IMG/VR virus record: IMGVR_UViG_3300025030_000068
Span: 25,929 to 89,928 of that record
Length of the DNA: 64,000 bases
Direction: 5' to 3' (one strand)
Origin: a virus
Part shown: positions 1 through 64,000 of the stretch, one piece after another
How the letters are laid out: every line of letters begins with the position of its first letter
How positions within the stretch are numbered: the stretch's first letter is position 1
The notes under the pieces: generated by a model
Told to the model about the DNA's origin: nothing
Database searches by the model: none
The model's input: the letters and a program-made list of their open reading frames with translations, nothing else
Made by a program: the position numbers and the translations under genes

Positions 1-73
1 CGTTCCACTTTTTGAACTTGTCGTCTATGCCGTCATGGGCGACGGTGGGCGGGAGGTTTTTGTTGATGTCCAT
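1..73 (-). CDS. Partial CDS, N-terminal 24 residues only
   Basis: Start of a leftward gene that runs off the left edge of the window. The reading frame opens with MDINKNLPPTVAHDG. The ATG is preceded by AAAGGAG at a normal distance, which supports a real start. No function can be assigned from this fragment. It is the last visible member of the leftward early operon. Confidence 0.7.
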   Translation of the reverse strand, partial: MDINKNLPPTVAHDGIDDKFKKWN

Positions 74-90
74 TGGGCTGGGCTCCTTTG

Positions 91-249
91 TTAGATATTC
101 GTCTTCTGGATGATCTCGCTGGACCAGATCGGGATGCAGAGCAGCCACCACGTTGTGCGGTAGACGACCTCGGTGTGCTTCGCGTCGTCATGCCCGGCAT
201 CCCATGTCGGTACGCTGCGGCGGAACTGTCTCACGGTCTTGCGGATCAT
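91..249 (-). CDS. Small protein with one hydrophobic segment, 52 aa
   Basis: A basic N-terminus (MIRKTVRQFRRS) is followed by a short hydrophobic stretch (TTWWLLCIPIW) that could be membrane-associated. The ATG at 249 overlaps the stop of the upstream 59-aa gene as ATGA and has GGAAAGGA upstream, so it appears translationally coupled. No family is recognised. A longer in-frame reading begins at 450 but would run through the coding region of its neighbour. Confidence 0.6.
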   Translation of the reverse strand: MIRKTVRQFRRSVPTWDAGHDDAKHTEVVYRTTWWLLCIPIWSSEIIQKTNI

Positions 250-425
250 GGCTGGCATCCTTTCCCGACATGGCCGCAGTAGCCTTTTCCGGTGAGTTCC
301 CGCTTGATGTGGGGCTGCGCCGGGGTGGTGTACTCCTCCTGCCATGCCATGCAGTTGTCCGCTACGCAGCGGCGGTCCTGTGTGCAGCAGTGCCTCTTTC
401 TGGCCTCGTCCGGGGTGTGGGTCAT
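246..425 (-). CDS. Small cysteine-rich protein, 59 aa
   Basis: Opens with MTHTPDEARKRHCC and contains six cysteines (13, 14, 20, 25, 50, 57), suggesting a small metal-binding fold. It overlaps the stop of the methyltransferase gene (ATGAC) at its start and the next gene at its end, typical of a tightly coupled phage operon. Function is unknown. It was too short for ordinary ORF cut-offs; the coupled overlaps are the main support. Confidence 0.6.
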   Translation of the reverse strand: MTHTPDEARKRHCCTQDRRCVADNCMAWQEEYTTPAQPHIKRELTGKGYCGHVGKGCQP

Positions 426-1927
426 TTCTTCCTCGCTTTCTGCACTTCACTGAATGGCGTCATGCTTCCGTCCTGATTCATGAGTTGCGGCTCTTCTTGG
501 CAGTATTCGAAATAGCGCTGGAGGCTGCTCTGGACGTAGGCCGTGGACAGCTCAATCCCACGATATCTGCGTCCGGTCTTGCGGCAAGCGATCAACGTTG
601 TGCCACTGCCGTTGAAGAGATCGATGACAATCTCCCCGTACTGGCTGCTGGCATAGATGCAGCGCTCGACCAGGCGTACTGGCTTCATTGTTGGGTGGTC
701 GGGGGACTTGTGGGGCTTGTCGATTCTGATCACTGTGGTCGGTTCCCGTAGGCGGAGTTCCTTGGCAATTTTGATCAGCTCCGGCTTGGAGAGCTTGGTG
801 ATGTCGATATCGTCGTCTATGACGGTCGTTTGCGAGAAATCGCCGCTGAAGTAGTGGGCGGCTCCTTCTTTCCAGCCGTAGAGTATCGGCTCGTGCTGCC
901 AATTATAGTCTTGGCGGCCCAGTGCAGCAGAGTTCTTAATCCAAACAAGGCATTGCTTAATCAGTAATATGGGGGCACTATTAATTGCCTTCCTGAAAGT
1001 TGTTCCGAGGTTGGCGGTATCCGCATGTGCGACATAAAAGCAACCTCCTGGTTTCAACGCATGACTCATCGAAGTGAATGCTCCGAGCAGAAACTCCTCA
1101 AACAAAGAATCTGTCATTTTGTCATTCTTTATGCCCTGTTCATCCGTCCGTTTATGTTGACTCCTTGGCTTCGCTCGATTCTCGTTGTGCTGGACGTCCA
1201 CGTTGTAAGGAGGATCAGTCCAACAAAGATCCGCCTTCTCCCCATTCATTATGCGTTCGACATCTGCGATCGATGTGCTGTCGCCGCAAAGCAGCCGATG
1301 GTCGCCTCCGCCGAGTACCCACAAGTCCCCCAGCTTCACGAACGGTTCCTCGACGGGTTCGACGACGGCATCCTCGTCTCCAGTCGGGTCCGGCTTATTC
1401 AGCCCCAGAAGTTCGTCGATCTCTTCCTGATTAAACCCGGTGAGGTTCATGTCGTAGCCGGTCTCGACAAGCTCCTGCATGAGCTGCGCGAGGAGGTCGT
1501 CGTCGAACTCTCCGCCGTGCCGATTTGCAGCTATATTCGCCGATTTTTCCTTTTGTTCATCCCACTCAACCTCCCGGTAGTTGAAGCGACCGTCTGGAGT
1601 GTCGATGTATCCGCTGGCGACCGTTCCCGCCTTGTCCGTGACCGCTTCCTTAACGATTGGCCAGCTGGGATCGAGGTTTTTAACACGCTGATGTCCACCA
1701 ACAAGTCTTCCGGTTCGGATGTTGAAAACGATAGAACCTAATTCGCCGAACTCCTTCATAGCGTCACGGAGCATATGAAGTTTTTCCGGGGAAATCCGGC
1801 GGGGGTTGTACCCGCTGGGCCGCAAATCGCTAATAGATGTCGGCACCAGTTCTTTTGCTGCTGTTGTTAGGTTGTCTACGGTCCTATCTGCGTTTGACAC
1901 CGCGCTTTTTCTTTTTTGCGTCGCCAT
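422..1927 (-). CDS. ParB-domain / DNA methyltransferase fusion, 501 aa
   Basis: The N-terminal ~90 residues form a ParB/Srx-like domain (SDLRPSGYNPR and GGHQR, residues ~32-81). The C-terminal half is an N6-adenine or N4-cytosine methyltransferase of the beta order: catalytic DPPY at ~238-241, followed near residue 440 by the S-adenosylmethionine-binding motif DLFNGSGTT. This two-domain architecture is common in phages and prophages and is thought to modify phage DNA against restriction; the ParB domain may help recognise DNA. It heads a short coupled run of small genes downstream. Specificity cannot be read from sequence. Confidence 0.93.
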   Translation of the reverse strand: MATQKRKSAVSNADRTVDNLTTAAKELVPTSISDLRPSGYNPRRISPEKLHMLRDAMKEFGELGSIVFNIRTGRLVGGHQRVKNLDPSWPIVKEAVTDKAGTVASGYIDTPDGRFNYREVEWDEQKEKSANIAANRHGGEFDDDLLAQLMQELVETGYDMNLTGFNQEEIDELLGLNKPDPTGDEDAVVEPVEEPFVKLGDLWVLGGGDHRLLCGDSTSIADVERIMNGEKADLCWTDPPYNVDVQHNENRAKPRSQHKRTDEQGIKNDKMTDSLFEEFLLGAFTSMSHALKPGGCFYVAHADTANLGTTFRKAINSAPILLIKQCLVWIKNSAALGRQDYNWQHEPILYGWKEGAAHYFSGDFSQTTVIDDDIDITKLSKPELIKIAKELRLREPTTVIRIDKPHKSPDHPTMKPVRLVERCIYASSQYGEIVIDLFNGSGTTLIACRKTGRRYRGIELSTAYVQSSLQRYFEYCQEEPQLMNQDGSMTPFSEVQKARKK

Positions 1928-1942
1928 TACGTCCTCTTCCCT

Positions 1943-2611
1943 TTATGTTGTTTTAAGGAGTCGCTCTTCTTTGCTGTGACATTTTGAACACAAGGTTATA
2001 AGGTTCTCCATGCTGTGAGCCTCTTCTGGGGTATCGAATAGCCTGAATGGTTTTTTGTGGTGGACATGCAACCTCTTCCCGGTCTTCCCACACTTGGTGC
2101 ATTTATTCCCGTCTCTTTCCCTTGCTTGCCGGCGGATTCGATCCCACCCGCCGTAATAGGGTTGCGATCCGTCTTTGCATAAATAGCCACCCTTCCATCT
2201 AGGATGATTTTCTTTTGACCAGTTCAAAGATTTCCACGTCCCGAAGCATTTAGTTGAACAAAAGACTGAGTTCCTCGTCTCTATTTGGTCTCTATTTCTG
2301 AAAAACTTTTTGCTGCAAATTATGCATTCCCTTTCTACCGGGCCGCCTTTCCATCTCTTTGTGTTCTCTCCTGTAACTGCCGCTCGCTGTAATTTCATCC
2401 TGCATTCAATAGAACAACAGTCTTTGGTCCTTCCGCTCTTCCGAAGGATGTCGCTTATCGTTTTATAAAAGTATTCACCGCATGCATGGCAGGTTACTTT
2501 CACCGACAATCGTATCCTTCCATTTCTCGCTATTCGGATCGGCTCATTTATTATCCCGATTGTTTTGAGCCTTTCTTTGTATTCTTCTATTCTTCTGTCC
2601 ATCTCCGTCAC
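1943..2611 (-). CDS. HNH endonuclease with zinc fingers, 222 aa
   Basis: The C-terminal ~70 residues carry an HNH nuclease core: a CxxC pair (CTKCGKTGKR), the HVHHKKPF histidines and the final LCSKCH. Upstream are two further cysteine clusters (CHACGEYF ... CSIEC and CIICSKKFF ... CSTKC), giving three zinc-binding units, an arrangement typical of free-standing phage homing-type HNH enzymes. It sits between a methyltransferase and a zinc-ribbon gene. It may be a selfish homing endonuclease; its lower-GC coding sequence compared with neighbours fits recent acquisition. Confidence 0.88.
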   Translation of the reverse strand: MTEMDRRIEEYKERLKTIGIINEPIRIARNGRIRLSVKVTCHACGEYFYKTISDILRKSGRTKDCCSIECRMKLQRAAVTGENTKRWKGGPVERECIICSKKFFRNRDQIETRNSVFCSTKCFGTWKSLNWSKENHPRWKGGYLCKDGSQPYYGGWDRIRRQARERDGNKCTKCGKTGKRLHVHHKKPFRLFDTPEEAHSMENLITLCSKCHSKEERLLKTT

Positions 2612-2625
2612 GCCTTTTGCCCTCC

Positions 2626-3051
2626 CTATCTCTGTATTTCCCGCAGGCGGATAATCGACGCGGCAATGTAGTTGATGGCACCGAGGCGTTCGGCGATGGC
2701 AGCCTCCGTGGCGAGACGTTGGCTCTCCCAGAGTTTCTTGGTCGCTTGCCCTACCGGGTAGCCGTCGCCGACGTTGCGGGTGATCTCCAGTATCGGCTGG
2801 TCGACGAATGGCTTGCCGTTGGCGTGGCGCTCCTTGCCCTTCCCTTGCTGGCTTTGGTCAAGCGCCTGCTGCAGCACTTCGGCAAGGGGCTCGTAGCCGG
2901 GCTCGATCGTCTGGCTGTGTTCCCTCTTAGTTCCGTAGTCGATCAGCATCCCGTCCTTGCCGCAGGTCGGGCAGTCTATAACTCGAAAATTTGCGTCTCC
3001 GGTGTTGTGGATCGTCGCGTCAAACCCGCAGTGGACACATTGGACTCGCAT
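2626..3051 (-). CDS. Zinc-ribbon protein, 141 aa
   Basis: The N-terminus has two cysteine pairs (CVHCGF at 5-8 and CPTCGK at ~28-31) forming a zinc ribbon, followed by an acidic, glutamine-rich middle and a helical C-terminus. The ATG at 3051 was chosen because GAGGAG lies just upstream; longer in-frame readings enter the ThyX coding region. It lies in the leftward early operon next to another zinc-ribbon gene. No function is known. Confidence 0.75.
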   Translation of the reverse strand: MRVQCVHCGFDATIHNTGDANFRVIDCPTCGKDGMLIDYGTKREHSQTIEPGYEPLAEVLQQALDQSQQGKGKERHANGKPFVDQPILEITRNVGDGYPVGQATKKLWESQRLATEAAIAERLGAINYIAASIIRLREIQR

Positions 3052-3062
3052 CTGTTCTCTCC

Positions 3063-3218
3063 TCACTTGCTTTTGTCGCTGGGCTCGATTTCTTTGCAGC
3101 TGAACCACTCCGCACCGCACTCGGTACAGCGGTACAGCGGGTCTCCGGGGTTGCAGGTGTCGAGCGGATGCTCGTCGGCTACCTTCTTGGCTTTGCCGTC
3201 GCAGACGAAGCATGTCAT
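3063..3218 (-). CDS. Small zinc-ribbon protein, 51 aa
   Basis: MTCFVCDGKA with a second pair RCTECGAEW forms a four-cysteine zinc ribbon. The ATG overlaps the ThyX stop (ATGA), implying translational coupling. Small zinc ribbons of this kind are abundant in phage early operons; the partner or nucleic-acid target is unknown. Confidence 0.75.
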   Translation of the reverse strand: MTCFVCDGKAKKVADEHPLDTCNPGDPLYRCTECGAEWFSCKEIEPSDKSK

Positions 3219-3868
3219 GACTGGCAGCCTCTGGCGCCTTCCGGACAGCTCCCGCGCGTGCAGCCCGGTCCGGCGTCTGCGAATAATGCGGGAGCAATGC
3301 GCCTGCATGCGTTCAGCATCTCCTTCGCCATTTCCCGGATCTCCCATTGGGCACGGCTGCAGCAGCGCAGCGAGAAGAAGTGGCGCAGCTCTCTGGCGTT
3401 CATGGTCATCACCAGTTTCGTCTCGGCGGCGTTCGGGAGGACGAAACGGGCGTCTTCGGCGGGCACTCCGGCGTGGATCAATTCGTCGTAGAAAGCGAAG
3501 GCCTGCAGTTCCATGAATTCACGGTAGGCGGCCTCGTACCCGGCGGCGGAGATGCTTTCCGGGATGATGTAGTTAGCATCCTTCGTCCGGACATACCGTT
3601 GGCTCTGCTGCGAGAATGAAGCGACCCGGTGTCGCACCAGCTGGTGCGAGCAGGCCCGGCTGATTCCATCGACGGCGAAGGTGAAGCTGGCGTGCTCTGC
3701 GACCGACTCGTGTCCCATGCCGAGAACTTTCCGCAGCAGGAGAATGTCGCTGTCGGTTGTCGTGCCGGGGACAATGGCTGCTGGCATCCCGGCGCTGTAG
3801 CATACCCTTGCCGCGTAGGCGCAGACCGCTTCCGGGTCCGGGGTGTGGGTAACTAGTTGGACTTTCAT
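3215..3868 (-). CDS. thyX: Flavin-dependent thymidylate synthase, 217 aa
   Basis: ThyX makes dTMP from dUMP with methylenetetrahydrofolate, FAD and NADPH. The family signature RHRX7S is present at residues 79-89 (RHRVASFSQQS). Length fits the family (about 210-250). The ATG at 3868 overlaps the stop of the upstream DUF6011-type gene. A phage copy would raise the thymidine supply during replication. It is independent of the host ThyA folate cycle. Confidence 0.96.
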   Translation of the reverse strand: MKVQLVTHTPDPEAVCAYAARVCYSAGMPAAIVPGTTTDSDILLLRKVLGMGHESVAEHASFTFAVDGISRACSHQLVRHRVASFSQQSQRYVRTKDANYIIPESISAAGYEAAYREFMELQAFAFYDELIHAGVPAEDARFVLPNAAETKLVMTMNARELRHFFSLRCCSRAQWEIREMAKEMLNACRRIAPALFADAGPGCTRGSCPEGARGCQS

Positions 3869-4053
3869 GGGCTCTCCTCGAATAGTGTCATCTGCCCCTC
3901 GCAGGTCCGGGCCTTGCGTTTGCGGTCCGCTCTGGCTGCTCCGAGTATCTTGCGCAGACAGGTCTTGCCGATGCCGATATGGATCGACTCCGGGTCTGTC
4001 AGTTTTCGGTTGCAGCGTCGACAGCGAGTGCTTTCGGCTTTTGCTTTTCCCAT
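3865..4053 (-). CDS. DUF6011-like zinc-binding protein, 62 aa
   Basis: Contains CRRCNRKLTDPESI followed by IGKTC, the pattern of the small DUF6011 family found in phages and plasmids. Start MGKAKAES at 4053 is preferred (GGATGGAC upstream); an alternative ATG lies at 4062. The 3' end overlaps thyX by four bases, and the 5' end overlaps the preceding gene by about 55 bases, an unusually long overlap in which both frames look protein-like. Confidence 0.75.
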   Translation of the reverse strand: MGKAKAESTRCRRCNRKLTDPESIHIGIGKTCLRKILGAARADRKRKARTCEGQMTLFEESP

Positions 4054-4472
4054 GATGTCCATCCGTTATCCGTTCTCTTCTCGACCATCTGCCAGTATAG
4101 GAGCGCTCCGGTTTCGCGGATGTTCTCACCTTGGTATTTCTTCGTCGGGCTGGGGTCGTGGACGACGACGCCATTCATGTCCATCACCACCGCGTGGGTT
4201 TTGCCTTCAAAGTTCTTACTTGGAACCGCAGCGTCGAAGTATCCCTCGATGCTGTCTTCGAAGAGTAATTCCCGCTTCCCCGGATATCCCGACCCGCAGC
4301 ACTCGTAACCCATCGACCAGAAGAAGCACGTCCAGACGTTTTGCCATATCCATTCTGGCAGCAGGATGAAGTGCGGGACCGCTTCCAGTTCCAGATCGAA
4401 CAGGCTGGCGACGACGGCTCGCATGCAGTCTCCTCGGCCTTGGTCGTGAATTGATTGTTCGACTTTGGTCAT
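3999..4472 (-). CDS. C39/papain-like cysteine peptidase fold protein, 157 aa
   Basis: The N-terminus QGRGDCMRAVVASL (Cys16) with downstream KTHAVVMD and VVHDPSP gives a Cys-His-Asp layout resembling C39-type and related papain-fold proteins seen in many phages as small orphan genes. Start ATG 4472 has CAGGGAG upstream. Substrate is unknown; it may be a host-directed protease or simply a fold relative. Catalytic activity is inferred only from the residue pattern. Confidence 0.7.
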   Translation of the reverse strand: MTKVEQSIHDQGRGDCMRAVVASLFDLELEAVPHFILLPEWIWQNVWTCFFWSMGYECCGSGYPGKRELLFEDSIEGYFDAAVPSKNFEGKTHAVVMDMNGVVVHDPSPTKKYQGENIRETGALLYWQMVEKRTDNGWTSWEKQKPKALAVDAATEN

Positions 4473-4519
4473 GCTTTTCTCCCTGTGTTTTACTGGCCAG
4501 CGGCAGGGGGTACCGGAGA

Positions 4520-4696
4520 TCACATCTCCAGCTCCCTACCACCGGCCTCCGTTTGCGACCGGATGTGGTCCTGCTCTCTCAATGAGGCCAGCAGTCGTCG
4601 CGAGGTTGAATGGTTGCGGTGCCGACGACAGCAGTTCCCGCTTCCCCTATGCCTTTGCTGTTGGGTGCCTCTGGGGGTTCTGTATTTATCCTTCAC
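4520..4696 (-). CDS. Possible small basic protein, GTG start, 58 aa
   Basis: A frame starting at GTG 4696, overlapping the end of the FmdB-like gene, encodes a basic protein whose C-terminus (SLREQDHIRSQTEAGGRELEM) looks protein-like. There is no convincing ribosome-binding site and no recognised family. It fills an otherwise empty stretch between two real genes in the same operon. Treat as tentative. Confidence 0.3.
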   Translation of the reverse strand: MKDKYRTPRGTQQQRHRGSGNCCRRHRNHSTSRRLLASLREQDHIRSQTEAGGRELEM

Positions 4697-4850
4697 CGAC
4701 GATAGTCTTGTCCCGGCGGTAGCCCGGCACGCTCGGTACTCGATCGGCCACACACTTGCAGACTTCGCAGGTGGTCTGGACGTGGGAGTGTGGTGCGATC
4801 TCCTCTTGCCGTTGGCCGCAGAATCGGCACTCGTAAGTGTAGAGCGGCAT
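4686..4850 (-). CDS. FmdB-type zinc-ribbon protein, 54 aa
   Basis: Opens MPLYTYECRFCGQRQEE with a second pair CEVCKC at ~29-32, matching the putative-regulatory FmdB zinc-ribbon family (usually MPxYxYxCxxCG at the N-terminus). The ATG overlaps by one base the TAA of the upstream transglycosylase gene. Function of the family is poorly known; members may bind nucleic acid. Confidence 0.8.
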   Translation of the reverse strand: MPLYTYECRFCGQRQEEIAPHSHVQTTCEVCKCVADRVPSVPGYRRDKTIVGEG

Positions 4851-5413
4851 TATCCTTTGATCTCCTTGTAAATACGCAGGACGCTATCGGCGTACCGGAC
4901 TGCCGCCGGCCCTTGCCCGTTGTAGCGGATCAAGGCTTTTCTTATGCTGCCGTGCTGGCCTATCAGCGTCCGGATCACTCTCTCCGCCTGTGCTGCCTGC
5001 CCGAACACGTCCGCCGGGACATGGCCCCAATACTTCGCCCGGACTTGCCATGCGCCCTGTTCCCCAGCGGTTCCTCTCGGTGACCACGGGTTGGCGTTGC
5101 TTTCGATGGTGGCGATAGCTGCCAGCAGGAAAGGGTCAGCGCCTGCCTCGACGCACGCTGCGGCGATATCGGCGGAGCCGATAGACTTCTTTGCGTTGAG
5201 GTAGGTGATGATCCTTGACTCGACGTCCTTCTGCTTCTGTTCGTACTGTTGCTTCTCTACTTTGAGCTGTTGGATCTCGATGCGGAGGCGTGAGGTTTCC
5301 CTCTCGTTGTCTATCGTCTTGACGATGTGATAGGAGAGGGCGATCGCTGAGACAATGATTCCAATAATAATGACGTCGAGGAGCTGGTTGGTGGCATCGT
5401 TTTTCCTGTTCAC
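4850..5413 (-). CDS. Membrane-anchored lytic transglycosylase-like protein, 187 aa
   Basis: Residues ~11-30 form one membrane helix (DVIIIGIIVSAIALSYHI), ~35-68 a coiled coil, and the C-terminal ~110 residues an SLT-type lysozyme fold: catalytic Glu104 in ATIESNANP, the substrate-cleft segment GEQGAWQV and RYNGQG. It would cleave peptidoglycan from the periplasmic face. It lies in the early region, far from the lysis genes at 33 kb, so it may serve in something other than final lysis, such as DNA entry or cell-wall remodelling. The N-terminal anchor is not typical of free endolysins. Confidence 0.85.
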   Translation of the reverse strand: MNRKNDATNQLLDVIIIGIIVSAIALSYHIVKTIDNERETSRLRIEIQQLKVEKQQYEQKQKDVESRIITYLNAKKSIGSADIAAACVEAGADPFLLAAIATIESNANPWSPRGTAGEQGAWQVRAKYWGHVPADVFGQAAQAERVIRTLIGQHGSIRKALIRYNGQGPAAVRYADSVLRIYKEIKG

Positions 5414-5943
5414 GGTTTTCTCCTGATCGTGATTTCGAGCCCATCGACTCCGGGGACGAGGTGTGGCTGGTTCTTGTCACAGCCCATTGTGACCCATCGT
5501 TTGTGCTGTCGCTTGTGCAGGTCGCAGACGAGGTGGTTTACTCCTTCGACTTCAATCTTCTGGCCGTCCCATGCCCGGTGACCACACCTCTGGACAGCGC
5601 AGAGCGAGGGGAAAACGGGATGCTGACCGTCAGTCACCGGGTTGTTGCGTTCATAGACAATCTGTCCCCGGTTGATCCTGGCGCTGCAGTTGACGCAGAC
5701 ATATTCGACCCCCTTGTGGATGAGTCGTGGGTGGACCGCCAGCACGAGGTGCGTCACCATGAGCGTTCCGCCGCAGACGGAGCAGGTGCGGCAGCTCAGG
5801 CATCGGCGGACGCCATGCCGCTTGCACCATTGCCGGTCGGCGTTAATGCACTCCGGGTGGATGCCGTCCTTGAACGACATACGGGCGTAGCGCTGCCGCT
5901 CCCGTGGTCCCAGCGGATCATCGCTTGAGTTTGATCCATTCAT
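5410..5943 (-). CDS. Multi-cysteine zinc-finger protein, 177 aa
   Basis: Contains a run of CxxC pairs (CLSCRTCSVCGG, CVNCSAR) plus further Cys/His residues near the C-terminus, so it probably binds several zinc ions. It overlaps the transglycosylase start by four bases. The start at 5943 lies inside the end of the upstream gene and lacks a clear Shine-Dalgarno, so coupling is likely; 5880 (MSFKDGIHPE) is an alternative start. Function unknown. Confidence 0.72.
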   Translation of the reverse strand: MNGSNSSDDPLGPRERQRYARMSFKDGIHPECINADRQWCKRHGVRRCLSCRTCSVCGGTLMVTHLVLAVHPRLIHKGVEYVCVNCSARINRGQIVYERNNPVTDGQHPVFPSLCAVQRCGHRAWDGQKIEVEGVNHLVCDLHKRQHKRWVTMGCDKNQPHLVPGVDGLEITIRRKP

Positions 5944-6532
5944 TGAACCGGTCGACAAGGGCGGTGAACTCCTCACGGTTGATGTCTGTGCAGCTGGCGA
6001 CGTTAAAGTGTTCCTTGAAACATGCCTTGCAAGTCTCCGGGCTATCAATACTTCTGGCTGCTGGCCAGAAAATTATCTCTCGCAAAAAATCCCAAAATCT
6101 CTCGTTGCGGAACCAGCCGACATGCAGCCCCTTGATTTCGTGCGAAGTCAGGGGGGAGCTGTTCTGTCTCTTTTCTGGTACCGGCACGTCGCTATAGCTG
6201 CGGATAGTCATGGTAATGCTGGTATCGGGAAGGGCGGTGATCATCGGGCCGATGCTCGCTTGTTGCTCGAAGCATGTCTCGAAGGAGAGAAAGAACTTTT
6301 TACCTTTGTGGGGGACGTCGACGATGAAGGCCGGCGAGATGGTGATGTTGATCTCCCCTTGTATTTCGATCTCGACCTTGCTGTCGATCAGGCCGGTCAG
6401 TTGCGAGGGGAGTTCCTTTTCTGTGGGGATTTCAACGAGGCAGCGCCATGCCTTCTGCGACCTCATCCACTTTCGTTCAACGAAGCGGCAAGGAATGACT
6501 AAATCTTTCGATATAGGGAACACTTGAGGCAT
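5918..6532 (-). CDS. Uncharacterised phage protein, 204 aa
   Basis: No family recognised. The middle contains a strand-rich region and a C-terminal segment with WFRNERFWDF and CKACFKEHF. The first seven codons overlap one copy of the 17-bp repeated operator-like motif (6507-6523), so either the motif doubles as coding sequence or translation starts downstream at 6466. The residues right after the motif (VIPCRFVERKW) look like a conserved strand, so the upstream start is preferred. First gene of a leftward sub-operon. Confidence 0.72.
   Translation of the reverse strand: MPQVFPISKDLVIPCRFVERKWMRSQKAWRCLVEIPTEKELPSQLTGLIDSKVEIEIQGEINITISPAFIVDVPHKGKKFFLSFETCFEQQASIGPMITALPDTSITMTIRSYSDVPVPEKRQNSSPLTSHEIKGLHVGWFRNERFWDFLREIIFWPAARSIDSPETCKACFKEHFNVASCTDINREEFTALVDRFNEWIKLKR
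6507..6523 (-). promoter_or_regulatory. 17-bp operator-like motif, site 1
   Basis: Minus-strand copy of GTGTTCCCTATRTCRAA with 17/17 agreement, at the start of the 204-aa gene. Confidence 0.75.
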
Positions 6533-6615
6533 ACGCTTGCCGCTTTCTTATTTTTCCGGGCGGGGGGAGGGAACAACGGATTCAACCGCCGTCCCCGTCC
6601 CCGCTCCTGTTAGTT

Positions 6616-6858
6616 TTAGTTCTGGCACTCTTTGGCGGTACAGGTGGGACAGATAAACGCCTCGATCATCGCCGTTTGTACGTTGTTCTGCTCTGCGTAG
6701 ATCGCCTCTTCGAGATTCAACCACAGAGGTCGTTGCTCTCTGGTCATGGTTGCCAGTAGCGACTGTTCCGCGTCAGAGCGTTGCTGGCTGTTCTTTCCTC
6801 TTCCGGATTCCGCGATTTCCGAGAGCCGTTCCATGTCCTTCTTTGGGCACTGTGCCAT
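6616..6858 (-). CDS. Uncharacterised small protein, 80 aa
   Basis: Acidic, helical protein ending in a CPTCTAKEC cysteine cluster. ATG 6858 has a strong AGGAGG upstream. It overlaps the end of the excisionase-like gene by about 85 bases. No recognised family. Downstream (6533-6615) is a G/C-rich gap without a gene. Confidence 0.72.
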   Translation of the reverse strand: MAQCPKKDMERLSEIAESGRGKNSQQRSDAEQSLLATMTREQRPLWLNLEEAIYAEQNNVQTAMIEAFICPTCTAKECQN

Positions 6859-7147
6859 TCCCTTTTCCTCCTATTGTTTTTCTACCGAATTTCCCGCCAA
6901 CCTGCATGCTCTCCAAGGCGGCGAGGATATGTGGCACCATGAACTTGTTCGGCTTCCCCGGTATATGCGGGAGCATTTTGCGGCGGCATAAGCGCGTGAC
7001 GTGCGTTTCGCTCCAGCCAGTCATGCGGGAGACGTCCCCGGTATCGAGCAAAAGCTGACCGATGCCGAGGAAGAGGTTGAGCCGTTCCTCCGCTTCTGGA
7101 GACGAGAGAAGAAAAGCAGTAATCTTTGCCTCAAGATGGTCCGTCAT
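6773..7147 (-). CDS. Excisionase-like helix-turn-helix protein, 124 aa
   Basis: Residues ~35-75 read DTGDVSRMTGWSETHVTRLCRRKMLP, a winged/MerR-like helix-turn-helix of the Xis/AlpA type, in which a tryptophan-containing turn recognises DNA. Position beside the integrase and repressor-like gene supports a role in excision or in regulating it. The C-terminal tail is basic and low-complexity and overlaps the next gene out of frame by 86 bases. Confidence 0.68.
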   Translation of the reverse strand: MTDHLEAKITAFLLSSPEAEERLNLFLGIGQLLLDTGDVSRMTGWSETHVTRLCRRKMLPHIPGKPNKFMVPHILAALESMQVGGKFGRKTIGGKGNGTVPKEGHGTALGNRGIRKRKEQPATL

Positions 7148-7148
7148 G

Positions 7149-7370
7149 TCAAGCGACTTTACCGCAATCAGCCGGCTTATCGTCGGAAGGGACAAGGCCG
7201 TCCCGGCGCAGGGCCGCGACATAGGACGACACGACCGGGCCGTTACTCGTCCATTGACCCCGCAGGAACATTTTAAAGGTGTTCAGGTTGAATTTGTTCG
7301 CCCGTGCGTATCCGGCGATAGAAAACCCGCGTGCAAGTAATTTCTGTTTTGCCAGTTCGACGTTGACCAT
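7149..7370 (-). CDS. Small HTH regulator divergent from the integrase, 73 aa
   Basis: The central segment IAGYARANKFNLNTFKMFLRG resembles the helix-turn-helix of Ner/repressor-like phage regulators. It is transcribed away from the integrase and just ahead of the excisionase-like gene, the usual place for a lysogeny switch. An operator-like motif (7415-7431) lies in the divergent gap. A candidate for the repressor that binds the 16 motif copies, but this is not shown by sequence. Confidence 0.65.
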   Translation of the reverse strand: MVNVELAKQKLLARGFSIAGYARANKFNLNTFKMFLRGQWTSNGPVVSSYVAALRRDGLVPSDDKPADCGKVA

Positions 7371-7414
7371 GTTCTTGCCCCTTTGGTATATTTGCGAATT
7401 GATAGTAACTGCTC

Positions 7415-7431
7415 CCGTTCCCTATGTCAAA
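7415..7431 (+). promoter_or_regulatory. 17-bp operator-like motif, site 2
   Basis: Copy of GTGTTCCCTATRTCRAA (two mismatches at the 5' end) in the gap between the HTH regulator and the integrase, ending eight bases before the likely integrase ATG. Confidence 0.72.
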
Positions 7432-7438
7432 GGTTTTT

Positions 7439-8623
7439 ATGGCGAAAATTTACGCGCACAAACAGCACGGGTGGCAGTTGCGTTTCACCATCTATTTTGC
7501 TGAACAAAAGGTCGTCCGCTACCGCTTCAGCCGGTCTCGCGACGAGATGTATTCCATGCACCGGGCAGCGGAAATGCTGGAACTCGCCAGCCGTCGCTGT
7601 GACGCCTCTTTCCGTGAGGTGGAGGTCGCCGTCAACCTCGGTCTGATCTCCAGTTCCGAGGCGGTCCTGCTGACTGGCGGAAAACGATCGTCGTCCTATG
7701 ATCTTGATCTGGTCATGGAGCGCTGGTCGGTCTCCTCCTCGTTGCTCAACTCCCCCTACGGTCATGGAGTCAACCTGCGGCGTGGTGTCCGTCTGCGCCT
7801 CTGGCTGGAAGCGAACCCGATCCCGACGCTCGACGACGCTGCCGTGAAGAGATATATCCAGAGGCGCCGAGACGGGCTGCTGACCTATCCCCATCCCCGG
7901 ACCGGGATCACCGTCGTCGGCTGTTCGACCAAGACCATCACCAATGAGCTGCAGGTGCTACGGGCGATCATTGACGAGGCCGTGAAGCTCAAGATGGTCG
8001 ACATGAACGTGGCTCGGTCTGTCGATCTCCCGGTGAAGAAGTCAAAGTTTCGACGGTCCATGTCGATGGATGAGGTTTCGGCGCTCCTTGAAGCCGCCCA
8101 GCAGTCTCGGCACCTCTGTCATGGGTATGCGGTCGAGGTCTTGTCCTGTGCTGTCTATGCTGGCCTGCGGCGCTCGGAGATTCGGACCCTGCAGTGGCGC
8201 GACATCGACTTCGACAATGGTCGTATCCGGATCGTGCAGAAGGCGGTACCGGGCGAGGATGATTTTATCCCCAAGGGTGGCAATGCCGGCGTGACGACGC
8301 TGCCGGATCGCCTTGCCGAGATTCTTGAGCAGGTAGAGCGCAAGGGGGAGTGGGTCTTCGGTGGAGAGAAGCCGCTGGTTCTTACCGCGTTTTGGCAACT
8401 TTTCAAGGAGGTGGCGTCCCGTGCCGGGCTCCCCTCGGATTTGTCGCTCCATCACGCTCGCCATACCTACGGGTCGTGGCTGCTCCGCATGACCGGCGAT
8501 CTGTCGTATGTTCAGTCCGAAATGCGGCATACCGATATCAACACGACGCGGAACTACATGCATACGACCGCCTCGGAAAAACCGGCCCGGCTGCTCGACT
8601 TCGGCATCAAAAAAAAGGATTAA
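7439..8623 (+). CDS. int: Tyrosine-family phage integrase, 394 aa
   Basis: Site-specific recombinase joining attP to attB. The catalytic set is visible: Arg in GLRRSEIRTL (~244), HxxR in LHHARHTYG (~338-341), His in MRHTDINTT (~364) and the nucleophile Tyr in RNYMHTT (~373). The N-terminus is an arm-binding domain. ATG 7439 is preferred because the ATG at 7424 lies within the repeated operator-like motif. The gene is followed directly by attP with paired arm-type repeats. Confidence 0.95.
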   Translation: MAKIYAHKQHGWQLRFTIYFAEQKVVRYRFSRSRDEMYSMHRAAEMLELASRRCDASFREVEVAVNLGLISSSEAVLLTGGKRSSSYDLDLVMERWSVSSSLLNSPYGHGVNLRRGVRLRLWLEANPIPTLDDAAVKRYIQRRRDGLLTYPHPRTGITVVGCSTKTITNELQVLRAIIDEAVKLKMVDMNVARSVDLPVKKSKFRRSMSMDEVSALLEAAQQSRHLCHGYAVEVLSCAVYAGLRRSEIRTLQWRDIDFDNGRIRIVQKAVPGEDDFIPKGGNAGVTTLPDRLAEILEQVERKGEWVFGGEKPLVLTAFWQLFKEVASRAGLPSDLSLHHARHTYGSWLLRMTGDLSYVQSEMRHTDINTTRNYMHTTASEKPARLLDFGIKKKD

Positions 8624-8657
8624 ATGGTGGGCGGGCAATCGGATTTTTTTGGGCGTT

Positions 8658-8675
8658 TTGGTAGTTCTTTGGTAG
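8658..8675 (+). repeat. Left paired arm-type integrase sites
   Basis: Two direct repeats TTGGTAG at 8658-8664 and 8669-8675, exactly 11 bp apart (one helical turn), between the integrase stop and the attP core. Confidence 0.6.
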
Positions 8676-8725
8676 CTCGTTTTATGCGTTCCTCTTTTCT
8701 CTTTAATTCCAAGTTCTTGCAAAAA

Positions 8726-8759
8726 GTCCGCGCGGGTTCGATTCCCGCAGGGATCACCA
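8726..8759 (+). other. attP: attP core: 3' end of a tRNA gene
   Basis: The sequence contains a T-arm (GCGGG, loop TTCGATT, CCCGC at 8732-8748) followed by AGGGATCA and CCA at 8757-8759. This is the last ~30 bases of a tRNA gene, the usual identity segment that restores the host tRNA on integration. No acceptor 5' half, D-arm or anticodon arm is present, so it is not a functional tRNA. Phage genes continue on both sides, so this is attP rather than attL or attR. Confidence 0.82.
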
Positions 8760-8769
8760 GTTAACCGCT

Positions 8770-8841
8770 ATAAAAGCCACATATAAAGTTGCAGTTTTCT
8801 TTGCTTTTTTGCGTAGATACCGACTTGACAGTGGCTTTTAT
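8770..8841. repeat. Inverted repeat in the attP right arm
   Basis: ATAAAAGCCAC (8770-8780) is repeated in inverted form as GTGGCTTTTAT (8831-8841). It may bind integrase, excisionase or a host bending factor, or act as a weak terminator. The rest of 8624-8936 shows no gene. Confidence 0.5.
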
Positions 8842-8896
8842 GGTTTTATCATTCTTTTGTATAGGGATCGATTAAGGCTTATTGTAGCCGAGAAGC

Positions 8897-8914
8897 TTGG
8901 TACTTTTTTGGTAC
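8897..8914 (+). repeat. Right paired arm-type integrase sites
   Basis: Two direct repeats TTGGTAC at 8897-8903 and 8908-8914, again 11 bp apart, matching the left-arm pair apart from the last base. Confidence 0.6.
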
Positions 8915-8936
8915 ATGTGGAAAAGGAGGTTTTGTC

Positions 8937-9539
8937 ATGGTCTCTTTGAGTGGTGTCGTCCATGATCTTCGTCGTCAATCTGGTCTCGGTCTGCGCGAGC
9001 TTTGCCGCAAAACCGAGCAGACCGGGAGTCTCTCAGGGCCGTTGTCGATCGCCTATCTTTCTCGGATTGAAAATGGCGGTGTGCATAACGATCTGTCGAA
9101 GGTCTCGATTGACAAGCTCTGGGCGCTGGGGGTCGCTCTCTCTGTCGACCCTCTCCTCCTCTTCGTCCTCAAGGCCGAGCTGCCAGCGAAGTATCTCGAT
9201 CATGAGACGCGGAAGTCGCTCTTCGATGTTCGCGATGTTCCCGACATGCGCTTCGGCGAGTACGTCCGCAATCTTCGCCATGCACTAGACCTGTCGCTGG
9301 CCGATGTTTCGAAGGCGGCCAAGGTCGACCCGGCTCGCTTCGGCATCTCTCCCGGCTATCTGTCTCAGGTCGAGACGGGAGACGACGACCTTGTTTCCAA
9401 GGTGACCGGCGAACGGTTGTGGGCTCTGGGCTGCATCTACCGGGTTGATCCTCTGGCACTCTTTTGTCTCAGTCGCGGCATAACACCGTTGCTGGTTGCT
9501 CGCTATCGCAACTCCCTGTTTGGTAAATTCTCGCTTTGA
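8937..9539 (+). CDS. Tandem helix-turn-helix regulator, 200 aa
   Basis: Two similar XRE-like halves are visible: residues ~5-85 (LRELCRKT ... IAYLSRIENG ... KLWALGVALSVDPLLLF) and ~105-195 (LSLADVSKAAK ... PGYLSQVETG ... RLWALGCIYRVDPLALF). The repeated WALG...VDPL segment shows internal duplication. Such a monomer could bind an asymmetric operator with its two unlike halves, which would suit the asymmetric 17-bp motif; this is inference. RBS AAAGGAGG precedes the ATG. Confidence 0.75.
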   Translation: MVSLSGVVHDLRRQSGLGLRELCRKTEQTGSLSGPLSIAYLSRIENGGVHNDLSKVSIDKLWALGVALSVDPLLLFVLKAELPAKYLDHETRKSLFDVRDVPDMRFGEYVRNLRHALDLSLADVSKAAKVDPARFGISPGYLSQVETGDDDLVSKVTGERLWALGCIYRVDPLALFCLSRGITPLLVARYRNSLFGKFSL

Positions 9540-9551
9540 TATAGGAGACGG
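9535..9551 (-). promoter_or_regulatory. 17-bp operator-like motif, site 3 (degenerate)
   Basis: Minus-strand copy, 13 of 17 bases, overlapping the stop of the tandem-HTH gene. Confidence 0.45.
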
Positions 9552-9569
9552 ATGTGATACTCTCCGGGC

Positions 9570-9833
9570 ATGAGTGATCGTGACCCGGAGTACCGTGCTT
9601 TTATCCGGCAGCAGCGTTGTCTGTGCTGCCCTGCTCCTGAGTCTATTCATCACCACCAGCCGCGTCGGTTTCATGGCTCTACCAGCATGAAGTGCTCCGA
9701 CTATCGCTGCGTTCCCCTCTGCTACATCCACCATGACGAGTTCCATCGCACCAGTTGGCCGTTTTACGCCAAGTATGGCATCGACGTCGAGGCCGAGATC
9801 GCCCGGCTCAATGCCCTCTATTTTTTTGCCTGA
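9570..9833 (+). CDS. DUF968-type HNH nuclease-like protein, 87 aa
   Basis: CLCCPAPESIHHHQ, then PLCYIHHDEFHR: a CxxC plus HNH-type His cluster as in the DUF968/HNHc phage recombination nucleases. It lies at the start of the replication/recombination region. Probably a small structure-specific or single-strand nuclease. Confidence 0.75.
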   Translation: MSDRDPEYRAFIRQQRCLCCPAPESIHHHQPRRFHGSTSMKCSDYRCVPLCYIHHDEFHRTSWPFYAKYGIDVEAEIARLNALYFFA

Positions 9834-9834
9834 C

Positions 9835-9851
9835 GTGTTCCCCATATCGAA
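9835..9851 (+). promoter_or_regulatory. 17-bp operator-like motif, site 4
   Basis: GTGTTCCCCATATCGAA, 16 of 17, directly abutting the first copy of the terminator-like hairpin repeat. Confidence 0.72.
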
Positions 9852-9878
9852 ACCACCAGTTAGCGTCGGTTTCTTTTC
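9849..9878 (+). terminator. Terminator-like hairpin repeat, copy 1
   Basis: GAAACC ... GGTTTC stem followed by TTTTC; the same element recurs at 11532, 17863 and 58778, each in the leader of a plus-strand gene. Confidence 0.6.
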
Positions 9879-9922
9879 ATGATTGAGCAGCTTTGTCTGC
9901 CAACACCCCACAGGAGGTTCCT

Positions 9923-10291
9923 ATGTCACAACCAGAAAAAGTGTCCCTTGCTACCCTACGCGGTGGCGCCGCCGTCGAGCAGTTCGATGCCGAATTGCTT
10001 CGTGTCCTTGAGAATGTCATCGACATCAATACCGACGGCAAAACGCGCACCGTCACCCTCGCCGTCAAGATCACCCCGGACAAGAATCGCAGCTTCTGCA
10101 CTGTCGAGGTCTGCGTCTCGTCCAAGCTCCGCCCGAATGAGTCGTTTGAAACGCAGATGTATCTTGGCGTGCAGAACGGCCTGCCGTTCGCGATGGAGCA
10201 CAATCCGGAGCAGATGACTCTAGAGTTAAATTCGCAGGTGACGAAGTCGTCACTTCCCGTTATCCAATTTCCCATTGCCAAGGAGAACTAA
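9923..10291 (+). CDS. Phage protein of the so-called replication terminator family, 122 aa
   Basis: Strand-rich protein with NIDTDGK-like and VTLAVKITPDKNRS segments, resembling a widespread phage family that databases often label replication terminator protein, though a function has not been shown. RBS AGGAGG precedes ATG 9923; a longer in-frame reading from 9893 is unlikely. It is followed closely by its usual partner gene. Confidence 0.68.
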   Translation: MSQPEKVSLATLRGGAAVEQFDAELLRVLENVIDINTDGKTRTVTLAVKITPDKNRSFCTVEVCVSSKLRPNESFETQMYLGVQNGLPFAMEHNPEQMTLELNSQVTKSSLPVIQFPIAKEN

Positions 10292-10294
10292 CCG

Positions 10295-11014
10295 ATGTTG
10301 AAGGCCGCTATGGATCTGTTGTTGTCGCTCAAGACCCCGCCAACCATTAGTATTGATGATCGGACCTATTCGACTCTTCCCCTGTCACCGTGCAAGGAGC
10401 CAGCTCCGCCTAGAGTAGTCTTGCACTCCCTCTCTGGCCTGCGGGATTGCATCAAGGGGTTCAAGACCCGTGATCGGTCGTTGGTCGATCGCGACTTTTT
10501 CGTGTCGATCGACTCGCCGACGTGTGTCTCTGTCGTCAGTACCTGTGAGGGCGACTTCAACGAACGTTTCACCTTGGTACAGGCGACCACAGCGCATGAT
10601 GATTTTCCGTTCGGTCGTTACATGGAGCAGGAGGAGTTCGTCATCGCTCTTCAGACGATGTTCGTGCAGGACGATGCGCTTCGAGCTGTCCTTGGTGTCG
10701 CCGGCAATCTTTCGGCAGCAACGGATGTTAATGTTCAGGACGACGGCGTGACCCAGAAGGTCACGGTGCAGCTCGGTGTCGTGCAGAAGGCGGTTGTATC
10801 CGTCACCAATCCGGTCACGCTGAAACCGTACCGGACCTTCCTTGAGGTGGAGCAGGCTCCGTGCCAGTTGGTTTTGCGCTTCAAGAAGGGTCGTGATGGC
10901 GGGGCTCCTTCGTGTGCTCTCTTCGAGGCCGATGGCGGTCTGTGGAAGATCAAGGCGATGGAGAATTGTGCGGCGTGGCTTTCTGATAATGGCGTTGCCG
11001 ACGTCCTTTGCTAA
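10295..11014 (+). CDS. Uncharacterised phage protein, 239 aa
   Basis: The C-terminal part (VVGNL-like core VLGVAGNLSAATDV, NPVTLKPYRTF and SCALFEADGG) resembles a conserved protein encoded beside the preceding family in many phages. No function is known; position next to SSB suggests DNA metabolism. RBS AAGGAG lies four codons upstream, overlapping the previous stop region. Confidence 0.68.
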   Translation: MLKAAMDLLLSLKTPPTISIDDRTYSTLPLSPCKEPAPPRVVLHSLSGLRDCIKGFKTRDRSLVDRDFFVSIDSPTCVSVVSTCEGDFNERFTLVQATTAHDDFPFGRYMEQEEFVIALQTMFVQDDALRAVLGVAGNLSAATDVNVQDDGVTQKVTVQLGVVQKAVVSVTNPVTLKPYRTFLEVEQAPCQLVLRFKKGRDGGAPSCALFEADGGLWKIKAMENCAAWLSDNGVADVLC

Positions 11015-11034
11015 TCATCTCGTGATTGTTAACC

Positions 11035-11068
11035 GGAGCTGGTGTCGTTTGGCATCAGCTCCTTTTTT
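11035..11068 (+). terminator. Rho-independent terminator
   Basis: GGAGCTGGTG pairs with CATCAGCTCC (one G-T pair), followed by TTTTTT. It ends the two-gene unit before ssb. Confidence 0.8.
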
Positions 11069-11083
11069 CTGGAGGTGTTTCAA

Positions 11084-11527
11084 ATGATGAATCAATGCAA
11101 CTTCATCGGTCGTACCGGCAAGGAGATTGAGCTGAAGTATACGCCTTCAGGCGATCCCGTGGCGACCGTCTCTCTGGCCTGTTCGGAATCGTGGAAGGAT
11201 AAGTCAGGTCAGAAACAAGAAAAGACGGAGTGGATCAATCTTGTTGTCTGGCGGAAGCTCGCTGAAATCATGGCGCAGTACGTCAAAAAGGGTGACTTGA
11301 TTTTCGTGTCAGGGAAGATGACGACTCGGAAATGGCAGGACAAGGACGGCAACGATAAATATTCCACGGAAATCGTTGTCAGCGATATGAAGATGCTCGG
11401 CTCCAAGGGCGACGGCGAGCGCTCGGCTGCTCCGGCCCGGACTGCGCGGGAGACAACTCCTGACCCTCATGGCAACAGCAAGTACGAAGAGCCGCCGTTC
11501 GATGCAGATCAAGAGATTCCCTTCTGA
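11084..11527 (+). CDS. ssb: Single-stranded DNA-binding protein, 147 aa
   Basis: The N-terminal ~110 residues form the OB fold (NFIGRTGKEIELKYTPSG ... WINLVVWRKLAE ... GKMTTRKWQDKDG), followed by a flexible linker and the acidic tip DQEIPF that recruits replication partners. Length is normal for bacterial/phage SSB. RBS TGGAGG precedes two adjacent ATGs; 11084 is used. Confidence 0.95.
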   Translation: MMNQCNFIGRTGKEIELKYTPSGDPVATVSLACSESWKDKSGQKQEKTEWINLVVWRKLAEIMAQYVKKGDLIFVSGKMTTRKWQDKDGNDKYSTEIVVSDMKMLGSKGDGERSAAPARTARETTPDPHGNSKYEEPPFDADQEIPF

Positions 11528-11531
11528 TCTT

Positions 11532-11561
11532 GAAACCACCAGTTAACGTCGGCTTCTTTTC
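11532..11561 (+). terminator. Terminator-like hairpin repeat, copy 2
   Basis: GAAACC ... GGCTTC with a TTTT tail, four bases after the ssb stop; one pair is disrupted relative to the other copies. Confidence 0.55.
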
Positions 11562-11590
11562 CCCTGTGAAGCGGATCGGATTTATCACTC

Positions 11591-11620
11591 TTGACAGGGA
11601 GCGGATTATTTTGGTATAGG
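11591..11620 (+). promoter_or_regulatory. Sigma-70-type promoter
   Basis: TTGACA at 11591-11596, an 18-base spacer, then TATAGG at 11615-11620. The -10 region overlaps an operator-like motif, so repressor binding there would block transcription of the replication operon. Confidence 0.6.
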
Positions 11621-11626
11621 GAACAC
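11610..11626 (-). promoter_or_regulatory. 17-bp operator-like motif, site 5
   Basis: Minus-strand copy (16 of 17) covering the -10 box of the preceding promoter. Confidence 0.72.
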
Positions 11627-11645
11627 GTAAATAACGCGAACGGGA

Positions 11646-11735
11646 GTGACGGCCTGTAACGCGATGAGTTTTCGGGATGTCTAATCCCGGAAGGCCCATG
11701 CTCCCCGGCGTCCGTCACCGCCGGGGGGTATGGGT
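11646..11735 (+). ncRNA. Structured 5' leader of the replication operon
   Basis: Hairpin CCCCGGCG (11703-11710) / CGCCGGGG (11719-11726) exposes a loop whose CCGTCAC is complementary to GTGACGG at 11646-11652, a possible pseudoknot. Between them are hairpin CGGGAT / ATCCCG (11673-11689) and stem GGCCT / AGGCC. It lies just downstream of a promoter and upstream of the initiator gene. No known riboswitch or ribozyme consensus was recognised. Confidence 0.45.
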
Positions 11736-11757
11736 TTTTCATTTTCTGGAGGATTCT

Positions 11758-11826
11758 ATGGTCCCTCATCTTATTGGTGGCTGGACAGATCATTTCACTG
11801 CCGGAGGTATGTCATGGCGAGAATAA
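11758..11826 (+). CDS. Possible leader peptide, 22 aa
   Basis: ATG with GGAGG upstream opens a 22-codon frame (MVPHLIGGWTDHF...) whose stop overlaps the start of the replication initiator. It may couple translation of the initiator to the structured leader. Confidence 0.35.
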   Translation: MVPHLIGGWTDHFTAGGMSWRE

Positions 11827-12731
11827 GAACGATCAAGCCGGAGTTTCCTCAATCCGAATCAATGGGCCGCGTTTCGCGAGACGCTCGGTTGCTTTTTATT
11901 CTTCTCTGGACACTCTCCGACGATGCCGGGAGGTCTCGCGGAAATTCGCGAATCCTCGCGAGCCTTCTTTTCCCTTACGATACTGACTCGGTAGAGTTCA
12001 TCGACGGTTGGATCGGTGAGCTTGAGGCTGAGGGCTGTGTTCTTCGCTACTCTGTTGGTGTGTCAACCTATATCCAGTGCCTTAACTGGCTGAAACATCA
12101 AAAGATTGACAAAGCCTCTCCGTCCAAACTTCCTGCCCCTCCTGAAAATTCGTTTCCTCCTCTCGATGTTTCGTCTCCTCCTCGCGAATCCTCTCCTCCT
12201 CCTCGCGAGCCTTCGTCGTGGGACCTAGGACCTAGGACCTTAGAACCTAGGAAGGGAAAGGAAGAGGAGCAGAGCAGCGTGCGCGATAATCTTTTTCCTG
12301 ACGTTTGTGGTTGTGTTCGTGACGCGGTTCGCAAGGTCCAGCTGAGTGCTAGGGACCTGGACACCATCCGTCAGTGGCTGACAATGTTTTCCGAGCCGGA
12401 AATCTTTTCCGCTTGTGTCATCTGCCAAGAGCGAGGCGGGACGTCTACTGCCTATATCGACGCTATCCTCCGCAGTGAACACGACAAAAAACCTTCTACA
12501 CCTCCTCCCGCCGACTCTGAGCCCGTCGATCCCAAGTGGGAGCGCAAGTACAAACCCCACTACCCTCGTTCAAACGGGATGCTGCTGAACGTCGTCGAAC
12601 TTGCCGACGAGATCGAGCGGGTCATGGAGTCGTCCCGCACATGTCGCGAAAATATTCTTGATATCGCCGCAAGTCATGGCTGGGGCGACATCTCCTGCCA
12701 TCTGGAGGCATACAATGCCAAAGCCGTCTGA
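11814..12731 (+). CDS. Phage replication initiator / replisome organiser, 305 aa
   Basis: The N-terminus MARIRTIKPEFPQSE ... SRDARLLFILLWTLSDDAGRSRG ... ASLLFPYD is typical of phage replisome-organiser N-domains (winged helix that binds the origin). A proline-rich repetitive linker (residues ~135-165, PPREPS/PPRESS) joins a C-terminal domain that probably contacts the helicase, whose gene starts within its last codons. RBS GGAGG precedes ATG 11814. The replication origin may lie inside this gene, but no iteron array was identified. Confidence 0.8.
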   Translation: MARIRTIKPEFPQSESMGRVSRDARLLFILLWTLSDDAGRSRGNSRILASLLFPYDTDSVEFIDGWIGELEAEGCVLRYSVGVSTYIQCLNWLKHQKIDKASPSKLPAPPENSFPPLDVSSPPRESSPPPREPSSWDLGPRTLEPRKGKEEEQSSVRDNLFPDVCGCVRDAVRKVQLSARDLDTIRQWLTMFSEPEIFSACVICQERGGTSTAYIDAILRSEHDKKPSTPPPADSEPVDPKWERKYKPHYPRSNGMLLNVVELADEIERVMESSRTCRENILDIAASHGWGDISCHLEAYNAKAV

Positions 12732-14034
12732 CCTGATTCAGCAATCGATCATCGGTTGCCTACTGCTGTATCCTGAAGAAGTCGAACTTGTCACGTCGAT
12801 CATTGCCCCTGCTGATTTCGTCAGCGAGTTGCACCGCACCGTTTACTTGACCATTCTCGAAAATCCGAAGTGCGATTTCGTCGCGCTCTCCCCGAAAATG
12901 AAACCGATTGTCGGAAGCGCAACGCTTAGCGAATGGATGGATGCTGAGTTTTCCGCTTCTTACCTCCCGCAATACTGCCGGGAGTTGAAGGAGATCGCTC
13001 TCAAGGAGAAGCTCTGGACGATTGCCTGCGAGGTCCGCAACGGTTGCGAGTCGATGTCGAGCGCTGCCCTTCTGGAACTTATCGAAAAAGGCTTGGCCGG
13101 CCTCTCCCTGCAATCGAAGGTCGAGCCGAAGACGATGCGGGAGCTGTGCCTGTCGGCTTCCGCTGAGTTGGAGCGTCGCTATCACGGAAAGGAACTCTCC
13201 GGTATCCCTTATGGTCTTACTGGTCTGGATGCCGTGACAGGTGGTTTGCATCGCGGCGACATGGTCGTCGTTGCCGGTCGTCCGTCGATGGGAAAGACTG
13301 CCTTTGTCGGCAACATCCTCGAAAATGCTGCAAAGAAAGGGCACCGTGGGCTGTCGTTTTCCATCGAAATGCCGGCGATGCAGTGCATGGATCGCTTGCT
13401 GGCCAGTCAGTCCGAGGTCAGCTTGACGCGGATTCGCAAGGGCGACATCGAGGATCGCCATTGGTTAAAAATCATGAAGGGCTTCGAGTCGATGCATACC
13501 CTTCCTCTGCTGATTGACGACTCTCCGTCGATCTCTCTGGCGGAGATCAAGTCCAAGGCACGAAACGCCAAGCGCAACGGCGGTCTTGATTTGATCGCTG
13601 TCGATTACCTGACGCTAGTTAAGGTCGAAGAACGCAAGGGCGAGTCACGGACGCGGGCCGTTGGCGACATTTCGCGGGGCTTAAAGGCTCTGGCTCGGGA
13701 GCTGGACGTGACGATGCTGGCGATTGCTCAGCTCAACCGTGGTGTTGACAGCCGTCAAGACAAGCGCCCGGCGATGTCTGATCTTCGCGACTCCGGGGAG
13801 ATTGAGCAGGATGCCGACGTGATCCTCTTCCCATTCCGGCCTGCTGCTTACTGCGAAAAGTGCCGAGACAAGATTGTGGACGCTGGTCACAACTGGCAGA
13901 CGCACGCGGCAGAGGCGGAGATTATTGTCGAAAAACAACGCAACGGTGAACGCAACGTCTCCATCCAGTGCGCATGGAATGGCGGCTGGCAGCGATTCAG
14001 CGACAAGGAGGTGGTCTATGGTCCGGGAAATTAA
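12715..14034 (+). CDS. dnaB: Replicative DnaB-type DNA helicase, 439 aa
   Basis: Hexameric 5'-3' helicase. N-terminal domain residues ~1-130; RecA-like domain with Walker A GRPSMGKT at 188-195, Walker B LIAVDYL near 300, and the later QLNRGVDSRQDKRP and DSGEIEQDADV motifs characteristic of DnaB. Length matches the family. It overlaps the initiator gene by 17 bases and has GGAGG upstream, indicating coordinated production of loader and helicase. Confidence 0.95.
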   Translation: MPKPSDLIQQSIIGCLLLYPEEVELVTSIIAPADFVSELHRTVYLTILENPKCDFVALSPKMKPIVGSATLSEWMDAEFSASYLPQYCRELKEIALKEKLWTIACEVRNGCESMSSAALLELIEKGLAGLSLQSKVEPKTMRELCLSASAELERRYHGKELSGIPYGLTGLDAVTGGLHRGDMVVVAGRPSMGKTAFVGNILENAAKKGHRGLSFSIEMPAMQCMDRLLASQSEVSLTRIRKGDIEDRHWLKIMKGFESMHTLPLLIDDSPSISLAEIKSKARNAKRNGGLDLIAVDYLTLVKVEERKGESRTRAVGDISRGLKALARELDVTMLAIAQLNRGVDSRQDKRPAMSDLRDSGEIEQDADVILFPFRPAAYCEKCRDKIVDAGHNWQTHAAEAEIIVEKQRNGERNVSIQCAWNGGWQRFSDKEVVYGPGN

Positions 14035-14272
14035 GCGGCTAGAGGCAGAGGTCGCTCGGCTGGAGTTGGCTCTGGCAGAAACTGAAAAAATGTGGCGCGT
14101 GGAGAGGAGGGCTCGTTTGCTTGTTGAAAGTGTTCCCTTTGTCAAACAGAAATCTATGGTGGGCGAATTCTTTGCCCTGTTTGGCGGCATTTCTCATGCG
14201 CGTCGCGGTGACGGCATGGGCTTGCACCCCTGCGACCCTCAAAATCGATTTCTTGGGAATGGTGGGCGCTGA
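14018..14272 (+). CDS. Small coiled-coil protein, 84 aa
   Basis: The first ~30 residues (REIKRLEAEVARLELALAETEK) form a clear coiled coil; the rest is unstructured-looking. ATG 14018 has AAGGAGG upstream within the end of the helicase gene, and its stop overlaps the next ATG (TGATG). Unknown function. Confidence 0.75.
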   Translation: MVREIKRLEAEVARLELALAETEKMWRVERRARLLVESVPFVKQKSMVGEFFALFGGISHARRGDGMGLHPCDPQNRFLGNGGR

Positions 14273-14682
14273 TGATTAAGCTACCCGTACCGAATGAAGA
14301 CGAAGAGCAGGCGTCGGTGATCTCGTATCTTCTCTTTCGCAAGAACAACCTCGGCGACCGTCTGCGCTGGCACCATAGTCCGAATGGCGATGGCCGGGAG
14401 AAGAGGGTTGGTCGCAATGGTAAGCGTTATTGCCCGTCAGGGCAACGGCTCGCCGCACAGGGGACGTCTCCGGGCTTCCCAGATCTGGTTGTGTTCCTTG
14501 ATGCTCCCGGCGACGTTGTCTTCCAGGTCGCTATCGAAATGAAGCGCCGCAACGGGCGGCCATCGGATGTGAAGCTGGAGCAGCGGGAGTGGTTGTCGTT
14601 CCTCTCTCTCTGCGGTTGGCAGACGCGGGCCTGTTTCGGTGCCCAAGAAGCTATTAATTTTCTCCGCGAGTGCGGGGTTTGA
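14272..14682 (+). CDS. VRR-NUC domain nuclease, 136 aa
   Basis: A stand-alone PD-(D/E)XK nuclease of the VRR-NUC family: WHHSPNGDGREKR ... GTSPGFPDLVV ... VAIEMKRRNGRPS ... QREWLSFL. The catalytic D (FPDL) and E-x-K (EMK) are visible. Phage members probably cut branched DNA, acting as a Holliday-junction resolvase. Overlaps the preceding gene by one base. Confidence 0.88.
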   Translation: MIKLPVPNEDEEQASVISYLLFRKNNLGDRLRWHHSPNGDGREKRVGRNGKRYCPSGQRLAAQGTSPGFPDLVVFLDAPGDVVFQVAIEMKRRNGRPSDVKLEQREWLSFLSLCGWQTRACFGAQEAINFLRECGV

Positions 14683-14693
14683 AAGGATGTTTT

Positions 14694-15656
14694 ATGACTG
14701 GAAAGGAGTTGTACGAGGGACGCTATTTTCATCGCAACCAGGATCGAGATTGGGCGTTTACCCGGCTGGACAAGATCAGCGACAATCAGGCTGCATTCAT
14801 CACCAAGCTGTGCGAGCGCGACGGCACATGTGGAACCGGCGGCCGTGGGATTGACTTCGGCGGATGGTCGGCTTGGTCATCTATCGTCACCGCATTGAAG
14901 CGCAAGGGCGTCTTGAAGGAAGAAGGCGGCAAGCTCATCTTGATCGAGGGCGAGCCGATTCCTTACGTGGAGCCGATGCTGCCAAAGCCCTACATGAAGG
15001 TCCAGCGCGTGTTGCTGGATGTGTTTGATGGCGAGCAGGTGTCGGTGCAGAACCAGTGGCTTTGGCTGGACCCGCGTGGCGATATGGAGTTTCTCGTGAT
15101 CCTGCCGCTGGAGATGGCGCAGGTGCTACCTGAGTCGAGCGAGCGGACCACAATGGCCGCCGGCTGCTTTTGTGCTCATGGCAAGGTGTCGAAGGAGGCA
15201 ATCAACCGTGCCTCGACGCTCTCGCGTGAGTTTATGGCGGTTCGCTCCGGCGTGTCGCGGCAGGTGCTCTTGATCGAGTTCGAGACGGAGATTAAAGATC
15301 CAGGTGAGCAGTATTACTCGAAAAACGGATTGATGTTCAGCTACAAGCGGATGCTCTATTTGGGTACTGGATTTCTTTATCTTGAATTGCCGGACGGCTC
15401 TCTGCGGCAGGCGAAGCATGTTGGAGACTTCGATACCTCCATCGTTAAGGCCAAGCTGGCCACCGACAAAACGGTGATCATCGATTATACCCCGGAGCGC
15501 GAGGTCGCTCTGGAGTCCCTGCGGATGCGGCTGGTGAATGCGGCTACCGATCTACAGCGCATTTTAACCGCCGACAACTTTGTGTCGGCCATCGACAGTC
15601 ACGGTCCGCGTCTTCTGAAGCTGGGCTCGACTAGCAAGAAGGGAATGGCGTCATGA
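14694..15656 (+). CDS. Uncharacterised protein, 320 aa
   Basis: No recognised family. N-terminal ~75 residues look like a winged-helix or primase-adjacent domain (WSAWSSIVTALKRKGVLKEEGG), and the rest is mixed alpha/beta. ATG 14694 follows GAAAGGATG; a longer frame from 14670 overlaps the nuclease. It directly precedes and overlaps the radical SAM gene, so the two may work together. Confidence 0.7.
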   Translation: MTGKELYEGRYFHRNQDRDWAFTRLDKISDNQAAFITKLCERDGTCGTGGRGIDFGGWSAWSSIVTALKRKGVLKEEGGKLILIEGEPIPYVEPMLPKPYMKVQRVLLDVFDGEQVSVQNQWLWLDPRGDMEFLVILPLEMAQVLPESSERTTMAAGCFCAHGKVSKEAINRASTLSREFMAVRSGVSRQVLLIEFETEIKDPGEQYYSKNGLMFSYKRMLYLGTGFLYLELPDGSLRQAKHVGDFDTSIVKAKLATDKTVIIDYTPEREVALESLRMRLVNAATDLQRILTADNFVSAIDSHGPRLLKLGSTSKKGMAS

Positions 15657-16450
15657 GTAAAAAAGGGTTCGATGCCGCCCGCTCCGGTAGCGGGACGAAA
15701 GAGTGGGCCGAGGTCACGGAAAACATCCAGCGCGGCTGCGCCAATAATTGCCTGTACTGCTATGCCGCTGCCAATGCGGCTCGCTTCCATCTCTGCTCCC
15801 GCGAGGACTGGCCCAATGAGGTCTTGACGAAGCGGGCGCTCATCACCTCCTACCCGGCCCGTGAAGGGGTTGTCATGTTCCCCTCGTCGCACGACATCAC
15901 CGCGTTCAACGTCGGCGCCTACCTCCGGGTTGCCCGGCTGATTCTGGAGAAGGGCAACCAGCTCCTGATCGTCACCAAGCCTCGCCGGGCCATCGTGAGT
16001 AACCTCATGGATATCCTTGCGCCGTGGCGGGAGCAGATTCTGTTCCGCTTCACCATCGGGGCTCTTGACGATCGGCTCATTTCCCTCTGGGAGCCGGGGG
16101 CGCCGTCGTCGCTGGATCGCCTTGATTCGTTGAGTGATGCCGAGGATCGGGGCTTTGCCCGCTCGGTGTCCATCGAGCCGATGCTGGCTGGCTACGACGA
16201 GACGATGCGTGTCGTCGAAAATGTCTTGGCGATGAATCCGGAGACGATCTGGATCGGCAAGATGAACAAGATGTCCTTGCGGGTGGTGGACCAGTCGGAC
16301 GAGGTCCGCGCGGCGGTCGCCTTGCTCCGCGAGCAGCAGTCGGCACCTGAAATCATGCGTCTTCATGCGGCGATCCATCTCGTTCCCTCGATCCGCTGGA
16401 AGGATAGTATCAAGCTGGTCTTGGCCGAAGCGGCGGGAGGTGCAGAATGA
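15653..16450 (+). CDS. Radical SAM protein, 265 aa
   Basis: C29xxxC33xxC36 (RGCANNCLYCYA) is the iron-sulfur binding motif of radical SAM enzymes. The remainder (FPSSHDITAFN, IVTKPRR, FTIGALDDRLISLWEPGAPS, VSIEPML) matches SPL/phage Gp37-type members sometimes labelled DUF5131 or SplB-like. Substrate is unknown: DNA repair of pyrimidine photoproducts or modification of nucleic acid are possibilities. ATG overlaps the preceding stop (ATGA). Confidence 0.85.
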   Translation: MSKKGFDAARSGSGTKEWAEVTENIQRGCANNCLYCYAAANAARFHLCSREDWPNEVLTKRALITSYPAREGVVMFPSSHDITAFNVGAYLRVARLILEKGNQLLIVTKPRRAIVSNLMDILAPWREQILFRFTIGALDDRLISLWEPGAPSSLDRLDSLSDAEDRGFARSVSIEPMLAGYDETMRVVENVLAMNPETIWIGKMNKMSLRVVDQSDEVRAAVALLREQQSAPEIMRLHAAIHLVPSIRWKDSIKLVLAEAAGGAE

Positions 16451-16710
16451 GGCTCGAAGATATCCCTGTTCGCCGTATCGGCAGCACGATTCTCGGTCTG
16501 GGGGTTGTCGGCTGTTTCTTTGTCGGCTTGTCGTTCTGTGTTAATCTCCTTTCCTGCAACAACTTCCACCTGATTGTTTTCGGTGAATCGCACTGGCTGA
16601 TAGACGGGCTTTTCTCCGCTCTTATTGTCTGGGGAGTCTGCGGGCTCTGGGGGATTCTCGTTTGGTGCTGGGAAGTGACCGATCCAAAGAAAGCCGAGGT
16701 GAAGTCATGA
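16447..16710 (+). CDS. Two-helix membrane protein, 87 aa
   Basis: Two hydrophobic segments, STILGLGVVGCFFVGLSFCV (~13-32) and LFSALIVWGVCGLWGILVW (~55-73), with short cytoplasmic ends. Overlaps both neighbours by four bases (ATGA). Its place inside a replication operon is unusual; it could be a superinfection-exclusion or membrane-tethering protein. No family recognised. Confidence 0.68.
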   Translation: MRLEDIPVRRIGSTILGLGVVGCFFVGLSFCVNLLSCNNFHLIVFGESHWLIDGLFSALIVWGVCGLWGILVWCWEVTDPKKAEVKS

Positions 16711-16994
16711 TCTTCGTCAACACGACCACCGGCCATAGCCTCTTGAGCCGGGAGGAATTCGAGAAGCAGTTCGGCCAGCTCCCCTCGTCCTCTGGTCCCC
16801 ATATCGAGGAGGGCCGGCGCCTCTCTGCCGCCCGTAATGCCGCCGACATTTCCATGCGCGAGTTGGCCAAGGCCGTCTCTGGCTGGACGATGCTCACCGT
16901 CTCGGATATCGAGCATGGCCGCACCGAGATCACGCCGATGATCCGGGCTGCTTACCAGAAGACGATTTCTGCGAAGAAGGTTGGTGGCAAATGA
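16707..16994 (+). CDS. XRE-type helix-turn-helix protein, 95 aa
   Basis: Residues ~45-85 (RLSAARNAADISMRELAKAVSGWTMLTVSDIEHGRTEI) form a lambda-repressor-like helix-turn-helix. The N-terminus resembles the short regulator-associated segment seen in antitoxin-like proteins, but no toxin gene is adjacent. Start overlaps the previous stop. Confidence 0.75.
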   Translation: MIFVNTTTGHSLLSREEFEKQFGQLPSSSGPHIEEGRRLSAARNAADISMRELAKAVSGWTMLTVSDIEHGRTEITPMIRAAYQKTISAKKVGGK

Positions 16995-17311
16995 CCCGCT
17001 CGGAAGCGCAAAGGTTGCGGCGTGCAAGGGAAGCGAAGAGAAACCCGCGTCTTGGCCCGGACGACATCACTCGTTTCAAATGCCGCAAAATGTTTGGACG
17101 AAGCGCCAAGGCGGTCATCTTGGGAATGGCGCTAGACGGGTATAGCGGGACGACGATTGCCGGTGCTCTTGGCGTTAAATTCCGCAACTTAAAAATGTGG
17201 TGTGAGGATTGGGGCCATCCTGAAATCTGCTCGCATACGCCAGAAAAGCGCAGCCGCGCCGTGGTTCGGGCGTGGGCTGAACGATTGTCCGACGGAATTT
17301 GTTTGCCTTGA
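16991..17311 (+). CDS. Basic DNA-binding-like protein, 106 aa
   Basis: Arginine-rich N-terminus followed by YSGTTIAGALGVKFRNLKMWCEDWG, which resembles a homeodomain-like/terminase-small-subunit helix-turn-helix. Overlaps the preceding gene by four bases. Ends immediately before an operator-like motif. No specific family. Confidence 0.65.
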   Translation: MTRSEAQRLRRAREAKRNPRLGPDDITRFKCRKMFGRSAKAVILGMALDGYSGTTIAGALGVKFRNLKMWCEDWGHPEICSHTPEKRSRAVVRAWAERLSDGICLP

Positions 17312-17328
17312 GTGTTCCCCTTATCGAA
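17312..17328 (+). promoter_or_regulatory. 17-bp operator-like motif, site 6
   Basis: GTGTTCCCCTTATCGAA, 14 of 17, immediately ahead of the AAAGGAG ribosome-binding site of the next gene. Confidence 0.65.
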
Positions 17329-17340
17329 AGGAGTTGCGCC

Positions 17341-17703
17341 ATGACGCAGCCTGATTTGTTCACCGCTCCAGTCCTCTCTGACGACCAGTCCGCTATTTAT
17401 CGCTGCATCGAATCCCGCAAGGGGAAGGCTCTGGCTATCTCCGCTGCCGAGATCGTCCGCCTCACTGGTATTGCCGATCGTCGCTCCCGTGCGCTGGTGA
17501 AGGAGTTGGTCGAGGACCACGGCCTGCCGATCGTCTCCTGCCCCTCTGGGTTCTTCGTCCCGGCCACCGAGGAGGAGATCACCGCAGCCTATCGCCAGTC
17601 GGTGTCGTGGGCGCTGTCGCTGCTGCACCGGGCCAGCTGTTTGAAGCGATCGACCGATCTGCAGCGGATCGTCGGCCAGTTGCGGCTGGAGGTGGCGACA
17701 TGA
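17341..17703 (+). CDS. Winged-helix-like phage protein, 120 aa
   Basis: The central segment (ISAAEIVRLTGIADRRSRALVKELVEDHGLPIVSCPSGFFVP) is a winged helix, similar to small phage proteins sitting in replication operons. Strong AAAGGAG before ATG 17341. Probably DNA-binding; target unknown. Confidence 0.7.
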   Translation: MTQPDLFTAPVLSDDQSAIYRCIESRKGKALAISAAEIVRLTGIADRRSRALVKELVEDHGLPIVSCPSGFFVPATEEEITAAYRQSVSWALSLLHRASCLKRSTDLQRIVGQLRLEVAT

Positions 17704-17864
17704 AGTGGCCGGTTGGGAAGTATAACGGCAGGCGCATTGTTGGGCTAGAGATCGACGCAAAGGTCCGCGTCAACGTCTGGTACTGGCGGCCTCGCTGGTT
17801 TACCTACACCTCTCGCATTGCCTGGCTCTGCTTCATTGTTTCGCTGGAGTGCGTCTACGACTGA
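17700..17864 (+). CDS. Small protein, 54 aa
   Basis: Tryptophan-rich (VNVWYWRPRWFTY) with a hydrophobic C-terminus (IAWLCFIVSLECV). ATG overlaps the previous stop (ATGA). May be membrane-associated. The gene ends inside the first bases of a terminator-like hairpin repeat. Confidence 0.6.
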   Translation: MKWPVGKYNGRRIVGLEIDAKVRVNVWYWRPRWFTYTSRIAWLCFIVSLECVYD

Positions 17865-17892
17865 AACCACCACTTAAGCGCGGTTTCTTTTC
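17863..17892 (+). terminator. Terminator-like hairpin repeat, copy 3
   Basis: GAAACC ... GGTTTC stem and TTTTC tail, followed by a second small hairpin AGGGAC / GTCCCT near 17902, then the exonuclease gene. Confidence 0.6.
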
Positions 17893-17954
17893 CTATATGA
17901 AGGGACGGCTGTCCCTAACTCTCATTTGCCTGCGGGCAGCAGAAAGGTTTTGCC

Positions 17955-18635
17955 ATGAACAACATTCTTTATCTCGATATCGAGACCATCCCCGATCAGA
18001 CTCCCGGTGCTCTGGAGGCGATTCGCGCCTCTATTGAGCCGCCCGGAAACATCTCGAAGCCGGAAACTATCGCCAAGTGGATGGAGGAGAACGCCGTCGC
18101 GAAATCTGAAGAGGCGTGGCGCAAGACTGCGCTGGACGGGAGCAAGGGGGAGGTGGTGGTTGCCGGCTGGGCGTTTAATGATTTTGTGCCGCGCCGTGTG
18201 ATTCGCGACTCGCTTCGTCCTGGCGACGAGAAGCGGCTGCTGTTTGACACCTTTGAGTCGATCCTGATGGAACTGGAGACGCTTCCAGATGCCCCTCTTA
18301 CCATTGTTGGTCATTGCGTCAAAGACTTTGATCTACGTTTCCTCTTCCAGCGGGCGGTCATTGCCGGCGTTCGCCCGACCTTTGACCTCGGCGTCGGCCA
18401 GCGCTATCCGGCTCATATCTACGACACCATGACCGAGTGGGCAGGATGGGGCAATCGGATCTCGCTGGCGAATCTCTGCAAGGCACTTAATGTCCCGGTC
18501 AAGCAAGGTGGCATTGACGGATCGATGGTTTGGGATTTGGTGAAATCGAATCGCATCGTTGAGGTGGCGGACTATTGCTGTACCGATGTTGTTGCGGTCC
18601 GCGAGTGTCACCGCCGCATGACCTTTGCGGGGTGA
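17955..18635 (+). CDS. 3'-5' exonuclease (DnaQ-like), 226 aa
   Basis: ExoI motif LYLDIETIP (Asp and Glu ligands at ~7-9), ExoII VGHCVKDFDLRFLF (~118-130) and ExoIII VADYCCTDVVAV (~207-218) identify a DEDD exonuclease related to the PolB exonuclease domain. It may proofread or trim ends for recombination together with the SbcCD pair downstream. Confidence 0.88.
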   Translation: MNNILYLDIETIPDQTPGALEAIRASIEPPGNISKPETIAKWMEENAVAKSEEAWRKTALDGSKGEVVVAGWAFNDFVPRRVIRDSLRPGDEKRLLFDTFESILMELETLPDAPLTIVGHCVKDFDLRFLFQRAVIAGVRPTFDLGVGQRYPAHIYDTMTEWAGWGNRISLANLCKALNVPVKQGGIDGSMVWDLVKSNRIVEVADYCCTDVVAVRECHRRMTFAG

Positions 18636-18639
18636 GACC

Positions 18640-18873
18640 ATGACCATTCCCGAACTCCTCCGCGATATCAATCAGCATCTGGCGCCGACCGAGATCATCG
18701 GCGTGCGCTATGCCGAGTTCCCCAACGAGGAGACGGAGTGCTTGCGCCGTCGCTGGACGCTGGTGACGACGATGGGCGCTGCTCCTCGACATGTCCGGGC
18801 TTTCGACCACTTCTTTTCCCGTGAGGGCTGCATCGCTGCCCTGCGCGGTATCAGCTCCTTCCTCGACCGTTAA
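18640..18873 (+). CDS. Uncharacterised small protein, 77 aa
   Basis: No recognised domain; mixed alpha/beta with a central LRRRWTLVTTMG strand region. GGGGTGA precedes the ATG, five bases after the exonuclease stop. Part of the recombination operon. Confidence 0.65.
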   Translation: MTIPELLRDINQHLAPTEIIGVRYAEFPNEETECLRRRWTLVTTMGAAPRHVRAFDHFFSREGCIAALRGISSFLDR

Positions 18874-18938
18874 CCTCTCGCCGTCCTCCGGGGCGGCTTT
18901 ACTCCGATGCCGGTAGCGACTGGCAGAAAGGCATTCCC

Positions 18939-20258
18939 ATGTCCGAAGAATTTGAAGCTGTTGATTACAACACTGCCGTAGCTGGTCTTATTGAGACGGG
19001 CGACACCGAAGACGTCCAGATGCTCCTTGGTCACAAGGATCGCTTGCGCTGTGGCGGGATTATCCGTACTGGCGTCAAGGTTCCGAAATCCTCTTGCACG
19101 GACGCCGAGAAGAAAAAGTTTCTTGAACTCGAAGCGCAGGGGATGGGGTACGAGGCCATTGATGCCGCCATCGGTGGTGTCAGCCGGTCCGCGAAGTCCA
19201 AACTTGTGCCGCGTAATGCGAATCACTTCGTCGTGCGGGCGAACGATTTTGGCCGTCCGTCTGATGCCGAGTACATCTTAAACAACTTCGCTGATCCTGA
19301 TTCCAAGGTGCGGTCACTGCCGATCTGGTTGAGTCAGGACGCGATTGAAAAGTGTGTCCAGAACGGTTTCTGTGCCTTCAATGGCGGGGGGCAGCTTGTC
19401 GCCGCTTCTTTCTATGAGGGGAAGGAACTCCGTGTCCGCTATCTCCCGAAAGACTTCAAGGGCGGTGCGGTGAAAAAAGAGGATTGGAAGATTGCCAAAC
19501 TTGACCCGGATAATCCTGTCGATCCTGCCGGTCGCAAGTTGGACTTTGGCGCGATTTTTCGCTTCAATGTTCCGGGCTTGAAGGGCTTTGACGAGGTTGT
19601 TTGCATCAGCCGGTCTTGGTTTGGGGCGTCATACAGCATCGCCTTGCTGCGTCGTGTTCGGTCGATCCTTGGCCGGTTCTCGGGTCTCCTTAACGGCCAG
19701 CCGTTCCTGCAGCTCTCCAAGGTTGCCGAGGAGATTCGGCACGACGGCAAGACCGTGACGCAATATATCCCGGTCATCGAACTCTCCATTGACCCGATGG
19801 AGCTGGCCCGCTACGCCGAGCCGCAGGCCGTCGTTGCCCGTGCCCGCAATGCCATGTCGGCGCTGGCTGGTCCCCGCCCGGCTCCGGTCGCCCAAGATCG
19901 CGAGTCGTATTCCGACAACCAAGACCGCGAGTCGTACTCGGCTGAACATGCGCCTGTTGCCGAGCCTGTTGTTCCTGTCGTTCCTCCTGTCGCAGAGGCT
20001 CCCTTCGGCAACGAAGATCCGGCGCTGGTCCGGGCCAACGAGTATCTGCACGGCGCCGCCAAGCAGTGCCGCGTGACGTGGCCGCAGTTCTCCGCGTGGG
20101 CGTGCATGGAAGTGACCGAGGGTGTCGCGCTGGAAGATTGCAGCCTTGAGGAGTTGCGGAAGGTCGCCGAGGTCGTCAAGGCTGGTCTTGCCAGTCCGGA
20201 GCGCGAGGCGTTCGGGGCGAAGGTGAAAGAAATCGCCCTGTCTTTCGGCGTCGAGTAG
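18939..20258 (+). CDS. Possible recombination directionality factor-like protein, 439 aa
   Basis: Segments IIRTGVKVPKSSCTDAEKKKF, KSKLVPRNANHFVVRANDF and GRFSGLLNGQPFLQL resemble a phage/prophage family annotated as recombination directionality factor-like or hydrolase/metal-binding protein. The C-terminus has a near-duplicate DRESYS motif and a proline-rich linker. The match is from memory of the family pattern and is uncertain. It lies directly before sbcD/sbcC homologues, so a recombination role is plausible. Confidence 0.5.
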   Translation: MSEEFEAVDYNTAVAGLIETGDTEDVQMLLGHKDRLRCGGIIRTGVKVPKSSCTDAEKKKFLELEAQGMGYEAIDAAIGGVSRSAKSKLVPRNANHFVVRANDFGRPSDAEYILNNFADPDSKVRSLPIWLSQDAIEKCVQNGFCAFNGGGQLVAASFYEGKELRVRYLPKDFKGGAVKKEDWKIAKLDPDNPVDPAGRKLDFGAIFRFNVPGLKGFDEVVCISRSWFGASYSIALLRRVRSILGRFSGLLNGQPFLQLSKVAEEIRHDGKTVTQYIPVIELSIDPMELARYAEPQAVVARARNAMSALAGPRPAPVAQDRESYSDNQDRESYSAEHAPVAEPVVPVVPPVAEAPFGNEDPALVRANEYLHGAAKQCRVTWPQFSAWACMEVTEGVALEDCSLEELRKVAEVVKAGLASPEREAFGAKVKEIALSFGVE

Positions 20259-20304
20259 TCAATCACGGCGGGGGCTCCGGTCCCCGCCTTTCCCGGAGGA
20301 TATT

Positions 20305-21654
20305 ATGTCAATACGCTTGCTCCATACCGCCGATCTGCACTTCCAGAACAATCCCGAAATACTTGCCGAGGTCTGCCGCGTGGCCGACTACGTTGTTGAG
20401 GTCGCCATCCGGGAGCAGCCGGACGCGATCGTTCTTGCCGGCGACACGTTAGACAATTACAACTCGCATATCCGCATCGACTCTGATGCTGCCCGTGCCG
20501 CGATCCGCTTTGTCACCGCTTTGGCCGATGTGGCGCCGGTCGTCGTCGTCAGAGGTACCCGTTCTCACGATCGGGATTCGACATATCTCTTCCGGCACCT
20601 GCGGACGCGGCATCCGGTTCACGTTTCGTCGGAGCCGGAGATGGTCGGTCTCTACCGTTCGTTCGACGGCGCCGCCAAGTTCTCGTTTGAGTTCGAGACC
20701 GCTCCGGACGGCTACCAGCTGCAGGCGGCGTTCACTCTTGTCCCCTCCCTCGACAAGTCGTTTCTGGAGGCCGAATCGATCCGGCAGGGCAACCGCGACT
20801 TCCGCGAGCTGTCCCATGACCTCTGCGCTGGCTTCGGTGTCGTCAATGCCGCCATCACGGTGCCGCGTGTCTTTGTCGGGCACGGCATGGTGACCGGCAG
20901 CGTCTTCTCTTCGGGGCAGATGGCGATCGGCGAGGACTTGGAAATGTCTCTGGATGCGCTGCGGGCGGTTGGCTGCGATTATGTTGCTCTCGGCCATGTC
21001 CATAAGTTCCAGCAGTTCGGCAGCGTCGTTTACTCCGGTTCTCCCGGTCGGCTTAACTTCGGCGAACCGGAGGAGAAGGGCGTTTGCATGGTCGATGTTG
21101 CCTATGCTGAGTTCCCGGTCGTCACCTTCGTTCCGACTCCGGCCCGAAGTTTCGTTTTCATCGGCTGCGAGTTTGACGACCTGCATTTCGAGATTGATAC
21201 GCGCGACCTGTCTGGCGCCCATGTCCGAATCCGCTTCTCTTTGTCCGAGGAGCGCCGGCACGAGGTCGACCGGACAGCGATAGAGGGCCGGGTGATGGCC
21301 AAGGGCGCGGCGCTGATTAAGGTTGACTATCAAGTCATTCCGACGCAGCGGCAGCGGGCCGCCGGGATATCGCAGGCGACGTCGCTGGCAGCCAAGGTGC
21401 AGCGCTGGGCGGAGGTGACCGATGTAATCTTGCCGGCACGGGTGCTGGAGGTCGCCGGACGCATCGAGGGGCAGGAAGTGGATGAGTTGCTGCGGGAGGC
21501 TAATCAAATCCCCGATGCTGTAGTTGACCGGGTAGAGGCGACTCTGAATGGTAACTTGAGCGCTTATCCGACCCGCAAGGAAATTACCGGATACAGCACT
21601 CGTTCGGAAGAGCGGCTTGCAGATGGAGGGGTGGCCAATGGACAAAAAGCCTAA
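20305..21654 (+). CDS. sbcD: SbcD/Mre11-like nuclease subunit, 449 aa
   Basis: Calcineurin-type metallophosphoesterase motifs in order: DLHF (9-12), GDT (~47), GTRSHDRD (~84-91), GHG (~193) and GHVHKF (~235). With the SbcC-like ATPase encoded downstream it should form an ATP-controlled DNA end nuclease. The usual GNHD is replaced by RSHD. RBS GGAGGA precedes the ATG. Equivalent to T4 gp47. Confidence 0.9.
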   Translation: MSIRLLHTADLHFQNNPEILAEVCRVADYVVEVAIREQPDAIVLAGDTLDNYNSHIRIDSDAARAAIRFVTALADVAPVVVVRGTRSHDRDSTYLFRHLRTRHPVHVSSEPEMVGLYRSFDGAAKFSFEFETAPDGYQLQAAFTLVPSLDKSFLEAESIRQGNRDFRELSHDLCAGFGVVNAAITVPRVFVGHGMVTGSVFSSGQMAIGEDLEMSLDALRAVGCDYVALGHVHKFQQFGSVVYSGSPGRLNFGEPEEKGVCMVDVAYAEFPVVTFVPTPARSFVFIGCEFDDLHFEIDTRDLSGAHVRIRFSLSEERRHEVDRTAIEGRVMAKGAALIKVDYQVIPTQRQRAAGISQATSLAAKVQRWAEVTDVILPARVLEVAGRIEGQEVDELLREANQIPDAVVDRVEATLNGNLSAYPTRKEITGYSTRSEERLADGGVANGQKA

Positions 21655-22024
21655 AATGGACGCCTGCAAATTCAGAAAAGAACTCATAAAAGTTATGCCC
21701 GGATACACTTGGACCGTTCACAAATCGAGTGCTCCGGAAATTTACTTGACGGCCACCGGGGTGCAGTCCAGCGGATTCAATAGGCTCTCAACGGTGTCCG
21801 TAACGTGGCGGGCTCATCCCACCACTATTCCGTGGTATGAGGTGAAAAGTTCCGGCTTCGGGTTGAAGTCACCTTGGCTGGCTGAAAAGGGTGGGAAGAC
21901 TCTGGCACAGGCGTTTCGCGCCCTGCAAAACCACTACGAGCACATGGCGCAGACGTATGCCTGTCAAGCCAGAAATTTGCAAGCGGCGAGGACGGTGGCG
22001 GAGGTGGACAATGGCCCATTTTGA
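21638..22024 (+). CDS. Uncharacterised protein between sbcD and sbcC, 128 aa
   Basis: Starts inside the last codons of the SbcD-like gene with GGAGGGG upstream. Predicted alpha/beta fold, helical C-terminus (AQAFRALQNHYEHMAQTYACQA). No known family; position suggests association with the end-processing complex. Confidence 0.65.
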   Translation: MDKKPKMDACKFRKELIKVMPGYTWTVHKSSAPEIYLTATGVQSSGFNRLSTVSVTWRAHPTTIPWYEVKSSGFGLKSPWLAEKGGKTLAQAFRALQNHYEHMAQTYACQARNLQAARTVAEVDNGPF

Positions 22025-22253
22025 AGCGTGTTGGCTCGGCCCTTTGCCGGATAGTGAAACCACCGAAGCGTATTCCCGTGACCGTGGCGAACCTCTAGCT
22101 GACAATGCTCCGGAGTCGTACCACAGTCTGTTCTATCTGCGGAATGCTGCCCGCAAGGCCGACGCCGAGTTCCTTTATGTCTTCGCTGATGGCGTCTGGT
22201 CCTATCTTGATCCCCGCCGGGACGATCTCACTTTACTGGAGGTAACGAAATGA
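22011..22253 (+). CDS. Uncharacterised protein, 80 aa
   Basis: ATG 22011 preceded by GGAGG, overlapping the preceding gene; the stop overlaps the SbcC-like start (ATGA). Acidic, no recognised domain. Coupled translation with the SbcC-like gene. Confidence 0.65.
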   Translation: MAHFEACWLGPLPDSETTEAYSRDRGEPLADNAPESYHSLFYLRNAARKADAEFLYVFADGVWSYLDPRRDDLTLLEVTK

Positions 22254-24652
22254 TTTTGCATTCACTCATCCTGAAAAACTTCAAGGGGCTTCTGGCTGGC
22301 GTCGGCTTGGCAGAGGTCACCATCGACTTCGACAAACTGCCAAACGGTCTTGTTGCCGTCGTCGGCAGCAACGGCATGGGCAAGACGACCCTGCTCGACA
22401 ACTTCCATCCCTTCCGGCTGATGCCCTACAAGCTCCGCAAGGCTGCCGGCTGGTCCCCGGCGGCGTTCTCTTACTACGACGAGTGCGTCGGCGAGGCCAA
22501 GAAGGAGCTGATCTTCTCGATCGGCGATGTCCGCTACAAGTCGGTTCTGCTGATCGATGCCGATCGCCGCAAGCAGGAGGCGACGTTGTATTGGTGGACT
22601 CCTGCCGCCGACTTTGTTGATGGCGGACCTGCATGGACTCCTCTTAACGACGGCAAGACCCGGACCTATGACGAGGCCGTCGAGAAGATCTGCGGCTCCC
22701 CTTCCCTCTTCTTCACCAGCGTCTTCCGGGCGCAGGGTGCCCGCAACCTCTCCGACTACACGCGCGGAGATATCATGTCTGTTGTCGCCGAGCTGCTCAA
22801 CATCGACCATATCAAGGAGCAGGGGGAGAAGGCCCGCAAGGTCGCCGCTGCTCTTGGTCTACAGGTCGATACCCTGCTCCGTGACAAGTCGGCGCTGTCC
22901 TGCGACGATCTTCCCCGACTGCAGGACGAGCTGCGGCAGGTCGTGGCTGAGGCCAGTGCATCCTCTGGCCACATCGTCGCCTACCGGGGCGATCTGGCCA
23001 CCATCGAAGCCAACCGCCGCGAGCTGGAGATTGCCAGCGCCGCCGAGGCTTCAACCCGGCAGCGCATTGCCGACAAGCAAAGCGTCCTGATGAAGTTGCG
23101 CGGCGAGCTGACTGCCGGGCACCTGCTGGCGCAGCGGGATACTCTTTCCTCCGATCTGAACGAGGTCAAGACCTCCCGTCCGCCGCTGTTGATCCGGCAC
23201 TCGACAGACCTCGACCGCCTGACGACAAAGTGCGCCGAGACCAAGAAGATTCTCGGCAATGAGGCCGCGATCCGTAATGGCTCTGCGGCGCTCCCGACGC
23301 GGCAGGCGGCGCTCGACGAAGCCCGTGTTTCGGTGCAGGCTGTCCGCGACCGTTATGCGGCCATTCGCGAGCAAGTGGCGGCACTATCGTCGCTGCCGGG
23401 AGAAATTGCCACAGCCGAGCGGCAGCTTGCCTCCCTCCAGCTCCGTGCTGCGGCCCTGGCGGGTCTGGACTGTACCGGCAGCGGTTCCGGGTGGATCAAC
23501 CAGTCCTGCCCGCTCCTGCGCGATGCGGTGGCGGCACAGGCCGAAATTGCACCGACGCAGGCGGCGATTGCCGGTTGCAAGGAGCGGTTGGTGGTGAAGG
23601 CCGATCTGGACGTGAAGCTGCTGGCATTGAAGACGACCGGGGAGAAGTTGGCTGCGGATGTGACGGCCTGCGAGGAGGCGCTGAAGTCCTGCCAGTATTA
23701 CGCCAACCTCTTGCCGCAGCTGGAGGGTGCCATCGTTCAATGCGCCGGCATCGAGGAGGAGATTGCCCGCCTCAAATCTGATCACGTGGCGGCGCTGGCA
23801 GATATTGACAGCCGGGTACTCGACCTGAACGATCGGCTCGGTCATCTCGAAACCGGGATCAACACGTTCCGGGGCGCGAAGGCACAGGAGGTCGCCGTTG
23901 TTGAAGAGGAGATTCGACAGCTGCGGGCTTCGGTCGGCGATGGTCTGGCCATCGAACTGTCCGGGCTGGACCAGAAGGCCGCCGAGGTGCGTTCGGTCAT
24001 TGAGCGGGCCGAGGCGGATCTTCGCCGGAAGCAGGAGGAGTCCGGGCGGGTGCAGGCTCGCATCGAGACGGCAGAGGCATCTGCTGCCAAGGTCGCCGAG
24101 ATCGACGGCAAGGTTGCGGCTCTGAATGAGGAGATCGCTAACTGGAACCTGCTGGTGAAAGCCTGTGGCAACAGCGGAATCGTGGCACTGGAAATCGACG
24201 AGTCGTCCTGCAACATCTCCTCACTCGCCAATGACTTGCTCCGCAACTGCTACGGGCCGCGTTTCTCGATTCGCTTTGAAACGCAGTCGGAGAAGCTGAA
24301 CGGCGAGTCCAAGGAGGATTTCGATATCACCGTCTTCGACTCGGAGACCGGAGAGCAGAAGTCGATCACCGATCTTTCAGGAGGTCAGACGACATGGGTG
24401 AATGACGCACTGACTCGTGCCATCTGCCTTTACAACATCCAGGCGTCCGGGCGGCCTTTTGGGACGTTGTTCAGTGATGAGCTTGACGGAGCACTGGATG
24501 CTGGCAAGAAAATTGAGTTCATGGCGGTGAAACGGCAGTCATTGGCGGTCGGTAGCCATACGCGGGAAATGTTTATTACTCAGGCTGCCGATCTGGTCGA
24601 TATGGCTGACGGCGTGATCCGGCTGCTGCCGGGGGAAGTGAGGGTGTCATGA
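22250..24652 (+). CDS. sbcC: SbcC/Rad50-like ATPase subunit, 800 aa
   Basis: ABC-type SMC ATPase split by a long coiled coil: Walker A GSNGMGKTT (39-47) in the N-lobe; signature LSGGQTTWVNDAL and Walker B LFSDELDGALD in the C-lobe; ~500 residues of alpha-helical coil between. Near the hook, CTGSGSGWINQSCPLL supplies two cysteines, but not the textbook CxxC spacing, so zinc-hook dimerisation is uncertain. Works with the SbcD-like nuclease on DNA ends and hairpins. Comparable to T4 gp46. Confidence 0.9.
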   Translation: MILHSLILKNFKGLLAGVGLAEVTIDFDKLPNGLVAVVGSNGMGKTTLLDNFHPFRLMPYKLRKAAGWSPAAFSYYDECVGEAKKELIFSIGDVRYKSVLLIDADRRKQEATLYWWTPAADFVDGGPAWTPLNDGKTRTYDEAVEKICGSPSLFFTSVFRAQGARNLSDYTRGDIMSVVAELLNIDHIKEQGEKARKVAAALGLQVDTLLRDKSALSCDDLPRLQDELRQVVAEASASSGHIVAYRGDLATIEANRRELEIASAAEASTRQRIADKQSVLMKLRGELTAGHLLAQRDTLSSDLNEVKTSRPPLLIRHSTDLDRLTTKCAETKKILGNEAAIRNGSAALPTRQAALDEARVSVQAVRDRYAAIREQVAALSSLPGEIATAERQLASLQLRAAALAGLDCTGSGSGWINQSCPLLRDAVAAQAEIAPTQAAIAGCKERLVVKADLDVKLLALKTTGEKLAADVTACEEALKSCQYYANLLPQLEGAIVQCAGIEEEIARLKSDHVAALADIDSRVLDLNDRLGHLETGINTFRGAKAQEVAVVEEEIRQLRASVGDGLAIELSGLDQKAAEVRSVIERAEADLRRKQEESGRVQARIETAEASAAKVAEIDGKVAALNEEIANWNLLVKACGNSGIVALEIDESSCNISSLANDLLRNCYGPRFSIRFETQSEKLNGESKEDFDITVFDSETGEQKSITDLSGGQTTWVNDALTRAICLYNIQASGRPFGTLFSDELDGALDAGKKIEFMAVKRQSLAVGSHTREMFITQAADLVDMADGVIRLLPGEVRVS

Positions 24653-24795
24653 GGAGTCTGGAATTCTGCGTTCGCCAGTGCTCTCCGGTGCGGCACGGTA
24701 AGATTGACTTGGTGGAGGTGAACTGGCTGGCGTCGCTGGCCGGGACGTCGTGGCAGGAGGCGTTGCAGTCCGTCAGGCGGCGTTTCGGGAGGTAA
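24649..24795 (+). CDS. Small protein at end of replication operon, 48 aa
   Basis: ATG overlaps the SbcC-like stop (ATGA) and the frame ends just before a strong terminator. Sequence begins MRSLEFCVRQCSPVRHGK and ends in a basic helix. Unknown function; last gene of the rightward operon. Confidence 0.6.
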   Translation: MRSLEFCVRQCSPVRHGKIDLVEVNWLASLAGTSWQEALQSVRRRFGR

Positions 24796-24800
24796 AATGG

Positions 24801-24835
24801 AAAGGGGCGACCTTCGCAGGTCGTCCCTTTTTTTT
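24801..24835 (+). terminator. Rho-independent terminator between convergent regions
   Basis: AGGGGCGACC / GGTCGTCCCT stem with an 8-T run on the plus strand; separates the rightward replication operon from the leftward late region. Confidence 0.88.
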
Positions 24836-25010
24836 ATGGCGTTCGTCCGTCGCGGCAGAAGGCACAGCGACCGGCAATCAGTCGCGGCCTCGGCTCTCCG
24901 CAGTCGTTGCATTCTCCGGCAACTCCCGGTGGGATCGTGTAGCGGATGCTGTGGATCACAGCATCGTCCTTCAGCATCCGGAGGGCGACTATGTCTGCGT
25001 CATCGGCCAT
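24834..25010 (-). CDS. DksA/TraR-type zinc-finger protein, 58 aa
   Basis: The C-terminus CNDCGEPRPRL ... RCAFCRDG is the four-cysteine zinc finger of the DksA/TraR family; at 58 residues it lacks the long DksA coiled coil, like F-plasmid TraR and phage homologues that bind RNA polymerase and mimic DksA plus ppGpp. It is the last gene of the late region. It could shift host transcription late in infection. Confidence 0.82.
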   Translation of the reverse strand: MADDADIVALRMLKDDAVIHSIRYTIPPGVAGECNDCGEPRPRLIAGRCAFCRDGRTP

Positions 25011-25087
25011 CTTCTTTCGTTATCTCCTTTGGTTGTCCTGTGCTCGCACTCGTTATCCGGTGCGCGGCTGTTCGGGCAGGTAGGCAT
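24989..25087 (-). CDS. Possible 32-aa cysteine-containing protein
   Basis: Frame opens MPTCPNSRAPDNECEH, with its ATG overlapping the end of the lipoprotein gene (ATGTGATG). It overlaps the DksA-like start by about 20 bases. No homologue recognised; tentative. Confidence 0.3.
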   Translation of the reverse strand: MPTCPNSRAPDNECEHRTTKGDNERRWPMTQT

Positions 25088-25215
25088 CACATCCCGCCTG
25101 AGCCTAAAAGACTACCGCCCTCAATGGTGATGACTGCCCCACTTCCCTGTGGTTGCTGCGGCACAGTCGTACAGGCACAAAGCGACAACAATAAGAGACC
25201 AATTAGCCAGCGCAT
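25087..25215 (-). CDS. Small lipoprotein, possible Rz1-like outer spanin, 42 aa
   Basis: MRWLIGLLLLSLCACTTVPQQ has a lipoprotein signal with lipobox-like LCAC, followed by a short proline/glutamine and glycine-rich tail. Size and layout resemble Rz1-type outer-membrane spanins, which fuse membranes in lysis of Gram-negative hosts. No partner inner-membrane spanin is recognised here, and it lies 8 kb from the endolysin, so assignment is tentative. Confidence 0.5.
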   Translation of the reverse strand: MRWLIGLLLLSLCACTTVPQQPQGSGAVITIEGGSLLGSGGM

Positions 25216-25217
25216 GT

Positions 25218-25784
25218 TTAGTTGTCTCCGAGCGTAACGGAGTCAAAGGCAATGACCGCACCTTCAGCTGCGAACGCTTCCGTCGGGGAAATGATCTTAT
25301 GCATCAAACGAGCAATGCGGATAAAGCTGGTCGCTGCCCCTGCTGCCGGGAAGTCATAGGTCAGCGTGACAGCGGCAGGAGATACAGCTGCATGCTGCTG
25401 GACAAAGAGAATTTTATCGCCCTTGCTGGTGTTATAGACAACGCTGCACTCGCCGCCGGTAAAAGTAATCGTAGTGTTCACATCGTCGGGAAAGTCGAGT
25501 GTCCCGGTGGCGGTGTAGAGGGCGGCAGTCGGGGCAGCGAGGGTAAAGCCACCGGTCGTGTAACCGGCGCCTGAGACTTCGGTCGCTCCGGCGCTCCAGA
25601 CGGTCGAGGCGGTGCCGAATGTCGCGGTCGAGGTGTGTGTGGCGACCTTGTAGATGTCGGTTGGCAGGTGAACCCCGGCCAGCAGATCAGCCTTGGCCTG
25701 GTAGGGGATGCCCGTAGTACAGGCGGCGAACGCGCTCCCGGCGAGAAGGAGCAGGGCGAGGGTAAAACCGATAGTTTTTTTCAT
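25218..25784 (-). CDS. Secreted phage tail-like protein, 188 aa
   Basis: Sec signal peptide MKKTIGFTLALLLLAGSAFA|A. The mature part (KADLLAGVHLPTDIYKVATHTSTATFG ... SGAGYTTGGFTL) resembles a common phage virion-associated family that normally has no signal peptide. The gene follows the 748-aa glycosidase-like gene in the same operon. Either the signal is a gain specific to this lineage or the protein acts outside the cytoplasm of the lysogen or infected cell. Confidence 0.72.
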   Translation of the reverse strand: MKKTIGFTLALLLLAGSAFAACTTGIPYQAKADLLAGVHLPTDIYKVATHTSTATFGTASTVWSAGATEVSGAGYTTGGFTLAAPTAALYTATGTLDFPDDVNTTITFTGGECSVVYNTSKGDKILFVQQHAAVSPAAVTLTYDFPAAGAATSFIRIARLMHKIISPTEAFAAEGAVIAFDSVTLGDN

Positions 25785-25798
25785 GGTAAGTCTCCTTG

Positions 25799-28045
25799 TT
25801 ATTGGCCCCGTGGGGCGCGGATGATGATGTTGCCGTTGCGGTCGTTATGGGTGATAGGGTTGCCGAGGCGGTCAAGAGTGTTGGTAGCTATAAAATAATC
25901 AACAATGTTGTACGAAGCACCTGCAATGGATATTGTCGCCGCTACATCCTCCTCCCCCCATCCAGCGGGGAGAGACAACGGATTAGCTGTAATCATCCCA
26001 TCCAGCCTAACAGTGACCCCCATTAACCCCTCCAATACCCAGCGGATAAACTCGGCATCAGCACTCCATGTATAGGAACCATAGGTGGTTGTTTCGGGGT
26101 AGAACGAAATGCGGCCAGTTTCGGGCACATCAAACGGACAGACCCATGAGGCGTAGGAGCGGGCGGGGCTCCTCAGTCGTGCTTCTGTTTTTGCCCAGAT
26201 AAAGAATAACTCCGGCCACCCCTGTTCATAGTAGCCATTCCCAAACGCATCTGGAAGTGCTTGAATAGCGTTATAAGGCCCAGTGCGATAGCCATAAGTA
26301 TGGTCAAGAATGCTTATATCAGAGGACACTCCAGACTGAATCGCCCACGCCAATCCGTCGGGCTGCAAATCATCAATCGTAGAATTAACAAACGCACCAT
26401 TAACCCAAAAACGCCGATACAAATTATTCGTGGCGTCGAACCATTCTGAACTCTGCAAAATGGCTTTCACAGCATCGGCTCGACTGGTATAGGTGGCGGC
26501 CAGAGTCGGATTACCCTCGTGTGTCAGGATTTCCGCCATCCTTCGGCACGCCATGATGTAGCAGCACGATCCCTGAAACGCCTTCGAGTTTGGGGGCGTT
26601 GCTCCTGTCAACCACTCGCCTCCATAAACGTCATCCCAGTCATGGGTGCGAATCAAGCCACCATTACGGTTAGCATGGAGAAAATCGAGGGCGGCTAATG
26701 CGTGGTTGAGAATCGTTCTTGTTCCAGTGGTCTCTGCCAAAAAATCAAAATCTTGTGAATAGCAGAGGTAATTGTAGAGACACATCACAAACATCATCTC
26801 GTTGTAGGCGGATGAATAGTCGTGATAGCCAGAGGGGATCGAGTAAGAAACCTCGACCGCCATCTGCCCACTGGCGGATTGAATCTCCGATAGAGCGGCG
26901 ATCTCTGACTTAACTGGGGCATAATCCCCCAACATTAACAGCACATTTTGCATGGGATAGGACTGGTGGATTCTGTTGTGGATATATTCCCAGAAGCGAG
27001 CTCCCGAAACCGGATGATTGTGGATCTGTGGCCCCCCATGCCAAAAGGCCTTTTTCGTTGGGTCAAACCATTGGTGCGTCAGTGCCCCGTAGATATTGGC
27101 AATAGCGTAGCGCATGTAATCGTTGATTTTTTGGTTTGGAGTCTGTAGTGCCAGATTGTCAAACCAGCCGTCGATAGTGGCAATCTCCTCGGCATACCAT
27201 TGATCCAGCCCGTAGGTTTCCAACTCCTGCATTCCTGTAGTCAGTAAGGTTGCAGAATTAGTCACGTTTGCATAGACCACTCCGAAGAGCATGTAAGCGG
27301 TTGCCGTCTGGCCAGCGGGGATCGTTAAAGATACTTTGCCCGCAAAACAGGGGGCCGCGCCCGTATAAGATGAGGTATTAGACAAAGCCCCAGCTAAGGC
27401 GGAAGGGTTAGCATCGCCCCCTGCCCCAAAGAAGGTTGCCGCGTTAGTTTCCCACTCCGTCATGCCGGGGATGTAACACGTTTGGCGATGATCCATCGGA
27501 ACATCGAACGGTTCATCCTCAATGATAATTTCGTTGACGATGGTGCGGAGCGATGTCAAGAAATCCGTGCTTTTTGTCGCACTGGTTCCGAATAGTTCCA
27601 GGATCGGATAAAGGTTGATCTCCCGCTGAACCGTATCGTTATTTGTAATCGCCAGCCGTGAAACGACTATCGGTTTTTCCCGGTGGCAAATATCATTCTG
27701 TTCAAAATCCAGAGCACCGACCGTGAAACGGATTGCGGTTCTTTTCGGCTGATAAACACAGCGCCAGTTGGTCATAACTGCTGAATGTAGTGCGTGGTTG
27801 GTTGAGTAGGGATCGTTAGTGCCTTCCTTAATGTACCAACTTCGCCCCTGCAAAAACTCCCATGACACCCCCGCATCACTATTCGCCCCATCTGTCGATA
27901 GTTGGGAGACATCACCATGCGCGACCAGCCCCGCCGAACCGTTAGAATGCGGGTGATACATAAAATAGGGATTACCAAGGGGAAAGTCCGGCCACGCAGC
28001 CGAGTCCTCCCAAACTAATCCATGTTCAGCGGCGTCAAAAATCAT
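25799..28045 (-). CDS. Glycoside hydrolase-like (alpha/alpha)6-barrel protein, 748 aa
   Basis: The N-terminal ~280 residues look like a beta-sandwich; the rest is helical with many Trp/Tyr, as in six-hairpin glycosidases/phosphorylases (GH15, GH63, GH94-like). Near residue 467 the segment THDWDDVYGGEW resembles the catalytic-acid loop DWNDG of GH94. Later NGYYEQGWPELFF and FPD-rich loops fit a sugar cleft. Coupled by four bases to the tailspike upstream, so likely a virion or secreted enzyme attacking host surface glycans. Family assignment is tentative. Confidence 0.6.
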   Translation of the reverse strand: MIFDAAEHGLVWEDSAAWPDFPLGNPYFMYHPHSNGSAGLVAHGDVSQLSTDGANSDAGVSWEFLQGRSWYIKEGTNDPYSTNHALHSAVMTNWRCVYQPKRTAIRFTVGALDFEQNDICHREKPIVVSRLAITNNDTVQREINLYPILELFGTSATKSTDFLTSLRTIVNEIIIEDEPFDVPMDHRQTCYIPGMTEWETNAATFFGAGGDANPSALAGALSNTSSYTGAAPCFAGKVSLTIPAGQTATAYMLFGVVYANVTNSATLLTTGMQELETYGLDQWYAEEIATIDGWFDNLALQTPNQKINDYMRYAIANIYGALTHQWFDPTKKAFWHGGPQIHNHPVSGARFWEYIHNRIHQSYPMQNVLLMLGDYAPVKSEIAALSEIQSASGQMAVEVSYSIPSGYHDYSSAYNEMMFVMCLYNYLCYSQDFDFLAETTGTRTILNHALAALDFLHANRNGGLIRTHDWDDVYGGEWLTGATPPNSKAFQGSCCYIMACRRMAEILTHEGNPTLAATYTSRADAVKAILQSSEWFDATNNLYRRFWVNGAFVNSTIDDLQPDGLAWAIQSGVSSDISILDHTYGYRTGPYNAIQALPDAFGNGYYEQGWPELFFIWAKTEARLRSPARSYASWVCPFDVPETGRISFYPETTTYGSYTWSADAEFIRWVLEGLMGVTVRLDGMITANPLSLPAGWGEEDVAATISIAGASYNIVDYFIATNTLDRLGNPITHNDRNGNIIIRAPRGQ

Positions 28046-31000
28046 GGCAACGCCTCCACAAGAACATTGTTAATTAGCGTCGTAGGAGTAATGCTGCTGG
28101 TATCTGTAAGGAAAAGGTAGCTAAAGTCTGTGTAAGTGGCATCGTTGTACGTTATAACTGTCGTTCCGCCTATTTTTCCGATGAGGTCTCCGTTATCGTG
28201 CAATTCAAACCGGATAACACGGTTGGCAGATGATTGTGTTATTGCCTGAGACGCAACGATTGTCCCATTTTTCAGAATCAAGGCCATTCCGAAAGGCGTA
28301 AGTTCTATGTCAATTTCATTTGAAAATGCCAGACCATAACTGCCTGTTGCACCGTGCGTACTACTACTCCCCACACCAATTTCTGTACTGGTCCAATCAT
28401 CTTCTCCCGTTGCAAGGGGCATCTGTAAATCAATCTCAACTGCAAATCCCCGCACCATTGCCGTCGGGGTTCGCACCGCCTCTCCAATAGCGTTGAAGAG
28501 CAGCTTACTGCTCGAAATTGATGGTGATCCGGTCGATGTCCAAGGGGCCGGGACGGCACCATCCGAATAAGTGAAGAGGTCGACGAATGAGTTAGCCCCA
28601 ACTGCCGTCACTCCCAGCGTCCCATACGCCGAAGTCATCGACTGACTAGCAATCGTGATCGTCGCCGCTCCTGCCGGTGCGCTAACTGCCAAGCCCCCAT
28701 AACTGGAGGTCATCGACTGTGCATCCAGCGTAATAGTCACCGGCCCGCCTGCGGCCAAAACGCCAATAGCGCCATAGGCCGAAACCATCTCCTGCGCGGT
28801 CATACCGATGGTCTGTGGGCCTGCCGGTGCTGAGGGAGCAAAGCCGCCATAGGCCAGCGTCATCGACTGCCCGCTCATACTGATTGTCGGGCCGAGGGAC
28901 AGCCAGCCTGCACCGCACTCGATGTTGCTGTCGTTGATGCCGATGCTGTCGAGGTAGGTGTTGACAGAGTTGTACTGAACATGGAGCTCATCACAGATAG
29001 CGCTATCACCGCGTGCTGGCAACGTCCCACCCCAGGCAATCCATTGCTCGATGGAGATGGAGAGGAGTGGCTGTTTGCTTGATGCCAGGTCGTAGACCGC
29101 TTTCACCGCCGCGCTGTTGGCCGCCGTGGTCGAGCTGTCAGAATTGGTCGCGCTGGATAACTCCGACTCTTTGATGATGGCGGCGTCGGCGGATTCGGCA
29201 CCGATCGTGCCGGGAGTCAGTGCAGCAATGGCGCCACTGGCTATGGGGTCGGACTCCTCTTGTAACACGGCCTGCCACCCCGTTTCCGTAGCAGTTTTTC
29301 GCGTGCTGGTTGTCGTATCAAAGACCGTGGTTCCCTTTTGTATCTCGGTGTGGGCTGGCAAGGCCGCAGTAGTAAAGAATGCGTCTGTCATACCATACCC
29401 GACTGTCACGGCCCCACGGCGATGGATCAATCCGGCATCGATACCGTTGACTATCCCCATGTAGTAAAATTTGCAGCGCCTTGCATCGGCATGGCCGTAA
29501 CCGTAATTGATCCTGACGCGCAGTTCGAGCTTACGAGTTGCTACGGCATCAGTTAAAAAGGATAGGTTAATAAACTCGGCTTGACCACTTGGCATGACAT
29601 TATACTGAGTATCAGCCGCCGCCCATGTCTGCGAGTCCCAATCATAATATTGATTATTAACCGCGTCTCTCAACTGTATCTGCAAAAAGACGCTCGGTGG
29701 GACTTTTAGGGCGACTTGAGCATAGAGCGTGCTGTTAATTGGCACTGCTGCTGCCGACCCATACGCAGTGATTCCGTTTGTTTCGACCCCATCCGGTATA
29801 AATTCAACGTGGCAGCTTTTATTCTTGGCTGCGACGTGAGAGACGGCAGGATTAAAAAGGTTTCCAGTTGGGTACGAGACTGTAGACACTGCCCCCTCAA
29901 TAATCGTTACGGCGGCAGGGTTAGAATCATCGAGATAATTGACCCTCGCCGTATCAGTACTGACAGGCAAATCCCCCCATACCTTGATCTGTGTTCTAAT
30001 AATATTCCGGCCGTCATTGTCAATGACAGTTTTGCGAGATTCCGCGTTTGACGGATCAGTATAGTGGCTGCCAGTTGACAATAAAATCGTATTACCCTGA
30101 TTCCCGACATCAATCACTGTCTGACCATAGACTCCGGTCATGTCGATTATGTTTGAGTGAGATTCCTGCCGCCCTGCTCCTGAAGTGAGGTCCTTAGTAA
30201 TATGGAAAACAGGTGCGGAATTATTTGTCGGGTCAGTCCCTCCGAAAATTTTAACGCCGCAAATCCCACTCAGTTCTAGTCCGGGATTACTCCCCTCGTA
30301 ATATCCACCGTAGACGCGGATTGACGGGGAAAAATAGGCTTGGGCGCGAGATGTCCCGCCGTCGCTACCGCCGCGCAATAGAATGCCGCCGAGGTCATTT
30401 CCCTCAGCCCATGGAGAGAATAAATCTGCACCGATAACGCGACTCAGTTCAAGCCCCCTCCCCACATTAAAGTAGGCCTTAATTCTTCTGAGATCGATTT
30501 GCTGTGACGACTGAAACAGGAAACCCGTACCGCCACTGAATGACGCAACCACGCTGTCATAAGTATTGCCCCACCCAGAAAGCTCAACGAGTGCCGAAGT
30601 TCCTGGGTTGAGCTGTGCGCCGCCCCACGAAGCGGGCGGGTTATTTCCGTTAAATCTTACGCCACGGATTCCGGCTGAGTATTGCGTTGAGTCATATAAA
30701 AGCCGAGTATTCTCACCCGACGCCAACTTGAATTCGCTGACTGTTTCGTCGCCATAAATCCACACGTTATTTAAGGCTGAGAATCCTGCGACTTCACCAC
30801 CGAACATCGTTGTTACGTAGACACCAGGATCGACATAAAGCGGATTTTTACTGGATGCGCCATAGTTCCACCACGCCTTAATCGCTTCAAAATTTGACAC
30901 CTTGTCAGTATCTAAGCCAGTGCCTTTGGCTCCGAACCAACGCAAATGGACAGTCCCAGAATAATCGCGCAACCACCTCACCGAGCCATCCCCGCCAGTC

Positions 31001-31797
31001 GACACAAGGATTGTTCCGTTGTTGTCAACGAAAGTGCCAGTGTCTTTACGGAAGTTACCACCTCCACCATCTCCCGCCGTGGTATGCCCTTCGACGTAAA
31101 CCACCGTAGCCGAGCCGGTGTAATCGCGCAGGGCTTGGATGCTGGCAACGTGGGGGACAAGAGCTGGAAGGTTGGCTTTTTCGTCGGCGGTAGGAAACCG
31201 GGCATCATCAAACGCTGCAACCGTATCACCGATGGATTCTGGCTGCAGAGCCGTGGCCGCCAGGGCAATATTGGTCTGCTCCGTAGTGGTCGTGCCATGC
31301 TGGACCGTGGATGCGTGGGAAGAAATCGCCCCGGCGACGGAGGGATCGGTCTCGGCTTGCAGCGCCGTATCCGCTGTTGCTCCCTGGGCGGCGGTGGCGA
31401 AATCAACAGGATCAAAGCTGGCAGCGGGGGAGGCGGCAAAGATCGGATCAGCTTCCACCTCAATGCCTACCGGACCTTCTTGATCGGTTCCGCATGTAAA
31501 GTTTCCGGTGGCAGTGTCAAAGGCGATCACTTTATCCGTGCCGGTGCAGGTGACCGAGTTGACGACCGTCCCGGCACCCCCTAGCGCCGCTTCCAGCCCA
31601 TCGATGTCCGCGATGGCATGCCCGTGCCCCAGCAGCGAGAAGTAGGTCGTCAGCTGGAGGCCATACATGACGCCGGCCCGGTCCACAAGCACCTCATCGG
31701 TCGACTGCAGCGGTCCGGGAATCGGAGTGTACAGGCTGGCGCTGGCGGTGGCCGCCCAGAACAGGATAGTGATCAATAATCGCAGGGTACTCCTCAT
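28042..31797 (-). CDS. Large tailspike/tail-fibre protein, 1251 aa
   Basis: Begins with a Sec-like signal peptide (MRSTLRLLITILFWAATASAS), then short collagen/phage-fibre repeats rich in Ala/Thr (GHGHAIADIDGLEAALGG; ALQAETDP), a pectate-lyase-type beta-helix starting near residue 290 (LRWFGAKGTGLDTDKVSNFEAI), four ~25-aa tandem repeats at 972-1070, and a C-terminal lectin-like beta-sandwich. The beta-helix is typical of phage depolymerases that bind and cut polysaccharide. Overlaps the glycosidase-like gene by four bases. The signal peptide is odd for a virion protein. Confidence 0.82.
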   Translation of the reverse strand: MRSTLRLLITILFWAATASASLYTPIPGPLQSTDEVLVDRAGVMYGLQLTTYFSLLGHGHAIADIDGLEAALGGAGTVVNSVTCTGTDKVIAFDTATGNFTCGTDQEGPVGIEVEADPIFAASPAASFDPVDFATAAQGATADTALQAETDPSVAGAISSHASTVQHGTTTTEQTNIALAATALQPESIGDTVAAFDDARFPTADEKANLPALVPHVASIQALRDYTGSATVVYVEGHTTAGDGGGGNFRKDTGTFVDNNGTILVSTGGDGSVRWLRDYSGTVHLRWFGAKGTGLDTDKVSNFEAIKAWWNYGASSKNPLYVDPGVYVTTMFGGEVAGFSALNNVWIYGDETVSEFKLASGENTRLLYDSTQYSAGIRGVRFNGNNPPASWGGAQLNPGTSALVELSGWGNTYDSVVASFSGGTGFLFQSSQQIDLRRIKAYFNVGRGLELSRVIGADLFSPWAEGNDLGGILLRGGSDGGTSRAQAYFSPSIRVYGGYYEGSNPGLELSGICGVKIFGGTDPTNNSAPVFHITKDLTSGAGRQESHSNIIDMTGVYGQTVIDVGNQGNTILLSTGSHYTDPSNAESRKTVIDNDGRNIIRTQIKVWGDLPVSTDTARVNYLDDSNPAAVTIIEGAVSTVSYPTGNLFNPAVSHVAAKNKSCHVEFIPDGVETNGITAYGSAAAVPINSTLYAQVALKVPPSVFLQIQLRDAVNNQYYDWDSQTWAAADTQYNVMPSGQAEFINLSFLTDAVATRKLELRVRINYGYGHADARRCKFYYMGIVNGIDAGLIHRRGAVTVGYGMTDAFFTTAALPAHTEIQKGTTVFDTTTSTRKTATETGWQAVLQEESDPIASGAIAALTPGTIGAESADAAIIKESELSSATNSDSSTTAANSAAVKAVYDLASSKQPLLSISIEQWIAWGGTLPARGDSAICDELHVQYNSVNTYLDSIGINDSNIECGAGWLSLGPTISMSGQSMTLAYGGFAPSAPAGPQTIGMTAQEMVSAYGAIGVLAAGGPVTITLDAQSMTSSYGGLAVSAPAGAATITIASQSMTSAYGTLGVTAVGANSFVDLFTYSDGAVPAPWTSTGSPSISSSKLLFNAIGEAVRTPTAMVRGFAVEIDLQMPLATGEDDWTSTEIGVGSSSTHGATGSYGLAFSNEIDIELTPFGMALILKNGTIVASQAITQSSANRVIRFELHDNGDLIGKIGGTTVITYNDATYTDFSYLFLTDTSSITPTTLINNVLVEALP
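28588..28884 (-). repeat. Four tandem 25-aa coding repeats in the tailspike
   Basis: Repeats of the form I-x-x-x-x-Q-x-M-x-x-x-YG-x-x-x-x-x-A-x-x-G (ISMSGQSMTLAYGGF, IGMTAQEMVSAYGAI, ITLDAQSMTSSYGGL, ITIASQSMTSAYGTL), each 25 residues except the last. They may form a beta-solenoid or surface-binding stalk. Confidence 0.8.
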
Positions 31798-32777
31798 GCC
31801 CAGGTTCCTCTCATGATTTCAACGAGCCAAATGTTGTCGTTCAGCCCGGTTAATTTCAGCATGACGCCGGCAGCGGCAATACTTGTCAGGGTGATGCCGA
31901 TGGCCGACAGCGTGCCGTTCTGCAGGAGTAGTCGGTCGTCACCGGATAGTTGCACCGAGACGGCATTGTTCGACAGTCCGACGTAAATGTGGCTGATGCC
32001 GACCGCGCAGGCAGGGACGACGAATGCTTGCGCTCCGGTGGCGGTATGCACCGTTGAGCTGCCAATAGCGAGATCGCCGCTGCCGAGCAGGCTCTGGCCG
32101 TTGATGGTTTTGATGTTGGTACCGGAGACTAACGCGGGCTGCATAAGGACGAGCTGGTCGACGAAGTCCTCGGCACTGACCGCGCCGACGTCCGCCGCCG
32201 TCAGGGTGACGATGCCAACCTGCCCATTGACGCTGCCGACCGCGCCGCCCTCGACCAGGATACCGTCGATGGCCGCCGTGATATCCTCGGTGGTCGCGAG
32301 ATTGTCGGGCAGGCTCTGGATGACCGGGTTCCCGTCGTAGTAGAGAAGTCCGCCGACAATCGCGAATTTATCAAGAATGATGGTATGTTGGAGGATGTGC
32401 TGTTGGAACGCTGTGAGTTCCTGCGTCGTCAGTTCTCCGCCTCCCGCGCGAAAATCAAACCACTTGACCGGGCTGAGGTCGCCGCTATTCAGATTGGCGG
32501 CAAAGGACGGCTGCCCCATGATGCTGCAGAGGTATTGCCGTCCTCCTTCGCCGCGATCTGTTGGCCACAGGGACAGCGAGAATTCCCCTGATATGTTCGT
32601 GTAGACTGTATGCCGCCGGCTGACCACTTTTTCTTGGCTGATCAAATCAAAGGAGTCGGTGGGGATGAATCCCTTAACCAGACAGAACTCGATCTTCGCG
32701 CCGACAATCAGGTTGCCCGCCGAGTCGACGAGCGGTTGCCCGGCATTATTGATCTCGCGTGTGATAAGCGGTGGCAT
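31794..32777 (-). CDS. Tail fibre / baseplate-attached protein, 327 aa
   Basis: N-terminus (PLITREINNAGQPLVDSAGNLIVGAKIEF) resembles a carboxypeptidase-regulatory-like beta-sandwich that attaches fibres to the baseplate; the C-terminal half carries phage-fibre segments (SVNGQVGIVTLTAADVGA, INGQSLLGSGDLAIG). It overlaps the tailspike start by four bases, so the two are probably assembled together, with this one as the adaptor. Confidence 0.75.
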   Translation of the reverse strand: MPPLITREINNAGQPLVDSAGNLIVGAKIEFCLVKGFIPTDSFDLISQEKVVSRRHTVYTNISGEFSLSLWPTDRGEGGRQYLCSIMGQPSFAANLNSGDLSPVKWFDFRAGGGELTTQELTAFQQHILQHTIILDKFAIVGGLLYYDGNPVIQSLPDNLATTEDITAAIDGILVEGGAVGSVNGQVGIVTLTAADVGAVSAEDFVDQLVLMQPALVSGTNIKTINGQSLLGSGDLAIGSSTVHTATGAQAFVVPACAVGISHIYVGLSNNAVSVQLSGDDRLLLQNGTLSAIGITLTSIAAAGVMLKLTGLNDNIWLVEIMRGTWA

Positions 32778-32809
32778 AGGTTATCCCTTGCTGTGGCGGT
32801 TAGACGTTG

Positions 32810-33106
32810 TTACTTCGTCGAGTCCTTGATCTTCTGGACGGCCATTTCAATGGCCGCATTGACAAGGCTGGTGCCGACGTTGACTCCAACAATAATTCCC
32901 TGTTTCTGCAGGTCTCTGGTGATGAGTTGCAGGGCTGCGTCCCGCTTCTCGCTGGAACTGGCACCGCTGTAGTTTGCGGCAACGATCTTGACAGCAGCCA
33001 GTGCGGCCTTGGCAAGAATCGGCCCTGCGTCACGCGCCATCTGGCGCAGGAAGGGGAGGCAGAAATCGAAAATGCTGGTCATGGCAAGCTTCATTTTTTC
33101 CCACAT
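32810..33106 (-). CDS. LL-H-type holin-like protein, 98 aa
   Basis: Pattern with helical N-terminus, KRDAALQLITRDLQKQGI and NAAIEMAVQKIKD resembles the phage holin LLH (Phage_holin_6_1) family. No long hydrophobic helix is obvious, so membrane insertion is not clear from sequence. It lies in the lysis cluster with a TM protein and a CHAP-type endolysin. Confidence 0.55.
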   Translation of the reverse strand: MWEKMKLAMTSIFDFCLPFLRQMARDAGPILAKAALAAVKIVAANYSGASSSEKRDAALQLITRDLQKQGIIVGVNVGTSLVNAAIEMAVQKIKDSTK

Positions 33107-33207
33107 GGCTTGAGTCTCCTTTTGAGTTTGTTGAGTATTTTTAGCAGCCAGACGTCAATGTTCAGCCGCCATGTGTGGCTGATGCGGAGCGGGTTGCGTG
33201 GTATCAC
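33091..33207 (-). CDS. Small basic lysis-cluster protein, GTG start, 38 aa
   Basis: GTG overlaps the stop of the upstream TM protein (GTGA). Sequence VIPRNPLRISHTWRLNIDVWLLKILNKLKRR is amphipathic and basic at its C-terminus. No assigned family; its place between lysis genes suggests a role there. Confidence 0.5.
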   Translation of the reverse strand: MIPRNPLRISHTWRLNIDVWLLKILNKLKRRLKPCGKK

Positions 33208-33455
33208 GGTGCGGTGGCCTTGACCGCCTCGGTGTTCTTGTCGATCTTGCGTCCGATGCCGATCATGCCCAGGCCCCCCGAGATTGACAGCACGCACTGC
33301 TCGATGCTCATGGAAAGGTCGACGGGGACCATATCCGGCCAGGCAATACGGACGAAGCCCACGAGGCCGAGCATGATCAGGGCGACGCCTGCGACTTTCG
33401 TCCGGTAGCTCTCCGGGACATATTTGCCGACAAACTGTAAAATTTTCTCTTTCAT
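33204..33455 (-). CDS. Small membrane protein in lysis cluster (holin candidate), 83 aa
   Basis: Two hydrophobic stretches (VAGVALIMLGLVGFVRIAW and LSISGGLGMIGIG) with charged ends. AAGGGAGG precedes ATG 33455. Directly downstream of the endolysin gene in the operon, so it is a holin candidate at least as good as the 98-aa protein. Confidence 0.65.
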   Translation of the reverse strand: MKEKILQFVGKYVPESYRTKVAGVALIMLGLVGFVRIAWPDMVPVDLSMSIEQCVLSISGGLGMIGIGRKIDKNTEAVKATAP

Positions 33456-33465
33456 GTGGCCTCCC

Positions 33466-33987
33466 TTAAATTCTGACGTAGCAAACAACAGCACCGGGTG
33501 AAGTCCTGCGCTTCTCCCAGACACCATCTCCTGTGGTGCTCTCTCGATCCCCGGCTCCATTGGTATTCCCTTCAACTGTCGTAATGTGGTCGAAGCACAT
33601 GTGCTGGTCAGCGACTACGATGCCGATGTGCCCGCCTCCTTGCTGTGCTCCGTTGAAGTCGAAGATCACGAAGTCGCCGGCCTTGGCCAGTTCGGTCTTG
33701 GCGATGATCTCGCAGCCGTTCTTGCGGCCCCACGTCTCCCATCCAAATGCGCTGGCGTCTTGGCAGCGGGATAATTTGATCTCTGGGAAGAATGCGAGGG
33801 CTTCCCGGAGTACCCAGCAGCACAGCGCAGCACACCAAGGCCATGAAGCCGGCGCCAGCCATGTCGCCATCATGTACTGACGGATCTGGGCGCCGTTGTT
33901 GTTGCCGCCGACTTCGCGAGTTCCGACTTGCGACAACGCGATCTCGACGATCTTGGCACGGAGTTGCTGCTTTTGTTCGGGCGTCAT
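33466..33987 (-). CDS. CHAP/NlpC-type endolysin, 173 aa
   Basis: Peptidoglycan amidohydrolase fold: Cys52 in WPWCAALCCWVL, His ~120 in GGGHIGIVV and Asn/Glu in VEGNTN (~139-143) form the catalytic set. Early SQVGTREVGGNNNG is typical of TIGR02594-type endolysins. No signal peptide, so holin-dependent release is expected. Its gene is preceded by an operator-like motif about 35 bases upstream. Confidence 0.88.
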   Translation of the reverse strand: MTPEQKQQLRAKIVEIALSQVGTREVGGNNNGAQIRQYMMATWLAPASWPWCAALCCWVLREALAFFPEIKLSRCQDASAFGWETWGRKNGCEIIAKTELAKAGDFVIFDFNGAQQGGGHIGIVVADQHMCFDHITTVEGNTNGAGDRESTTGDGVWEKRRTSPGAVVCYVRI

Positions 33988-34020
33988 GGCTTCTTACCTC
34001 TTGCGTCCTCGTGGCGCTGC

Positions 34021-34037
34021 GTTGACATAGGGAACAC
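34021..34037 (-). promoter_or_regulatory. 17-bp operator-like motif, site 7
   Basis: Minus-strand GTGTTCCCTATGTCAAC, 16 of 17, ahead of the endolysin gene. Confidence 0.75.
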
Positions 34038-34051
34038 TCCGGCCACAAACT

Positions 34052-34663
34052 TTACCAGCCGGTCTCGATGTCGTAGGCGTCGATAGTCTCGATGGTTCCG
34101 AGTGCCTCAATGGCTTCGGCATGTGCCCGCTCGGCGGTGAAGTGCGCCTGCACATGGCTACTGACGGCTGCGGCAATCTGCATAACCATCGGTGCGCCGA
34201 TCTTGATCCAGCCGTCAGCGCCCTTGAAGTCAATCTGTCGTGTCGGATCAATCTGCACTGCGACGTAGGCACCTGTAATCATCGCTTGGCTGGCACGGTC
34301 CGTCATGATCGTAGCCGGTCCAATGATGAGCCCTGCAGTCTCACGCTGGTAGCGGGCTGCGGCCAGAGCGGCGAGCTTATCTTCTTTGGCGCTGGCCAGT
34401 GTCCGGGCTGGCGGCTCCTCGTTGTAGGGCCGAGCTTGCCCGTGGAATTTTATGGAGCGACCCTTGCTCTGCCATTCCATCAAAGACTGGTACTCCTCCT
34501 CGGAGAGTTCTTTGGCATCGAGTGGGATCAGACAGTTGGGATTTGGAACCATGTATCTGTCAACGACGGCTCCTTCTCCATCGGTGTCGACCTGCTCTAT
34601 TTCCCGTTCGCCGTGAATGGTGGTATCGAAAAAACCCGATTTTGTCGCTGAGAAGTATTTCAT
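34052..34663 (-). CDS. Tail fibre assembly-type protein (DUF4376), 203 aa
   Basis: N-terminus MKYFSATKSGFFDTTIHG is typical of fibre-assembly chaperones; the C-terminal half contains KEDKLAALAAARYQRETAG, the DUF4376 start. Follows the receptor-binding-type fibre gene, as fibre chaperones usually do. Confidence 0.82.
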   Translation of the reverse strand: MKYFSATKSGFFDTTIHGEREIEQVDTDGEGAVVDRYMVPNPNCLIPLDAKELSEEEYQSLMEWQSKGRSIKFHGQARPYNEEPPARTLASAKEDKLAALAAARYQRETAGLIIGPATIMTDRASQAMITGAYVAVQIDPTRQIDFKGADGWIKIGAPMVMQIAAAVSSHVQAHFTAERAHAEAIEALGTIETIDAYDIETGW

Positions 34664-34674
34664 GGCTGACTCCT

Positions 34675-35379
34675 TTAAACTCCAATCGCAATAAAATCGA
34701 GGACTTTTCCAGCGTCAGCAGCTGTCCACGTAAAATAGGAAGGTGCTTTGCCGGTAATTGTGTGCGTATGGGGAGGATAATTCCCGCCGTTTGTTTGTGT
34801 CGCAACGACGGCTAGGCAGGCACTGGGAAATGCGGTAGGGAAATAAGTGGTCCCACTACTCGTTGATCCCCACTGGATCATAAATCCTTGCGGTGTCTTA
34901 AAATATCCGTTGTAAGTGAGATAATGAGCGAAGGCGTTAATGTGGTTGGTGGCATTGGTGGCAGAACCAACCACCATCGCCGCTCTGGATGCCAGAAAAC
35001 CGTTGCCGTTGGAATCCGCACCCCACAAGTATGTCGGGTTATTGTGCGAATTTGCCCAACTGAAATGCTGCCCGTCGACTGTATCCGCATTGCCGGCACT
35101 GGTTGCCGATGTCGCGTTGCCGCTCAATGCTGCGGTGATGACCCTTGTGGAAAAGTCTCCGTTGGCATCGCGCAGAACCAGCCGGCTTCCGACGTTTGAA
35201 GCGGTCGCGCTGTGGGGATTGGTCAGCGCCGCATGTACGGCAGCCGCAAGTTTGTTGAACTCCGTGCGGTTGGCGAGGATCTGCATCAGTTCTTCGAGGA
35301 TGGCCTGATTCAGCTCGTCGCCGTCAATGATGGACTTGACGGGTGAAGTGAATTCATTGACGGGTGTCAGGTTCTTCAT
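34675..35379 (-). CDS. Tail fibre with gp53-like C-terminal domain, 234 aa
   Basis: N-terminal trimerisation-like region (LTNPHSATASNVGSRLVLRDANGDFSTRV ... ADTVDGQHFSWA) and C-terminal receptor-binding fold starting at TPQGFMIQWGS, with PHTHTITGKAP, as in gp53-like fibre tips. Short for a fibre, so it may be a tip rather than full shaft. Precedes the fibre chaperone gene. Confidence 0.82.
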   Translation of the reverse strand: MKNLTPVNEFTSPVKSIIDGDELNQAILEELMQILANRTEFNKLAAAVHAALTNPHSATASNVGSRLVLRDANGDFSTRVITAALSGNATSATSAGNADTVDGQHFSWANSHNNPTYLWGADSNGNGFLASRAAMVVGSATNATNHINAFAHYLTYNGYFKTPQGFMIQWGSTSSGTTYFPTAFPSACLAVVATQTNGGNYPPHTHTITGKAPSYFTWTAADAGKVLDFIAIGV

Positions 35380-35391
35380 CGGTGCCTCCGG

Positions 35392-35847
35392 CTATTGAAC
35401 CGAGATCGTCCATTCGACGGTGATTTTGTACAGCGTCGACTTGGTGATCGGGGTGATAATAACTCTTGAAAAAAGGATCTCGGTGGCGTCCGATTTGAGG
35501 CCGAGTTCTTGGTAGGTGAAGCTGCCGCCCTCGTTCCCTTCCATCGTCGTCGCGAACATGACCTTGTTATAGGCCGGATAGGTGACGGTGACCGCCTTCT
35601 CAAACTGCTCGTCGATCAGGGCGGTGTCGGCGGTCGCGGCTGCTTGGTTCGACGTACCGAACGCCATCTTGGTGATGTGCTCTAGGTTTTTATAGCTGGC
35701 ATCGCCGCCGAGAAGCTTGGCGACCAGAGTCTTTCCCCCATTCACAATCAAATTCTGGATGTCCCGCTCCTCAACCAGTGTTCCGTCGAGGGTTCGCACG
35801 GAAATCTTTAAGTCGCCGCGCAGGCCGATCATTTCACCGATGTTCAT
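35392..35847 (-). CDS. Structural protein downstream of baseplate genes, 151 aa
   Basis: Beta-rich, beginning MNIGEMIGLRGDLKISVRTLDG. ATG 35847 has CGGAGG upstream. It lies between the baseplate tail-protein-I-like gene and the fibre, so it is probably a minor baseplate or fibre-connector protein. No named family. Confidence 0.7.
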   Translation of the reverse strand: MNIGEMIGLRGDLKISVRTLDGTLVEERDIQNLIVNGGKTLVAKLLGGDASYKNLEHITKMAFGTSNQAAATADTALIDEQFEKAVTVTYPAYNKVMFATTMEGNEGGSFTYQELGLKSDATEILFSRVIITPITKSTLYKITVEWTISVQ

Positions 35848-35848
35848 C

Positions 35849-36859
35849 CTATCCTCCGTAAAGTCCGGTCGCGACGATGCTGCCATCGGCGACGAGAATG
35901 GTTTTCACTGCGATCTGTTCTTTGATGGCGTCATTGGTCCCACATAGCAGTCCCGGCGTCCCGCAAATCCATCCGGTACCGCAGATAATTGCGCCCGGAA
36001 GGAATGTGTCGTCGATGCCGGCGTTGATCGATGCGCCGACCGTCTCAGTAATCGACACGTTTTCGCTGATTGCGTTGAGCTTGCTCAGGACGGTCTGCAG
36101 GAAGTCGGTCCCGGCGGCCTTGTTCTTCCGCACCACGGCCTTCATGCGGTCAATCAGGAGCAGGGCTTCTTCCGCCGACAAGTCGTTCGGGACGGCAAGG
36201 TCGAGCAGGAAGCGTCCGGCGGCTTCGGCTTGGTCTTCTGGCGGCAGCTCGGCAACATTGGGCAGGGCATCGCGCACAGTGCAAATCATCCCGAAGGCTT
36301 CCGCGATGATGTTCTCCAGTGCCACATTGTTGCTGCGCGGCCTTATCGCTTCGGCGATGGCCCGGTTCAGAAAGGTTGCGTCGCTCTCTCCGGCGACCCG
36401 GTAGGTGCCAAAGAGGTCGCCCCACTCCTCCGCCCAGGTGCCGGTGGCGGAGTGCAGGTAGAGCTGCTTGGTGGCGTCGTCGATGCGATCTCGCTGGTTG
36501 TCCAGTTCCCATGCGCTGGTCTTGAGTTCCGACCAGAGCAGCGACTGGTGATAGCCGATGGATTCTCCCGACTGCGCCGTCCCCTGTTCGACAATCCCTC
36601 GCGCCAGCATGGTTCCGTACTGGCCGTCGTAGAGGACGGTGGTGAAGCCCTTGACTTGCAGGGCGGCAAGGAAATCGTTGACCGTGCCCGTTTCAAGGCT
36701 GATCGTCGTCGTTCCGGTGGCGTCGGTCGTCAGACACCGCAGGCCGACAATGCGAAAGGTGGCACCGTCCTTAGTGATCGTTGCGATCTCGACACGCTGC
36801 GGCGATTTATTCCATACGGAGTTCAGCCGGGCTAGGACTCGTTCGAAGGCGCCCATCAT
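35849..36859 (-). CDS. Baseplate tail protein I / YmfQ-like, 336 aa
   Basis: Position directly after baseplate protein J, with segments LYLHSATGTWAEEWGDLFG and ATFLNRAIAEAIRPRSNN, fits the P2 gpI / Mu gp48 baseplate wedge group. The C-terminus has a CGTGWICGTPGLLCGTND cysteine-rich repeat, which is unusual. Overlaps the J gene by four bases. Confidence 0.78.
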   Translation of the reverse strand: MMGAFERVLARLNSVWNKSPQRVEIATITKDGATFRIVGLRCLTTDATGTTTISLETGTVNDFLAALQVKGFTTVLYDGQYGTMLARGIVEQGTAQSGESIGYHQSLLWSELKTSAWELDNQRDRIDDATKQLYLHSATGTWAEEWGDLFGTYRVAGESDATFLNRAIAEAIRPRSNNVALENIIAEAFGMICTVRDALPNVAELPPEDQAEAAGRFLLDLAVPNDLSAEEALLLIDRMKAVVRKNKAAGTDFLQTVLSKLNAISENVSITETVGASINAGIDDTFLPGAIICGTGWICGTPGLLCGTNDAIKEQIAVKTILVADGSIVATGLYGG

Positions 36860-37956
36860 GTCACCGTAATCGTGCCGGGGATGAGCACTTGCGTGTCGGT
36901 GATGGTGACGTCGGCGGCAGGAACCGACACGTCGCAGTTTGTCACGCCGTCGACCGCCATCGTCAGCTGCACCAGTTCCGCCCAGATCAAATCGTCTCCG
37001 ACCTTGAGCGTGGCGAAGTAGGCCAAGATCGCCTCTTCAATGGCTTCGGCAGCTCCGCTGGCGCTGGCAGACTGCGTCGTCGCGATGGTCACATCCTGTG
37101 CGACCGGCGTGGCGGAGACGGCGGTGACGACGACCCCGGCAGCTTTGTATCCGGCAATCTTCACGCCGTTGTCGTCGACATAACCGTCGATGATCTTCTG
37201 CGCTTCGGTAATCAGTCCCGCCGAGGCGGTTCCGACGCCGTTGTAGATAACGCAATCCGCGATGGCCTGCCCGGTCAGGATCGTCTTGGCCGAGACCACT
37301 TGCTCGGTGACAACTCCCTCCACCAGCAGCCGGGCCGTGGTGGCGCCGTATTCAATAGCGGTATCGGTGGCCCGCGACAGATTGAGGACGTAGTTGGCAA
37401 AGCGTTCGCGTCGGCTGGATTCTGTTTCGCGTTCGGCGCCATTCGAGAATGACAGCGGGTTGCTGACTGCGGTGATTCCGGGGATGGTCGTCTTTAGAAC
37501 CGTAATGGTGGCGGCGCCCGTGTTCCCGGTGGTCCCGGCAGTGGTACAGGCAACGTTGATGCTGGTGGTCGCTTGCCCGGCCAAGATCGTCCCGTCGGCG
37601 ACGGTGACGAAGACCTTCTCGGCGATGGTGGCGGTGGCGGTGGTCGCAACTCGCGTGCCGGCAGGAATATTGATGTCGCTACCGGGGACTGGATTCGCGG
37701 TAAAAGTCACGGCCCCAGCGGCTTTGCTCGCCGGCAGCAGGGAGAAAGTAAAGGCTTGATAGACTGCGACCGGGATCGCCTTCTTGACTGCCGCATAGAA
37801 CTGGTAGTCCTGCTCCTCCATTTCAACGGCAATGGCCTCGAACTTGGTGCGGAGCTTGGAGCCGACGACCAGATCGGTCACGGTACTGCAAATACCCGTG
37901 AACCAGCCGACCATGCGGGAAACTCTGATGTCTGCCTTGATAATCTCGAATGCCAT
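36856..37956 (-). CDS. Baseplate wedge protein J-like, 366 aa
   Basis: P2 gpJ/T4 gp6-like core: N-terminus ISRMVGW-like segment, TFSLLPASKAAGAVTFTANP, then SNGAERETESSRRERFANYVLN and ADCVIYNGVGTASAGLI. Length matches the family. An operator-like motif lies 20 bases upstream of the start. Confidence 0.9.
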   Translation of the reverse strand: MAFEIIKADIRVSRMVGWFTGICSTVTDLVVGSKLRTKFEAIAVEMEEQDYQFYAAVKKAIPVAVYQAFTFSLLPASKAAGAVTFTANPVPGSDINIPAGTRVATTATATIAEKVFVTVADGTILAGQATTSINVACTTAGTTGNTGAATITVLKTTIPGITAVSNPLSFSNGAERETESSRRERFANYVLNLSRATDTAIEYGATTARLLVEGVVTEQVVSAKTILTGQAIADCVIYNGVGTASAGLITEAQKIIDGYVDDNGVKIAGYKAAGVVVTAVSATPVAQDVTIATTQSASASGAAEAIEEAILAYFATLKVGDDLIWAELVQLTMAVDGVTNCDVSVPAADVTITDTQVLIPGTITVT

Positions 37957-37975
37957 GCCGGTATCTTAACCTCTC

Positions 37976-37992
37976 GCGTTTCCTATATCAAA
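37976..37992 (+). promoter_or_regulatory. 17-bp operator-like motif, site 8
   Basis: Plus-strand copy, 15 of 17, between the LysM-gp25 fusion gene and baseplate J; oriented opposite to the genes. Confidence 0.65.
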
Positions 37993-38000
37993 GAATTTGC

Positions 38001-39902
38001 TCATGCGACCAGCAGCCGCATTTGTTCCGGATTTGACCTGCCCACCAGCTTGCAGCGCACGTCGACATAAAGGCTGATCCCCTCGGTCTGGAACGAGGAT
38101 TCCAGCACGCTCTCGACGCGCGGGTCTTGCAGGACCGCCAGCTCGGCCTCGAACAGCGCCCGCTCCTGCCACATCTCGTTGCTGATCTTCCCGACGATTT
38201 CCGGCAGCCGGGAGCCGTAGCCTTCGTGGCTCAACTGCTTCAGCTCGCCGCGAGTGGTGGCAATGCGGTGGCGGATCGCCATCTCCAGATTAGCGATGCC
38301 GCCGACGGTGGCGATGTCTCCCGATGGGGTGGCGACCATGAACCCGTCGGCGTCGAGCAGTTCGTCGATGCCGTAGGCACTCTCTTCAAAGGTGCTGCCG
38401 GCAGAGGCGAAGTTCTGTCCGATCGTGGTACCGGGGATGCGGACGGACTCTCCGGCAATCAGGATCGAGTAGCGGTCGGCATGGGTGCTGATCGGGGTGC
38501 CGGCAAGGATGTCGACGATCAGTTCTTCGGTCAGGGTCACAGTCGTGTCATCCACTGCCGCGACTTCTGCGAAAATGTCCCCGACGCTGATGGTGTCGGC
38601 ATTCGCTCGAAACAGGATGATCTCGCCCGGCAGGATGGACCCGTCGAAGGTGGCAACCTCAATCGTCCGGCTGCCGGCATAGGCGGTGTCGAGGACCGTG
38701 CCGAAGTAAAGAGCCGGGGAATAACGGTCCTCCTCGGTCTGGCCAATGTAGGGAAACGTCAGGCCGTTGATGGCGACGACGTCCTGCCAGCGGACGTTGT
38801 TCTTTCCGGCAACAGTCTGGATGGTGTCGCCATCGGTCAGGGCAATCTCGGTGGCGGAGAGGAGGACGGTCTCCTGCGTGTTACTGAACAGCGATTCTTC
38901 CGGGACTGTTTCACTGGCGATCGTGCTGTCGAGGATTGATGCTCCGGTGAGGATTTCCGGGTTGTCGCTGGCAGACAGGGTGCCCGATCTCTCCGGGATC
39001 ACGGTGGTCTCGATAAAGAGCTGCTCTTCCGCCTTGAGGGAGAGTAGCGCCCGCTCAACGTCGCGGAGTCCTCGCGTAATTTCGTGCGGGATGTCGGAGA
39101 AGCTGGAGATCGTGTGAATGATCGCCTGCGTGGCGTTGATCGTGGAGACGACCAGCGAGAAGGCGACGTTGATGACCTTGGAGACGCCATTGCGGAGGGC
39201 CGTGACCGCTGTCGAGATCGCCTTGACGTTGGCTTCGACCGTCGCCATGACCGTGAGGACCGTACTGACGACGCTCATGACAGCGGCATAGGCGTTCAGC
39301 GCCTTCATCAGCCAACCGGTCTTTGCCGGCAGGGTTCCGAAGTTGAAGTAAATGCTGATCATCGCCTGCTCATCGATCGACGGCAGGATGCGACCGAGGA
39401 CGGTCATGTCGAGATTGTACTGGTACATCATTCGCCGCTGGATATCTTTGGTCAGCGTGAACTGATTGAGCTGAACCCGGAAGTAGTCGCGGTTGCAGTA
39501 ATCGTAAAAGTGGAGGACGGGCTTCTTGGCACCAAGGGGCTTCTTGTTTTCAGCCCCATAGATATCGTAGGCCGCGAACTGAGCATGGAAGTCGGCAAAG
39601 ATCGCTTCCAGTTCCAGAAACAGGGCGAGGCCGGTCTTCTTATCCCCGGCCAGATGAACGGCTCCCGATCCGGGGTATTTCGTCCCTCGGATGCCGAAGA
39701 CGCCGCTGATCTTGATCTTCGGGATGCCGTAGCCGACATTGTCCTCGAATGCCCCTGCCTTGGTCATGGTGACGCTGGCACGCGTCGGGCGCGACAGCGT
39801 ATAGGACTCCGGGTTGATCGGGAGAATGTACTGGTTCTCGATGATCCCTCGGTCGTCCAAGACCTCGAACATGAACGGCAGTTTTTGTCTGCTGGCAGGC
39901 AT
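38001..39902 (-). CDS. Fused baseplate protein: hub-adjacent domain + LysM + gp25 wedge, 633 aa
   Basis: Three parts: residues ~1-200 (LPINPESYTLSRPTRASVT) resemble T4 gp53/LysM-type baseplate proteins; a LysM-like segment near 350-400 (DGDTIQTVAGKNNVRWQDVVAINGL) that normally binds peptidoglycan-like or baseplate structures; and residues ~535-633 (LEMAIRHRIATTRGELKQLSHEGYG), a GPW/gp25 wedge domain usually encoded separately. A long helical central region is also present. One polypeptide apparently replaces two or three baseplate genes. Confidence 0.8.
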   Translation of the reverse strand: MPASRQKLPFMFEVLDDRGIIENQYILPINPESYTLSRPTRASVTMTKAGAFEDNVGYGIPKIKISGVFGIRGTKYPGSGAVHLAGDKKTGLALFLELEAIFADFHAQFAAYDIYGAENKKPLGAKKPVLHFYDYCNRDYFRVQLNQFTLTKDIQRRMMYQYNLDMTVLGRILPSIDEQAMISIYFNFGTLPAKTGWLMKALNAYAAVMSVVSTVLTVMATVEANVKAISTAVTALRNGVSKVINVAFSLVVSTINATQAIIHTISSFSDIPHEITRGLRDVERALLSLKAEEQLFIETTVIPERSGTLSASDNPEILTGASILDSTIASETVPEESLFSNTQETVLLSATEIALTDGDTIQTVAGKNNVRWQDVVAINGLTFPYIGQTEEDRYSPALYFGTVLDTAYAGSRTIEVATFDGSILPGEIILFRANADTISVGDIFAEVAAVDDTTVTLTEELIVDILAGTPISTHADRYSILIAGESVRIPGTTIGQNFASAGSTFEESAYGIDELLDADGFMVATPSGDIATVGGIANLEMAIRHRIATTRGELKQLSHEGYGSRLPEIVGKISNEMWQERALFEAELAVLQDPRVESVLESSFQTEGISLYVDVRCKLVGRSNPEQMRLLVA

Positions 39903-39912
39903 GGGCTTCTCC

Positions 39913-40134
39913 TTACGTTATGTTGCCGCTGTGCTCGCCGTCCGGGGCGCCGCTGGTAGTCGTGACGACGGCGTTGGCCTTGATATAGTCGACGATGGCG
40001 GTGGAGTCGGCCAGCAGCATCGCGTCACTGAGCGCTTGCACCGCTGCGGCGCTCGATCCCTGTGTGTAACTTGCCGTCACCGCGTCTCTGGCTGCCTCTC
40101 TGGCGGCATTGAGCCCTGCCCCTGTCATGGCCAT
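39913..40134 (-). CDS. Small baseplate-region protein, 73 aa
   Basis: Alanine-rich helical protein (LNAAREAARDAVTASYTQGSSAAAVQALSDAMLL). Between the spike protein and the fused wedge protein. No known family. Confidence 0.7.
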   Translation of the reverse strand: MAMTGAGLNAAREAARDAVTASYTQGSSAAAVQALSDAMLLADSTAIVDYIKANAVVTTTSGAPDGEHSGNIT

Positions 40135-40143
40135 GTCATTCTC

Positions 40144-40869
40144 CTATTTGCTCAGCTTGACGGTCGCGGAGACCATCGCGTGTGGCTGCTTCGTGTAGGG
40201 GCAGAGGCAGTCTCCTTGAACGCCGCCCTTGACGCCTCCGCCAGCGGCGCCGTCGAGATCGATGCCGGCGCTGGTCCATGCGGTCTTGCCAGCGATCGTT
40301 ACCGTGCATTTCCCGGCGCTGGCGGTGATCGTGAGGTCGCCGCTGGTGATGGTGATGTCCTCGTTGCCCTCGATGATCGTCGTGCGCTTGCCGGCGACGG
40401 TAGTGTGCTCGTCGACCGCGACCACTGTCGTCCGGTTGCCGTCCTTGTCGATCTCCTCGCTGGTGCCGCTGCGCTTGCGGTAGCTGCGGGTGCGTTTGGC
40501 GGCGGGGGTGTAGATGGCGCTGTCCGCCGGGCCGAGGTAGCCGACGACCACCGGGTCGTTGCGGTCCTTGTTGAAGAAATCAATCGCGACAATGTCCCCT
40601 TCTTCCGGAGTCCACTCTTCGCCGTTGTCCTTGTTGATCTTCCCGTACAGCAGCGGCACGCCCATGAGGTATTCGTGCAGCTTGCCGACGTTCCGTCCGA
40701 ACAGGCCGATATCGACTTGCGTCCGCCGCCAGCCGCCCGCGTCCGCATGTTTGATGCCGTCCTTGAGCACGACTCCCCGGACGAGGCTGTCCGCCGAGAA
40801 ATTAACGGCTTTGACCGCCTTGTTTTGTTCCATCCCCGATTGCCGCCGGGCACCGTTGCGTTCAAGCAT
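40144..40869 (-). CDS. Baseplate assembly protein V-like spike, 241 aa
   Basis: OB-fold region (GGWRRTQVDIGLFGRNVGKLHEYLMGVPLLYGK ... EGDIVAIDFFNKDRNDPVVVGYLG) as in P2 gpV/Mu gp45, then a beta-helix-like repeat region (ITITSGDLTITASAGKCTVTIAGKT) forming the membrane-piercing spike. AGGGA precedes ATG 40869; the longer frame to 40932 would overlap the promoter of the antirepressor module. Confidence 0.85.
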   Translation of the reverse strand: MLERNGARRQSGMEQNKAVKAVNFSADSLVRGVVLKDGIKHADAGGWRRTQVDIGLFGRNVGKLHEYLMGVPLLYGKINKDNGEEWTPEEGDIVAIDFFNKDRNDPVVVGYLGPADSAIYTPAAKRTRSYRKRSGTSEEIDKDGNRTTVVAVDEHTTVAGKRTTIIEGNEDITITSGDLTITASAGKCTVTIAGKTAWTSAGIDLDGAAGGGVKGGVQGDCLCPYTKQPHAMVSATVKLSK

Positions 40870-40888
40870 GTTTCTGTCCCTTTTATGT

Positions 40889-40916
40889 TTGACTTTACCG
40901 TTTGGTATATTATAGT
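40889..40916 (+). promoter_or_regulatory. Sigma-70-type promoter of antirepressor module A
   Basis: TTGACT (40889-40894), 16-base spacer, TATAGT (40911-40916). The operator-like motif starts at 40915, overlapping the -10 and start point. Confidence 0.55.
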
Positions 40917-40931
40917 GTTCCCTATGTCGCA
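40915..40931 (+). promoter_or_regulatory. 17-bp operator-like motif, site 9
   Basis: GTGTTCCCTATGTCGCA, 16 of 17, over the start point of the module A promoter. Confidence 0.78.
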
Positions 40932-40958
40932 TATCTTACCCGCTGGCGGGGAGTGGTG

Positions 40959-40971
40959 GCAAAGTTTTTGC
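40959..40971 (+). promoter_or_regulatory. Shared 13-bp palindrome-like element, module A
   Basis: GCAAAGTTTTTGC, repeated exactly at 46940-46952 in the paralogous module and otherwise set in diverged sequence; a candidate second operator. Confidence 0.5.
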
Positions 40972-40981
40972 TGTATCGTGG

Positions 40982-40998
40982 GTGTTCCCTATATCGCT
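40982..40998 (+). promoter_or_regulatory. 17-bp operator-like motif, site 10
   Basis: GTGTTCCCTATATCGCT, 15 of 17, second copy ahead of module A. Confidence 0.75.
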
Positions 40999-41060
40999 AA
41001 GACGTGATTTCGTTCTTTTTTTGTTGCAATCGTTTATGAGCCTGCGGTAACGTGCCTTCA

Positions 41061-41185
41061 ACCTGCTCAACACAGGGACTGGACCGGCTACCGCACCCGT
41101 CAGTATTGCGGTATTTTTACGCCCTGCATTTAGAAAGGATGCCGGGAAGGACAGGGAATATCCAATACCTGTCGCAGCCGTCCAT
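41061..41185 (+). ncRNA. c4: C4-type antisense RNA, module A
   Basis: Folds as a cloverleaf: closing stem GGAC-GGCT / AGCC-GTCC (41081-41089 / 41176-41183), hairpin ACCGCA / TGCGGT (41090-41112) and hairpin GACAGG / CCTGTC (41150-41173). Two single-stranded segments are complementary to a contiguous downstream target: TCAACACAG (41067-41075) to 41188-41196, and GGATGCCGGGAAG (41137-41149) to 41198-41210 (13 of 13 pairs). This matches phage P1/P7 C4 RNAs (Rfam C4 family), which hold back icd-ant translation. Strong support comes from compensatory changes in the paralogue at 47.1 kb. Confidence 0.85.
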
Positions 41186-41187
41186 TG

Positions 41188-41210
41188 CTGTGTTGAACTT
41201 CCCGGCATCC
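41188..41210 (+). promoter_or_regulatory. C4 RNA target site, module A
   Basis: Contiguous a and b target sequences upstream of the first ORF. TGTTGA within it (41191-41196) can instead pair with TCAACA at 41224-41229 beside the ribosome-binding site, a competing fold. Confidence 0.75.
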
Positions 41211-41246
41211 TCTGCCGCATCCCTCAACAGGAAATGGAGCTTCACC

Positions 41247-41438
41247 ATGAAAAACATCAAGACCACCTGCCCCATCCCCTACCCGTCCGATCCAATCTTC
41301 AACGCCACCCTTCACGCCGGTTTTGCCAAAGAGCGCGGCGGCCAGATTTCGCCGGCCAATGTTCTGTGCCTGGCGGAGTATGCCGAGCAGTCGATTCGCC
41401 TCTTGCAGTCGCTGTTGGCTGGAAAGGCGGTGTGCTGA
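41247..41438 (+). CDS. Icd-like small coupled ORF, module A, 63 aa
   Basis: Shares FxATLHAGFAKERGGQI and C-terminal LAGKAVC with the 81-aa protein of module B. Its TGA overlaps the antirepressor ATG (TGATG), as icd does with ant in P1, so C4 control of this ORF would also control the antirepressor. The conserved N-terminal core suggests the peptide itself has a function. GGAG precedes the ATG. Confidence 0.82.
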   Translation: MKNIKTTCPIPYPSDPIFNATLHAGFAKERGGQISPANVLCLAEYAEQSIRLLQSLLAGKAVC

Positions 41439-42166
41439 TGAATCAGTTAATCGCAATCGCCAACCGTCCCATCGGCACCGACTCCATTCCGACCGTCAAT
41501 GCCCGCGACCTTCACGCCTTCCTCGCTGTCGGAAAGGACTTCTCGACATGGATCAAGGACCGCATTGACCAGTTCGGATTCGTTGAAAATCAGGACTTCG
41601 TGCGCTCCCCGATTCCGGGGAACGGCAAACATGCGGGTTTACGGGCGCCCATCGAATACCACCTCTCCATTGATATGGCGAAAGAGCTGTCGATGGTCGA
41701 ACGCTCTCCGCAGGGGAAGAAGGCGCGTCTCTACTTCATCGAGTGTGAGCGCCTCGCCAAGACGCCCCTCATCGAAACGCCAGAAATGCAGATGGCGCGT
41801 GGCCTCCTTGCCGCTGCCGCCATGATCGACGACAAGAACCGGCAGATTGCCGTACTGGAACCGAAGGCCGCCGCTCTCGACCGGATCGCGACCGCTGACG
41901 GCTCCCTGTGTATCACCAATGCCGCCAAGGATTTGCAGGTGCGCCCCAAGGATCTCTTCGCCTTCCTCTCTGGTCACAAGTGGATTTATCGCCGGGCCGG
42001 TGGCGGTGGCTTCGTCGCGTATCAGGATAAATTACAGTCCGGCCTACTGGAGCACAAGGTGACGCTCGTTTCACGCTCCGATGGCAGCGAGAAGCTCACC
42101 GAGCAGGTCTTGGTGACGGCCAAAGGCATGGCGCGGCTGGCGGAAGCCTTGGCGGTCACGGCGTAG
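41438..42166 (+). CDS. ant: Antirepressor, AntA/KilAC type, 242 aa
   Basis: AntA-type N-domain (VNARDLHAFLAVGKDFSTWIKDRI ... FGFVENQDF ... EYHLSIDMAKELSMVERS) and C-terminal KilAC domain (ITNAAKDLQVRPKDLFAFLSGHKWIYRR). Such proteins bind the phage repressor and release lytic promoters. Coupled to the Icd-like ORF and probably silenced by the C4 RNA. Confidence 0.9.
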   Translation: MNQLIAIANRPIGTDSIPTVNARDLHAFLAVGKDFSTWIKDRIDQFGFVENQDFVRSPIPGNGKHAGLRAPIEYHLSIDMAKELSMVERSPQGKKARLYFIECERLAKTPLIETPEMQMARGLLAAAAMIDDKNRQIAVLEPKAAALDRIATADGSLCITNAAKDLQVRPKDLFAFLSGHKWIYRRAGGGGFVAYQDKLQSGLLEHKVTLVSRSDGSEKLTEQVLVTAKGMARLAEALAVTA

Positions 42167-42221
42167 TGTTATGGACTGGCCAATTCCGGCCAGAATTTGC
42201 AATTTTCTTAAGGGGATCTAC

Positions 42222-42377
42222 ATGAACGAAAAAGCACAGAAGATGATGGAAGTTCAGGCGCTGGTCGATGCAATCCGTTGCGGCACTGCCAATGACGAAC
42301 TGTCGATGGCCGTCAACACGATAAATGTCCTTGCCGGTATGGTGGTCGAAAGGATAGAGTGGTTGCTGGAAGGTTAG
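42222..42377 (+). CDS. Small module-end protein, module A, 51 aa
   Basis: Pattern MEVQALVDAIRCGTANDELSMAVNTINVLAGMVVERIEWLL matches a paralogous 51-aa protein at the end of module B. AAGGGGA precedes the ATG. Similar in feel to small DUF3077-like phage proteins; function unknown. Confidence 0.75.
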   Translation: MNEKAQKMMEVQALVDAIRCGTANDELSMAVNTINVLAGMVVERIEWLLEG

Positions 42378-42381
42378 AGGG

Positions 42382-42421
42382 ATAAAATTCGCCCGGTCAG
42401 TGATGGCCGGGCGAATTTTAT
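42382..42421 (+). terminator. Bidirectional terminator of module A
   Basis: ATAAAATTCGCCCGG paired with its complement around loop TCAGTGATGG. The loop sequence is identical to that of the module B terminator. Confidence 0.85.
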
Positions 42422-43725
42422 GTGTGTTTCTGCCCTCGCGTCAGGCCGAGGCAGGACTGATAAGTCGTCCCGGCCATGCCGATCTGGTAGTTATGGGTCA
42501 CCTGCTCCACGAAATATTCCAGCCCGTTCTTCATGAGGGCACCGTCGCCCACCTTGAACTCTGGGGCGCCGTGGATGCCGAGCGTGCCGCTTTCGAGGAG
42601 GTGGTTGCGTTTGACGCGAGTCCAGAGCATCGACGCTTTGTTCTTGATCGGCTCCAGTGCGAGGTCTTGCATCCAGACGTCGAGAGCCGGGACGTTTGGT
42701 GGCGCGAAGTTGGTATTGACCTCCCACGGGGAGAATCCGTGTGTGGCAATTTCGTCCTGCGTGTCGTTGAAGACGCCTTGCGCGAACTGGATGGGGATGC
42801 CTTCCAGCGCAGCGGCCATGACGAACTGCGGCGCCTTGAGGTAAACGTAGTTGATGCGTTCGTTGTCGCAGATGCCGAGGTCTTCGGTGACCACCAGCCG
42901 GTCGTCGATCGTGCGGAGGACGCCCCTGATCCCGGTCGCTCCCGGTGCTGCTCCGGTCTCGGTGCAGAGGAGTTTGCCGGTCGTCGGGTCGAACGGGTAC
43001 TTCTCGTGGATGACGTAGAACTTGCCGTCGTAGGTCTCGGTGGAGAGGACATTGAACGGTTCGTTGGCGGTGGCCTTCATCGCGTTCCAGATGCTGCCGG
43101 TAGATTCGAGGAGCGCCCAATTGTAGGTCTGCCAGTCGTCCGGAGTGACGTCCGGGAACCAGATGTCCATGTAATCTTGCGGCAGCAGCAGCTGGTTGAA
43201 GAAGAGCTTATAAAAGAGACTGTCAAGGATCTCCTTCGGTGTACCGGAGAACGTCACGCCGGCAGCCAAGCGAAACAGGTACTCGGAGTTGTCGCCGCCG
43301 GTCACGGTGCCGGTCTCGGTGTTCTTCAGCGGCATGATATCGACGATGCAGTCGTGTTTCATGAGCAGCTTGCCGAAGTCGGTGCCGTTGATGCGGCAGC
43401 GGAACTGCGGGCGGCCCTCGGCGTCATAGCAGCGGACCCGGCCTACGCGGTCGATGAGGCCGATCATGACCGACTGCATCCCCTTGCCGTCTCCGGCGTC
43501 GAGGCTGATCAGGATGATGTCGTCGGTCTTGACTATTTCATCATATCGTTTACTATCGATTCGCGTATTGAACGTGGTCGTGATCTGGAATCCGCCAGCA
43601 GCACGGGCAAACGCCTTGTTCGTGTTGATCGACACGATGTCATTGCTGATATCTTCGTCTGCGTAGCCGTTGGCGGCCCGGCGGAGAATGACTTTGTGGT
43701 CTGGTCGGAATGTCCCGTAAAACAT
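42418..43725 (-). CDS. Baseplate hub protein (gpD/gp27-like), 435 aa
   Basis: Position between tape measure and spike, length, and strand-rich sequence (FRPDHKVILRRAANGYADEDISNDIVSINTNKAFARAAGGFQIT ... GDGKGMQSVMIGLIDRVG) fit the phage hub proteins that cap the tail tube. A divergent secreted-protein moron begins 22 bases from its start. Confidence 0.8.
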   Translation of the reverse strand: MFYGTFRPDHKVILRRAANGYADEDISNDIVSINTNKAFARAAGGFQITTTFNTRIDSKRYDEIVKTDDIILISLDAGDGKGMQSVMIGLIDRVGRVRCYDAEGRPQFRCRINGTDFGKLLMKHDCIVDIMPLKNTETGTVTGGDNSEYLFRLAAGVTFSGTPKEILDSLFYKLFFNQLLLPQDYMDIWFPDVTPDDWQTYNWALLESTGSIWNAMKATANEPFNVLSTETYDGKFYVIHEKYPFDPTTGKLLCTETGAAPGATGIRGVLRTIDDRLVVTEDLGICDNERINYVYLKAPQFVMAAALEGIPIQFAQGVFNDTQDEIATHGFSPWEVNTNFAPPNVPALDVWMQDLALEPIKNKASMLWTRVKRNHLLESGTLGIHGAPEFKVGDGALMKNGLEYFVEQVTHNYQIGMAGTTYQSCLGLTRGQKHT

Positions 43726-43746
43726 TGAGGCTCCGTGGAGGTTGTT

Positions 43747-44136
43747 ATGCGTTTATTGTGTGTTCTTTGTGCGTTTCTTCTGACTGTTGCTATTGCTTGT
43801 GCCGGCGAGCCGGGGAAATACATTTATCAGGGGGGGACGACAGATTCTGGCCCTGTTGCGGTTCGGACTTCGAGCCAAGAATTTGAGTATTTTTGGTACA
43901 TGAGTGGTGGTCGCTATGTCGCGGCGGCTTTTCATTCCCCCAACCATCTTGCAATCCTCCTGTCTGACTCCTCCGGAGAATCCGGCGATACTGAATTTTA
44001 TTTTGACGGGAAGACCAAGGAGGTGACTTTCCTCGATCCGGCGAACGGCGAGAGGGTTGTCTATCTTTCTCCCGGCTCCTCTGGTTATGAAATGGCGACA
44101 TCCATTTGGCGACACGCTGGTTTCCTGAGTAACTAG
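43747..44136 (+). CDS. Secreted protein moron, 129 aa
   Basis: Opposite in direction to the surrounding tail genes, with its own GGAGG site. Signal peptide MRLLCVLCAFLLTVAIACAG; the mature part is a small mixed beta protein (KYIYQGGTTDSG ... FYFDGKTKEVTFLDPANGERV). Its stop overlaps the tape-measure stop by four bases. A single-gene plus-strand insert inside the late operon is the layout of a moron, often expressed in lysogens. Function unknown. Confidence 0.8.
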   Translation: MRLLCVLCAFLLTVAIACAGEPGKYIYQGGTTDSGPVAVRTSSQEFEYFWYMSGGRYVAAAFHSPNHLAILLSDSSGESGDTEFYFDGKTKEVTFLDPANGERVVYLSPGSSGYEMATSIWRHAGFLSN

Positions 44137-46157
44137 ACCTGCGAAGAGAGGGTGCGGACTTCACCGACAAGTCTCGTTATCTCTTCTGTCAATCTGTCAA
44201 TACTGCTTAATGGTTTTCCGAGCTGCATGTGACCATTCTTATCTGGGATAAATTCGCCCGTCTCTTCATCGTGCAGGATCTCCCTCTTCTTCTGTTTCTC
44301 CATTTCATGCGTAGCACTATGAACCTTCCGGTACCCAGAATTTCTGATGGATGGAGGGTCAGGGTCGTTTGGTCCCAATCCCCAGCCGAGGAGCTTTTTC
44401 GTGGTGCTATTGACGGCCTTGGTGACTGGCGATTCCTTTTTATCTGAGTACATTCCAGCCGGATCGCCAAGCATGAGGTTTGTCAGTTTCCCGACCGCCT
44501 TGGTGAACTCACCGGAGTTGATCGTGTTGGCGACATCAACAAGGCCAGCTTTGATCTTGTCGGTTACAGACAGCAAGGAATCACCGAGGCCGACCATGTA
44601 GTTCTCAATATCAGCCTGCACTCGCGTGTGCTCGTCGGTTCCCCTCCCCGCGTCCCCTGCGAGCGACCCGGCGGCGCGGGCCTTGGTGAATATCTCCCGG
44701 AACTTTTCGGGATCATTCAATGCCTCGTTCGATAGCGCTCCGTTGTCCTTCAGCGTCTTCAGCAGACTCTCGGTCTCCGCCACGGTCATCGTGAACTGCG
44801 ACGCCAGCGTGAATTTGGTAAGCGGTCCGTCCGCGCCGCCGCCGAAGGACATCGCCTTATTCATCATGCCCCGTACGTTCTCGCTGTCGCCGACGCCGAG
44901 AGACATGCGCTTCTTGAATTCCCAGAGGGCGCCGAGGTCGCCAGCCGGCAGCTTGTCGCCGCCGAGGGCCGACCACTTGAACAGCTGCTCCCCTGGTGAT
45001 CCGCCGTTGCCGGAGATCGACGAGTTCATCTTGGAAAGGATGTTGGCATTCTGCCCGGACGGGCCGTTGCTCCACAGGGACGCTTGCAGGCCGGCGACGA
45101 ATGAGGCCGACTCGCTGCCGATCTTGGCGCCTCCGGACGTGGCCGAGATTGTCTGCATCAAGCGCTGATTAACCTGAACGTACTCTTCGATCCTTGTGCC
45201 GATATTGTGCCGGCCCAGCTTGCCGAAGTCCCGCATCGCCTCGATATATTGCCGGGTCTGTTCCTGCGTCATGCCGGTGAGGGCGCCCGTTGATCCGACC
45301 ATGTTGGCGGCAGCGGACCCGTCCATGTTGAAGGCTCTGGCTGACTGCATGGCGAGGAGCGTTCCCCTTGCGCCGTAGTTCCCCTTTTTGGCGACCGCTT
45401 GCGCCATCTGCAGCTCGGCTGCCGGCCCAAATCCCAGATTGAGGCCGGCACCGAATCCGGTTTGTCCGCCGATCCCCGCGAGGCCGGTCCGGCCCTGTGA
45501 TATGGCTCCGGCGCGTGACATCGACTCCAGCATGAAGCCCATGACCGTGCCGGCGCCAATGAGAGCCGCTCCGTAGCCGATGGCTTTCTTCAGGCCTCCA
45601 CCAGAGGCCGGTGCTCCGCGTTGCTGCCCAGAGCCCTGCACGCTGTCCGTGTATTCGTTGAACTCGCCTTGAAACTGGTCCTCTTGCCCTTCCAGCCGAC
45701 GGTAGCTTTTCTGTTGCTGCCTTAACCGGCTCCTGAGCTGAGTTCTCTGTTCGGCAATTCTGGAGCGTTCCGATGCCGAATTGCTGTTCGACTCTTGCTG
45801 GTCGAGAGTTTTCAGCTCCCCCTTCATTTTGGTGATTTCTTGTCGGGCCTTGCTGATCTGCGCGGCGAAGTCCTGCATATTCTTGCCGAGCTTGGACGAA
45901 ATACTGGCGGCCTCCTGAAACTGTTTTGCGTTCAGGAGGCCGCCCTGTTTGTCGCTGGACGAGGCAATGCCCTTGAGCCGATTGATATCGTCGGTCAATC
46001 TCTTGATGAGAACGGAGGTTTCCTTGAGGCCGGTCTTCCCCGCCAGCTCAATGGGATCGCCAAGGTGTTGCAGCGCGTCCTTGGTCTTGTCGATGGATGC
46101 CTTGGCCGCAGCAACCTGTCGCGCGTCAACATTTATCCCGATGCCAATTCCGCCCAT
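44133..46157 (-). CDS. Tape measure protein, 674 aa
   Basis: Long, helical, with a coiled coil (~30-170), hydrophobic Gly/Ala-rich central segment (GGGLKKAIGYGAALIGAGTVMGFML, ~190-215) and typical position after the tail chaperones. Using the usual ~1.5 angstrom per residue, it would set a tail of about 100 nm. The protein also likely exits into the host membrane during injection. Confidence 0.88.
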   Translation of the reverse strand: MGGIGIGINVDARQVAAAKASIDKTKDALQHLGDPIELAGKTGLKETSVLIKRLTDDINRLKGIASSSDKQGGLLNAKQFQEAASISSKLGKNMQDFAAQISKARQEITKMKGELKTLDQQESNSNSASERSRIAEQRTQLRSRLRQQQKSYRRLEGQEDQFQGEFNEYTDSVQGSGQQRGAPASGGGLKKAIGYGAALIGAGTVMGFMLESMSRAGAISQGRTGLAGIGGQTGFGAGLNLGFGPAAELQMAQAVAKKGNYGARGTLLAMQSARAFNMDGSAAANMVGSTGALTGMTQEQTRQYIEAMRDFGKLGRHNIGTRIEEYVQVNQRLMQTISATSGGAKIGSESASFVAGLQASLWSNGPSGQNANILSKMNSSISGNGGSPGEQLFKWSALGGDKLPAGDLGALWEFKKRMSLGVGDSENVRGMMNKAMSFGGGADGPLTKFTLASQFTMTVAETESLLKTLKDNGALSNEALNDPEKFREIFTKARAAGSLAGDAGRGTDEHTRVQADIENYMVGLGDSLLSVTDKIKAGLVDVANTINSGEFTKAVGKLTNLMLGDPAGMYSDKKESPVTKAVNSTTKKLLGWGLGPNDPDPPSIRNSGYRKVHSATHEMEKQKKREILHDEETGEFIPDKNGHMQLGKPLSSIDRLTEEITRLVGEVRTLSSQV

Positions 46158-46160
46158 GCG

Positions 46161-46526
46161 CTATTCTCCGTAGCCGGGGAGCATCCCGACCGTTTCGTGT
46201 TCGTGGCGCTTCCTGAAGATCGCGGTCAGATCGAGGTCTTCTCCGGCCTCCATCCGTTCCATGATCTCGTCCGCCAGCTGGTCCCCGGTGATCGTCATGC
46301 CGCATTCCGGGCACTGCGGGCGGTGGGTATCGATCTCGCATTTCGGGCAGGTCTTCAGCTTCTCTCCCTGCTCGATCATCTCCATCTCGTATTCCAGCAT
46401 GATCTCCTCGTCGGTCATGGCGAGGAAGCGCGGATCTGTCGGCGGCAGGTTATACTTGCGGCGAAACCATGCTCGCAGACCCCGGTGCAACTCCTGTGCT
46501 GTCGCCGCTAACTGGCGCGGGTCGAA
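46161..46526 (-). CDS. Frameshift extension of the tail assembly chaperone (T-like), 120 residues
   Basis: This frame has no convincing start but continues the preceding chaperone: PRQLAATAQELHRGLRAWFRRKYNLPP ... CPKCEIDTHRPQCPECG ... EDLDLTAIFRKRHEHE. It joins the 139-aa frame by a +1 (or -2) shift; the best site is TTT CGA at 46527-46522, where Phe-tRNA can slip from TTT to TTC at a rare CGA codon. The fusion would be about 235 residues, like lambda gpGT. It ends four bases before the tape measure gene. Confidence 0.75.
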   Translation of the reverse strand, partial: FDPRQLAATAQELHRGLRAWFRRKYNLPPTDPRFLAMTDEEIMLEYEMEMIEQGEKLKTCPKCEIDTHRPQCPECGMTITGDQLADEIMERMEAGEDLDLTAIFRKRHEHETVGMLPGYGE

Positions 46527-46869
46527 AGGTATCGAGGAAGGTCTGGACCTCTTGCCAGACAGCCAGCACGGCGTTTTCATCGGTTTCGTCGAACAGATTG
46601 GCGAGGTCGAACCATGCCGGGACTTTGCCGTCGGTGACGTGGGTGACGAAGACGACGATATACGAGAGCAGGCGCAGCCCTTCGCCGATCTGGTCCGCAT
46701 CGACGCGACCAAAGGCATTGTTCTGGGCGGCGTCCTTGAGGGCGATGGTCCGCTTGTCGCCGATGCTGGGGCGGCGGATCACGAAGGTGCCGGCGTACTT
46801 GCTGCCGAATGGTAGCTGCGTGTGGCTGTTGATCTTTGTCTCGATGCTGAACGACGTGGCGTTGCTCAT
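46450..46869 (-). CDS. Tail assembly chaperone (G-like), 139 aa
   Basis: Sits between tail tube and tape measure, the normal place for the gpG-type chaperone. The N-domain (FSIETKINSHTQLPFGSKYAGTFVIRRPSIGDKRTIALKDAAQN) resembles phage tail chaperone proteins. A second reading frame overlapping its 3' third continues the protein by frameshifting. Confidence 0.8.
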   Translation of the reverse strand: MSNATSFSIETKINSHTQLPFGSKYAGTFVIRRPSIGDKRTIALKDAAQNNAFGRVDADQIGEGLRLLSYIVVFVTHVTDGKVPAWFDLANLFDETDENAVLAVWQEVQTFLDTFRPAPVSGDSTGVAPGSASMVSPQV

Positions 46870-46896
46870 TGAATCCTCCTGAGTGGTTTCGTGTGG

Positions 46897-46913
46897 TCGT
46901 TACCTATGTCAAA
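46897..46913 (+). promoter_or_regulatory. 17-bp operator-like motif, site 11
   Basis: TCGTTACCTATGTCAAA, 14 of 17, first copy ahead of module B. Confidence 0.65.
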
Positions 46914-46939
46914 TATTCTAGCGGTTGCGGGGCGCAGGG

Positions 46940-46952
46940 GCAAAGTTTTTGC
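46940..46952 (+). promoter_or_regulatory. Shared 13-bp palindrome-like element, module B
   Basis: GCAAAGTTTTTGC, identical to 40959-40971. Confidence 0.5.
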
Positions 46953-47028
46953 TGTTGCCGGGTCACTCTTGGATAAACTCTACCAAACGGCATATTTCTA
47001 GTTGCGTTTAGTTTCTTCGTCCTGTAGG

Positions 47029-47045
47029 CTGTTCCCTATATCGCA
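47029..47045 (+). promoter_or_regulatory. 17-bp operator-like motif, site 12
   Basis: CTGTTCCCTATATCGCA, 15 of 17, second copy ahead of module B. Confidence 0.75.
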
Positions 47046-47105
47046 ATATCGTTGCGGTGTCGTTTTTGAGTTGCAACCAATCGGGAGTGCTGGTACGGTT
47101 TCTTT

Positions 47106-47235
47106 ACCTGCTGAACACAGGGACACAACCCGGCCCGCACTCGTTAGCTTTGCGGTATTTTTATGTCCGGCGCTTTGAAAGGCGTGCCGGGATGGGCGAG
47201 GAATATATTGAATACTCGCCGCAGCTTGGTTGTTC
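47106..47235 (+). ncRNA. c4: C4-type antisense RNA, module B
   Basis: Same fold as the module A RNA with different sequence: closing stem ACAACC / GGTTGT (47125-47130 / 47228-47233), hairpin CCGCA / TGCGG (47135-47155), hairpin GGCGAG / CTCGCC (47195-47220) around GAATAT...AATA. Segments TGAACACAG (47112-47120) and GTGCCGGGATG (47184-47194) are fully complementary to the downstream target 47237-47257. Differences from module A preserve pairing (for example C-G to G-C and A-U to U-A). Confidence 0.85.
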
Positions 47236-47236
47236 G

Positions 47237-47257
47237 CTGTGTTCAACATCCCGGCAC
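47237..47257 (+). promoter_or_regulatory. C4 RNA target site, module B
   Basis: a-target CTGTGTTCA followed by b-target CATCCCGGCAC. TGTTCA (47240-47245) can also pair with TGAACA at 47273-47278, which overlaps the AGGAG of the Icd-like ORF. Confidence 0.75.
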
Positions 47258-47291
47258 TCTTGCCGAACCCCTTGAACAGGAGAACAACACC

Positions 47292-47537
47292 ATGAACACC
47301 TCAATGCACGTCCGTCCTGCGCCCCTGCCCTGTCACAAGTCAACCTCCCCGGCCATCTACAACTACCCGACTGATCCGCTCTTCAACGTCTCCCTCTATG
47401 CTGGCTTTGCCAAAGAGCGTGGTGGCCAGATTGCCGCTGGCAACGTCTTGGAGCTTGCCAAGTATGCCGAGGCCGCTGTTCGTCTTCTTCAGGCCGAAAT
47501 CGCGCAGCTGCGGTTGGCCGGAAAGGCGGTGTGCTGA
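47292..47537 (+). CDS. Icd-like small coupled ORF, module B, 81 aa
   Basis: Shares NYPTDPLFNVSLYAGFAKERGGQIA and C-terminal LAGKAVC with the module A protein, with an N-terminal extension. TGA overlaps the Rha-like ATG. AGGAG before the ATG lies within the sequence that can be hidden by the C4 target. Confidence 0.82.
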   Translation: MNTSMHVRPAPLPCHKSTSPAIYNYPTDPLFNVSLYAGFAKERGGQIAAGNVLELAKYAEAAVRLLQAEIAQLRLAGKAVC

Positions 47538-48340
47538 TGAACGCGACTACTCTTGACACCTCCTCCCTCGTGTTCCTTTCCGATGGCGAACCCCGGACCA
47601 CCTCCCTCGCGATTGCCGAGGGTATGGAACTTCAGCACAAAAACGTCATCGAGCTTATCCGCACCTATCTTGCTGATTTGGCGGAGTTTGGCCCTCTCGC
47701 GTTTGAAACGCGGAAGGGGCAAGCGCTCCCTCATGGTGGTTTTGCCAAGGGGACTGAATATGCCGTCCTCAACCAAGAGCAGTCAACGCTGATCATGACC
47801 TACATGAAAAACACCGAGATTGCCCGCTCCTTCAAGAAGCGGCTGGTCAAGGCATTTTTCGCTCTGGCGCGTCAGGTGACCGGATCGTTCCTGTCGGTCT
47901 CCTCCCTGCAAAACTTCCGGGCACCGGTCGAGGCGACCATCGTCTTCGACGCCTTCCACAGCCTGGCGCTCAAAGTCGGCTTGGAAGGGAATCAGGCGGT
48001 CCTCTCTGCCAACATGGCGACCCGTGCCGCGACCGGGATCGATCCGTTGCAGCTTCTCGGCGCGACGCATCTGCAAGCCGGGAATCAGAACCGGCACTAC
48101 ACGCCGACCGAGCTTGGCACTCGCTTCAACATGACCGGGCGCGAGTTCAATATTGCCCTTGAGGCTGCTGGGCTGCAAACCCGTCACGGCAAGCAGTGGA
48201 TGCCGACGGTGAAGGGCCGGGCCTATGCCGTCCTCCTCGACACGCAGAAACGCAAGGGAACCGGGACGCCGATCCAGCAACTCAAATGGACCGCTGATAT
48301 CGTCGACGTCCTGCCGTCGCTGAAAGGTGGTGCCCAATGA
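47537..48340 (+). CDS. Antirepressor-like protein of the Rha family, 267 aa
   Basis: The N-terminal ~110 residues (LSDGEPRTTSLAIAEGMELQHKNVIELIRTYLADLAEFG ... YAVLNQEQSTLIMTYMKNTEIARSFKKRLVKAFF) are the pRha domain; the C-terminal region (YTPTELGTRFNMTGREFNIALEAAGLQTRHGKQWMPTVKG) is a phage-antirepressor-type DNA-binding module. Different family from the module A antirepressor although the rest of the module is paralogous, so antirepressor genes have been exchanged. Confidence 0.88.
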   Translation: MNATTLDTSSLVFLSDGEPRTTSLAIAEGMELQHKNVIELIRTYLADLAEFGPLAFETRKGQALPHGGFAKGTEYAVLNQEQSTLIMTYMKNTEIARSFKKRLVKAFFALARQVTGSFLSVSSLQNFRAPVEATIVFDAFHSLALKVGLEGNQAVLSANMATRAATGIDPLQLLGATHLQAGNQNRHYTPTELGTRFNMTGREFNIALEAAGLQTRHGKQWMPTVKGRAYAVLLDTQKRKGTGTPIQQLKWTADIVDVLPSLKGGAQ

Positions 48341-48492
48341 TCCCCGCCAAAAAGCTGATCGAGGCGATGGCGCTGGCTGAGGCGATAAAGGTGCTGACAG
48401 AACACGATGCGTATCACGCTCCGGCGCATACGTTGAATGTTCTGGCGGCGATGGCTATCGAACGAATGACGGCGGTCCTGGAAACTGAGTGA
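48337..48492 (+). CDS. Small module-end protein, module B, 51 aa
   Basis: Paralogue of the 51-aa protein in module A (shared ALVDAI/ALAEAI and NVLAAMAIERM). ATG overlaps the Rha-like stop (ATGA). Unknown function; retention in both copies argues for a role within the module. Confidence 0.75.
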   Translation: MIPAKKLIEAMALAEAIKVLTEHDAYHAPAHTLNVLAAMAIERMTAVLETE

Positions 48493-48494
48493 CA

Positions 48495-48533
48495 ATAAAA
48501 ACCCCCGGTCAGTGATGGCCGGGGGTTTTTTAT
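48495..48533 (+). terminator. Terminator of module B
   Basis: AAAAACCCCCGG / CCGGGGGTTTTTT around TCAGTGATGG, the same loop as in module A. Confidence 0.87.
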
Positions 48534-48571
48534 CGTTCAAGGTCCGAACATTTGACTGTGAGGTCCGAACA

Positions 48572-48976
48572 TTACACCATTTTCTTGCGGGCCTTGATCG
48601 AGTAATTTTCGCCGGAGATTACGTGCTTGCCGTAGCTGCGGCTGTGGGTTGCAAACTTGCAGCCGGTGTACTGCTCAATCGTCTGGAAGGTGACGTTGTC
48701 CTGAATTTCGATCTCGAATTCCGGCGCAGTCAGCCAGTCGCCAGACTCCGGCACGAAGCCGAGCTGCTTCAGGCTTTTGCCGCTGACCATGTAGCGGCTG
48801 CCGGAAATGTTGTGGGTGAATTTGCCGGGGACGAACTCTTGCGTCTCTGGGGAGCCGAGCGCGTCGACATCCTGCAATCCGAAGTCGTCGCTGACCTCGA
48901 CGTTCTGAGCAAGGCCGATCACTTCTCCGCCGATCTTGAAGAGTGCCCGGTTGCCCGTCATGGTATTGAGTCCCAT
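48572..48976 (-). CDS. Tail tube protein, 134 aa
   Basis: MGLNTMTGNRALFKIGGEVIGLAQNVEVSDDFGLQDVDALGS and the following beta-rich sequence match small myovirus tube proteins; it follows the sheath gene directly, as in most contractile phages. Length 134 is typical of XkdM/Mu-like tubes. Confidence 0.85.
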   Translation of the reverse strand: MGLNTMTGNRALFKIGGEVIGLAQNVEVSDDFGLQDVDALGSPETQEFVPGKFTHNISGSRYMVSGKSLKQLGFVPESGDWLTAPEFEIEIQDNVTFQTIEQYTGCKFATHSRSYGKHVISGENYSIKARKKMV

Positions 48977-49023
48977 GATGTTACCTCCTTAAAAGAGCGC
49001 TCCCCGGAGGGAGCGGTAGATGG

Positions 49024-50784
49024 TTACAGGCTGACGGTGAATTTCGTCGGCAGCAAGTGGAACACGCTAAAGATCCATGAAATTGGCAACACCGGCTGCG
49101 CCGAGTAGTCGATGTAGCGGACCACTCCGTCCGCCCGGAGCACCGTTGCCTTCGGGTCGTAGCTGACGATCAACTCGTCGCGCATGGCCGCTTCCAGCAC
49201 CGCGTTGGTGATGCTGATGATGCTCTGGTCGATACCCGGTGTTCCCGGCTTGCCGATGATCAGCTCGTGGCGGTTGCGGACTTCGCGGGCGATGTAGTCG
49301 GCGCCGCGTCCGACCGAGAACTCGACGCGGTAGAGGTCGGCGTCCTGCGCCCAAGTGGTGAGCTGCCGGGAGATCACGAAGCCGGCCCCCTGCACAAGAT
49401 CCTTGATCGGCACCGCGAGGTGGGCTTCGAGGAGGTCGTCGATCTCGGTGTTACGCAGTTCCACTTCAAGGCCGAGGCAGTTGAGGTACTTGCGGGTTAG
49501 CGGAGTAACGACCGAGGCGCCGCCAGCGATGCCCGCGTACATGACGGCGGTGATATAGGCCGGGTAGAGCTTGCTGACGCCATTCGGGTCATAGTGCTTC
49601 GAGCCGAGGCCGACGTGGACGGTGCGGTCGTTGTTGAGGGCGGACGCTTCCGCTTTGATAACTCCCATCGCCGTGATGCGGTTGGCTTCGCTACTCCACG
49701 ACTGCAGGGCGCCACCGACGAACTGCCGCCGCTCGCTTTTCCCTGCCGGGCCGCTCATGAAAGTACAGTGCGCGTCGCCGAGGGCATGGATCGAGGCCGA
49801 GGAGGAGAGGGGGACGATGATGTCGATGTCGACGGTCTTCAGCTCGTTGAAAGCCGAAACCCAATCATCGTTGGTGGTGGCACCGTCAGCGCCGCCGGCA
49901 AGGTAAGCCCATGCGCTGTTGGCCGGGACGGCTCCGGCTCCGGCGATGCGGGTTGCCGCGACGTAGGAGCTGCGCTCATTGAGGCGGTCGACGATCGCTT
50001 GCAGGTCGGAGGTGATGGTCGCTGCCGTGGTTTTGACCGACTCTGCCGTGAAGGCGTCAAGCTGCAAGCAGAGATCGGTTTTAGCTGACTTGGTGACCGC
50101 AACGGCAGTGTAAAAGCCGCTGGCGTTGATCGCGTCGATCAAGGACTGGATGGTCGGGTAGCTGTCGAAGTCGAGAGAAAGGTTCTCGGCGCCACCTGTT
50201 GCCGTGGTGGTGGTCAGCTTGTGATTGCCGGCGCCGGTCGCGACGTTGATCGTCACGGTTGCGGTCGCTGCGGCTCCGGTATAGAGCAGGGTAAAGCTCG
50301 GCTTGGCAACGTCGTCGTGGACCTCGGAGACGTCCTGAAAGCCGATAGTGATCTTCTTGCCGGTGTTGGTGCCGGCCTCGACTTTGGCCTTGATCTGGTT
50401 GGCGACCAATCCGTACAGGTATGAGTCGAGAGTGATAACGTCCGCCGCTGCTGCCGAGGCAAGGTTCTTGGTCGCCTTGGTCGCCGGGTTGACCGGCAGG
50501 AGGTAGACTTCGCTCGCGCCGGGGATGCCCTTGGAGGGGTTGAAGACCAGAGAGGCGGCCAGCCGGGCCTCTTCCCATGCCGGAGCAATCAGGAAATTGC
50601 CGAGGGTCGAATCGATCCGGGTCAGTTTCTTCGGCTCAAGGAGCCCGGTCATTTCCGCCATGATGACGACCTTGTTGGCCGAGCCGAGCTGTACCGGACT
50701 CAGAGCCGACGAGTCGATCGCGGAAGCGGCTTGCGGGCGCACATAGTACGTCCCCTTCCAAGTAACGCCAGTTTTTACTCCCAT
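49024..50784 (-). CDS. Tail sheath protein, 586 aa
   Basis: N-terminal segments and C-terminal core (LVQGAGFVISRQLTTWAQDADLYRVEFSVGRGADYIAREVRNR) match contractile sheath subunits; the insert between (~90-400) forms outer domains. Length and position upstream of the tube gene support this. The contractile sheath defines the phage as a myovirus. Confidence 0.92.
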   Translation of the reverse strand: MGVKTGVTWKGTYYVRPQAASAIDSSALSPVQLGSANKVVIMAEMTGLLEPKKLTRIDSTLGNFLIAPAWEEARLAASLVFNPSKGIPGASEVYLLPVNPATKATKNLASAAAADVITLDSYLYGLVANQIKAKVEAGTNTGKKITIGFQDVSEVHDDVAKPSFTLLYTGAAATATVTINVATGAGNHKLTTTTATGGAENLSLDFDSYPTIQSLIDAINASGFYTAVAVTKSAKTDLCLQLDAFTAESVKTTAATITSDLQAIVDRLNERSSYVAATRIAGAGAVPANSAWAYLAGGADGATTNDDWVSAFNELKTVDIDIIVPLSSSASIHALGDAHCTFMSGPAGKSERRQFVGGALQSWSSEANRITAMGVIKAEASALNNDRTVHVGLGSKHYDPNGVSKLYPAYITAVMYAGIAGGASVVTPLTRKYLNCLGLEVELRNTEIDDLLEAHLAVPIKDLVQGAGFVISRQLTTWAQDADLYRVEFSVGRGADYIAREVRNRHELIIGKPGTPGIDQSIISITNAVLEAAMRDELIVSYDPKATVLRADGVVRYIDYSAQPVLPISWIFSVFHLLPTKFTVSL

Positions 50785-50786
50785 TG

Positions 50787-51029
50787 TCAGTTACCTCCCT
50801 GTTGTGAAAGCCATTCGCTCCATGTGAGCCGGGTCGGCTGGCTGCGGAAAAGTTCGAGCAGCCGTGCCCACTCGGAGCGCATTTTGTGGCCGTTGATTTG
50901 TTCCTTGCTCATGAGTGCCTTGAAGGCGCCCTTGATCTCTGCTTGTGCGTTGCCGAACTCACTGAGGAATTCGTCGACCGAGAGCTTGAACTCCTGCGGC
51001 TCGGTCTGTTCGGTGTCCTTCTTCTTCAT
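50787..51029 (-). CDS. Small tail-region protein, 80 aa
   Basis: Acidic/helical (QEFKLSVDEFLSEFGNAQAEIKGAF), between tail completion and sheath genes. Its ribosome-binding site lies within 12 bases of an operator-like motif. No known family. Confidence 0.7.
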   Translation of the reverse strand: MKKKDTEQTEPQEFKLSVDEFLSEFGNAQAEIKGAFKALMSKEQINGHKMRSEWARLLELFRSQPTRLTWSEWLSQQGGN

Positions 51030-51039
51030 GCAACCTCCG

Positions 51040-51056
51040 TTTTATATGGGGAACAC
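51040..51056 (-). promoter_or_regulatory. 17-bp operator-like motif, site 13
   Basis: Minus-strand GTGTTCCCCATATAAAA, 14 of 17, just before the GGAGG of the 80-aa gene. Confidence 0.7.
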
Positions 51057-51066
51057 TTCGGGCGCG

Positions 51067-51726
51067 TTACAGCGCCGTGTTGTCGCCTGTGGCATAAACT
51101 CCGACCGGCAGAGTCTTGTTCCATGTGTTTTCCAGCTTGGCGGTGATTCTCACTCCCCGGACGAAGGCTTCCAGCGGCTGCAGCGCTCCTTTTTCAAGGC
51201 GGATGTCCGCGAGGGAGATATTGACTTCCAGTATCCCCTTGGCGCCGATTTCGCCGATGTTCTGGCAGATGAAATACTGGCAGAATCGGGAGAGCCAGAT
51301 CGCCTCGTCCTTGGTTGCGGTGATCACGTCGATGTTGAAGCTGGCCTGCTCGTAATAGCCATAGGGTTGCTTCCAGCCGGTGAGCGTCTCTCCGTCGTCC
51401 GCGTAGACCGCTGTGGCCTCGCCAACGATATCGCCAAGGAAGCGATCGGTACTCGGCGACTCCCCGTGGTAAATGCCGATCTGCGGAAAGGGCAGCTCCG
51501 CCGAGGGGAAGTGGGGGAGGATGAAGACCCGCTTGCCGTCTTCGCTGCGGTCTCGGTTGCTGCCGACAAAGACCTTTCCGCGCAGGTAGGTGCCGATCTG
51601 CAGCTGCTCTTCGCTACTGCGGTCTTCGAAGAGATCGCTGATGATCTCCTGCGGGTCCATTTGCGCCGCAAGGAATTCCCGCAGGAAGAGGTCTTTGAGA
51701 ATGAGGTCGACGTTCGGGAAGCCCAT
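51067..51726 (-). CDS. Tail completion / terminator-region protein, 219 aa
   Basis: Beginning MGFPNVDLILKDLFLREFLAAQMDP, with YYEQASFNIDVITATKDEAIWLSRFCQYFICQN, it fits the position of tail terminator or neck proteins immediately upstream of the sheath. ACAGGAT precedes ATG 51726. Specific role is inferred from gene order only. Confidence 0.65.
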   Translation of the reverse strand: MGFPNVDLILKDLFLREFLAAQMDPQEIISDLFEDRSSEEQLQIGTYLRGKVFVGSNRDRSEDGKRVFILPHFPSAELPFPQIGIYHGESPSTDRFLGDIVGEATAVYADDGETLTGWKQPYGYYEQASFNIDVITATKDEAIWLSRFCQYFICQNIGEIGAKGILEVNISLADIRLEKGALQPLEAFVRGVRITAKLENTWNKTLPVGVYATGDNTAL

Positions 51727-51731
51727 TGTCT

Positions 51732-52481
51732 TTATCCTGTGAAGGTGACGTCCATGCCGATAGTGGCGGTAGGGACGAGGTCTTTGATCGCGGCCTCTCT
51801 CAGCATCGCTTCCACGGCTGGCTGGCAGTAGCCGGCGACCTTTTCGGCGATGTGGTGCGCTTTGTAGCCGGGGTGCCACCAGCTGCCGGGGTCGCTGTTG
51901 TCGGAGACGACCCGGAACGTCAGGTATTTGCTCTGGGTGGCGTTCTCGTAGGTCTTGGTGACCTTAGTCATCCCCTCGAACCTGCCGTTCTTGTGCTGGT
52001 ACCCGGTGCTGGCGTTCTGTTCTGCCGGGTGCCGGCCCTCGGTGCCGGTCAGGCGCCCGCCCGGTTTCAGCTTGGTCGCCTGCGCCAGTATGTCCCGTGG
52101 CATCGTCGGAAAGTTGCTGTTCGGGGCATGGTTGGCGGTGGTGCCGTGCCGGAAGGGGATAATGTTGTAACGGCCCTTCTTGCCGATCCGGGCTTTGGGA
52201 CCACCGAGGAGCATCGGCTTCATGTCCCACTTCGCCTTGCCGTATTCGAGGTCTTTGGCGGCTTGTGAAGTGGCGATGATGAACTGCCTCAGGTCGGCGC
52301 CGCCCTGCACTCGTTGGCCAAGGACGATGCTGTCAGCGTAGGCTTTTCGCAGACCGATGTTGGCTTTGATCTCTGGCACTCCCGGCAACGGCTGGGCGCC
52401 CATGACCGCCTGCTGCCATGTCGCTTGGACGTAGCTGGCGGCGAGGTTGATGGCGGCGTTGAGGTTAGGGAGGTCACTCAT
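51732..52481 (-). CDS. Neck/tail completion protein, 249 aa
   Basis: MSDLPNLNAAINLAASYVQATW ... followed by a central basic region (KARIGKKGRYNIIPFRHGTT) and a histidine/tryptophan-rich C-terminus (SWWHPGYKAHHIAEKV), resembling HK97-gp10-like or Mu gp37-like neck proteins. Function inferred from position. Confidence 0.65.
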   Translation of the reverse strand: MSDLPNLNAAINLAASYVQATWQQAVMGAQPLPGVPEIKANIGLRKAYADSIVLGQRVQGGADLRQFIIATSQAAKDLEYGKAKWDMKPMLLGGPKARIGKKGRYNIIPFRHGTTANHAPNSNFPTMPRDILAQATKLKPGGRLTGTEGRHPAEQNASTGYQHKNGRFEGMTKVTKTYENATQSKYLTFRVVSDNSDPGSWWHPGYKAHHIAEKVAGYCQPAVEAMLREAAIKDLVPTATIGMDVTFTG

Positions 52482-52482
52482 G

Positions 52483-53118
52483 TCATTGCTCGTAAATATG
52501 TTTCTTACGCAGCAGCACGCGGCTGCCGATATCGACTCCGTGGCTGACCCGTGTGGCGGGTGCCTCCACTGCAATCCACTCGACCATGCCGCGATACTTG
52601 ATGCTGTATTTCGTGCCGGGTCCGGGCGCCTTGGCGGTGAGCGCCTTCCCTACCCATGTCCAGACGATCGAGCGACCGTCGAGTTTGAAGTCGACGTTCT
52701 CGATATATTTGATGCGGTCGATGTCGTAGCAGACGATGGCGTCGGTCGCCGGGTAATAGAGGATGTCGCTGTCACCAAAGCCGCGCACCAGCGCTTCCCC
52801 CTGCCCGTGCGGGATCGGCCAGGTAAAGATGATCTTGTCGCCCTCGCTGACGATATCGGTCGAGAGGGGGGAAAAGACGCAATCACCGGGGAGCGCGACT
52901 CCCGATTCCAGCCAGTCCTTGTGCATGCTGATCGCCGTCACCAGACCAATCAACTGTTGCGACTCCGGGAAGAACCAGCCGCCCAGCTCATGCAGGTCGC
53001 AGTTCGGGTCCGGCTGGCCGTGGTCGTCGTGGCAGGGGCAGCGGGTACCGACCGCATGGGTGACGTACTCGCCTTCGGCTTCGACGAAGTTATTGATGGC
53101 GTCGACCGGGATCGTCAC
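52483..53118 (-). CDS. Structural neck-region protein with cysteines, 211 aa
   Basis: GTG 53118 is chosen because it overlaps the upstream stop (GTGA); the longer frame to 53181 would overlap it by 66 bases. Contains a CPCHDDHGQPDPNCDLHE cluster that could bind zinc. Between head completion and neck genes; no named family. Confidence 0.68.
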   Translation of the reverse strand: MTIPVDAINNFVEAEGEYVTHAVGTRCPCHDDHGQPDPNCDLHELGGWFFPESQQLIGLVTAISMHKDWLESGVALPGDCVFSPLSTDIVSEGDKIIFTWPIPHGQGEALVRGFGDSDILYYPATDAIVCYDIDRIKYIENVDFKLDGRSIVWTWVGKALTAKAPGPGTKYSIKYRGMVEWIAVEAPATRVSHGVDIGSRVLLRKKHIYEQ

Positions 53119-54476
53119 AGCGTCACCATTGACAGACCGCGATACTGATTTTTGATCTTCGGCAGATTCTCCTTGATCCACTTCTCGTTGTTCTCGATCG
53201 TCGCCGAGTAGATGCCGTAGCTGGCGCTGGCCGTGTAGCTGACCGAGCGGCTCACGCCGTCTTTGCTGGTACTCTCCGAGGAGAAGCCGCCGCGATAGGC
53301 TTGCCCGGCAATGGTCAGGATGCTGACTGCGGCCTTGAAACCAATCAGCTTAAGAATGTCCGCAGGCGTCTCCGGCAGCCCAGCCACAGCAATGTAGCGC
53401 CAGAAGTCGGCAATGTATTCTCGGAATCCCCAGAAGTTGATCTGCTGGAAGAACGTGTACATATAGCTGTACTGCCCGTTGTAGGGGAGGATGTCGAGGC
53501 TGCCGCTCTTCTTGTTGATCGCAAAGGCGCCGCTAGAGATTTCCAGTGCAGACGAGTTGCCGATGTAGCCGGCGACCTTGTCGACGCTCAGCAGCTGGTG
53601 GAAAGGAAGGTCCAGCTTCCATGCGAGCGAATTGTTGTTGAAATCGCGGGCGGTGTACATCACCGGGACAGCCTTGCGGTCATAGAAAGCGCCGGACTCC
53701 GAATAGTAGGGCTCGGTGGCGACTCGGTATGGCTCGACATAGACTTTTAGCAGGGTGTTCTCGACTTCGCTGATGGCCTTATCGATCTCCGCCCGCAGCT
53801 TGTCGTCTTCCCAATACTGTTTGTCGACCACGATCCCCTCGGAGGCGTCGGCGACCGGCAATTCGAATTCGTCGATATTGACCTCGGCATAGCCACCGCG
53901 CGGGTCCAGAAGAATCTCGCTGGCTCCGGTGATCGGGATCGCCGGACCTCCCCCCCATGACAGCGTTGCCGGGTTGCCGTCGACCTCTGCCGTGAAGACG
54001 AGGCCGTAGGTGGTCTTGCGGGTGTTCTCGGAGAGGCGATAAAAAGTGACGCCGGTCACCGCTGACGGCTGCCGTTTCGGGAATGGCATATCGGAGGCGT
54101 AGAGGGGGACACCAAAGCAGTACCCGTTCCGCATCTCCTCGACGGTGATCAGCGCAATTTTGAAGACGTCCGTGCTGGCGGTGACGGCTCCGGCTGTGGC
54201 CTCGACCAAGTACTCTCCCCGGACGCAGAGAGGGATGCCGCTGGCATCCTTGATCTCCGGCAGGTCAAAGGTGGCGACGTGCCCCTTCGGGTAGTCTCCG
54301 GCCAGGACGATCTCCTGCGTGGAGACGACCGGCCCACCTTTACGCCGCAGAGCGATAGTGACTGTCTCGGCCAAGCCCGTTGCCGGGGTCGGCAGGAGGC
54401 GCACCTTGACGATGCTCCTTGCCGATTCATGCCGTGAGTATTCGCTTTTGTCGGTTTTCAGGATCAGGCCGGTCAT
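53115..54476 (-). CDS. Head-tail region structural protein, 453 aa
   Basis: N-terminal ~200 residues look like Ig-like beta domains (LILKTDKSEYSRHESARSIVKVRLLP); the C-terminal half is helical. Located between the capsid and neck genes. No family recognised; may be a head-tail adaptor or decoration protein. Confidence 0.65.
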   Translation of the reverse strand: MTGLILKTDKSEYSRHESARSIVKVRLLPTPATGLAETVTIALRRKGGPVVSTQEIVLAGDYPKGHVATFDLPEIKDASGIPLCVRGEYLVEATAGAVTASTDVFKIALITVEEMRNGYCFGVPLYASDMPFPKRQPSAVTGVTFYRLSENTRKTTYGLVFTAEVDGNPATLSWGGGPAIPITGASEILLDPRGGYAEVNIDEFELPVADASEGIVVDKQYWEDDKLRAEIDKAISEVENTLLKVYVEPYRVATEPYYSESGAFYDRKAVPVMYTARDFNNNSLAWKLDLPFHQLLSVDKVAGYIGNSSALEISSGAFAINKKSGSLDILPYNGQYSYMYTFFQQINFWGFREYIADFWRYIAVAGLPETPADILKLIGFKAAVSILTIAGQAYRGGFSSESTSKDGVSRSVSYTASASYGIYSATIENNEKWIKENLPKIKNQYRGLSMVTL

Positions 54477-54486
54477 CGGTTATCCT

Positions 54487-54708
54487 TTACTTCGCTACAA
54501 CCGTTTTTGCTTCAGTGGCGGTCGCGGCCAGAGTGGCAGCATAGTCGGTGCCGGTCACTCCGCCATCGAGGTCGAGCTTGGCGAGCAGGGCAGCGTATTG
54601 GGTCTTGAGGACTTCCATCTCGTTGACGAGCACATTAAACTCGGCACGCATTGATTCAAGATCTTTACCCCCGACACTGCGGGTGGTCTTGCGGATTGTT
54701 CTGGCCAT
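54487..54708 (-). CDS. Small coiled-coil protein, 73 aa
   Basis: Residues ~15-45 (KDLESMRAEFNVLVNEMEVLKTQYAALLAKLDL) form a coiled coil; basic N-terminus ARTIRKTTR. In the head operon. Function unknown. Confidence 0.7.
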   Translation of the reverse strand: MARTIRKTTRSVGGKDLESMRAEFNVLVNEMEVLKTQYAALLAKLDLDGGVTGTDYAATLAATATEAKTVVAK

Positions 54709-54737
54709 GACTGGCTACCTCCTATGGGGTTGGTGCC

Positions 54738-55286
54738 CTACCCTTGCAGCTCGGTCATGCGTCCGTTCAGCACGGTCAGGCGGTTCTCTTTCGGCTCTTC
54801 TTTGGCGATCTCAATGGCGATGACCTCCTTGATCAAGTCGATGCTCTCGCACTTCTTGATGGCGGCCTTAAAACGGTTGAAGTTGGCGTCAGCAGCAAGC
54901 TCGGCAGCGGTGCCGTCCGTTTTGCCTTGGTCGTTACCCTTATTTTCGTTTTCGTCGCTCACAGCGCCGGATTTAGTGCCTTCTCTGCCGGATTCTGCGG
55001 ACAGCTTGGACTTCTCTTCCGCTTCCCGCTCCGCCTTACCCGCTGCGGCTGCCGCTTCGAGGGTGTCGTTGGCGGTCTGCTGGAGATCATCGGCACTCTG
55101 TCCCGGCTTCCAGAAGTCTTTAGGGAGGCGCAAGAGGACGCTGGCTTCGTCGTGATCGACCATAGCGACACCGACGGTCTTGCCGTCACGTGTCTTGCTC
55201 TCGAACGTAATCGTGCGGGATTCGCCATTGACGCTGACCGACATGGTGCCGATATTTCGGGAAATGATCTGGATCGACTTGCTCAT
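54738..55286 (-). CDS. Head-region protein, 182 aa
   Basis: Small beta domain (residues ~10-65) followed by a long, alanine/glutamate-rich low-complexity region and helical end. Directly downstream of the major capsid gene, so it may be a head-decoration or head-completion protein. No family recognised. Confidence 0.65.
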   Translation of the reverse strand: MSKSIQIISRNIGTMSVSVNGESRTITFESKTRDGKTVGVAMVDHDEASVLLRLPKDFWKPGQSADDLQQTANDTLEAAAAAGKAEREAEEKSKLSAESGREGTKSGAVSDENENKGNDQGKTDGTAAELAADANFNRFKAAIKKCESIDLIKEVIAIEIAKEEPKENRLTVLNGRMTELQG

Positions 55287-55337
55287 GGTTTGCTCCTTGA
55301 ATTTAAGTTAAGCCGGGGAGGATCGCCTCCCCGGCTG

Positions 55338-55354
55338 TTCTACATAGGAAACAC
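55338..55354 (-). promoter_or_regulatory. 17-bp operator-like motif, site 14
   Basis: Minus-strand GTGTTTCCTATGTAGAA, 15 of 17, between the capsid stop and the 182-aa gene. Confidence 0.68.
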
Positions 55355-55359
55355 TTCAA

Positions 55360-56799
55360 TTACGCCGGAGTATAGGTTCCGCAGTTCTTGAAGATTTTGA
55401 GGCGGTTCGGAGCCTTGACGACCGGCACCATGTAGAGCATGAGCAGGAACGGCAGGGTGGTCCCGACCAAGGGCAGGGGCAGCTTCATGAGCGGCGACAT
55501 CTGCGCGATGGCAAGGTCTTTCGGGTCCGGCTTCATGAGGATGCAGACGCCGTTCTCTTCCTTGCCGGCAGCGGACAGGGTGCGCCATTCGTTGCGGTCG
55601 ACGAATGTGATGTTGCCGCTGGAGCTTTGAGGCACTTTCGCGATCCACTGTGCATCGGACCCGTCGTCGACAAAGCCGCGATAGATGCGGTAGCCGGTGG
55701 CACCAGCAAGGCGGGTAATGACGGTCGTAACCTTGGTGGTGGCGTCGGCGACGACGGCTGCCGTGGTGGTGACGCCGAGGGACTCGCCAGTGTCGTTGAA
55801 GGCCGCGATGGTGTAGTAGTAGGTACCGGCGACGAATTTGCCGGCGGCATCGTCGGCGGCGGTGGCCTGGGTGGTGATCGCCGGGGTGGCGGGGGCTCCG
55901 GCGACAGCAGCTTCGACCGGCATGTTGGTGTCGACTTCCTGCGACATGATCGTGTGGTCGAAACCAATCGTGCCGTAGTTCGTGTCGTACTTGTTGACGA
56001 CGCTGCCGGGGGTATATGCCTGCCCGGTCGCAAGGTCTTTGTTGAATCTCTGCAGGTTGCGGGTGTTGAACAGCTTGTTGAGACCGCCCATGACGTGGAT
56101 GGAGCCGAGGGCTTCATACCCGTTGACGGTTGCCTGCTTGCCGACTTTCAGGAACTTCTCGGCGGCATCGTCGAGTTCGTCGAAGGAAAGGGGCTCACCT
56201 TCCATGTCGATGACGTTCTCGGCAAAGTTGGTGGTCAACTGTGCGAGCAGACCGTCGAAGTTGGCCTCGACGCCGTTCTCGTCGAGGACGAGCTTGTTGC
56301 CGAACAACAGTTCGCGCTCGACTTTGTCGAGAAGCTCGATGGAGCGGTCCTGGTTCTCGCGGACGCTGGGGTCTTCGAAGGCGCCGCCGTTGCTGCCGAC
56401 GGTCTGCATCTGGAGGGTGATCCCGCCAGCGACCCCGAGGTATTTGTTGCGGATGGTTTCACGCTTGAAGCTCGACACACCACCATTGGGGGCGCCGCCT
56501 TCGCGGAAGCCAGCACCGCCGCGACGGCTGGAGCCGAAGGAGGTGTGGACGTTATACTCGTAGAGCGGGGTGGCGCTGGGGACGCGCGGGAGCTTGTTGA
56601 ACAGCTTGATGTGCTCCTGAGTGATCAGGGTGCTGGTCATCAAGGCGTCGAGGTTTTCCAGCATGAGCGGGCCGTTGCCATTGGCAAGGGCTGTGCCGGT
56701 CTGGGTGTTGAGGGCTTTGGCGAATTCCTCGACGTAGGTGTCGACGTTCATCCCCATCCCTGCGGATTTCAGCATCTGGTCGAACGACTGAATGTTCAT
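55360..56799 (-). CDS. Major capsid protein with Ig-like insert, 479 aa
   Basis: HK97-type shell protein by position (after protease and scaffold) and features such as the N-arm (MNIQSFDQMLKSAGMGMNVDTYVEEFAKALN) and E-loop region. Residues ~295-415 (ITTQATAADDAAGKFVAGTYYYTIAAFNDTGES ... ATGYRIYRG) form an Ig/fibronectin-like insert that would decorate the capsid surface. This insert is not general in the family. Confidence 0.85.
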   Translation of the reverse strand: MNIQSFDQMLKSAGMGMNVDTYVEEFAKALNTQTGTALANGNGPLMLENLDALMTSTLITQEHIKLFNKLPRVPSATPLYEYNVHTSFGSSRRGGAGFREGGAPNGGVSSFKRETIRNKYLGVAGGITLQMQTVGSNGGAFEDPSVRENQDRSIELLDKVERELLFGNKLVLDENGVEANFDGLLAQLTTNFAENVIDMEGEPLSFDELDDAAEKFLKVGKQATVNGYEALGSIHVMGGLNKLFNTRNLQRFNKDLATGQAYTPGSVVNKYDTNYGTIGFDHTIMSQEVDTNMPVEAAVAGAPATPAITTQATAADDAAGKFVAGTYYYTIAAFNDTGESLGVTTTAAVVADATTKVTTVITRLAGATGYRIYRGFVDDGSDAQWIAKVPQSSSGNITFVDRNEWRTLSAAGKEENGVCILMKPDPKDLAIAQMSPLMKLPLPLVGTTLPFLLMLYMVPVVKAPNRLKIFKNCGTYTPA

Positions 56800-56829
56800 C
56801 TTGTTTCTTCTCCTTTTCCTTGGCGGCTG

Positions 56830-57543
56830 TTACTGCTGTTCGAGTTCTGATTTAACGAAATCAGGGAGGGCGTCGTACCCTTTGACCGCATAAATCGACA
56901 GAAATTTCGCATCGACTTTTTTCGCCACAACGAGGTTTTGCAGGTCTTCCGCAATCTCGCTCTTGCTTTTCTTGAGCGTGTCGACGACGTTTCCGGGCTC
57001 TTTGCCAGCGCCGAGGAATCCAGGGCGGTGGGCAGCGGGACCGGCGCCAGCGTCTTCGATGGACTTGGTCATCGTCTCGGTCATGCCGGCGAGGGCCTTG
57101 GCCATCTTGATCTGGAGGTTGAGGGCGGCCATCTGCGACTTCTCGATGGTACGAAGGCGCTGATCGAGGTTGCCCATCGACTTGTGGATGGTGTCTTCCA
57201 GTTCGGCATAGGCTTCACTGGCTTTGACGAGTTCTTCGTGGAGGTCGTCTTCCGGCATCGACTTGTCCATGTCGTCGTCGTCCTCTTTGTCGTCGTCCTC
57301 TTTGTCCGAGTCGCCGCCTTCGTCGTCTGCATCGCCGTCGTCGGACTTGAGCAGATTGTCCTGCTCTTCGAGGGCCTTGATCATGTCGTCGAGGCTCTCC
57401 TCGTCGCTGTCGGATTTGGTCAGGTCGTCAAGTACGGCCAGCGCTTTTTCCAGCGTTTCGCCGTCCAGACCCTGCTCCTTCAGGGCTTTCTCGATGTCCT
57501 CGGTGGACATCCCTTCTGCTTTCATTTCTTCGGCTGTCTTCAT
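56830..57543 (-). CDS. Acidic scaffold-like protein, 237 aa
   Basis: Central run of Asp/Glu (about residues 45-95) flanked by helices, then a coiled coil (~100-150) and a compact C-terminus that ends near VKSELEQQ. Typical properties of a scaffolding core that guides shell assembly and is removed by the protease encoded just upstream. Confidence 0.75.
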   Translation of the reverse strand: MKTAEEMKAEGMSTEDIEKALKEQGLDGETLEKALAVLDDLTKSDSDEESLDDMIKALEEQDNLLKSDDGDADDEGGDSDKEDDDKEDDDDMDKSMPEDDLHEELVKASEAYAELEDTIHKSMGNLDQRLRTIEKSQMAALNLQIKMAKALAGMTETMTKSIEDAGAGPAAHRPGFLGAGKEPGNVVDTLKKSKSEIAEDLQNLVVAKKVDAKFLSIYAVKGYDALPDFVKSELEQQ

Positions 57544-57562
57544 TGTGGTGCCTCCTGTTTGT

Positions 57563-58429
57563 TTAACCTGCGATGCCGGACTGTTTGACCAGAGCCATGA
57601 TGTCCGGTCGTTTGGTTGCGCCTTTAATCAGCCCGCGCATGAATGCCGCTGACTGAGCCTTATCGTGTCCGAGGCACTCGTTCATGTGGACGAGGGCGCC
57701 GGCCATGCCTTTTTTAAATTTGCCGTTGGCGTCACAGCAGCCGCAGCCGGTGTCGCCGTAGAGGACGTTGGTCATTCCCCGGTCAAGATTCTGCAACATG
57801 AGCGGACCGGCGCTGGTCGTGCTCATGGCTGCCGCGTCGGATTTGTGCATGTGATCGCCGCAGGTGTGTCCGGGGATGTGCAGAGGGTGGAGAGGTTGGC
57901 AGCGGCCACAGCAAAAACTTTTGGCGAAGATTTCGACGGTGCAGTCTGGGTTCACAGGCTTATGGGTGATGGCCAGATGCTTGACAATGGCCTTCTCGAT
58001 CTTGTTGCCGCTGCGCTTGATGACTGATCCTTCGACCGAATAGGACAGGGTGCGGCGCCCGCTCTTCTGGAGGGCAAGGCCGAGTTCCCACATTTCGTTC
58101 GCCAGCCGCAGCTGTTCGCTGGCCGGGTTCTGGATATCACTCTTGAGGAGTTCCCCTTCGACCCACAGTCCCTTCTCGCGCATCTCCGCGTGCGTCGGGT
58201 AGCCGATGATCACCGGCATGCGGGTTCCGGCGAGTTCCTGATACTGGTGGTCGTAGTTGAGGAAACCGCTTTTCAGCAGCGGTCCGAAGTCAAGACCGTT
58301 CTGGAGGATGATCTCGCCTTGCTGGTCAAGGTTCTCAGTGGAGGCGTAACCGCGCACGATCCGGCGTCCATCGGACTCGGACTTCACGAAATCAATCTCG
58401 GCTTGAAATAGAACCTGCGTCTCTTCCAC
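57563..58429 (-). CDS. Prohead protease (U35-type), 288 aa
   Basis: N-terminal protease domain: ESDGRRIVRGYAST, YDHQYQ (His), LSYSVEG (Ser) fit the HK97-like U35 family Ser-His site. The C-terminal ~110 residues contain many Cys/His (SFCCGRCQPLHPLHIPGHTCGDHMH, GDTGCGCC) and a helix, perhaps a scaffold-like tail. GTG 58429 is used: it has AAGGAG seven bases upstream, whereas the ATG at 58435 directly abuts it. Confidence 0.85.
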   Translation of the reverse strand: MEETQVLFQAEIDFVKSESDGRRIVRGYASTENLDQQGEIILQNGLDFGPLLKSGFLNYDHQYQELAGTRMPVIIGYPTHAEMREKGLWVEGELLKSDIQNPASEQLRLANEMWELGLALQKSGRRTLSYSVEGSVIKRSGNKIEKAIVKHLAITHKPVNPDCTVEIFAKSFCCGRCQPLHPLHIPGHTCGDHMHKSDAAAMSTTSAGPLMLQNLDRGMTNVLYGDTGCGCCDANGKFKKGMAGALVHMNECLGHDKAQSAAFMRGLIKGATKRPDIMALVKQSGIAG

Positions 58430-58449
58430 TGTCATCTCCTTGAAAACGC

Positions 58450-58486
58450 AAAAGGGCAAACTCCCGGCTGTGCGGGTGTTTGCCCT
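58450..58486 (-). terminator. Hairpin ahead of the prohead protease
   Basis: AGGGCAAAC / GTTTGCCCT stem followed on the minus strand by TTTTGCGTTTT; may end transcripts of the 59-aa gene or regulate read-through into the head operon. Confidence 0.6.
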
Positions 58487-58528
58487 CTGATCCCAACTGG
58501 CTTGCTTTCGCTGGCTGGCTGGGGAGTG

Positions 58529-58708
58529 CTACGTATTATCGATGGTGATCATGATCAGCTTCCCGGCCTTGGTCCGGCTGATCTCAAAAGTTCTGGCTCC
58601 AAAAAGGAACCGTGCCGGGAAGTCGGAATCTTTCAGCACCGGGACGTGCTCCCCGGTTCCCTGCTTTGACTTTCGGAGTAGGTAGATGCCGGGAAGAATC
58701 TTGCTCAT
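58529..58708 (-). CDS. Small protein at the head-operon border, 59 aa
   Basis: Frame MSKILPGIYLLRKSKQGTGEH ... RTFEISRTKAGKLIMITIDNT. Beta-rich, no recognised family, no clear Shine-Dalgarno. Starts 20 bases from an operator-like motif shared with the divergent plus-strand leader. Confidence 0.6.
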   Translation of the reverse strand: MSKILPGIYLLRKSKQGTGEHVPVLKDSDFPARFLFGARTFEISRTKAGKLIMITIDNT

Positions 58709-58727
58709 GGGGGCATTTTTGCAGTCC

Positions 58728-58744
58728 GTGTTCCCTATGTCAAT
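58728..58744 (+). promoter_or_regulatory. 17-bp operator-like motif, site 15
   Basis: GTGTTCCCTATGTCAAT, 16 of 17, in the divergent gap between the 59-aa gene and the plus-strand small-gene operon. Confidence 0.78.
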
Positions 58745-58777
58745 TTTTTTGCTGCCATGGTATTTTTTCTCTGGATC

Positions 58778-58807
58778 GAAACCACCAGTTAACCGGGGTT
58801 TCTTTTC
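58778..58807 (+). terminator. Terminator-like hairpin repeat, copy 4
   Basis: GAAACC ... GGTTTC stem with TTTTC tail; here no plus-strand gene precedes it, so it acts in a 5' leader rather than ending an operon. Confidence 0.6.
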
Positions 58808-58866
58808 CTTTATGAAGGGATGATCCTTCCTCTTTCGGATGCGCCAGCGGGCGCTTGGAGGTTCTT

Positions 58867-59016
58867 ATGTTGTCTGTTTGCGGGTACATCAAAGGTCGTC
58901 GCCATTTTTTCTTCTCTGTTACCGACGCCGCCGCAGCCGGTGCTATCGGGGTCTATGTCCTCGGCGCTCCTCTCGATCCTAATTCTGTTCTCTCCTCAGA
59001 ATGGGGGTGGAAATGA
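58867..59016 (+). CDS. Small protein, 49 aa
   Basis: MLSVCGYIKGRRHFFFSVTDAAAAGAIGVYVL..., with GGAGG upstream and a stop overlapping the next ATG (ATGA). No recognised family; first gene of a short plus-strand operon. Confidence 0.65.
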   Translation: MLSVCGYIKGRRHFFFSVTDAAAAGAIGVYVLGAPLDPNSVLSSEWGWK

Positions 59017-59336
59017 CCGGACTTATTCCCACTCCCGGCCCGTGGCACTTCGGCGTCGGCAACGGTTCCGGCTGCATCTTTGCCGACGCTGGCCGCGTGC
59101 GGTTGAAGGAAGGCGAAACGACTCTCTTCCCTATCGCCACCGTCGACTTTGATTTTGATGCGACGGCAGGTGCTGGCAACGGTCTCCGTATGGCCGCCGC
59201 CCCGGAACTCTTTGCTCTGGCCGAGCGCGTTTCCCGTCTCAATCGTGACGCGGGTGAGATCGGCGCTGGCATGCTGGCGCAACTGATCGTCGAGGCTCGT
59301 CTTGCTGTGGCCAAAGCCAATGGTGAGCTACCATGA
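59013..59336 (+). CDS. Uncharacterised protein, 107 aa
   Basis: Begins MTGLIPTPGPWHFG, a start seen in many small phage proteins of unknown function (PGPW motif), with a helical C-terminus. Coupled to both neighbours by ATGA overlaps. Confidence 0.7.
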   Translation: MTGLIPTPGPWHFGVGNGSGCIFADAGRVRLKEGETTLFPIATVDFDFDATAGAGNGLRMAAAPELFALAERVSRLNRDAGEIGAGMLAQLIVEARLAVAKANGELP

Positions 59337-59536
59337 CGGCTCCTCGCATCCAGTCCCTCTCCTGCTGCTGCTGCGGTAACTCGACCCTTGGCCGCCAGTG
59401 GTGGAATCGCGATACCGGCTTCGGCCTCTGCGACAACTGCATTACTTTCGTCGGGGACGCTGATGTCCCTGTTGGTGAAACCGCTCAAAGCTACGGCATC
59501 CGTGGCTTCCACTACGATGTCTCGAAAGGAGTTTGA
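59333..59536 (+). CDS. Zinc-ribbon protein, 67 aa
   Basis: LSCCCCGNSTLGRQWW ... LCDNCITF: two cysteine pairs making a zinc ribbon. Overlaps the preceding gene by four bases. Function unknown. Confidence 0.7.
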   Translation: MTAPRIQSLSCCCCGNSTLGRQWWNRDTGFGLCDNCITFVGDADVPVGETAQSYGIRGFHYDVSKGV

Positions 59537-59538
59537 TC

Positions 59539-59715
59539 ATGTATTGTGCTCGACGTGTTCCCCATAGTAAAATGTCCATTGGCCATTACCTCATGGTCGC
59601 CATCCTGATCGTCTTGATCGCGATCATCCTCTGCCAGTTGCCGCATGCTATCGATGTGGAGCTGGATATGTCCGACGCCTCTGCCCAGCGCAATCAGGCG
59701 CAATCTTCGAATTGA
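59539..59715 (+). CDS. Single-pass membrane protein, 58 aa
   Basis: G-HYLMVAILIVLIAIILCQLPHA forms one membrane helix. ATG 59539 has AAAGGAG; an alternative start at 59572 would leave the embedded operator-like motif in the leader. Unknown function. Confidence 0.62.
   Translation: MYCARRVPHSKMSIGHYLMVAILIVLIAIILCQLPHAIDVELDMSDASAQRNQAQSSN
59555..59571 (+). promoter_or_regulatory. 17-bp operator-like motif, site 16
   Basis: GTGTTCCCCATAGTAAA, 14 of 17; overlaps the first codons of the membrane-protein gene if the upstream start is used. Confidence 0.6.
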
Positions 59716-59728
59716 AAGGAGACTTGCC

Positions 59729-59875
59729 ATGCACCGACCTGTTCCAAAGCGGATCATTCGCGATCCCGTCTTCCGCTGCCACCTCTGCATGTTTACGACC
59801 AGGTGGCGGCCAGAGTATGTTAGTCATATTGTAATGCATCAGCGAGTTGCGGCAGAATCGGCGAAGACGCCATAA
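59729..59875 (+). CDS. C2H2-type zinc-finger protein, 48 aa
   Basis: FRCHLCMFTTRWRPEYVSHIVMH is a single C2H2 finger. AAAGGAG precedes the ATG. Its stop codon lies inside the first attC site, so either it was the gene of an earlier cassette or the cassette array landed at its end. Confidence 0.7.
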   Translation: MHRPVPKRIIRDPVFRCHLCMFTTRWRPEYVSHIVMHQRVAAESAKTP

Positions 59876-59925
59876 CGCCCCTGAACTGTACGGCGCAAAG
59901 CGACCGGACGAGTGATTTGTTAGAC
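59868..59925 (+). repeat. attC: attC-like site 1
   Basis: R'' CGCCATAAC, imperfect stem ACTGT-CGGCGC / GCG-CCG-AC-AGT with unpaired bases around 59886-59913, then R' GTTAGAC (59919-59925; insertion point after G59919). Confidence 0.72.
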
Positions 59926-59943
59926 ATCAGAACGGAGACGAGA

Positions 59944-60318
59944 ATGAGCGGATTATTTTACCTGCAAGACAAGAGGTCATACGTCGGCAATGACATGCTC
60001 TTCTGGGCAGAGAGTGGCGGATATACCACAGACTTAAGGAAATCCGAGGTGATGACCAAAGAAGAAGCCTTCGCACAAAATCGGTGTAGATCAACCGACA
60101 TACCTTGGCCGAAGGAGTATATCGACGCGAGGGCAAGACCGGCTGTCGATATGCAGTATGTGAATATAAGGGAAGCGTTGCAGGACGTTGACGGCGAATT
60201 GTATGTTGAACCTAAGCCGCCACGGGAGATTTTTAAGTGCTACCACTGTGGGAAATTTATATCTGAGCGTGAGTCTTATTCTACATGCCCTCACTGTGAC
60301 GGCAGCAATCATCATTGA
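59944..60318 (+). CDS. Cassette 1 protein with C-terminal zinc ribbon, 124 aa
   Basis: N-terminal ~90 residues are unrecognised; the end FKCYHCGKFISERESYSTCPHCDG is a four-cysteine zinc ribbon. GGAGACGAG precedes ATG 59944, 24 bases after the cassette boundary, and the stop is two bases before attC, the usual compact cassette layout. Role unknown. Confidence 0.78.
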   Translation: MSGLFYLQDKRSYVGNDMLFWAESGGYTTDLRKSEVMTKEEAFAQNRCRSTDIPWPKEYIDARARPAVDMQYVNIREALQDVDGELYVEPKPPREIFKCYHCGKFISERESYSTCPHCDGSNHH

Positions 60319-60319
60319 T

Positions 60320-60374
60320 GTCTAACGATTTCAACTAAGCGGTGCGTAGCATCCGGTTCAGTGGGTGTTATGGC
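60320..60374 (+). repeat. attC: attC-like site 2
   Basis: R'' GTCTAAC (60320-60326) complementary to the cassette 1 start, stem CAACTAAGCGG / CCGGTTCAGTG with extrahelical bases, R' GTTATGGC (60367-60374). Confidence 0.78.
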
Positions 60375-60389
60375 GCGGGAGGTAGAAGG

Positions 60390-60641
60390 ATGGAAACCGA
60401 AACATTGGAACGACTCAGAAATAATATTTTGACGGCAAAAATTGAGATGGAAGAAGAACTCGAAATGAGATGGCCGAAAGGGTCGAGGGTAAACGTACTG
60501 TTGAATTGTCGGCAGACCATACCGACCACAGGAGTAGTCGTCGGCCACGATGGTCGCGGGTTTGTCCGTGTTCGGATCGACAGTGCAAAAGAACGTAGTC
60601 GGCGTGGGTGTCGGGATGTTTATTTCACTGAGATGCGTTGA
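60390..60641 (+). CDS. Cassette 2 protein, 83 aa
   Basis: METETLERLRNNILTAKIEMEEELEMRW: helical N-terminus, then a small beta part (TIPTTGVVVGHDGRGFVRVRID) resembling an SH3-like strand set. No family recognised. Starts 22 bases after the cassette boundary. Confidence 0.75.
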   Translation: METETLERLRNNILTAKIEMEEELEMRWPKGSRVNVLLNCRQTIPTTGVVVGHDGRGFVRVRIDSAKERSRRGCRDVYFTEMR

Positions 60642-60750
60642 GCGCTATAACGGGCCATGATCAGCGGACCGCGACGACAGGCCGCAACCCGCTGAGATTT
60701 TCGAGAGTAGCAGAGAGTTATTCGGTCCGCCTGGATCTTTTGGTTGTGTG
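60642..60750 (+). repeat. attC: attC-like site 3 (109 bp)
   Basis: R'' GCGCTATAAC (60642-60651), L'' GATCAGCGGACCG (60659-60671), long variable loop, L' CGGTCCGCCTGGATC (60723-60737, complementary with two unpaired bases), R' GTTGTGTG (60743-60750). Confidence 0.75.
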
Positions 60751-60772
60751 CCGGTTTTGTAGGATGGATGAA

Positions 60773-61468
60773 ATGATAGATCTTCTGAACGTCGACTGTA
60801 TGGAATATCTGAAAGGCTGCGCTAACAACGCTTTTGATTTGGCGATTGTTGACCCGCCTTATGGTCTAGGTGAGGACGGCGGAACCAATAGGTGCCACGG
60901 AGTAAAGCAGAAAAACGGGACAGTGCTCCGCTGTCTTGATGGTGGATACCAGAAAAAGGCATGGGACAAGGAGACGCCGGCCCCTGAATATTTCGCCGAG
61001 TTGAAACGAGTGGCGAAGCATCAAATTATATGGGGAGTAAATTACTACCCCGTGGCGCTGCCGGGTGGCCGGATCATCTGGGACAAGGTAAACGACGGGG
61101 CCGACCAGTGCGGAGCCGAGATAGCTTACAACAGCCTGAATGAGCGGGTGGACATCGTGCGCTATATGTGGCGCGGAATGATGCAAGGGGTTTCGGTTGC
61201 TCGAGGAACTGTGCAGCAGGGCAACAAGGCACTCAACGAAAAGCGGATACACCCGACGCAGAAGCCAGTGAAGTTGTATTCCTGGCTGCTGGAAACCTAC
61301 GCCGCAAAGGGGTGGCGGGTAGTTGACACCCACCTTGGGAGCGGAAGCGCTGCAGTGGCCGCGCATTATTTCGGTTGTGATTTTGTGGGCTGCGAAATCG
61401 ACCACGATTATTACGAGGCGGCGAAGAGACGCTTTGAAGAGGACACGCGGCAAATCGCCATGTTTTGA
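60773..61468 (+). CDS. Cassette 3 DNA adenine methyltransferase, 231 aa
   Basis: Catalytic DPPY in LAIVDPPYGLGEDGG (~25-28), target-region core, then HPTQKPVKLYSWLLETY and the S-adenosylmethionine motif DTHLGSGS near residue 180 (beta order). ATG 60773 is used for its AGGATG spacing; 60764 is an alternative. Such stand-alone methyltransferases are frequent cassette cargo and protect DNA from restriction. Independent of the ParB-fused enzyme at the left end. Confidence 0.88.
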   Translation: MIDLLNVDCMEYLKGCANNAFDLAIVDPPYGLGEDGGTNRCHGVKQKNGTVLRCLDGGYQKKAWDKETPAPEYFAELKRVAKHQIIWGVNYYPVALPGGRIIWDKVNDGADQCGAEIAYNSLNERVDIVRYMWRGMMQGVSVARGTVQQGNKALNEKRIHPTQKPVKLYSWLLETYAAKGWRVVDTHLGSGSAAVAAHYFGCDFVGCEIDHDYYEAAKRRFEEDTRQIAMF

Positions 61469-61524
61469 GGCGCACAACGCTATAGCATCACCGGCTCCGT
61501 CCGGTGCATAGCGTTGGTTGTGCG
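61469..61524 (+). repeat. attC: attC-like site 4
   Basis: R'' GGCGCACAAC, stem with CGCTAT ... CACCGG / CCGGTG ... ATAGCG, and R' GTTGTGCG (61517-61524). Terminal site; no further cassette with matching ends follows. Confidence 0.75.
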
Positions 61525-61560
61525 AGCCCTAAATTATTTTAAAATAATGTCGTTTTCCTG

Positions 61561-61589
61561 TTGACACCGTACAATGTACGGGCTATAGT
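61561..61589 (+). promoter_or_regulatory. Sigma-70 promoter with embedded palindromic operator
   Basis: TTGACA (61561-61566), 17-base spacer, TATAGT (61584-61589). The spacer contains CCGTACAATGTACGG (61567-61581), a perfect 7-1-7 palindrome, so a repressor would sit between the two boxes. Confidence 0.85.
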
Positions 61590-61633
61590 TAAATCACAAC
61601 AGAGGAAAACAAACCCCAAACAGGAGAAACGAC

Positions 61634-61933
61634 ATGAAATACAAAATCCAGAGTCGCAAACAGGAAAATTGGTTCAGCAACGAGTTGGTGACGGAAACTG
61701 TCAGGACTGTCACCGTGCAGGGCGTGACGATGAGCATCCCGGAATCGATCGCTAGCCAGCCGCTGCAAATTCAGTGGGCGCATCAGCACGGCGGGAACAT
61801 CAAACCGGCCGGAGTGACTAACGGATATTTGGTTCTCGCTGGCCAGGCGAGAGACATGACGGACATCGGTATAAACAAATATCAAGGGGATTTTTGCCAC
61901 ATTGATGGCGAATATCTCGTAATCGAGAAATGA
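61634..61933 (+). CDS. Uncharacterised protein behind the palindromic promoter, 99 aa
   Basis: MKYKIQSRKQENWFSNELVTETVRTVTVQG...; beta-rich, no family. ACAGGAG precedes the ATG. Forms a two-gene unit with the HTH gene; this is the layout of a self-regulated maintenance or toxin-antitoxin pair, but neither protein matches a known toxin. Confidence 0.7.
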   Translation: MKYKIQSRKQENWFSNELVTETVRTVTVQGVTMSIPESIASQPLQIQWAHQHGGNIKPAGVTNGYLVLAGQARDMTDIGINKYQGDFCHIDGEYLVIEK

Positions 61934-61934
61934 T

Positions 61935-62111
61935 ATGACGTTGGCGGAGTTCAAGGAGGCTCAGGGCAACCTGGGCCTCACCAACGAGGCAATGGCCGAC
62001 CTGCTGTGCTGCTCTCTACGGCTGGTCGAAAAAATACGACAGGGTGAGCGGGCAGTGTCCGCCCGCACATCACGGATGATTGAACGCGAGTTACAGCAGC
62101 GCGGCGAGTAG
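61935..62111 (+). CDS. Small helix-turn-helix protein, 58 aa
   Basis: MTLAEFKEAQGNLGLTNEAMADLLCCSLRLVEKIRQGERAVSARTSRMIERELQQRGE: XRE-like helix-turn-helix. Starts one base after the preceding gene's stop. A likely repressor of the palindromic operator at 61567. 62112-62245 downstream shows no clear gene. Confidence 0.72.
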   Translation: MTLAEFKEAQGNLGLTNEAMADLLCCSLRLVEKIRQGERAVSARTSRMIERELQQRGE

Positions 62112-62245
62112 GCCGCCCAACTACTGATTATACAGACCGTTCGGCAGTCTAACAACTTGTCTTAATAAATGGCGGATACCTAAAACAATCGCACAGTTAA
62201 TTCTGCTTCCGGCGGATAACGGAATCACGAAAGGCCGCCAATTGC

Positions 62246-62290
62246 AAAAAAGGCCCCACACCGGCACAGGGCTGGTGTGGGGCCTTTTTT
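62246..62290. terminator. Bidirectional terminator
   Basis: AAAAAAGGCCCCACACCGGC paired with GCTGGTGTGGGGCCTTTTTT; separates the plus-strand island from leftward structural genes. Confidence 0.9.
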
Positions 62291-62291
62291 G

Positions 62292-62624
62292 TCAGTCTTT
62301 TCTGCGCTCCAGTCGCTCCCTCCGCCGATCCTTCGGCGTCACCTTCCGCTGCCATTGCCGCTTGAAGAGGATGCGCTCGCAGGTCAGCAGCCGCGTGCCG
62401 CTTTCGTCCAGTACCAGCCGCCATCCGTCCGCGACGAAGTATTGCGCTGGCTGGAAGCTGTTGCTGATCAGTCGCAGCGCAGAGGCAGCCAACTCCTCCG
62501 GGACGGCCTTCTCCAGCAGTTCCCGCAGCGCCGTGCTCCAACACTCCGGCTTCTCTGCGTGCGGCCACCGTGTCGCGAAACGTTCGCTGGCGTGGCAGGT
62601 GATGAAGAGACCGTTGGGGTTCAT
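62292..62624 (-). CDS. Uncharacterised protein, 110 aa
   Basis: MNPNGLFITCHASERFATRWPHAEKPECWS ... ending in a basic KRQWQRKVTPKDRRRERLERRKD tail. Coupled by one base to the 302-aa gene. Function unknown; late-operon location suggests a head-region role. Confidence 0.7.
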   Translation of the reverse strand: MNPNGLFITCHASERFATRWPHAEKPECWSTALRELLEKAVPEELAASALRLISNSFQPAQYFVADGWRLVLDESGTRLLTCERILFKRQWQRKVTPKDRRRERLERRKD

Positions 62625-63532
62625 TATGCTGCGTCTTCCTCATACCAGAAGAGGTTATAGCCAAAAGTGACGGCGATGTCGTCGGCGTTGCTGAACGCGA
62701 CCAAATACGAAACCCCTTGCGCCAGCACCTTCTCTTCTGGCTCTCCGGATTCCGAGCTGACTTTGACCTGTCCTGTTGATGCTCCGGGGAGAGTCAGCGT
62801 GCCCAGAGTGACAGGAATGTCACCGGCCTCGGCTGCAACGTCGAGGTATGCTGTCACCGCTAGCGTCGACTGTTGCACGGGCCGGGCGCGATGATGGTTG
62901 ATCGGAGTCAGATCGGCGGCAATAGCGGCAGCCGTGGCATCCATCGCGTAGTCTTCCAGTATCGACACCGAGCATGGCCCTGATGTTGCCGTTATGGAAG
63001 CCGCCTGGAAATGGACGTAGGCTTTGGCGTTCCCTCCGGCCAATGCTGTTTCGGCTACGGCATTCACGACGCCACTGCCGTCTCCTTCGGCGGCGCACGT
63101 CACCAGTTCGGCGGCGTCAGCATTGGCAGCGATCGCGGCGGCGACCTGTGCTGCGGTGGAGGTGATCGCAGCGCCAGCGTTGACGGCAAGGTTGACAACG
63201 ATATCTGTCCCGGTCACCACCACTGACAACGGTGCCTCCGCGCCGGGATTGATGTGGGCGACGGTCGTCAGGTTCCCACGGAGCCCGATGGCCGTGGCGG
63301 TGTAGGTCAGGTCGGCAAGAGCATTGGTCATGTCAATGGCGAGGCTGGCGGCGCGGTCGTCGGGCACGTCGATCTGGATGGCACCGACATTGCCGGCGGC
63401 GACAGTGATCGATCCACTGAGAGAGTAGGCTTTCTTGTCGTGGACCTTTTGGTGGTTGGAGTTGATGCCTACCAGTGCTCCGGTGACTCTCTCGATGGGG
63501 TTGTCGCTGCGGTTCCGGCTGATACCTTTCAT
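62624..63532 (-). CDS. Structural protein with repetitive beta sequence, 302 aa
   Basis: Alternating Ala/Thr/Val beta segments (SGSITVAAGNVGAIQIDVPDD, ALADLTYTATAIGLRGNLTT) resemble capsid-decoration or tail-associated proteins. Stop and start overlaps (ATAATGA-type) link it to the next gene. No specific family. Confidence 0.68.
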   Translation of the reverse strand: MKGISRNRSDNPIERVTGALVGINSNHQKVHDKKAYSLSGSITVAAGNVGAIQIDVPDDRAASLAIDMTNALADLTYTATAIGLRGNLTTVAHINPGAEAPLSVVVTGTDIVVNLAVNAGAAITSTAAQVAAAIAANADAAELVTCAAEGDGSGVVNAVAETALAGGNAKAYVHFQAASITATSGPCSVSILEDYAMDATAAAIAADLTPINHHRARPVQQSTLAVTAYLDVAAEAGDIPVTLGTLTLPGASTGQVKVSSESGEPEEKVLAQGVSYLVAFSNADDIAVTFGYNLFWYEEDAA

Positions 63533-63558
63533 TATTGTGCTCCTTTATGGTTGGGTGC

Positions 63559-64000
63559 CTATTTGCGTTTCTTCAGCAGGTGGACGCCGGGGACGGCCTT
63601 CTCGACGTACTTTTCGAGGAGCGAGTAGTACCGTTCGTTTTCCTTGAGGTGGACTAGTACGATCTTCGCTGTTAGCACCGGATCGCCGCCGGTCACGTCC
63701 TTGTGCTCCATCTCGATCTTGTAGCCGCGACGGAACTCCGCCATGTCGATCTGCGCCGGGTCGCCGCCGGCTTCCCGGATGAATGGCTTAAAGTCGTTGT
63801 CGACGACGAGCTTGTCGAAGAGCGCCATCATCGGCTGCGCCATCTCCTGCATGACCTCGCCCATTTCCGGCGAGTGGCGTCTTGCAGCGTTCTTCAGCTC
63901 TTGACTGTTGGAATATCGGTAGGAGGCGACAGTTTCAGACTTCCGCAGAGCCGCCATGACTCGCTCCGCCAGCCGATCGATCGCCTTCACTATCGGCTTT
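63559..64000 (-). CDS. Head-region protein, partial, at least 147 aa
   Basis: Reading frame stays open to the right edge (KPIVKAIDRLAERVMAALRKSE...). It contains helical N-terminus and HSPEMGEVMQEMAQPMMALFDKLVVDND. A GTG at 63990 lacks a ribosome-binding site, so the gene probably begins beyond the window. No family recognised; expected portal neighbours lie further right. Confidence 0.65.
   Translation of the reverse strand, partial: KPIVKAIDRLAERVMAALRKSETVASYRYSNSQELKNAARRHSPEMGEVMQEMAQPMMALFDKLVVDNDFKPFIREAGGDPAQIDMAEFRRGYKIEMEHKDVTGGDPVLTAKIVLVHLKENERYYSLLEKYVEKAVPGVHLLKKRK

Follow-up and report, generated by a model that had tools for sequence, protein, structure and literature searches.

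A virus of ~90 kb very likely harbors a phage-type integron in the form of a cassette array with no integrase gene of its own, an arrangement that would depend on a candidate attI site and on an integrase provided in trans. This array extends from position 59870 to 62121 of the window, by which we mean the whole 64,000-nucleotide stretch of DNA analysed (positions 25,929 to 89,928 of IMG/VR record IMGVR_UViG_3300025030_000068, hereafter G000), and it includes four attC sites and an attI-like right border. Integrons are familiar from bacteria, where they capture genes, and those present in phages have been treated as occasional captures.

The array resides in a phage genome

The record that holds the window is 89,928 bases long. 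A second assembly, G002, is 99.99% identical to G000 and bridges its two ends, which indicates a circularly permuted genome that is either complete or has redundant termini. The near-identity of the two also means that the array is no assembly chimera, and phage DNA is found on either side of it. Genes encoded by G000 include those for a tail sheath, a major head (capsid) protein, baseplate and tail-fibre proteins, and a DnaB-like helicase. A further gene (window 422-1927) encodes a DNA methyltransferase with a fused ParB-like domain.

A phage tyrosine integrase gene (7424..8623, plus strand; phrog_1, 6.8e-43) is closely followed by a tRNA 3′ end, GTCCGCGCGGGTTCGATTCCCGCAGGGATCACCA (8726..8759, plus strand), which is the likely attP. 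Given this pair and the structural genes above, the virus is probably a temperate myophage. This enzyme was rejected as a candidate IntI, since it yields 47 bits with TIGR02249, for which the cut-off is 265. It is the sole tyrosine recombinase, and a check of G000 in which TIGR02249 scores were at most 28.6 bits bears out the original prediction that the phage has no integron integrase. ARAGORN reported no tRNA genes in G000. No exact match to the attP tRNA 3′ end was present among the searched GTDB species genomes, and hence no host was found by this approach; a host search with a capsid-protease profile returned Bacillota only, by a weak match.

Other repeated elements are also evident. Repeats of ~80-95 bp reside upstream of several genes in G000 and in a relative, G001 (window 58780-58872; G000 6835, 11620 and 14923), and perhaps serve as phage promoters. 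Two diverged elements of 134-138 bp (window 41065-41198 and 47110-47247) carry long inverted ends, CTCAACACAGGGAC.. and ..TGTGTTGAAC, and are ~66% alike over ~500 bp.

attC sites are detected at the array and nowhere else in the genome

We searched for attC sites with a phage-independent covariance model (R1) built from 12 class 1 integron attC sites of annotated plasmids. When applied to 328 kb, this model recovered the known sites as well as two sites in the published phage TJE1. Matches above 13 bits in G000 are restricted to sites 1 and 4, and those in G001, which is ~87% identical to G000 overall, to three array sites. Among genomes G000 to G008, R1 matches are confined to array sites, also when searched genome by genome.

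All four sites of the window are assigned to the minus strand. Site 1 (59870-59925, CCATAAC..GTTAGAC) scores 23.3 bits and has its crossover at CCATAA|C, between 59875 and 59876, and site 4 (61472-61523, GCACAAC..GTTGTGC) scores 20.0 bits on the minus strand versus 3.8 on the plus strand. With filters off, site 2 (60320-60374, GTCTAAC..GTTATGG) yields 11.9 bits versus 5.8, and further attC sites of G001 yield 11-14 bits. Site 3 (60645-60751, CTATAAC..GTTGTGT) is unusually long at ~107 bp and was assigned by its sequence and fold; R1 does not detect it, and its counterpart in another phage, G045, scores 27.6 bits. The presence of attC-type integron cassettes in a phage genome, as originally predicted, is thus upheld by a model check that finds sites on the minus strand of the array and nothing elsewhere in the 90-kb genome. 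No Rfam family matches these sites, and the exact attC string of G001 is absent from every other viral contig. A home-made scan for R and L boxes failed to separate the sites from dinucleotide shuffles and was abandoned in favor of the covariance model.

R″ (RYYYAAC) and R′ (GTTRRRY) boxes are present at the cassette junctions, and the cassette ends quoted in the prediction are right. Across 12 cassettes from two phages, 42 of 48 variable positions are complementary between the ends, compared to a permutation mean of 23.6 (p ~5e-5). If cassette B2, which was picked partly by its complementarity, is set aside, the count is 38 of 44.

These characteristics bear on the proposal that the stem-loops do not serve recombination and instead terminate transcription or are hairpins of some other kind between genes. 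Such a function would be consistent with the location of the array in a plus-strand operon that is closed by a hairpin near 62250, and with a remark in Qi et al. 2023 (PMC9892861) that attC sites can be weak terminators. However, the matches are strand-specific and come from a model trained on real attC sites, pairing occurs between the two ends of a cassette beyond that within each stem, homology ends exactly at the crossover, and sites of this kind are linked to intI on other contigs. The cassette turnover at R-box positions described below refutes the terminator proposal, which we consider extremely improbable.

attC polarity opposes the direction of the cassette genes

Every good R1 match in the phages is to the minus strand, opposite to the plus-strand cassette genes, and each site in G000 and G001 that scores on both strands scores higher on the minus strand. 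Integron cassette genes usually lie on the strand given by attC polarity, although this does not define integrons, and the genes of this array depart from the usual placement. The complementarity of cassette ends is blind to attC direction. Conserved phage genes to the left of the array (59533..59875, plus strand) have ~77% nucleotide identity to G001 up to position 59877. This shared flank runs to GCCATAACG (59877), with the break at GCCATAA|CG, where a crossover of minus polarity (RYYYAA|C) is expected, and the attC bodies beyond it differ. If polarity followed the genes, the first attC body would be shared along with the flank, and the fact that it differs indicates minus-strand polarity. 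Gene-wise polarity, as assumed originally, was therefore discarded, since it is opposed both by the minus-strand scores and by the left homology break.

With minus-strand polarity, a cassette unit consists of an attC body and the gene to its right, and thus the array holds four cassettes. The four attC sites proposed earlier are retained, but the three single-ORF units are not: there is a fourth cassette, at 61478-62120, that carries two ORFs.

This geometry also argues against capture by the phage of part of a chromosomal integron from a bacterium, with cassettes in the ordinary orientation, of the type reported for Vibrio prophages. Precedent for such a capture is found within Qi et al. 2023, and the R″ and R′ boxes fit. 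However, the homologues of the window cassettes are phage proteins, and the closest copy of cassette 3 belongs to a different phage, making this origin quite improbable.

Gene content of the four cassettes

Cassette 1 (59876-60325) carries a plus-strand ORF of 124 aa (59944..60318; phrog_2457, 3.5e-26) with a Shine-Dalgarno sequence and an ATG located 18 nt past the attC site. Its homologues are in Pseudomonas phages F116, Jeremy and Dolphis; MW202545, which also holds a homologue, gave a single weak attC match (16 bits, E 0.8). Cassette 2 (60326-60650) carries an 83-aa ORF on the plus strand (60390..60641), likewise with a Shine-Dalgarno sequence and starting 15 nt past attC, for which no Pfam match was found. 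The product of cassette 3 (60651-61477; ORF 60764..61468, plus strand) is a 234-aa N6/N4 DNA methyltransferase (PF01555, 1.2e-16; phrog_23224, 1e-57).

The ends of cassette 4, GTTGTGC and GCCCAAC, agree at 6 of 7 positions. A sigma-70-like sequence, TTGACA..TATAGT, was noted by eye just 5′ of its first plus-strand ORF (61634..61933, 99 aa), and the second (61935..62111, plus strand) encodes a 58-aa helix-turn-helix protein with weak matches to phrog_25770 (9e-5) and HTH_31 (0.004). These two ORFs may form a regulator pair or a toxin-antitoxin system, where the choice of toxin-antitoxin would be a guess.

Cassette turnover has its breaks at the predicted crossover base

In G001, the closest relative, the locus of the G000 array also has attC sites but holds another cassette, with an 87-aa ORF, and so the comparison with related phages does not refute the original prediction. 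Elsewhere, G001 carries a second array, comprising about seven cassettes with small ORFs, where G000 has ~50 bp and no array. A more distant genome, L006 (~70% nucleotide identity), retains the flanks of the array, and the R1 model finds no attC at the locus.

A copy of cassette 3 is present in an unrelated phage, G045 (locus L060), where it is 88% identical at the amino acid level and 82% at the nucleotide level. It is preceded by the minus-strand attC mentioned above, which matches site 3 in length; the stem arms of the two sites have different sequences, and each is self-complementary as judged by eye and by folding. Homology between the cassettes stops at 61478, which is the predicted crossover. 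Downstream of the methyltransferase gene, G045 has a short sequence at the attI position and then intI (327 bits), whereas G000 has another attC. Methyltransferase homologues in L063 and L073 start right behind minus-strand attC sites. Collectively, these observations point to gene cassettes being traded between phages, with breaks at the crossover base both on the left, between G000 and G001, and on the right, between the window and G045.

An alternative is that the array is a fossil, wherein an ancestral phage integron lost intI and the differences between G000 and G001 arose by ordinary homologous recombination with other phages. The absence of intI from G000-G002 would be explained in this manner, as would the imperfect end complementarity in three of the four window cassettes and the degraded border stem in G000. 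However, the two edges of the array and that of the methyltransferase cassette all have their breakpoints precisely at RYYYAA|C, the swapped cassettes lack long flanking homology, and whole arrays have been gained or lost between close relatives. We therefore judge a fossil array to be unlikely, and favor one that is served by an integrase in trans.

The right border resembles sequences beside phage integron integrase genes

The border of the array (62115..62242) reads GTATAATCAGTAG|TT on the minus strand and includes a 124-bp segment with 82% identity to G001 38837-38959. The second array of G001 ends with this segment as well, and the first array of G001 shares only ~20 bp of the border. A core, AACNNCTGATTA, has one occurrence in G000 and two in G001, all of them at array ends, when 0.1-0.2 are expected per genome. 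On the minus strand, the three array ends of these two phages have the core TAATCAGNNG|TT in common.

Among viral contigs, a 19-base version of the border led to L097/L105, where it is positioned just upstream of a true integron integrase gene (TIGR02249 344.9 bits, cut-off 265). In both L105 and L107, the core precedes intI by 65-76 bp; the L107 integrase is 64% identical to that of L097/L105, and the core position of L107 is occupied by GCATAACTACTGATTATC. Several more phage intI genes are associated with core variants such as TAACAATGATTATC. Contigs that bear these intI genes also carry phage genes, including those for terminase and head protease (L105), head protease (L106), and tape measure, baseplate and tail-fibre proteins (L107). 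Matches to the 19-base pattern in L098, L099, L101, L103 and L104 look like chance occurrences in AT-rich DNA and were disregarded. Relative to bacterial IntI proteins, the L105 integrase (7713-8876) has a C-terminus that is longer by ~50 residues and a single additional residue beside the first catalytic arginine.

Because it matches sequence beside phage intI genes, the border is probably an attI, one that would belong to the integrase group represented by L105 and L107. An alternative reading is that the border is a degenerate terminal attC half-site. If it is indeed attI, the cassette genes point toward it, and consequently a Pc promoter located there would be antisense to them.

Inverted cassettes are common among viral integrons

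A search with five integron integrases revealed integron-integrase-like proteins from many clades on at least 80 viral contigs (L105-L184), where it should be considered that IMG/VR contigs can be misassigned and that hallmark phage genes are present on many, not all, of the contigs with intI. Among the contigs listed, nearly all attC matches have the canonical side and strand with respect to intI, with L114 as the main exception. Gene orientation was called from the Shine-Dalgarno-led gene beside each attC site, an approach that replaced a longest-ORF test that is noisy in GC-rich contigs. Viral sites are inverted rather than standard by 78 to 8, compared to 2 versus 15 for bacterial controls (Fisher 1.4e-10), and among loci, classed by the majority of their sites, the counts are 34 versus 1 for viruses (35 resolved) and 1 versus 6 for bacteria, where the control comprises 8 loci from plasmid and phage records, some of which also trained the attC model. 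The genes of the intI-bearing bacterial controls L053, L054 and L055 lie mostly along attC polarity. Standard orientation is seen at 8 of 86 resolved viral sites, and in phages TJE1 and L114.

Published phages include all classes, as evident by MW202573 (inverted), PH101/H101 (mixed) and TJE1 (standard). In the CALIN of PH101/H101 (L047 25919-27987), some cassettes appear to hold one gene per strand, judging by eye from unannotated plus-strand ORFs that lie beside annotated minus-strand genes.

The viral contigs that carry intI or attC share one terminase family in 12 of 40 cases, and a portal gene is present on 3 of 28 contigs tested. In a tree of integrases, the viral proteins among the matches listed fall into many supported clades, and IntI1 is sister to a viral clade of 21 members, a placement made with thin bacterial sampling that permits no direction of transfer to be inferred.

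Discussion

For the G000 array, the sites, their polarity, the complementary ends, the turnover in relatives, the attI-like border and the shared cassette are observed, whereas recombination, transcription, and which IntI acts and where it comes from are inferred. Read along the minus strand, the order is the attI-like site (62121), the four cassettes, and the left flank (59875), where each cassette consists of an attC body and then a plus-strand gene that points toward the attI-like site and against attC polarity. An integron integrase acting in trans would cut the single-stranded attC hairpins at RYYYAA|C (minus-strand G|TT), and could originate from the host or from a different phage or prophage that has a related attI, of the kind seen in L105 and L107. 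Cassettes would then enter at attI or be swapped at attC, and the folded single strands needed might be exposed by phage replication or injection. All cassettes would be read by the plus-strand operon of the phage in place of an integron Pc promoter. Genes that face the phage operon would be retained, because transcription would come from the phage and none from a Pc at attI.

Phage-borne cassettes themselves are not new: an established description, of which the original prediction was unaware, is available. Qi et al. 2023 (PMC9892861) describe phage CALINs (clusters of attC lacking integrase), including those of virulent phages, methyltransferase cassettes, and phage attC sites, some of which IntI1 recombines in assays. 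As with these CALINs, the G000 array has attC-flanked small ORFs and an orphan methyltransferase and no intI, in this case in a myophage. Unlike them, it also exhibits a border resembling attI, homology to intI-encoding phages, turnover of cassettes between close relatives, and genes that are consistently inverted against attC. When the phages of that study were re-examined, MW202573 and PH101/H101 proved to be inverted or partly so, a feature that goes undiscussed in the relevant portions of PMC9892861.

Typical bacterial integrons (class 1, Vibrio, Shewanella) and the phage arrays are alike in attC structure, in polarity relative to attI and intI, and in a TIGR02249 integrase. However, in bacteria the cassette genes are directed away from attI and controlled by Pc, whereas those of the phage arrays run toward attI, in the same direction as intI. 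The reverse integrons of Treponema and a few other bacteria (PMC6557892, PMC3607928) have intI transcribed toward attI and cassettes directed away from it. Although intI and the cassette genes are co-directional in these bacteria as they are on the phage contigs, the latter have intI directed away from attI (the core being upstream of intI in L105 and L107) and cassettes directed toward it, which constitutes a third arrangement. Complete integrons carried by prophages (Vibrio MK672802, Shewanella M16-3, and P1 with a class 1 integron), which an account within PMC9892861 traces to bacterial integrons, resemble the phage intI contigs by having intI, attI and attC inside a phage genome, but the Vibrio and Shewanella examples, as checked, keep the standard gene orientation. 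We found no account of the inverted geometry or of the phage-encoded integrase group in the open-access literature searched; within it, both features appear to be undescribed, with priority uncertain.

More tentatively, and with somewhat less than even confidence, we propose that phages own a broad integron family with this third architecture, in which cassettes point toward attI and are co-directional with intI. Such a family might let unrelated phages trade their accessory genes, anti-restriction methyltransferases among them, and might serve intI-less phages in trans, whereas mobile bacterial integrases of the IntI1 type may be relatives of the viral pool. Protection of phage DNA from restriction has been suggested for similar methyltransferase cassettes in a passage of Qi et al. 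2023, and by analogy the orphan methyltransferase cargo of G000 could act in this way.

If this view is correct, site-specific shuffling would offer a route by which counter-defence genes are swapped among phages, and viral genomes would constitute a reservoir on which bacterial integrons can draw. The function of phage IntI, attI and attC components, their action in trans between co-infecting phages, and the origin of mobile integron integrases would all become testable.
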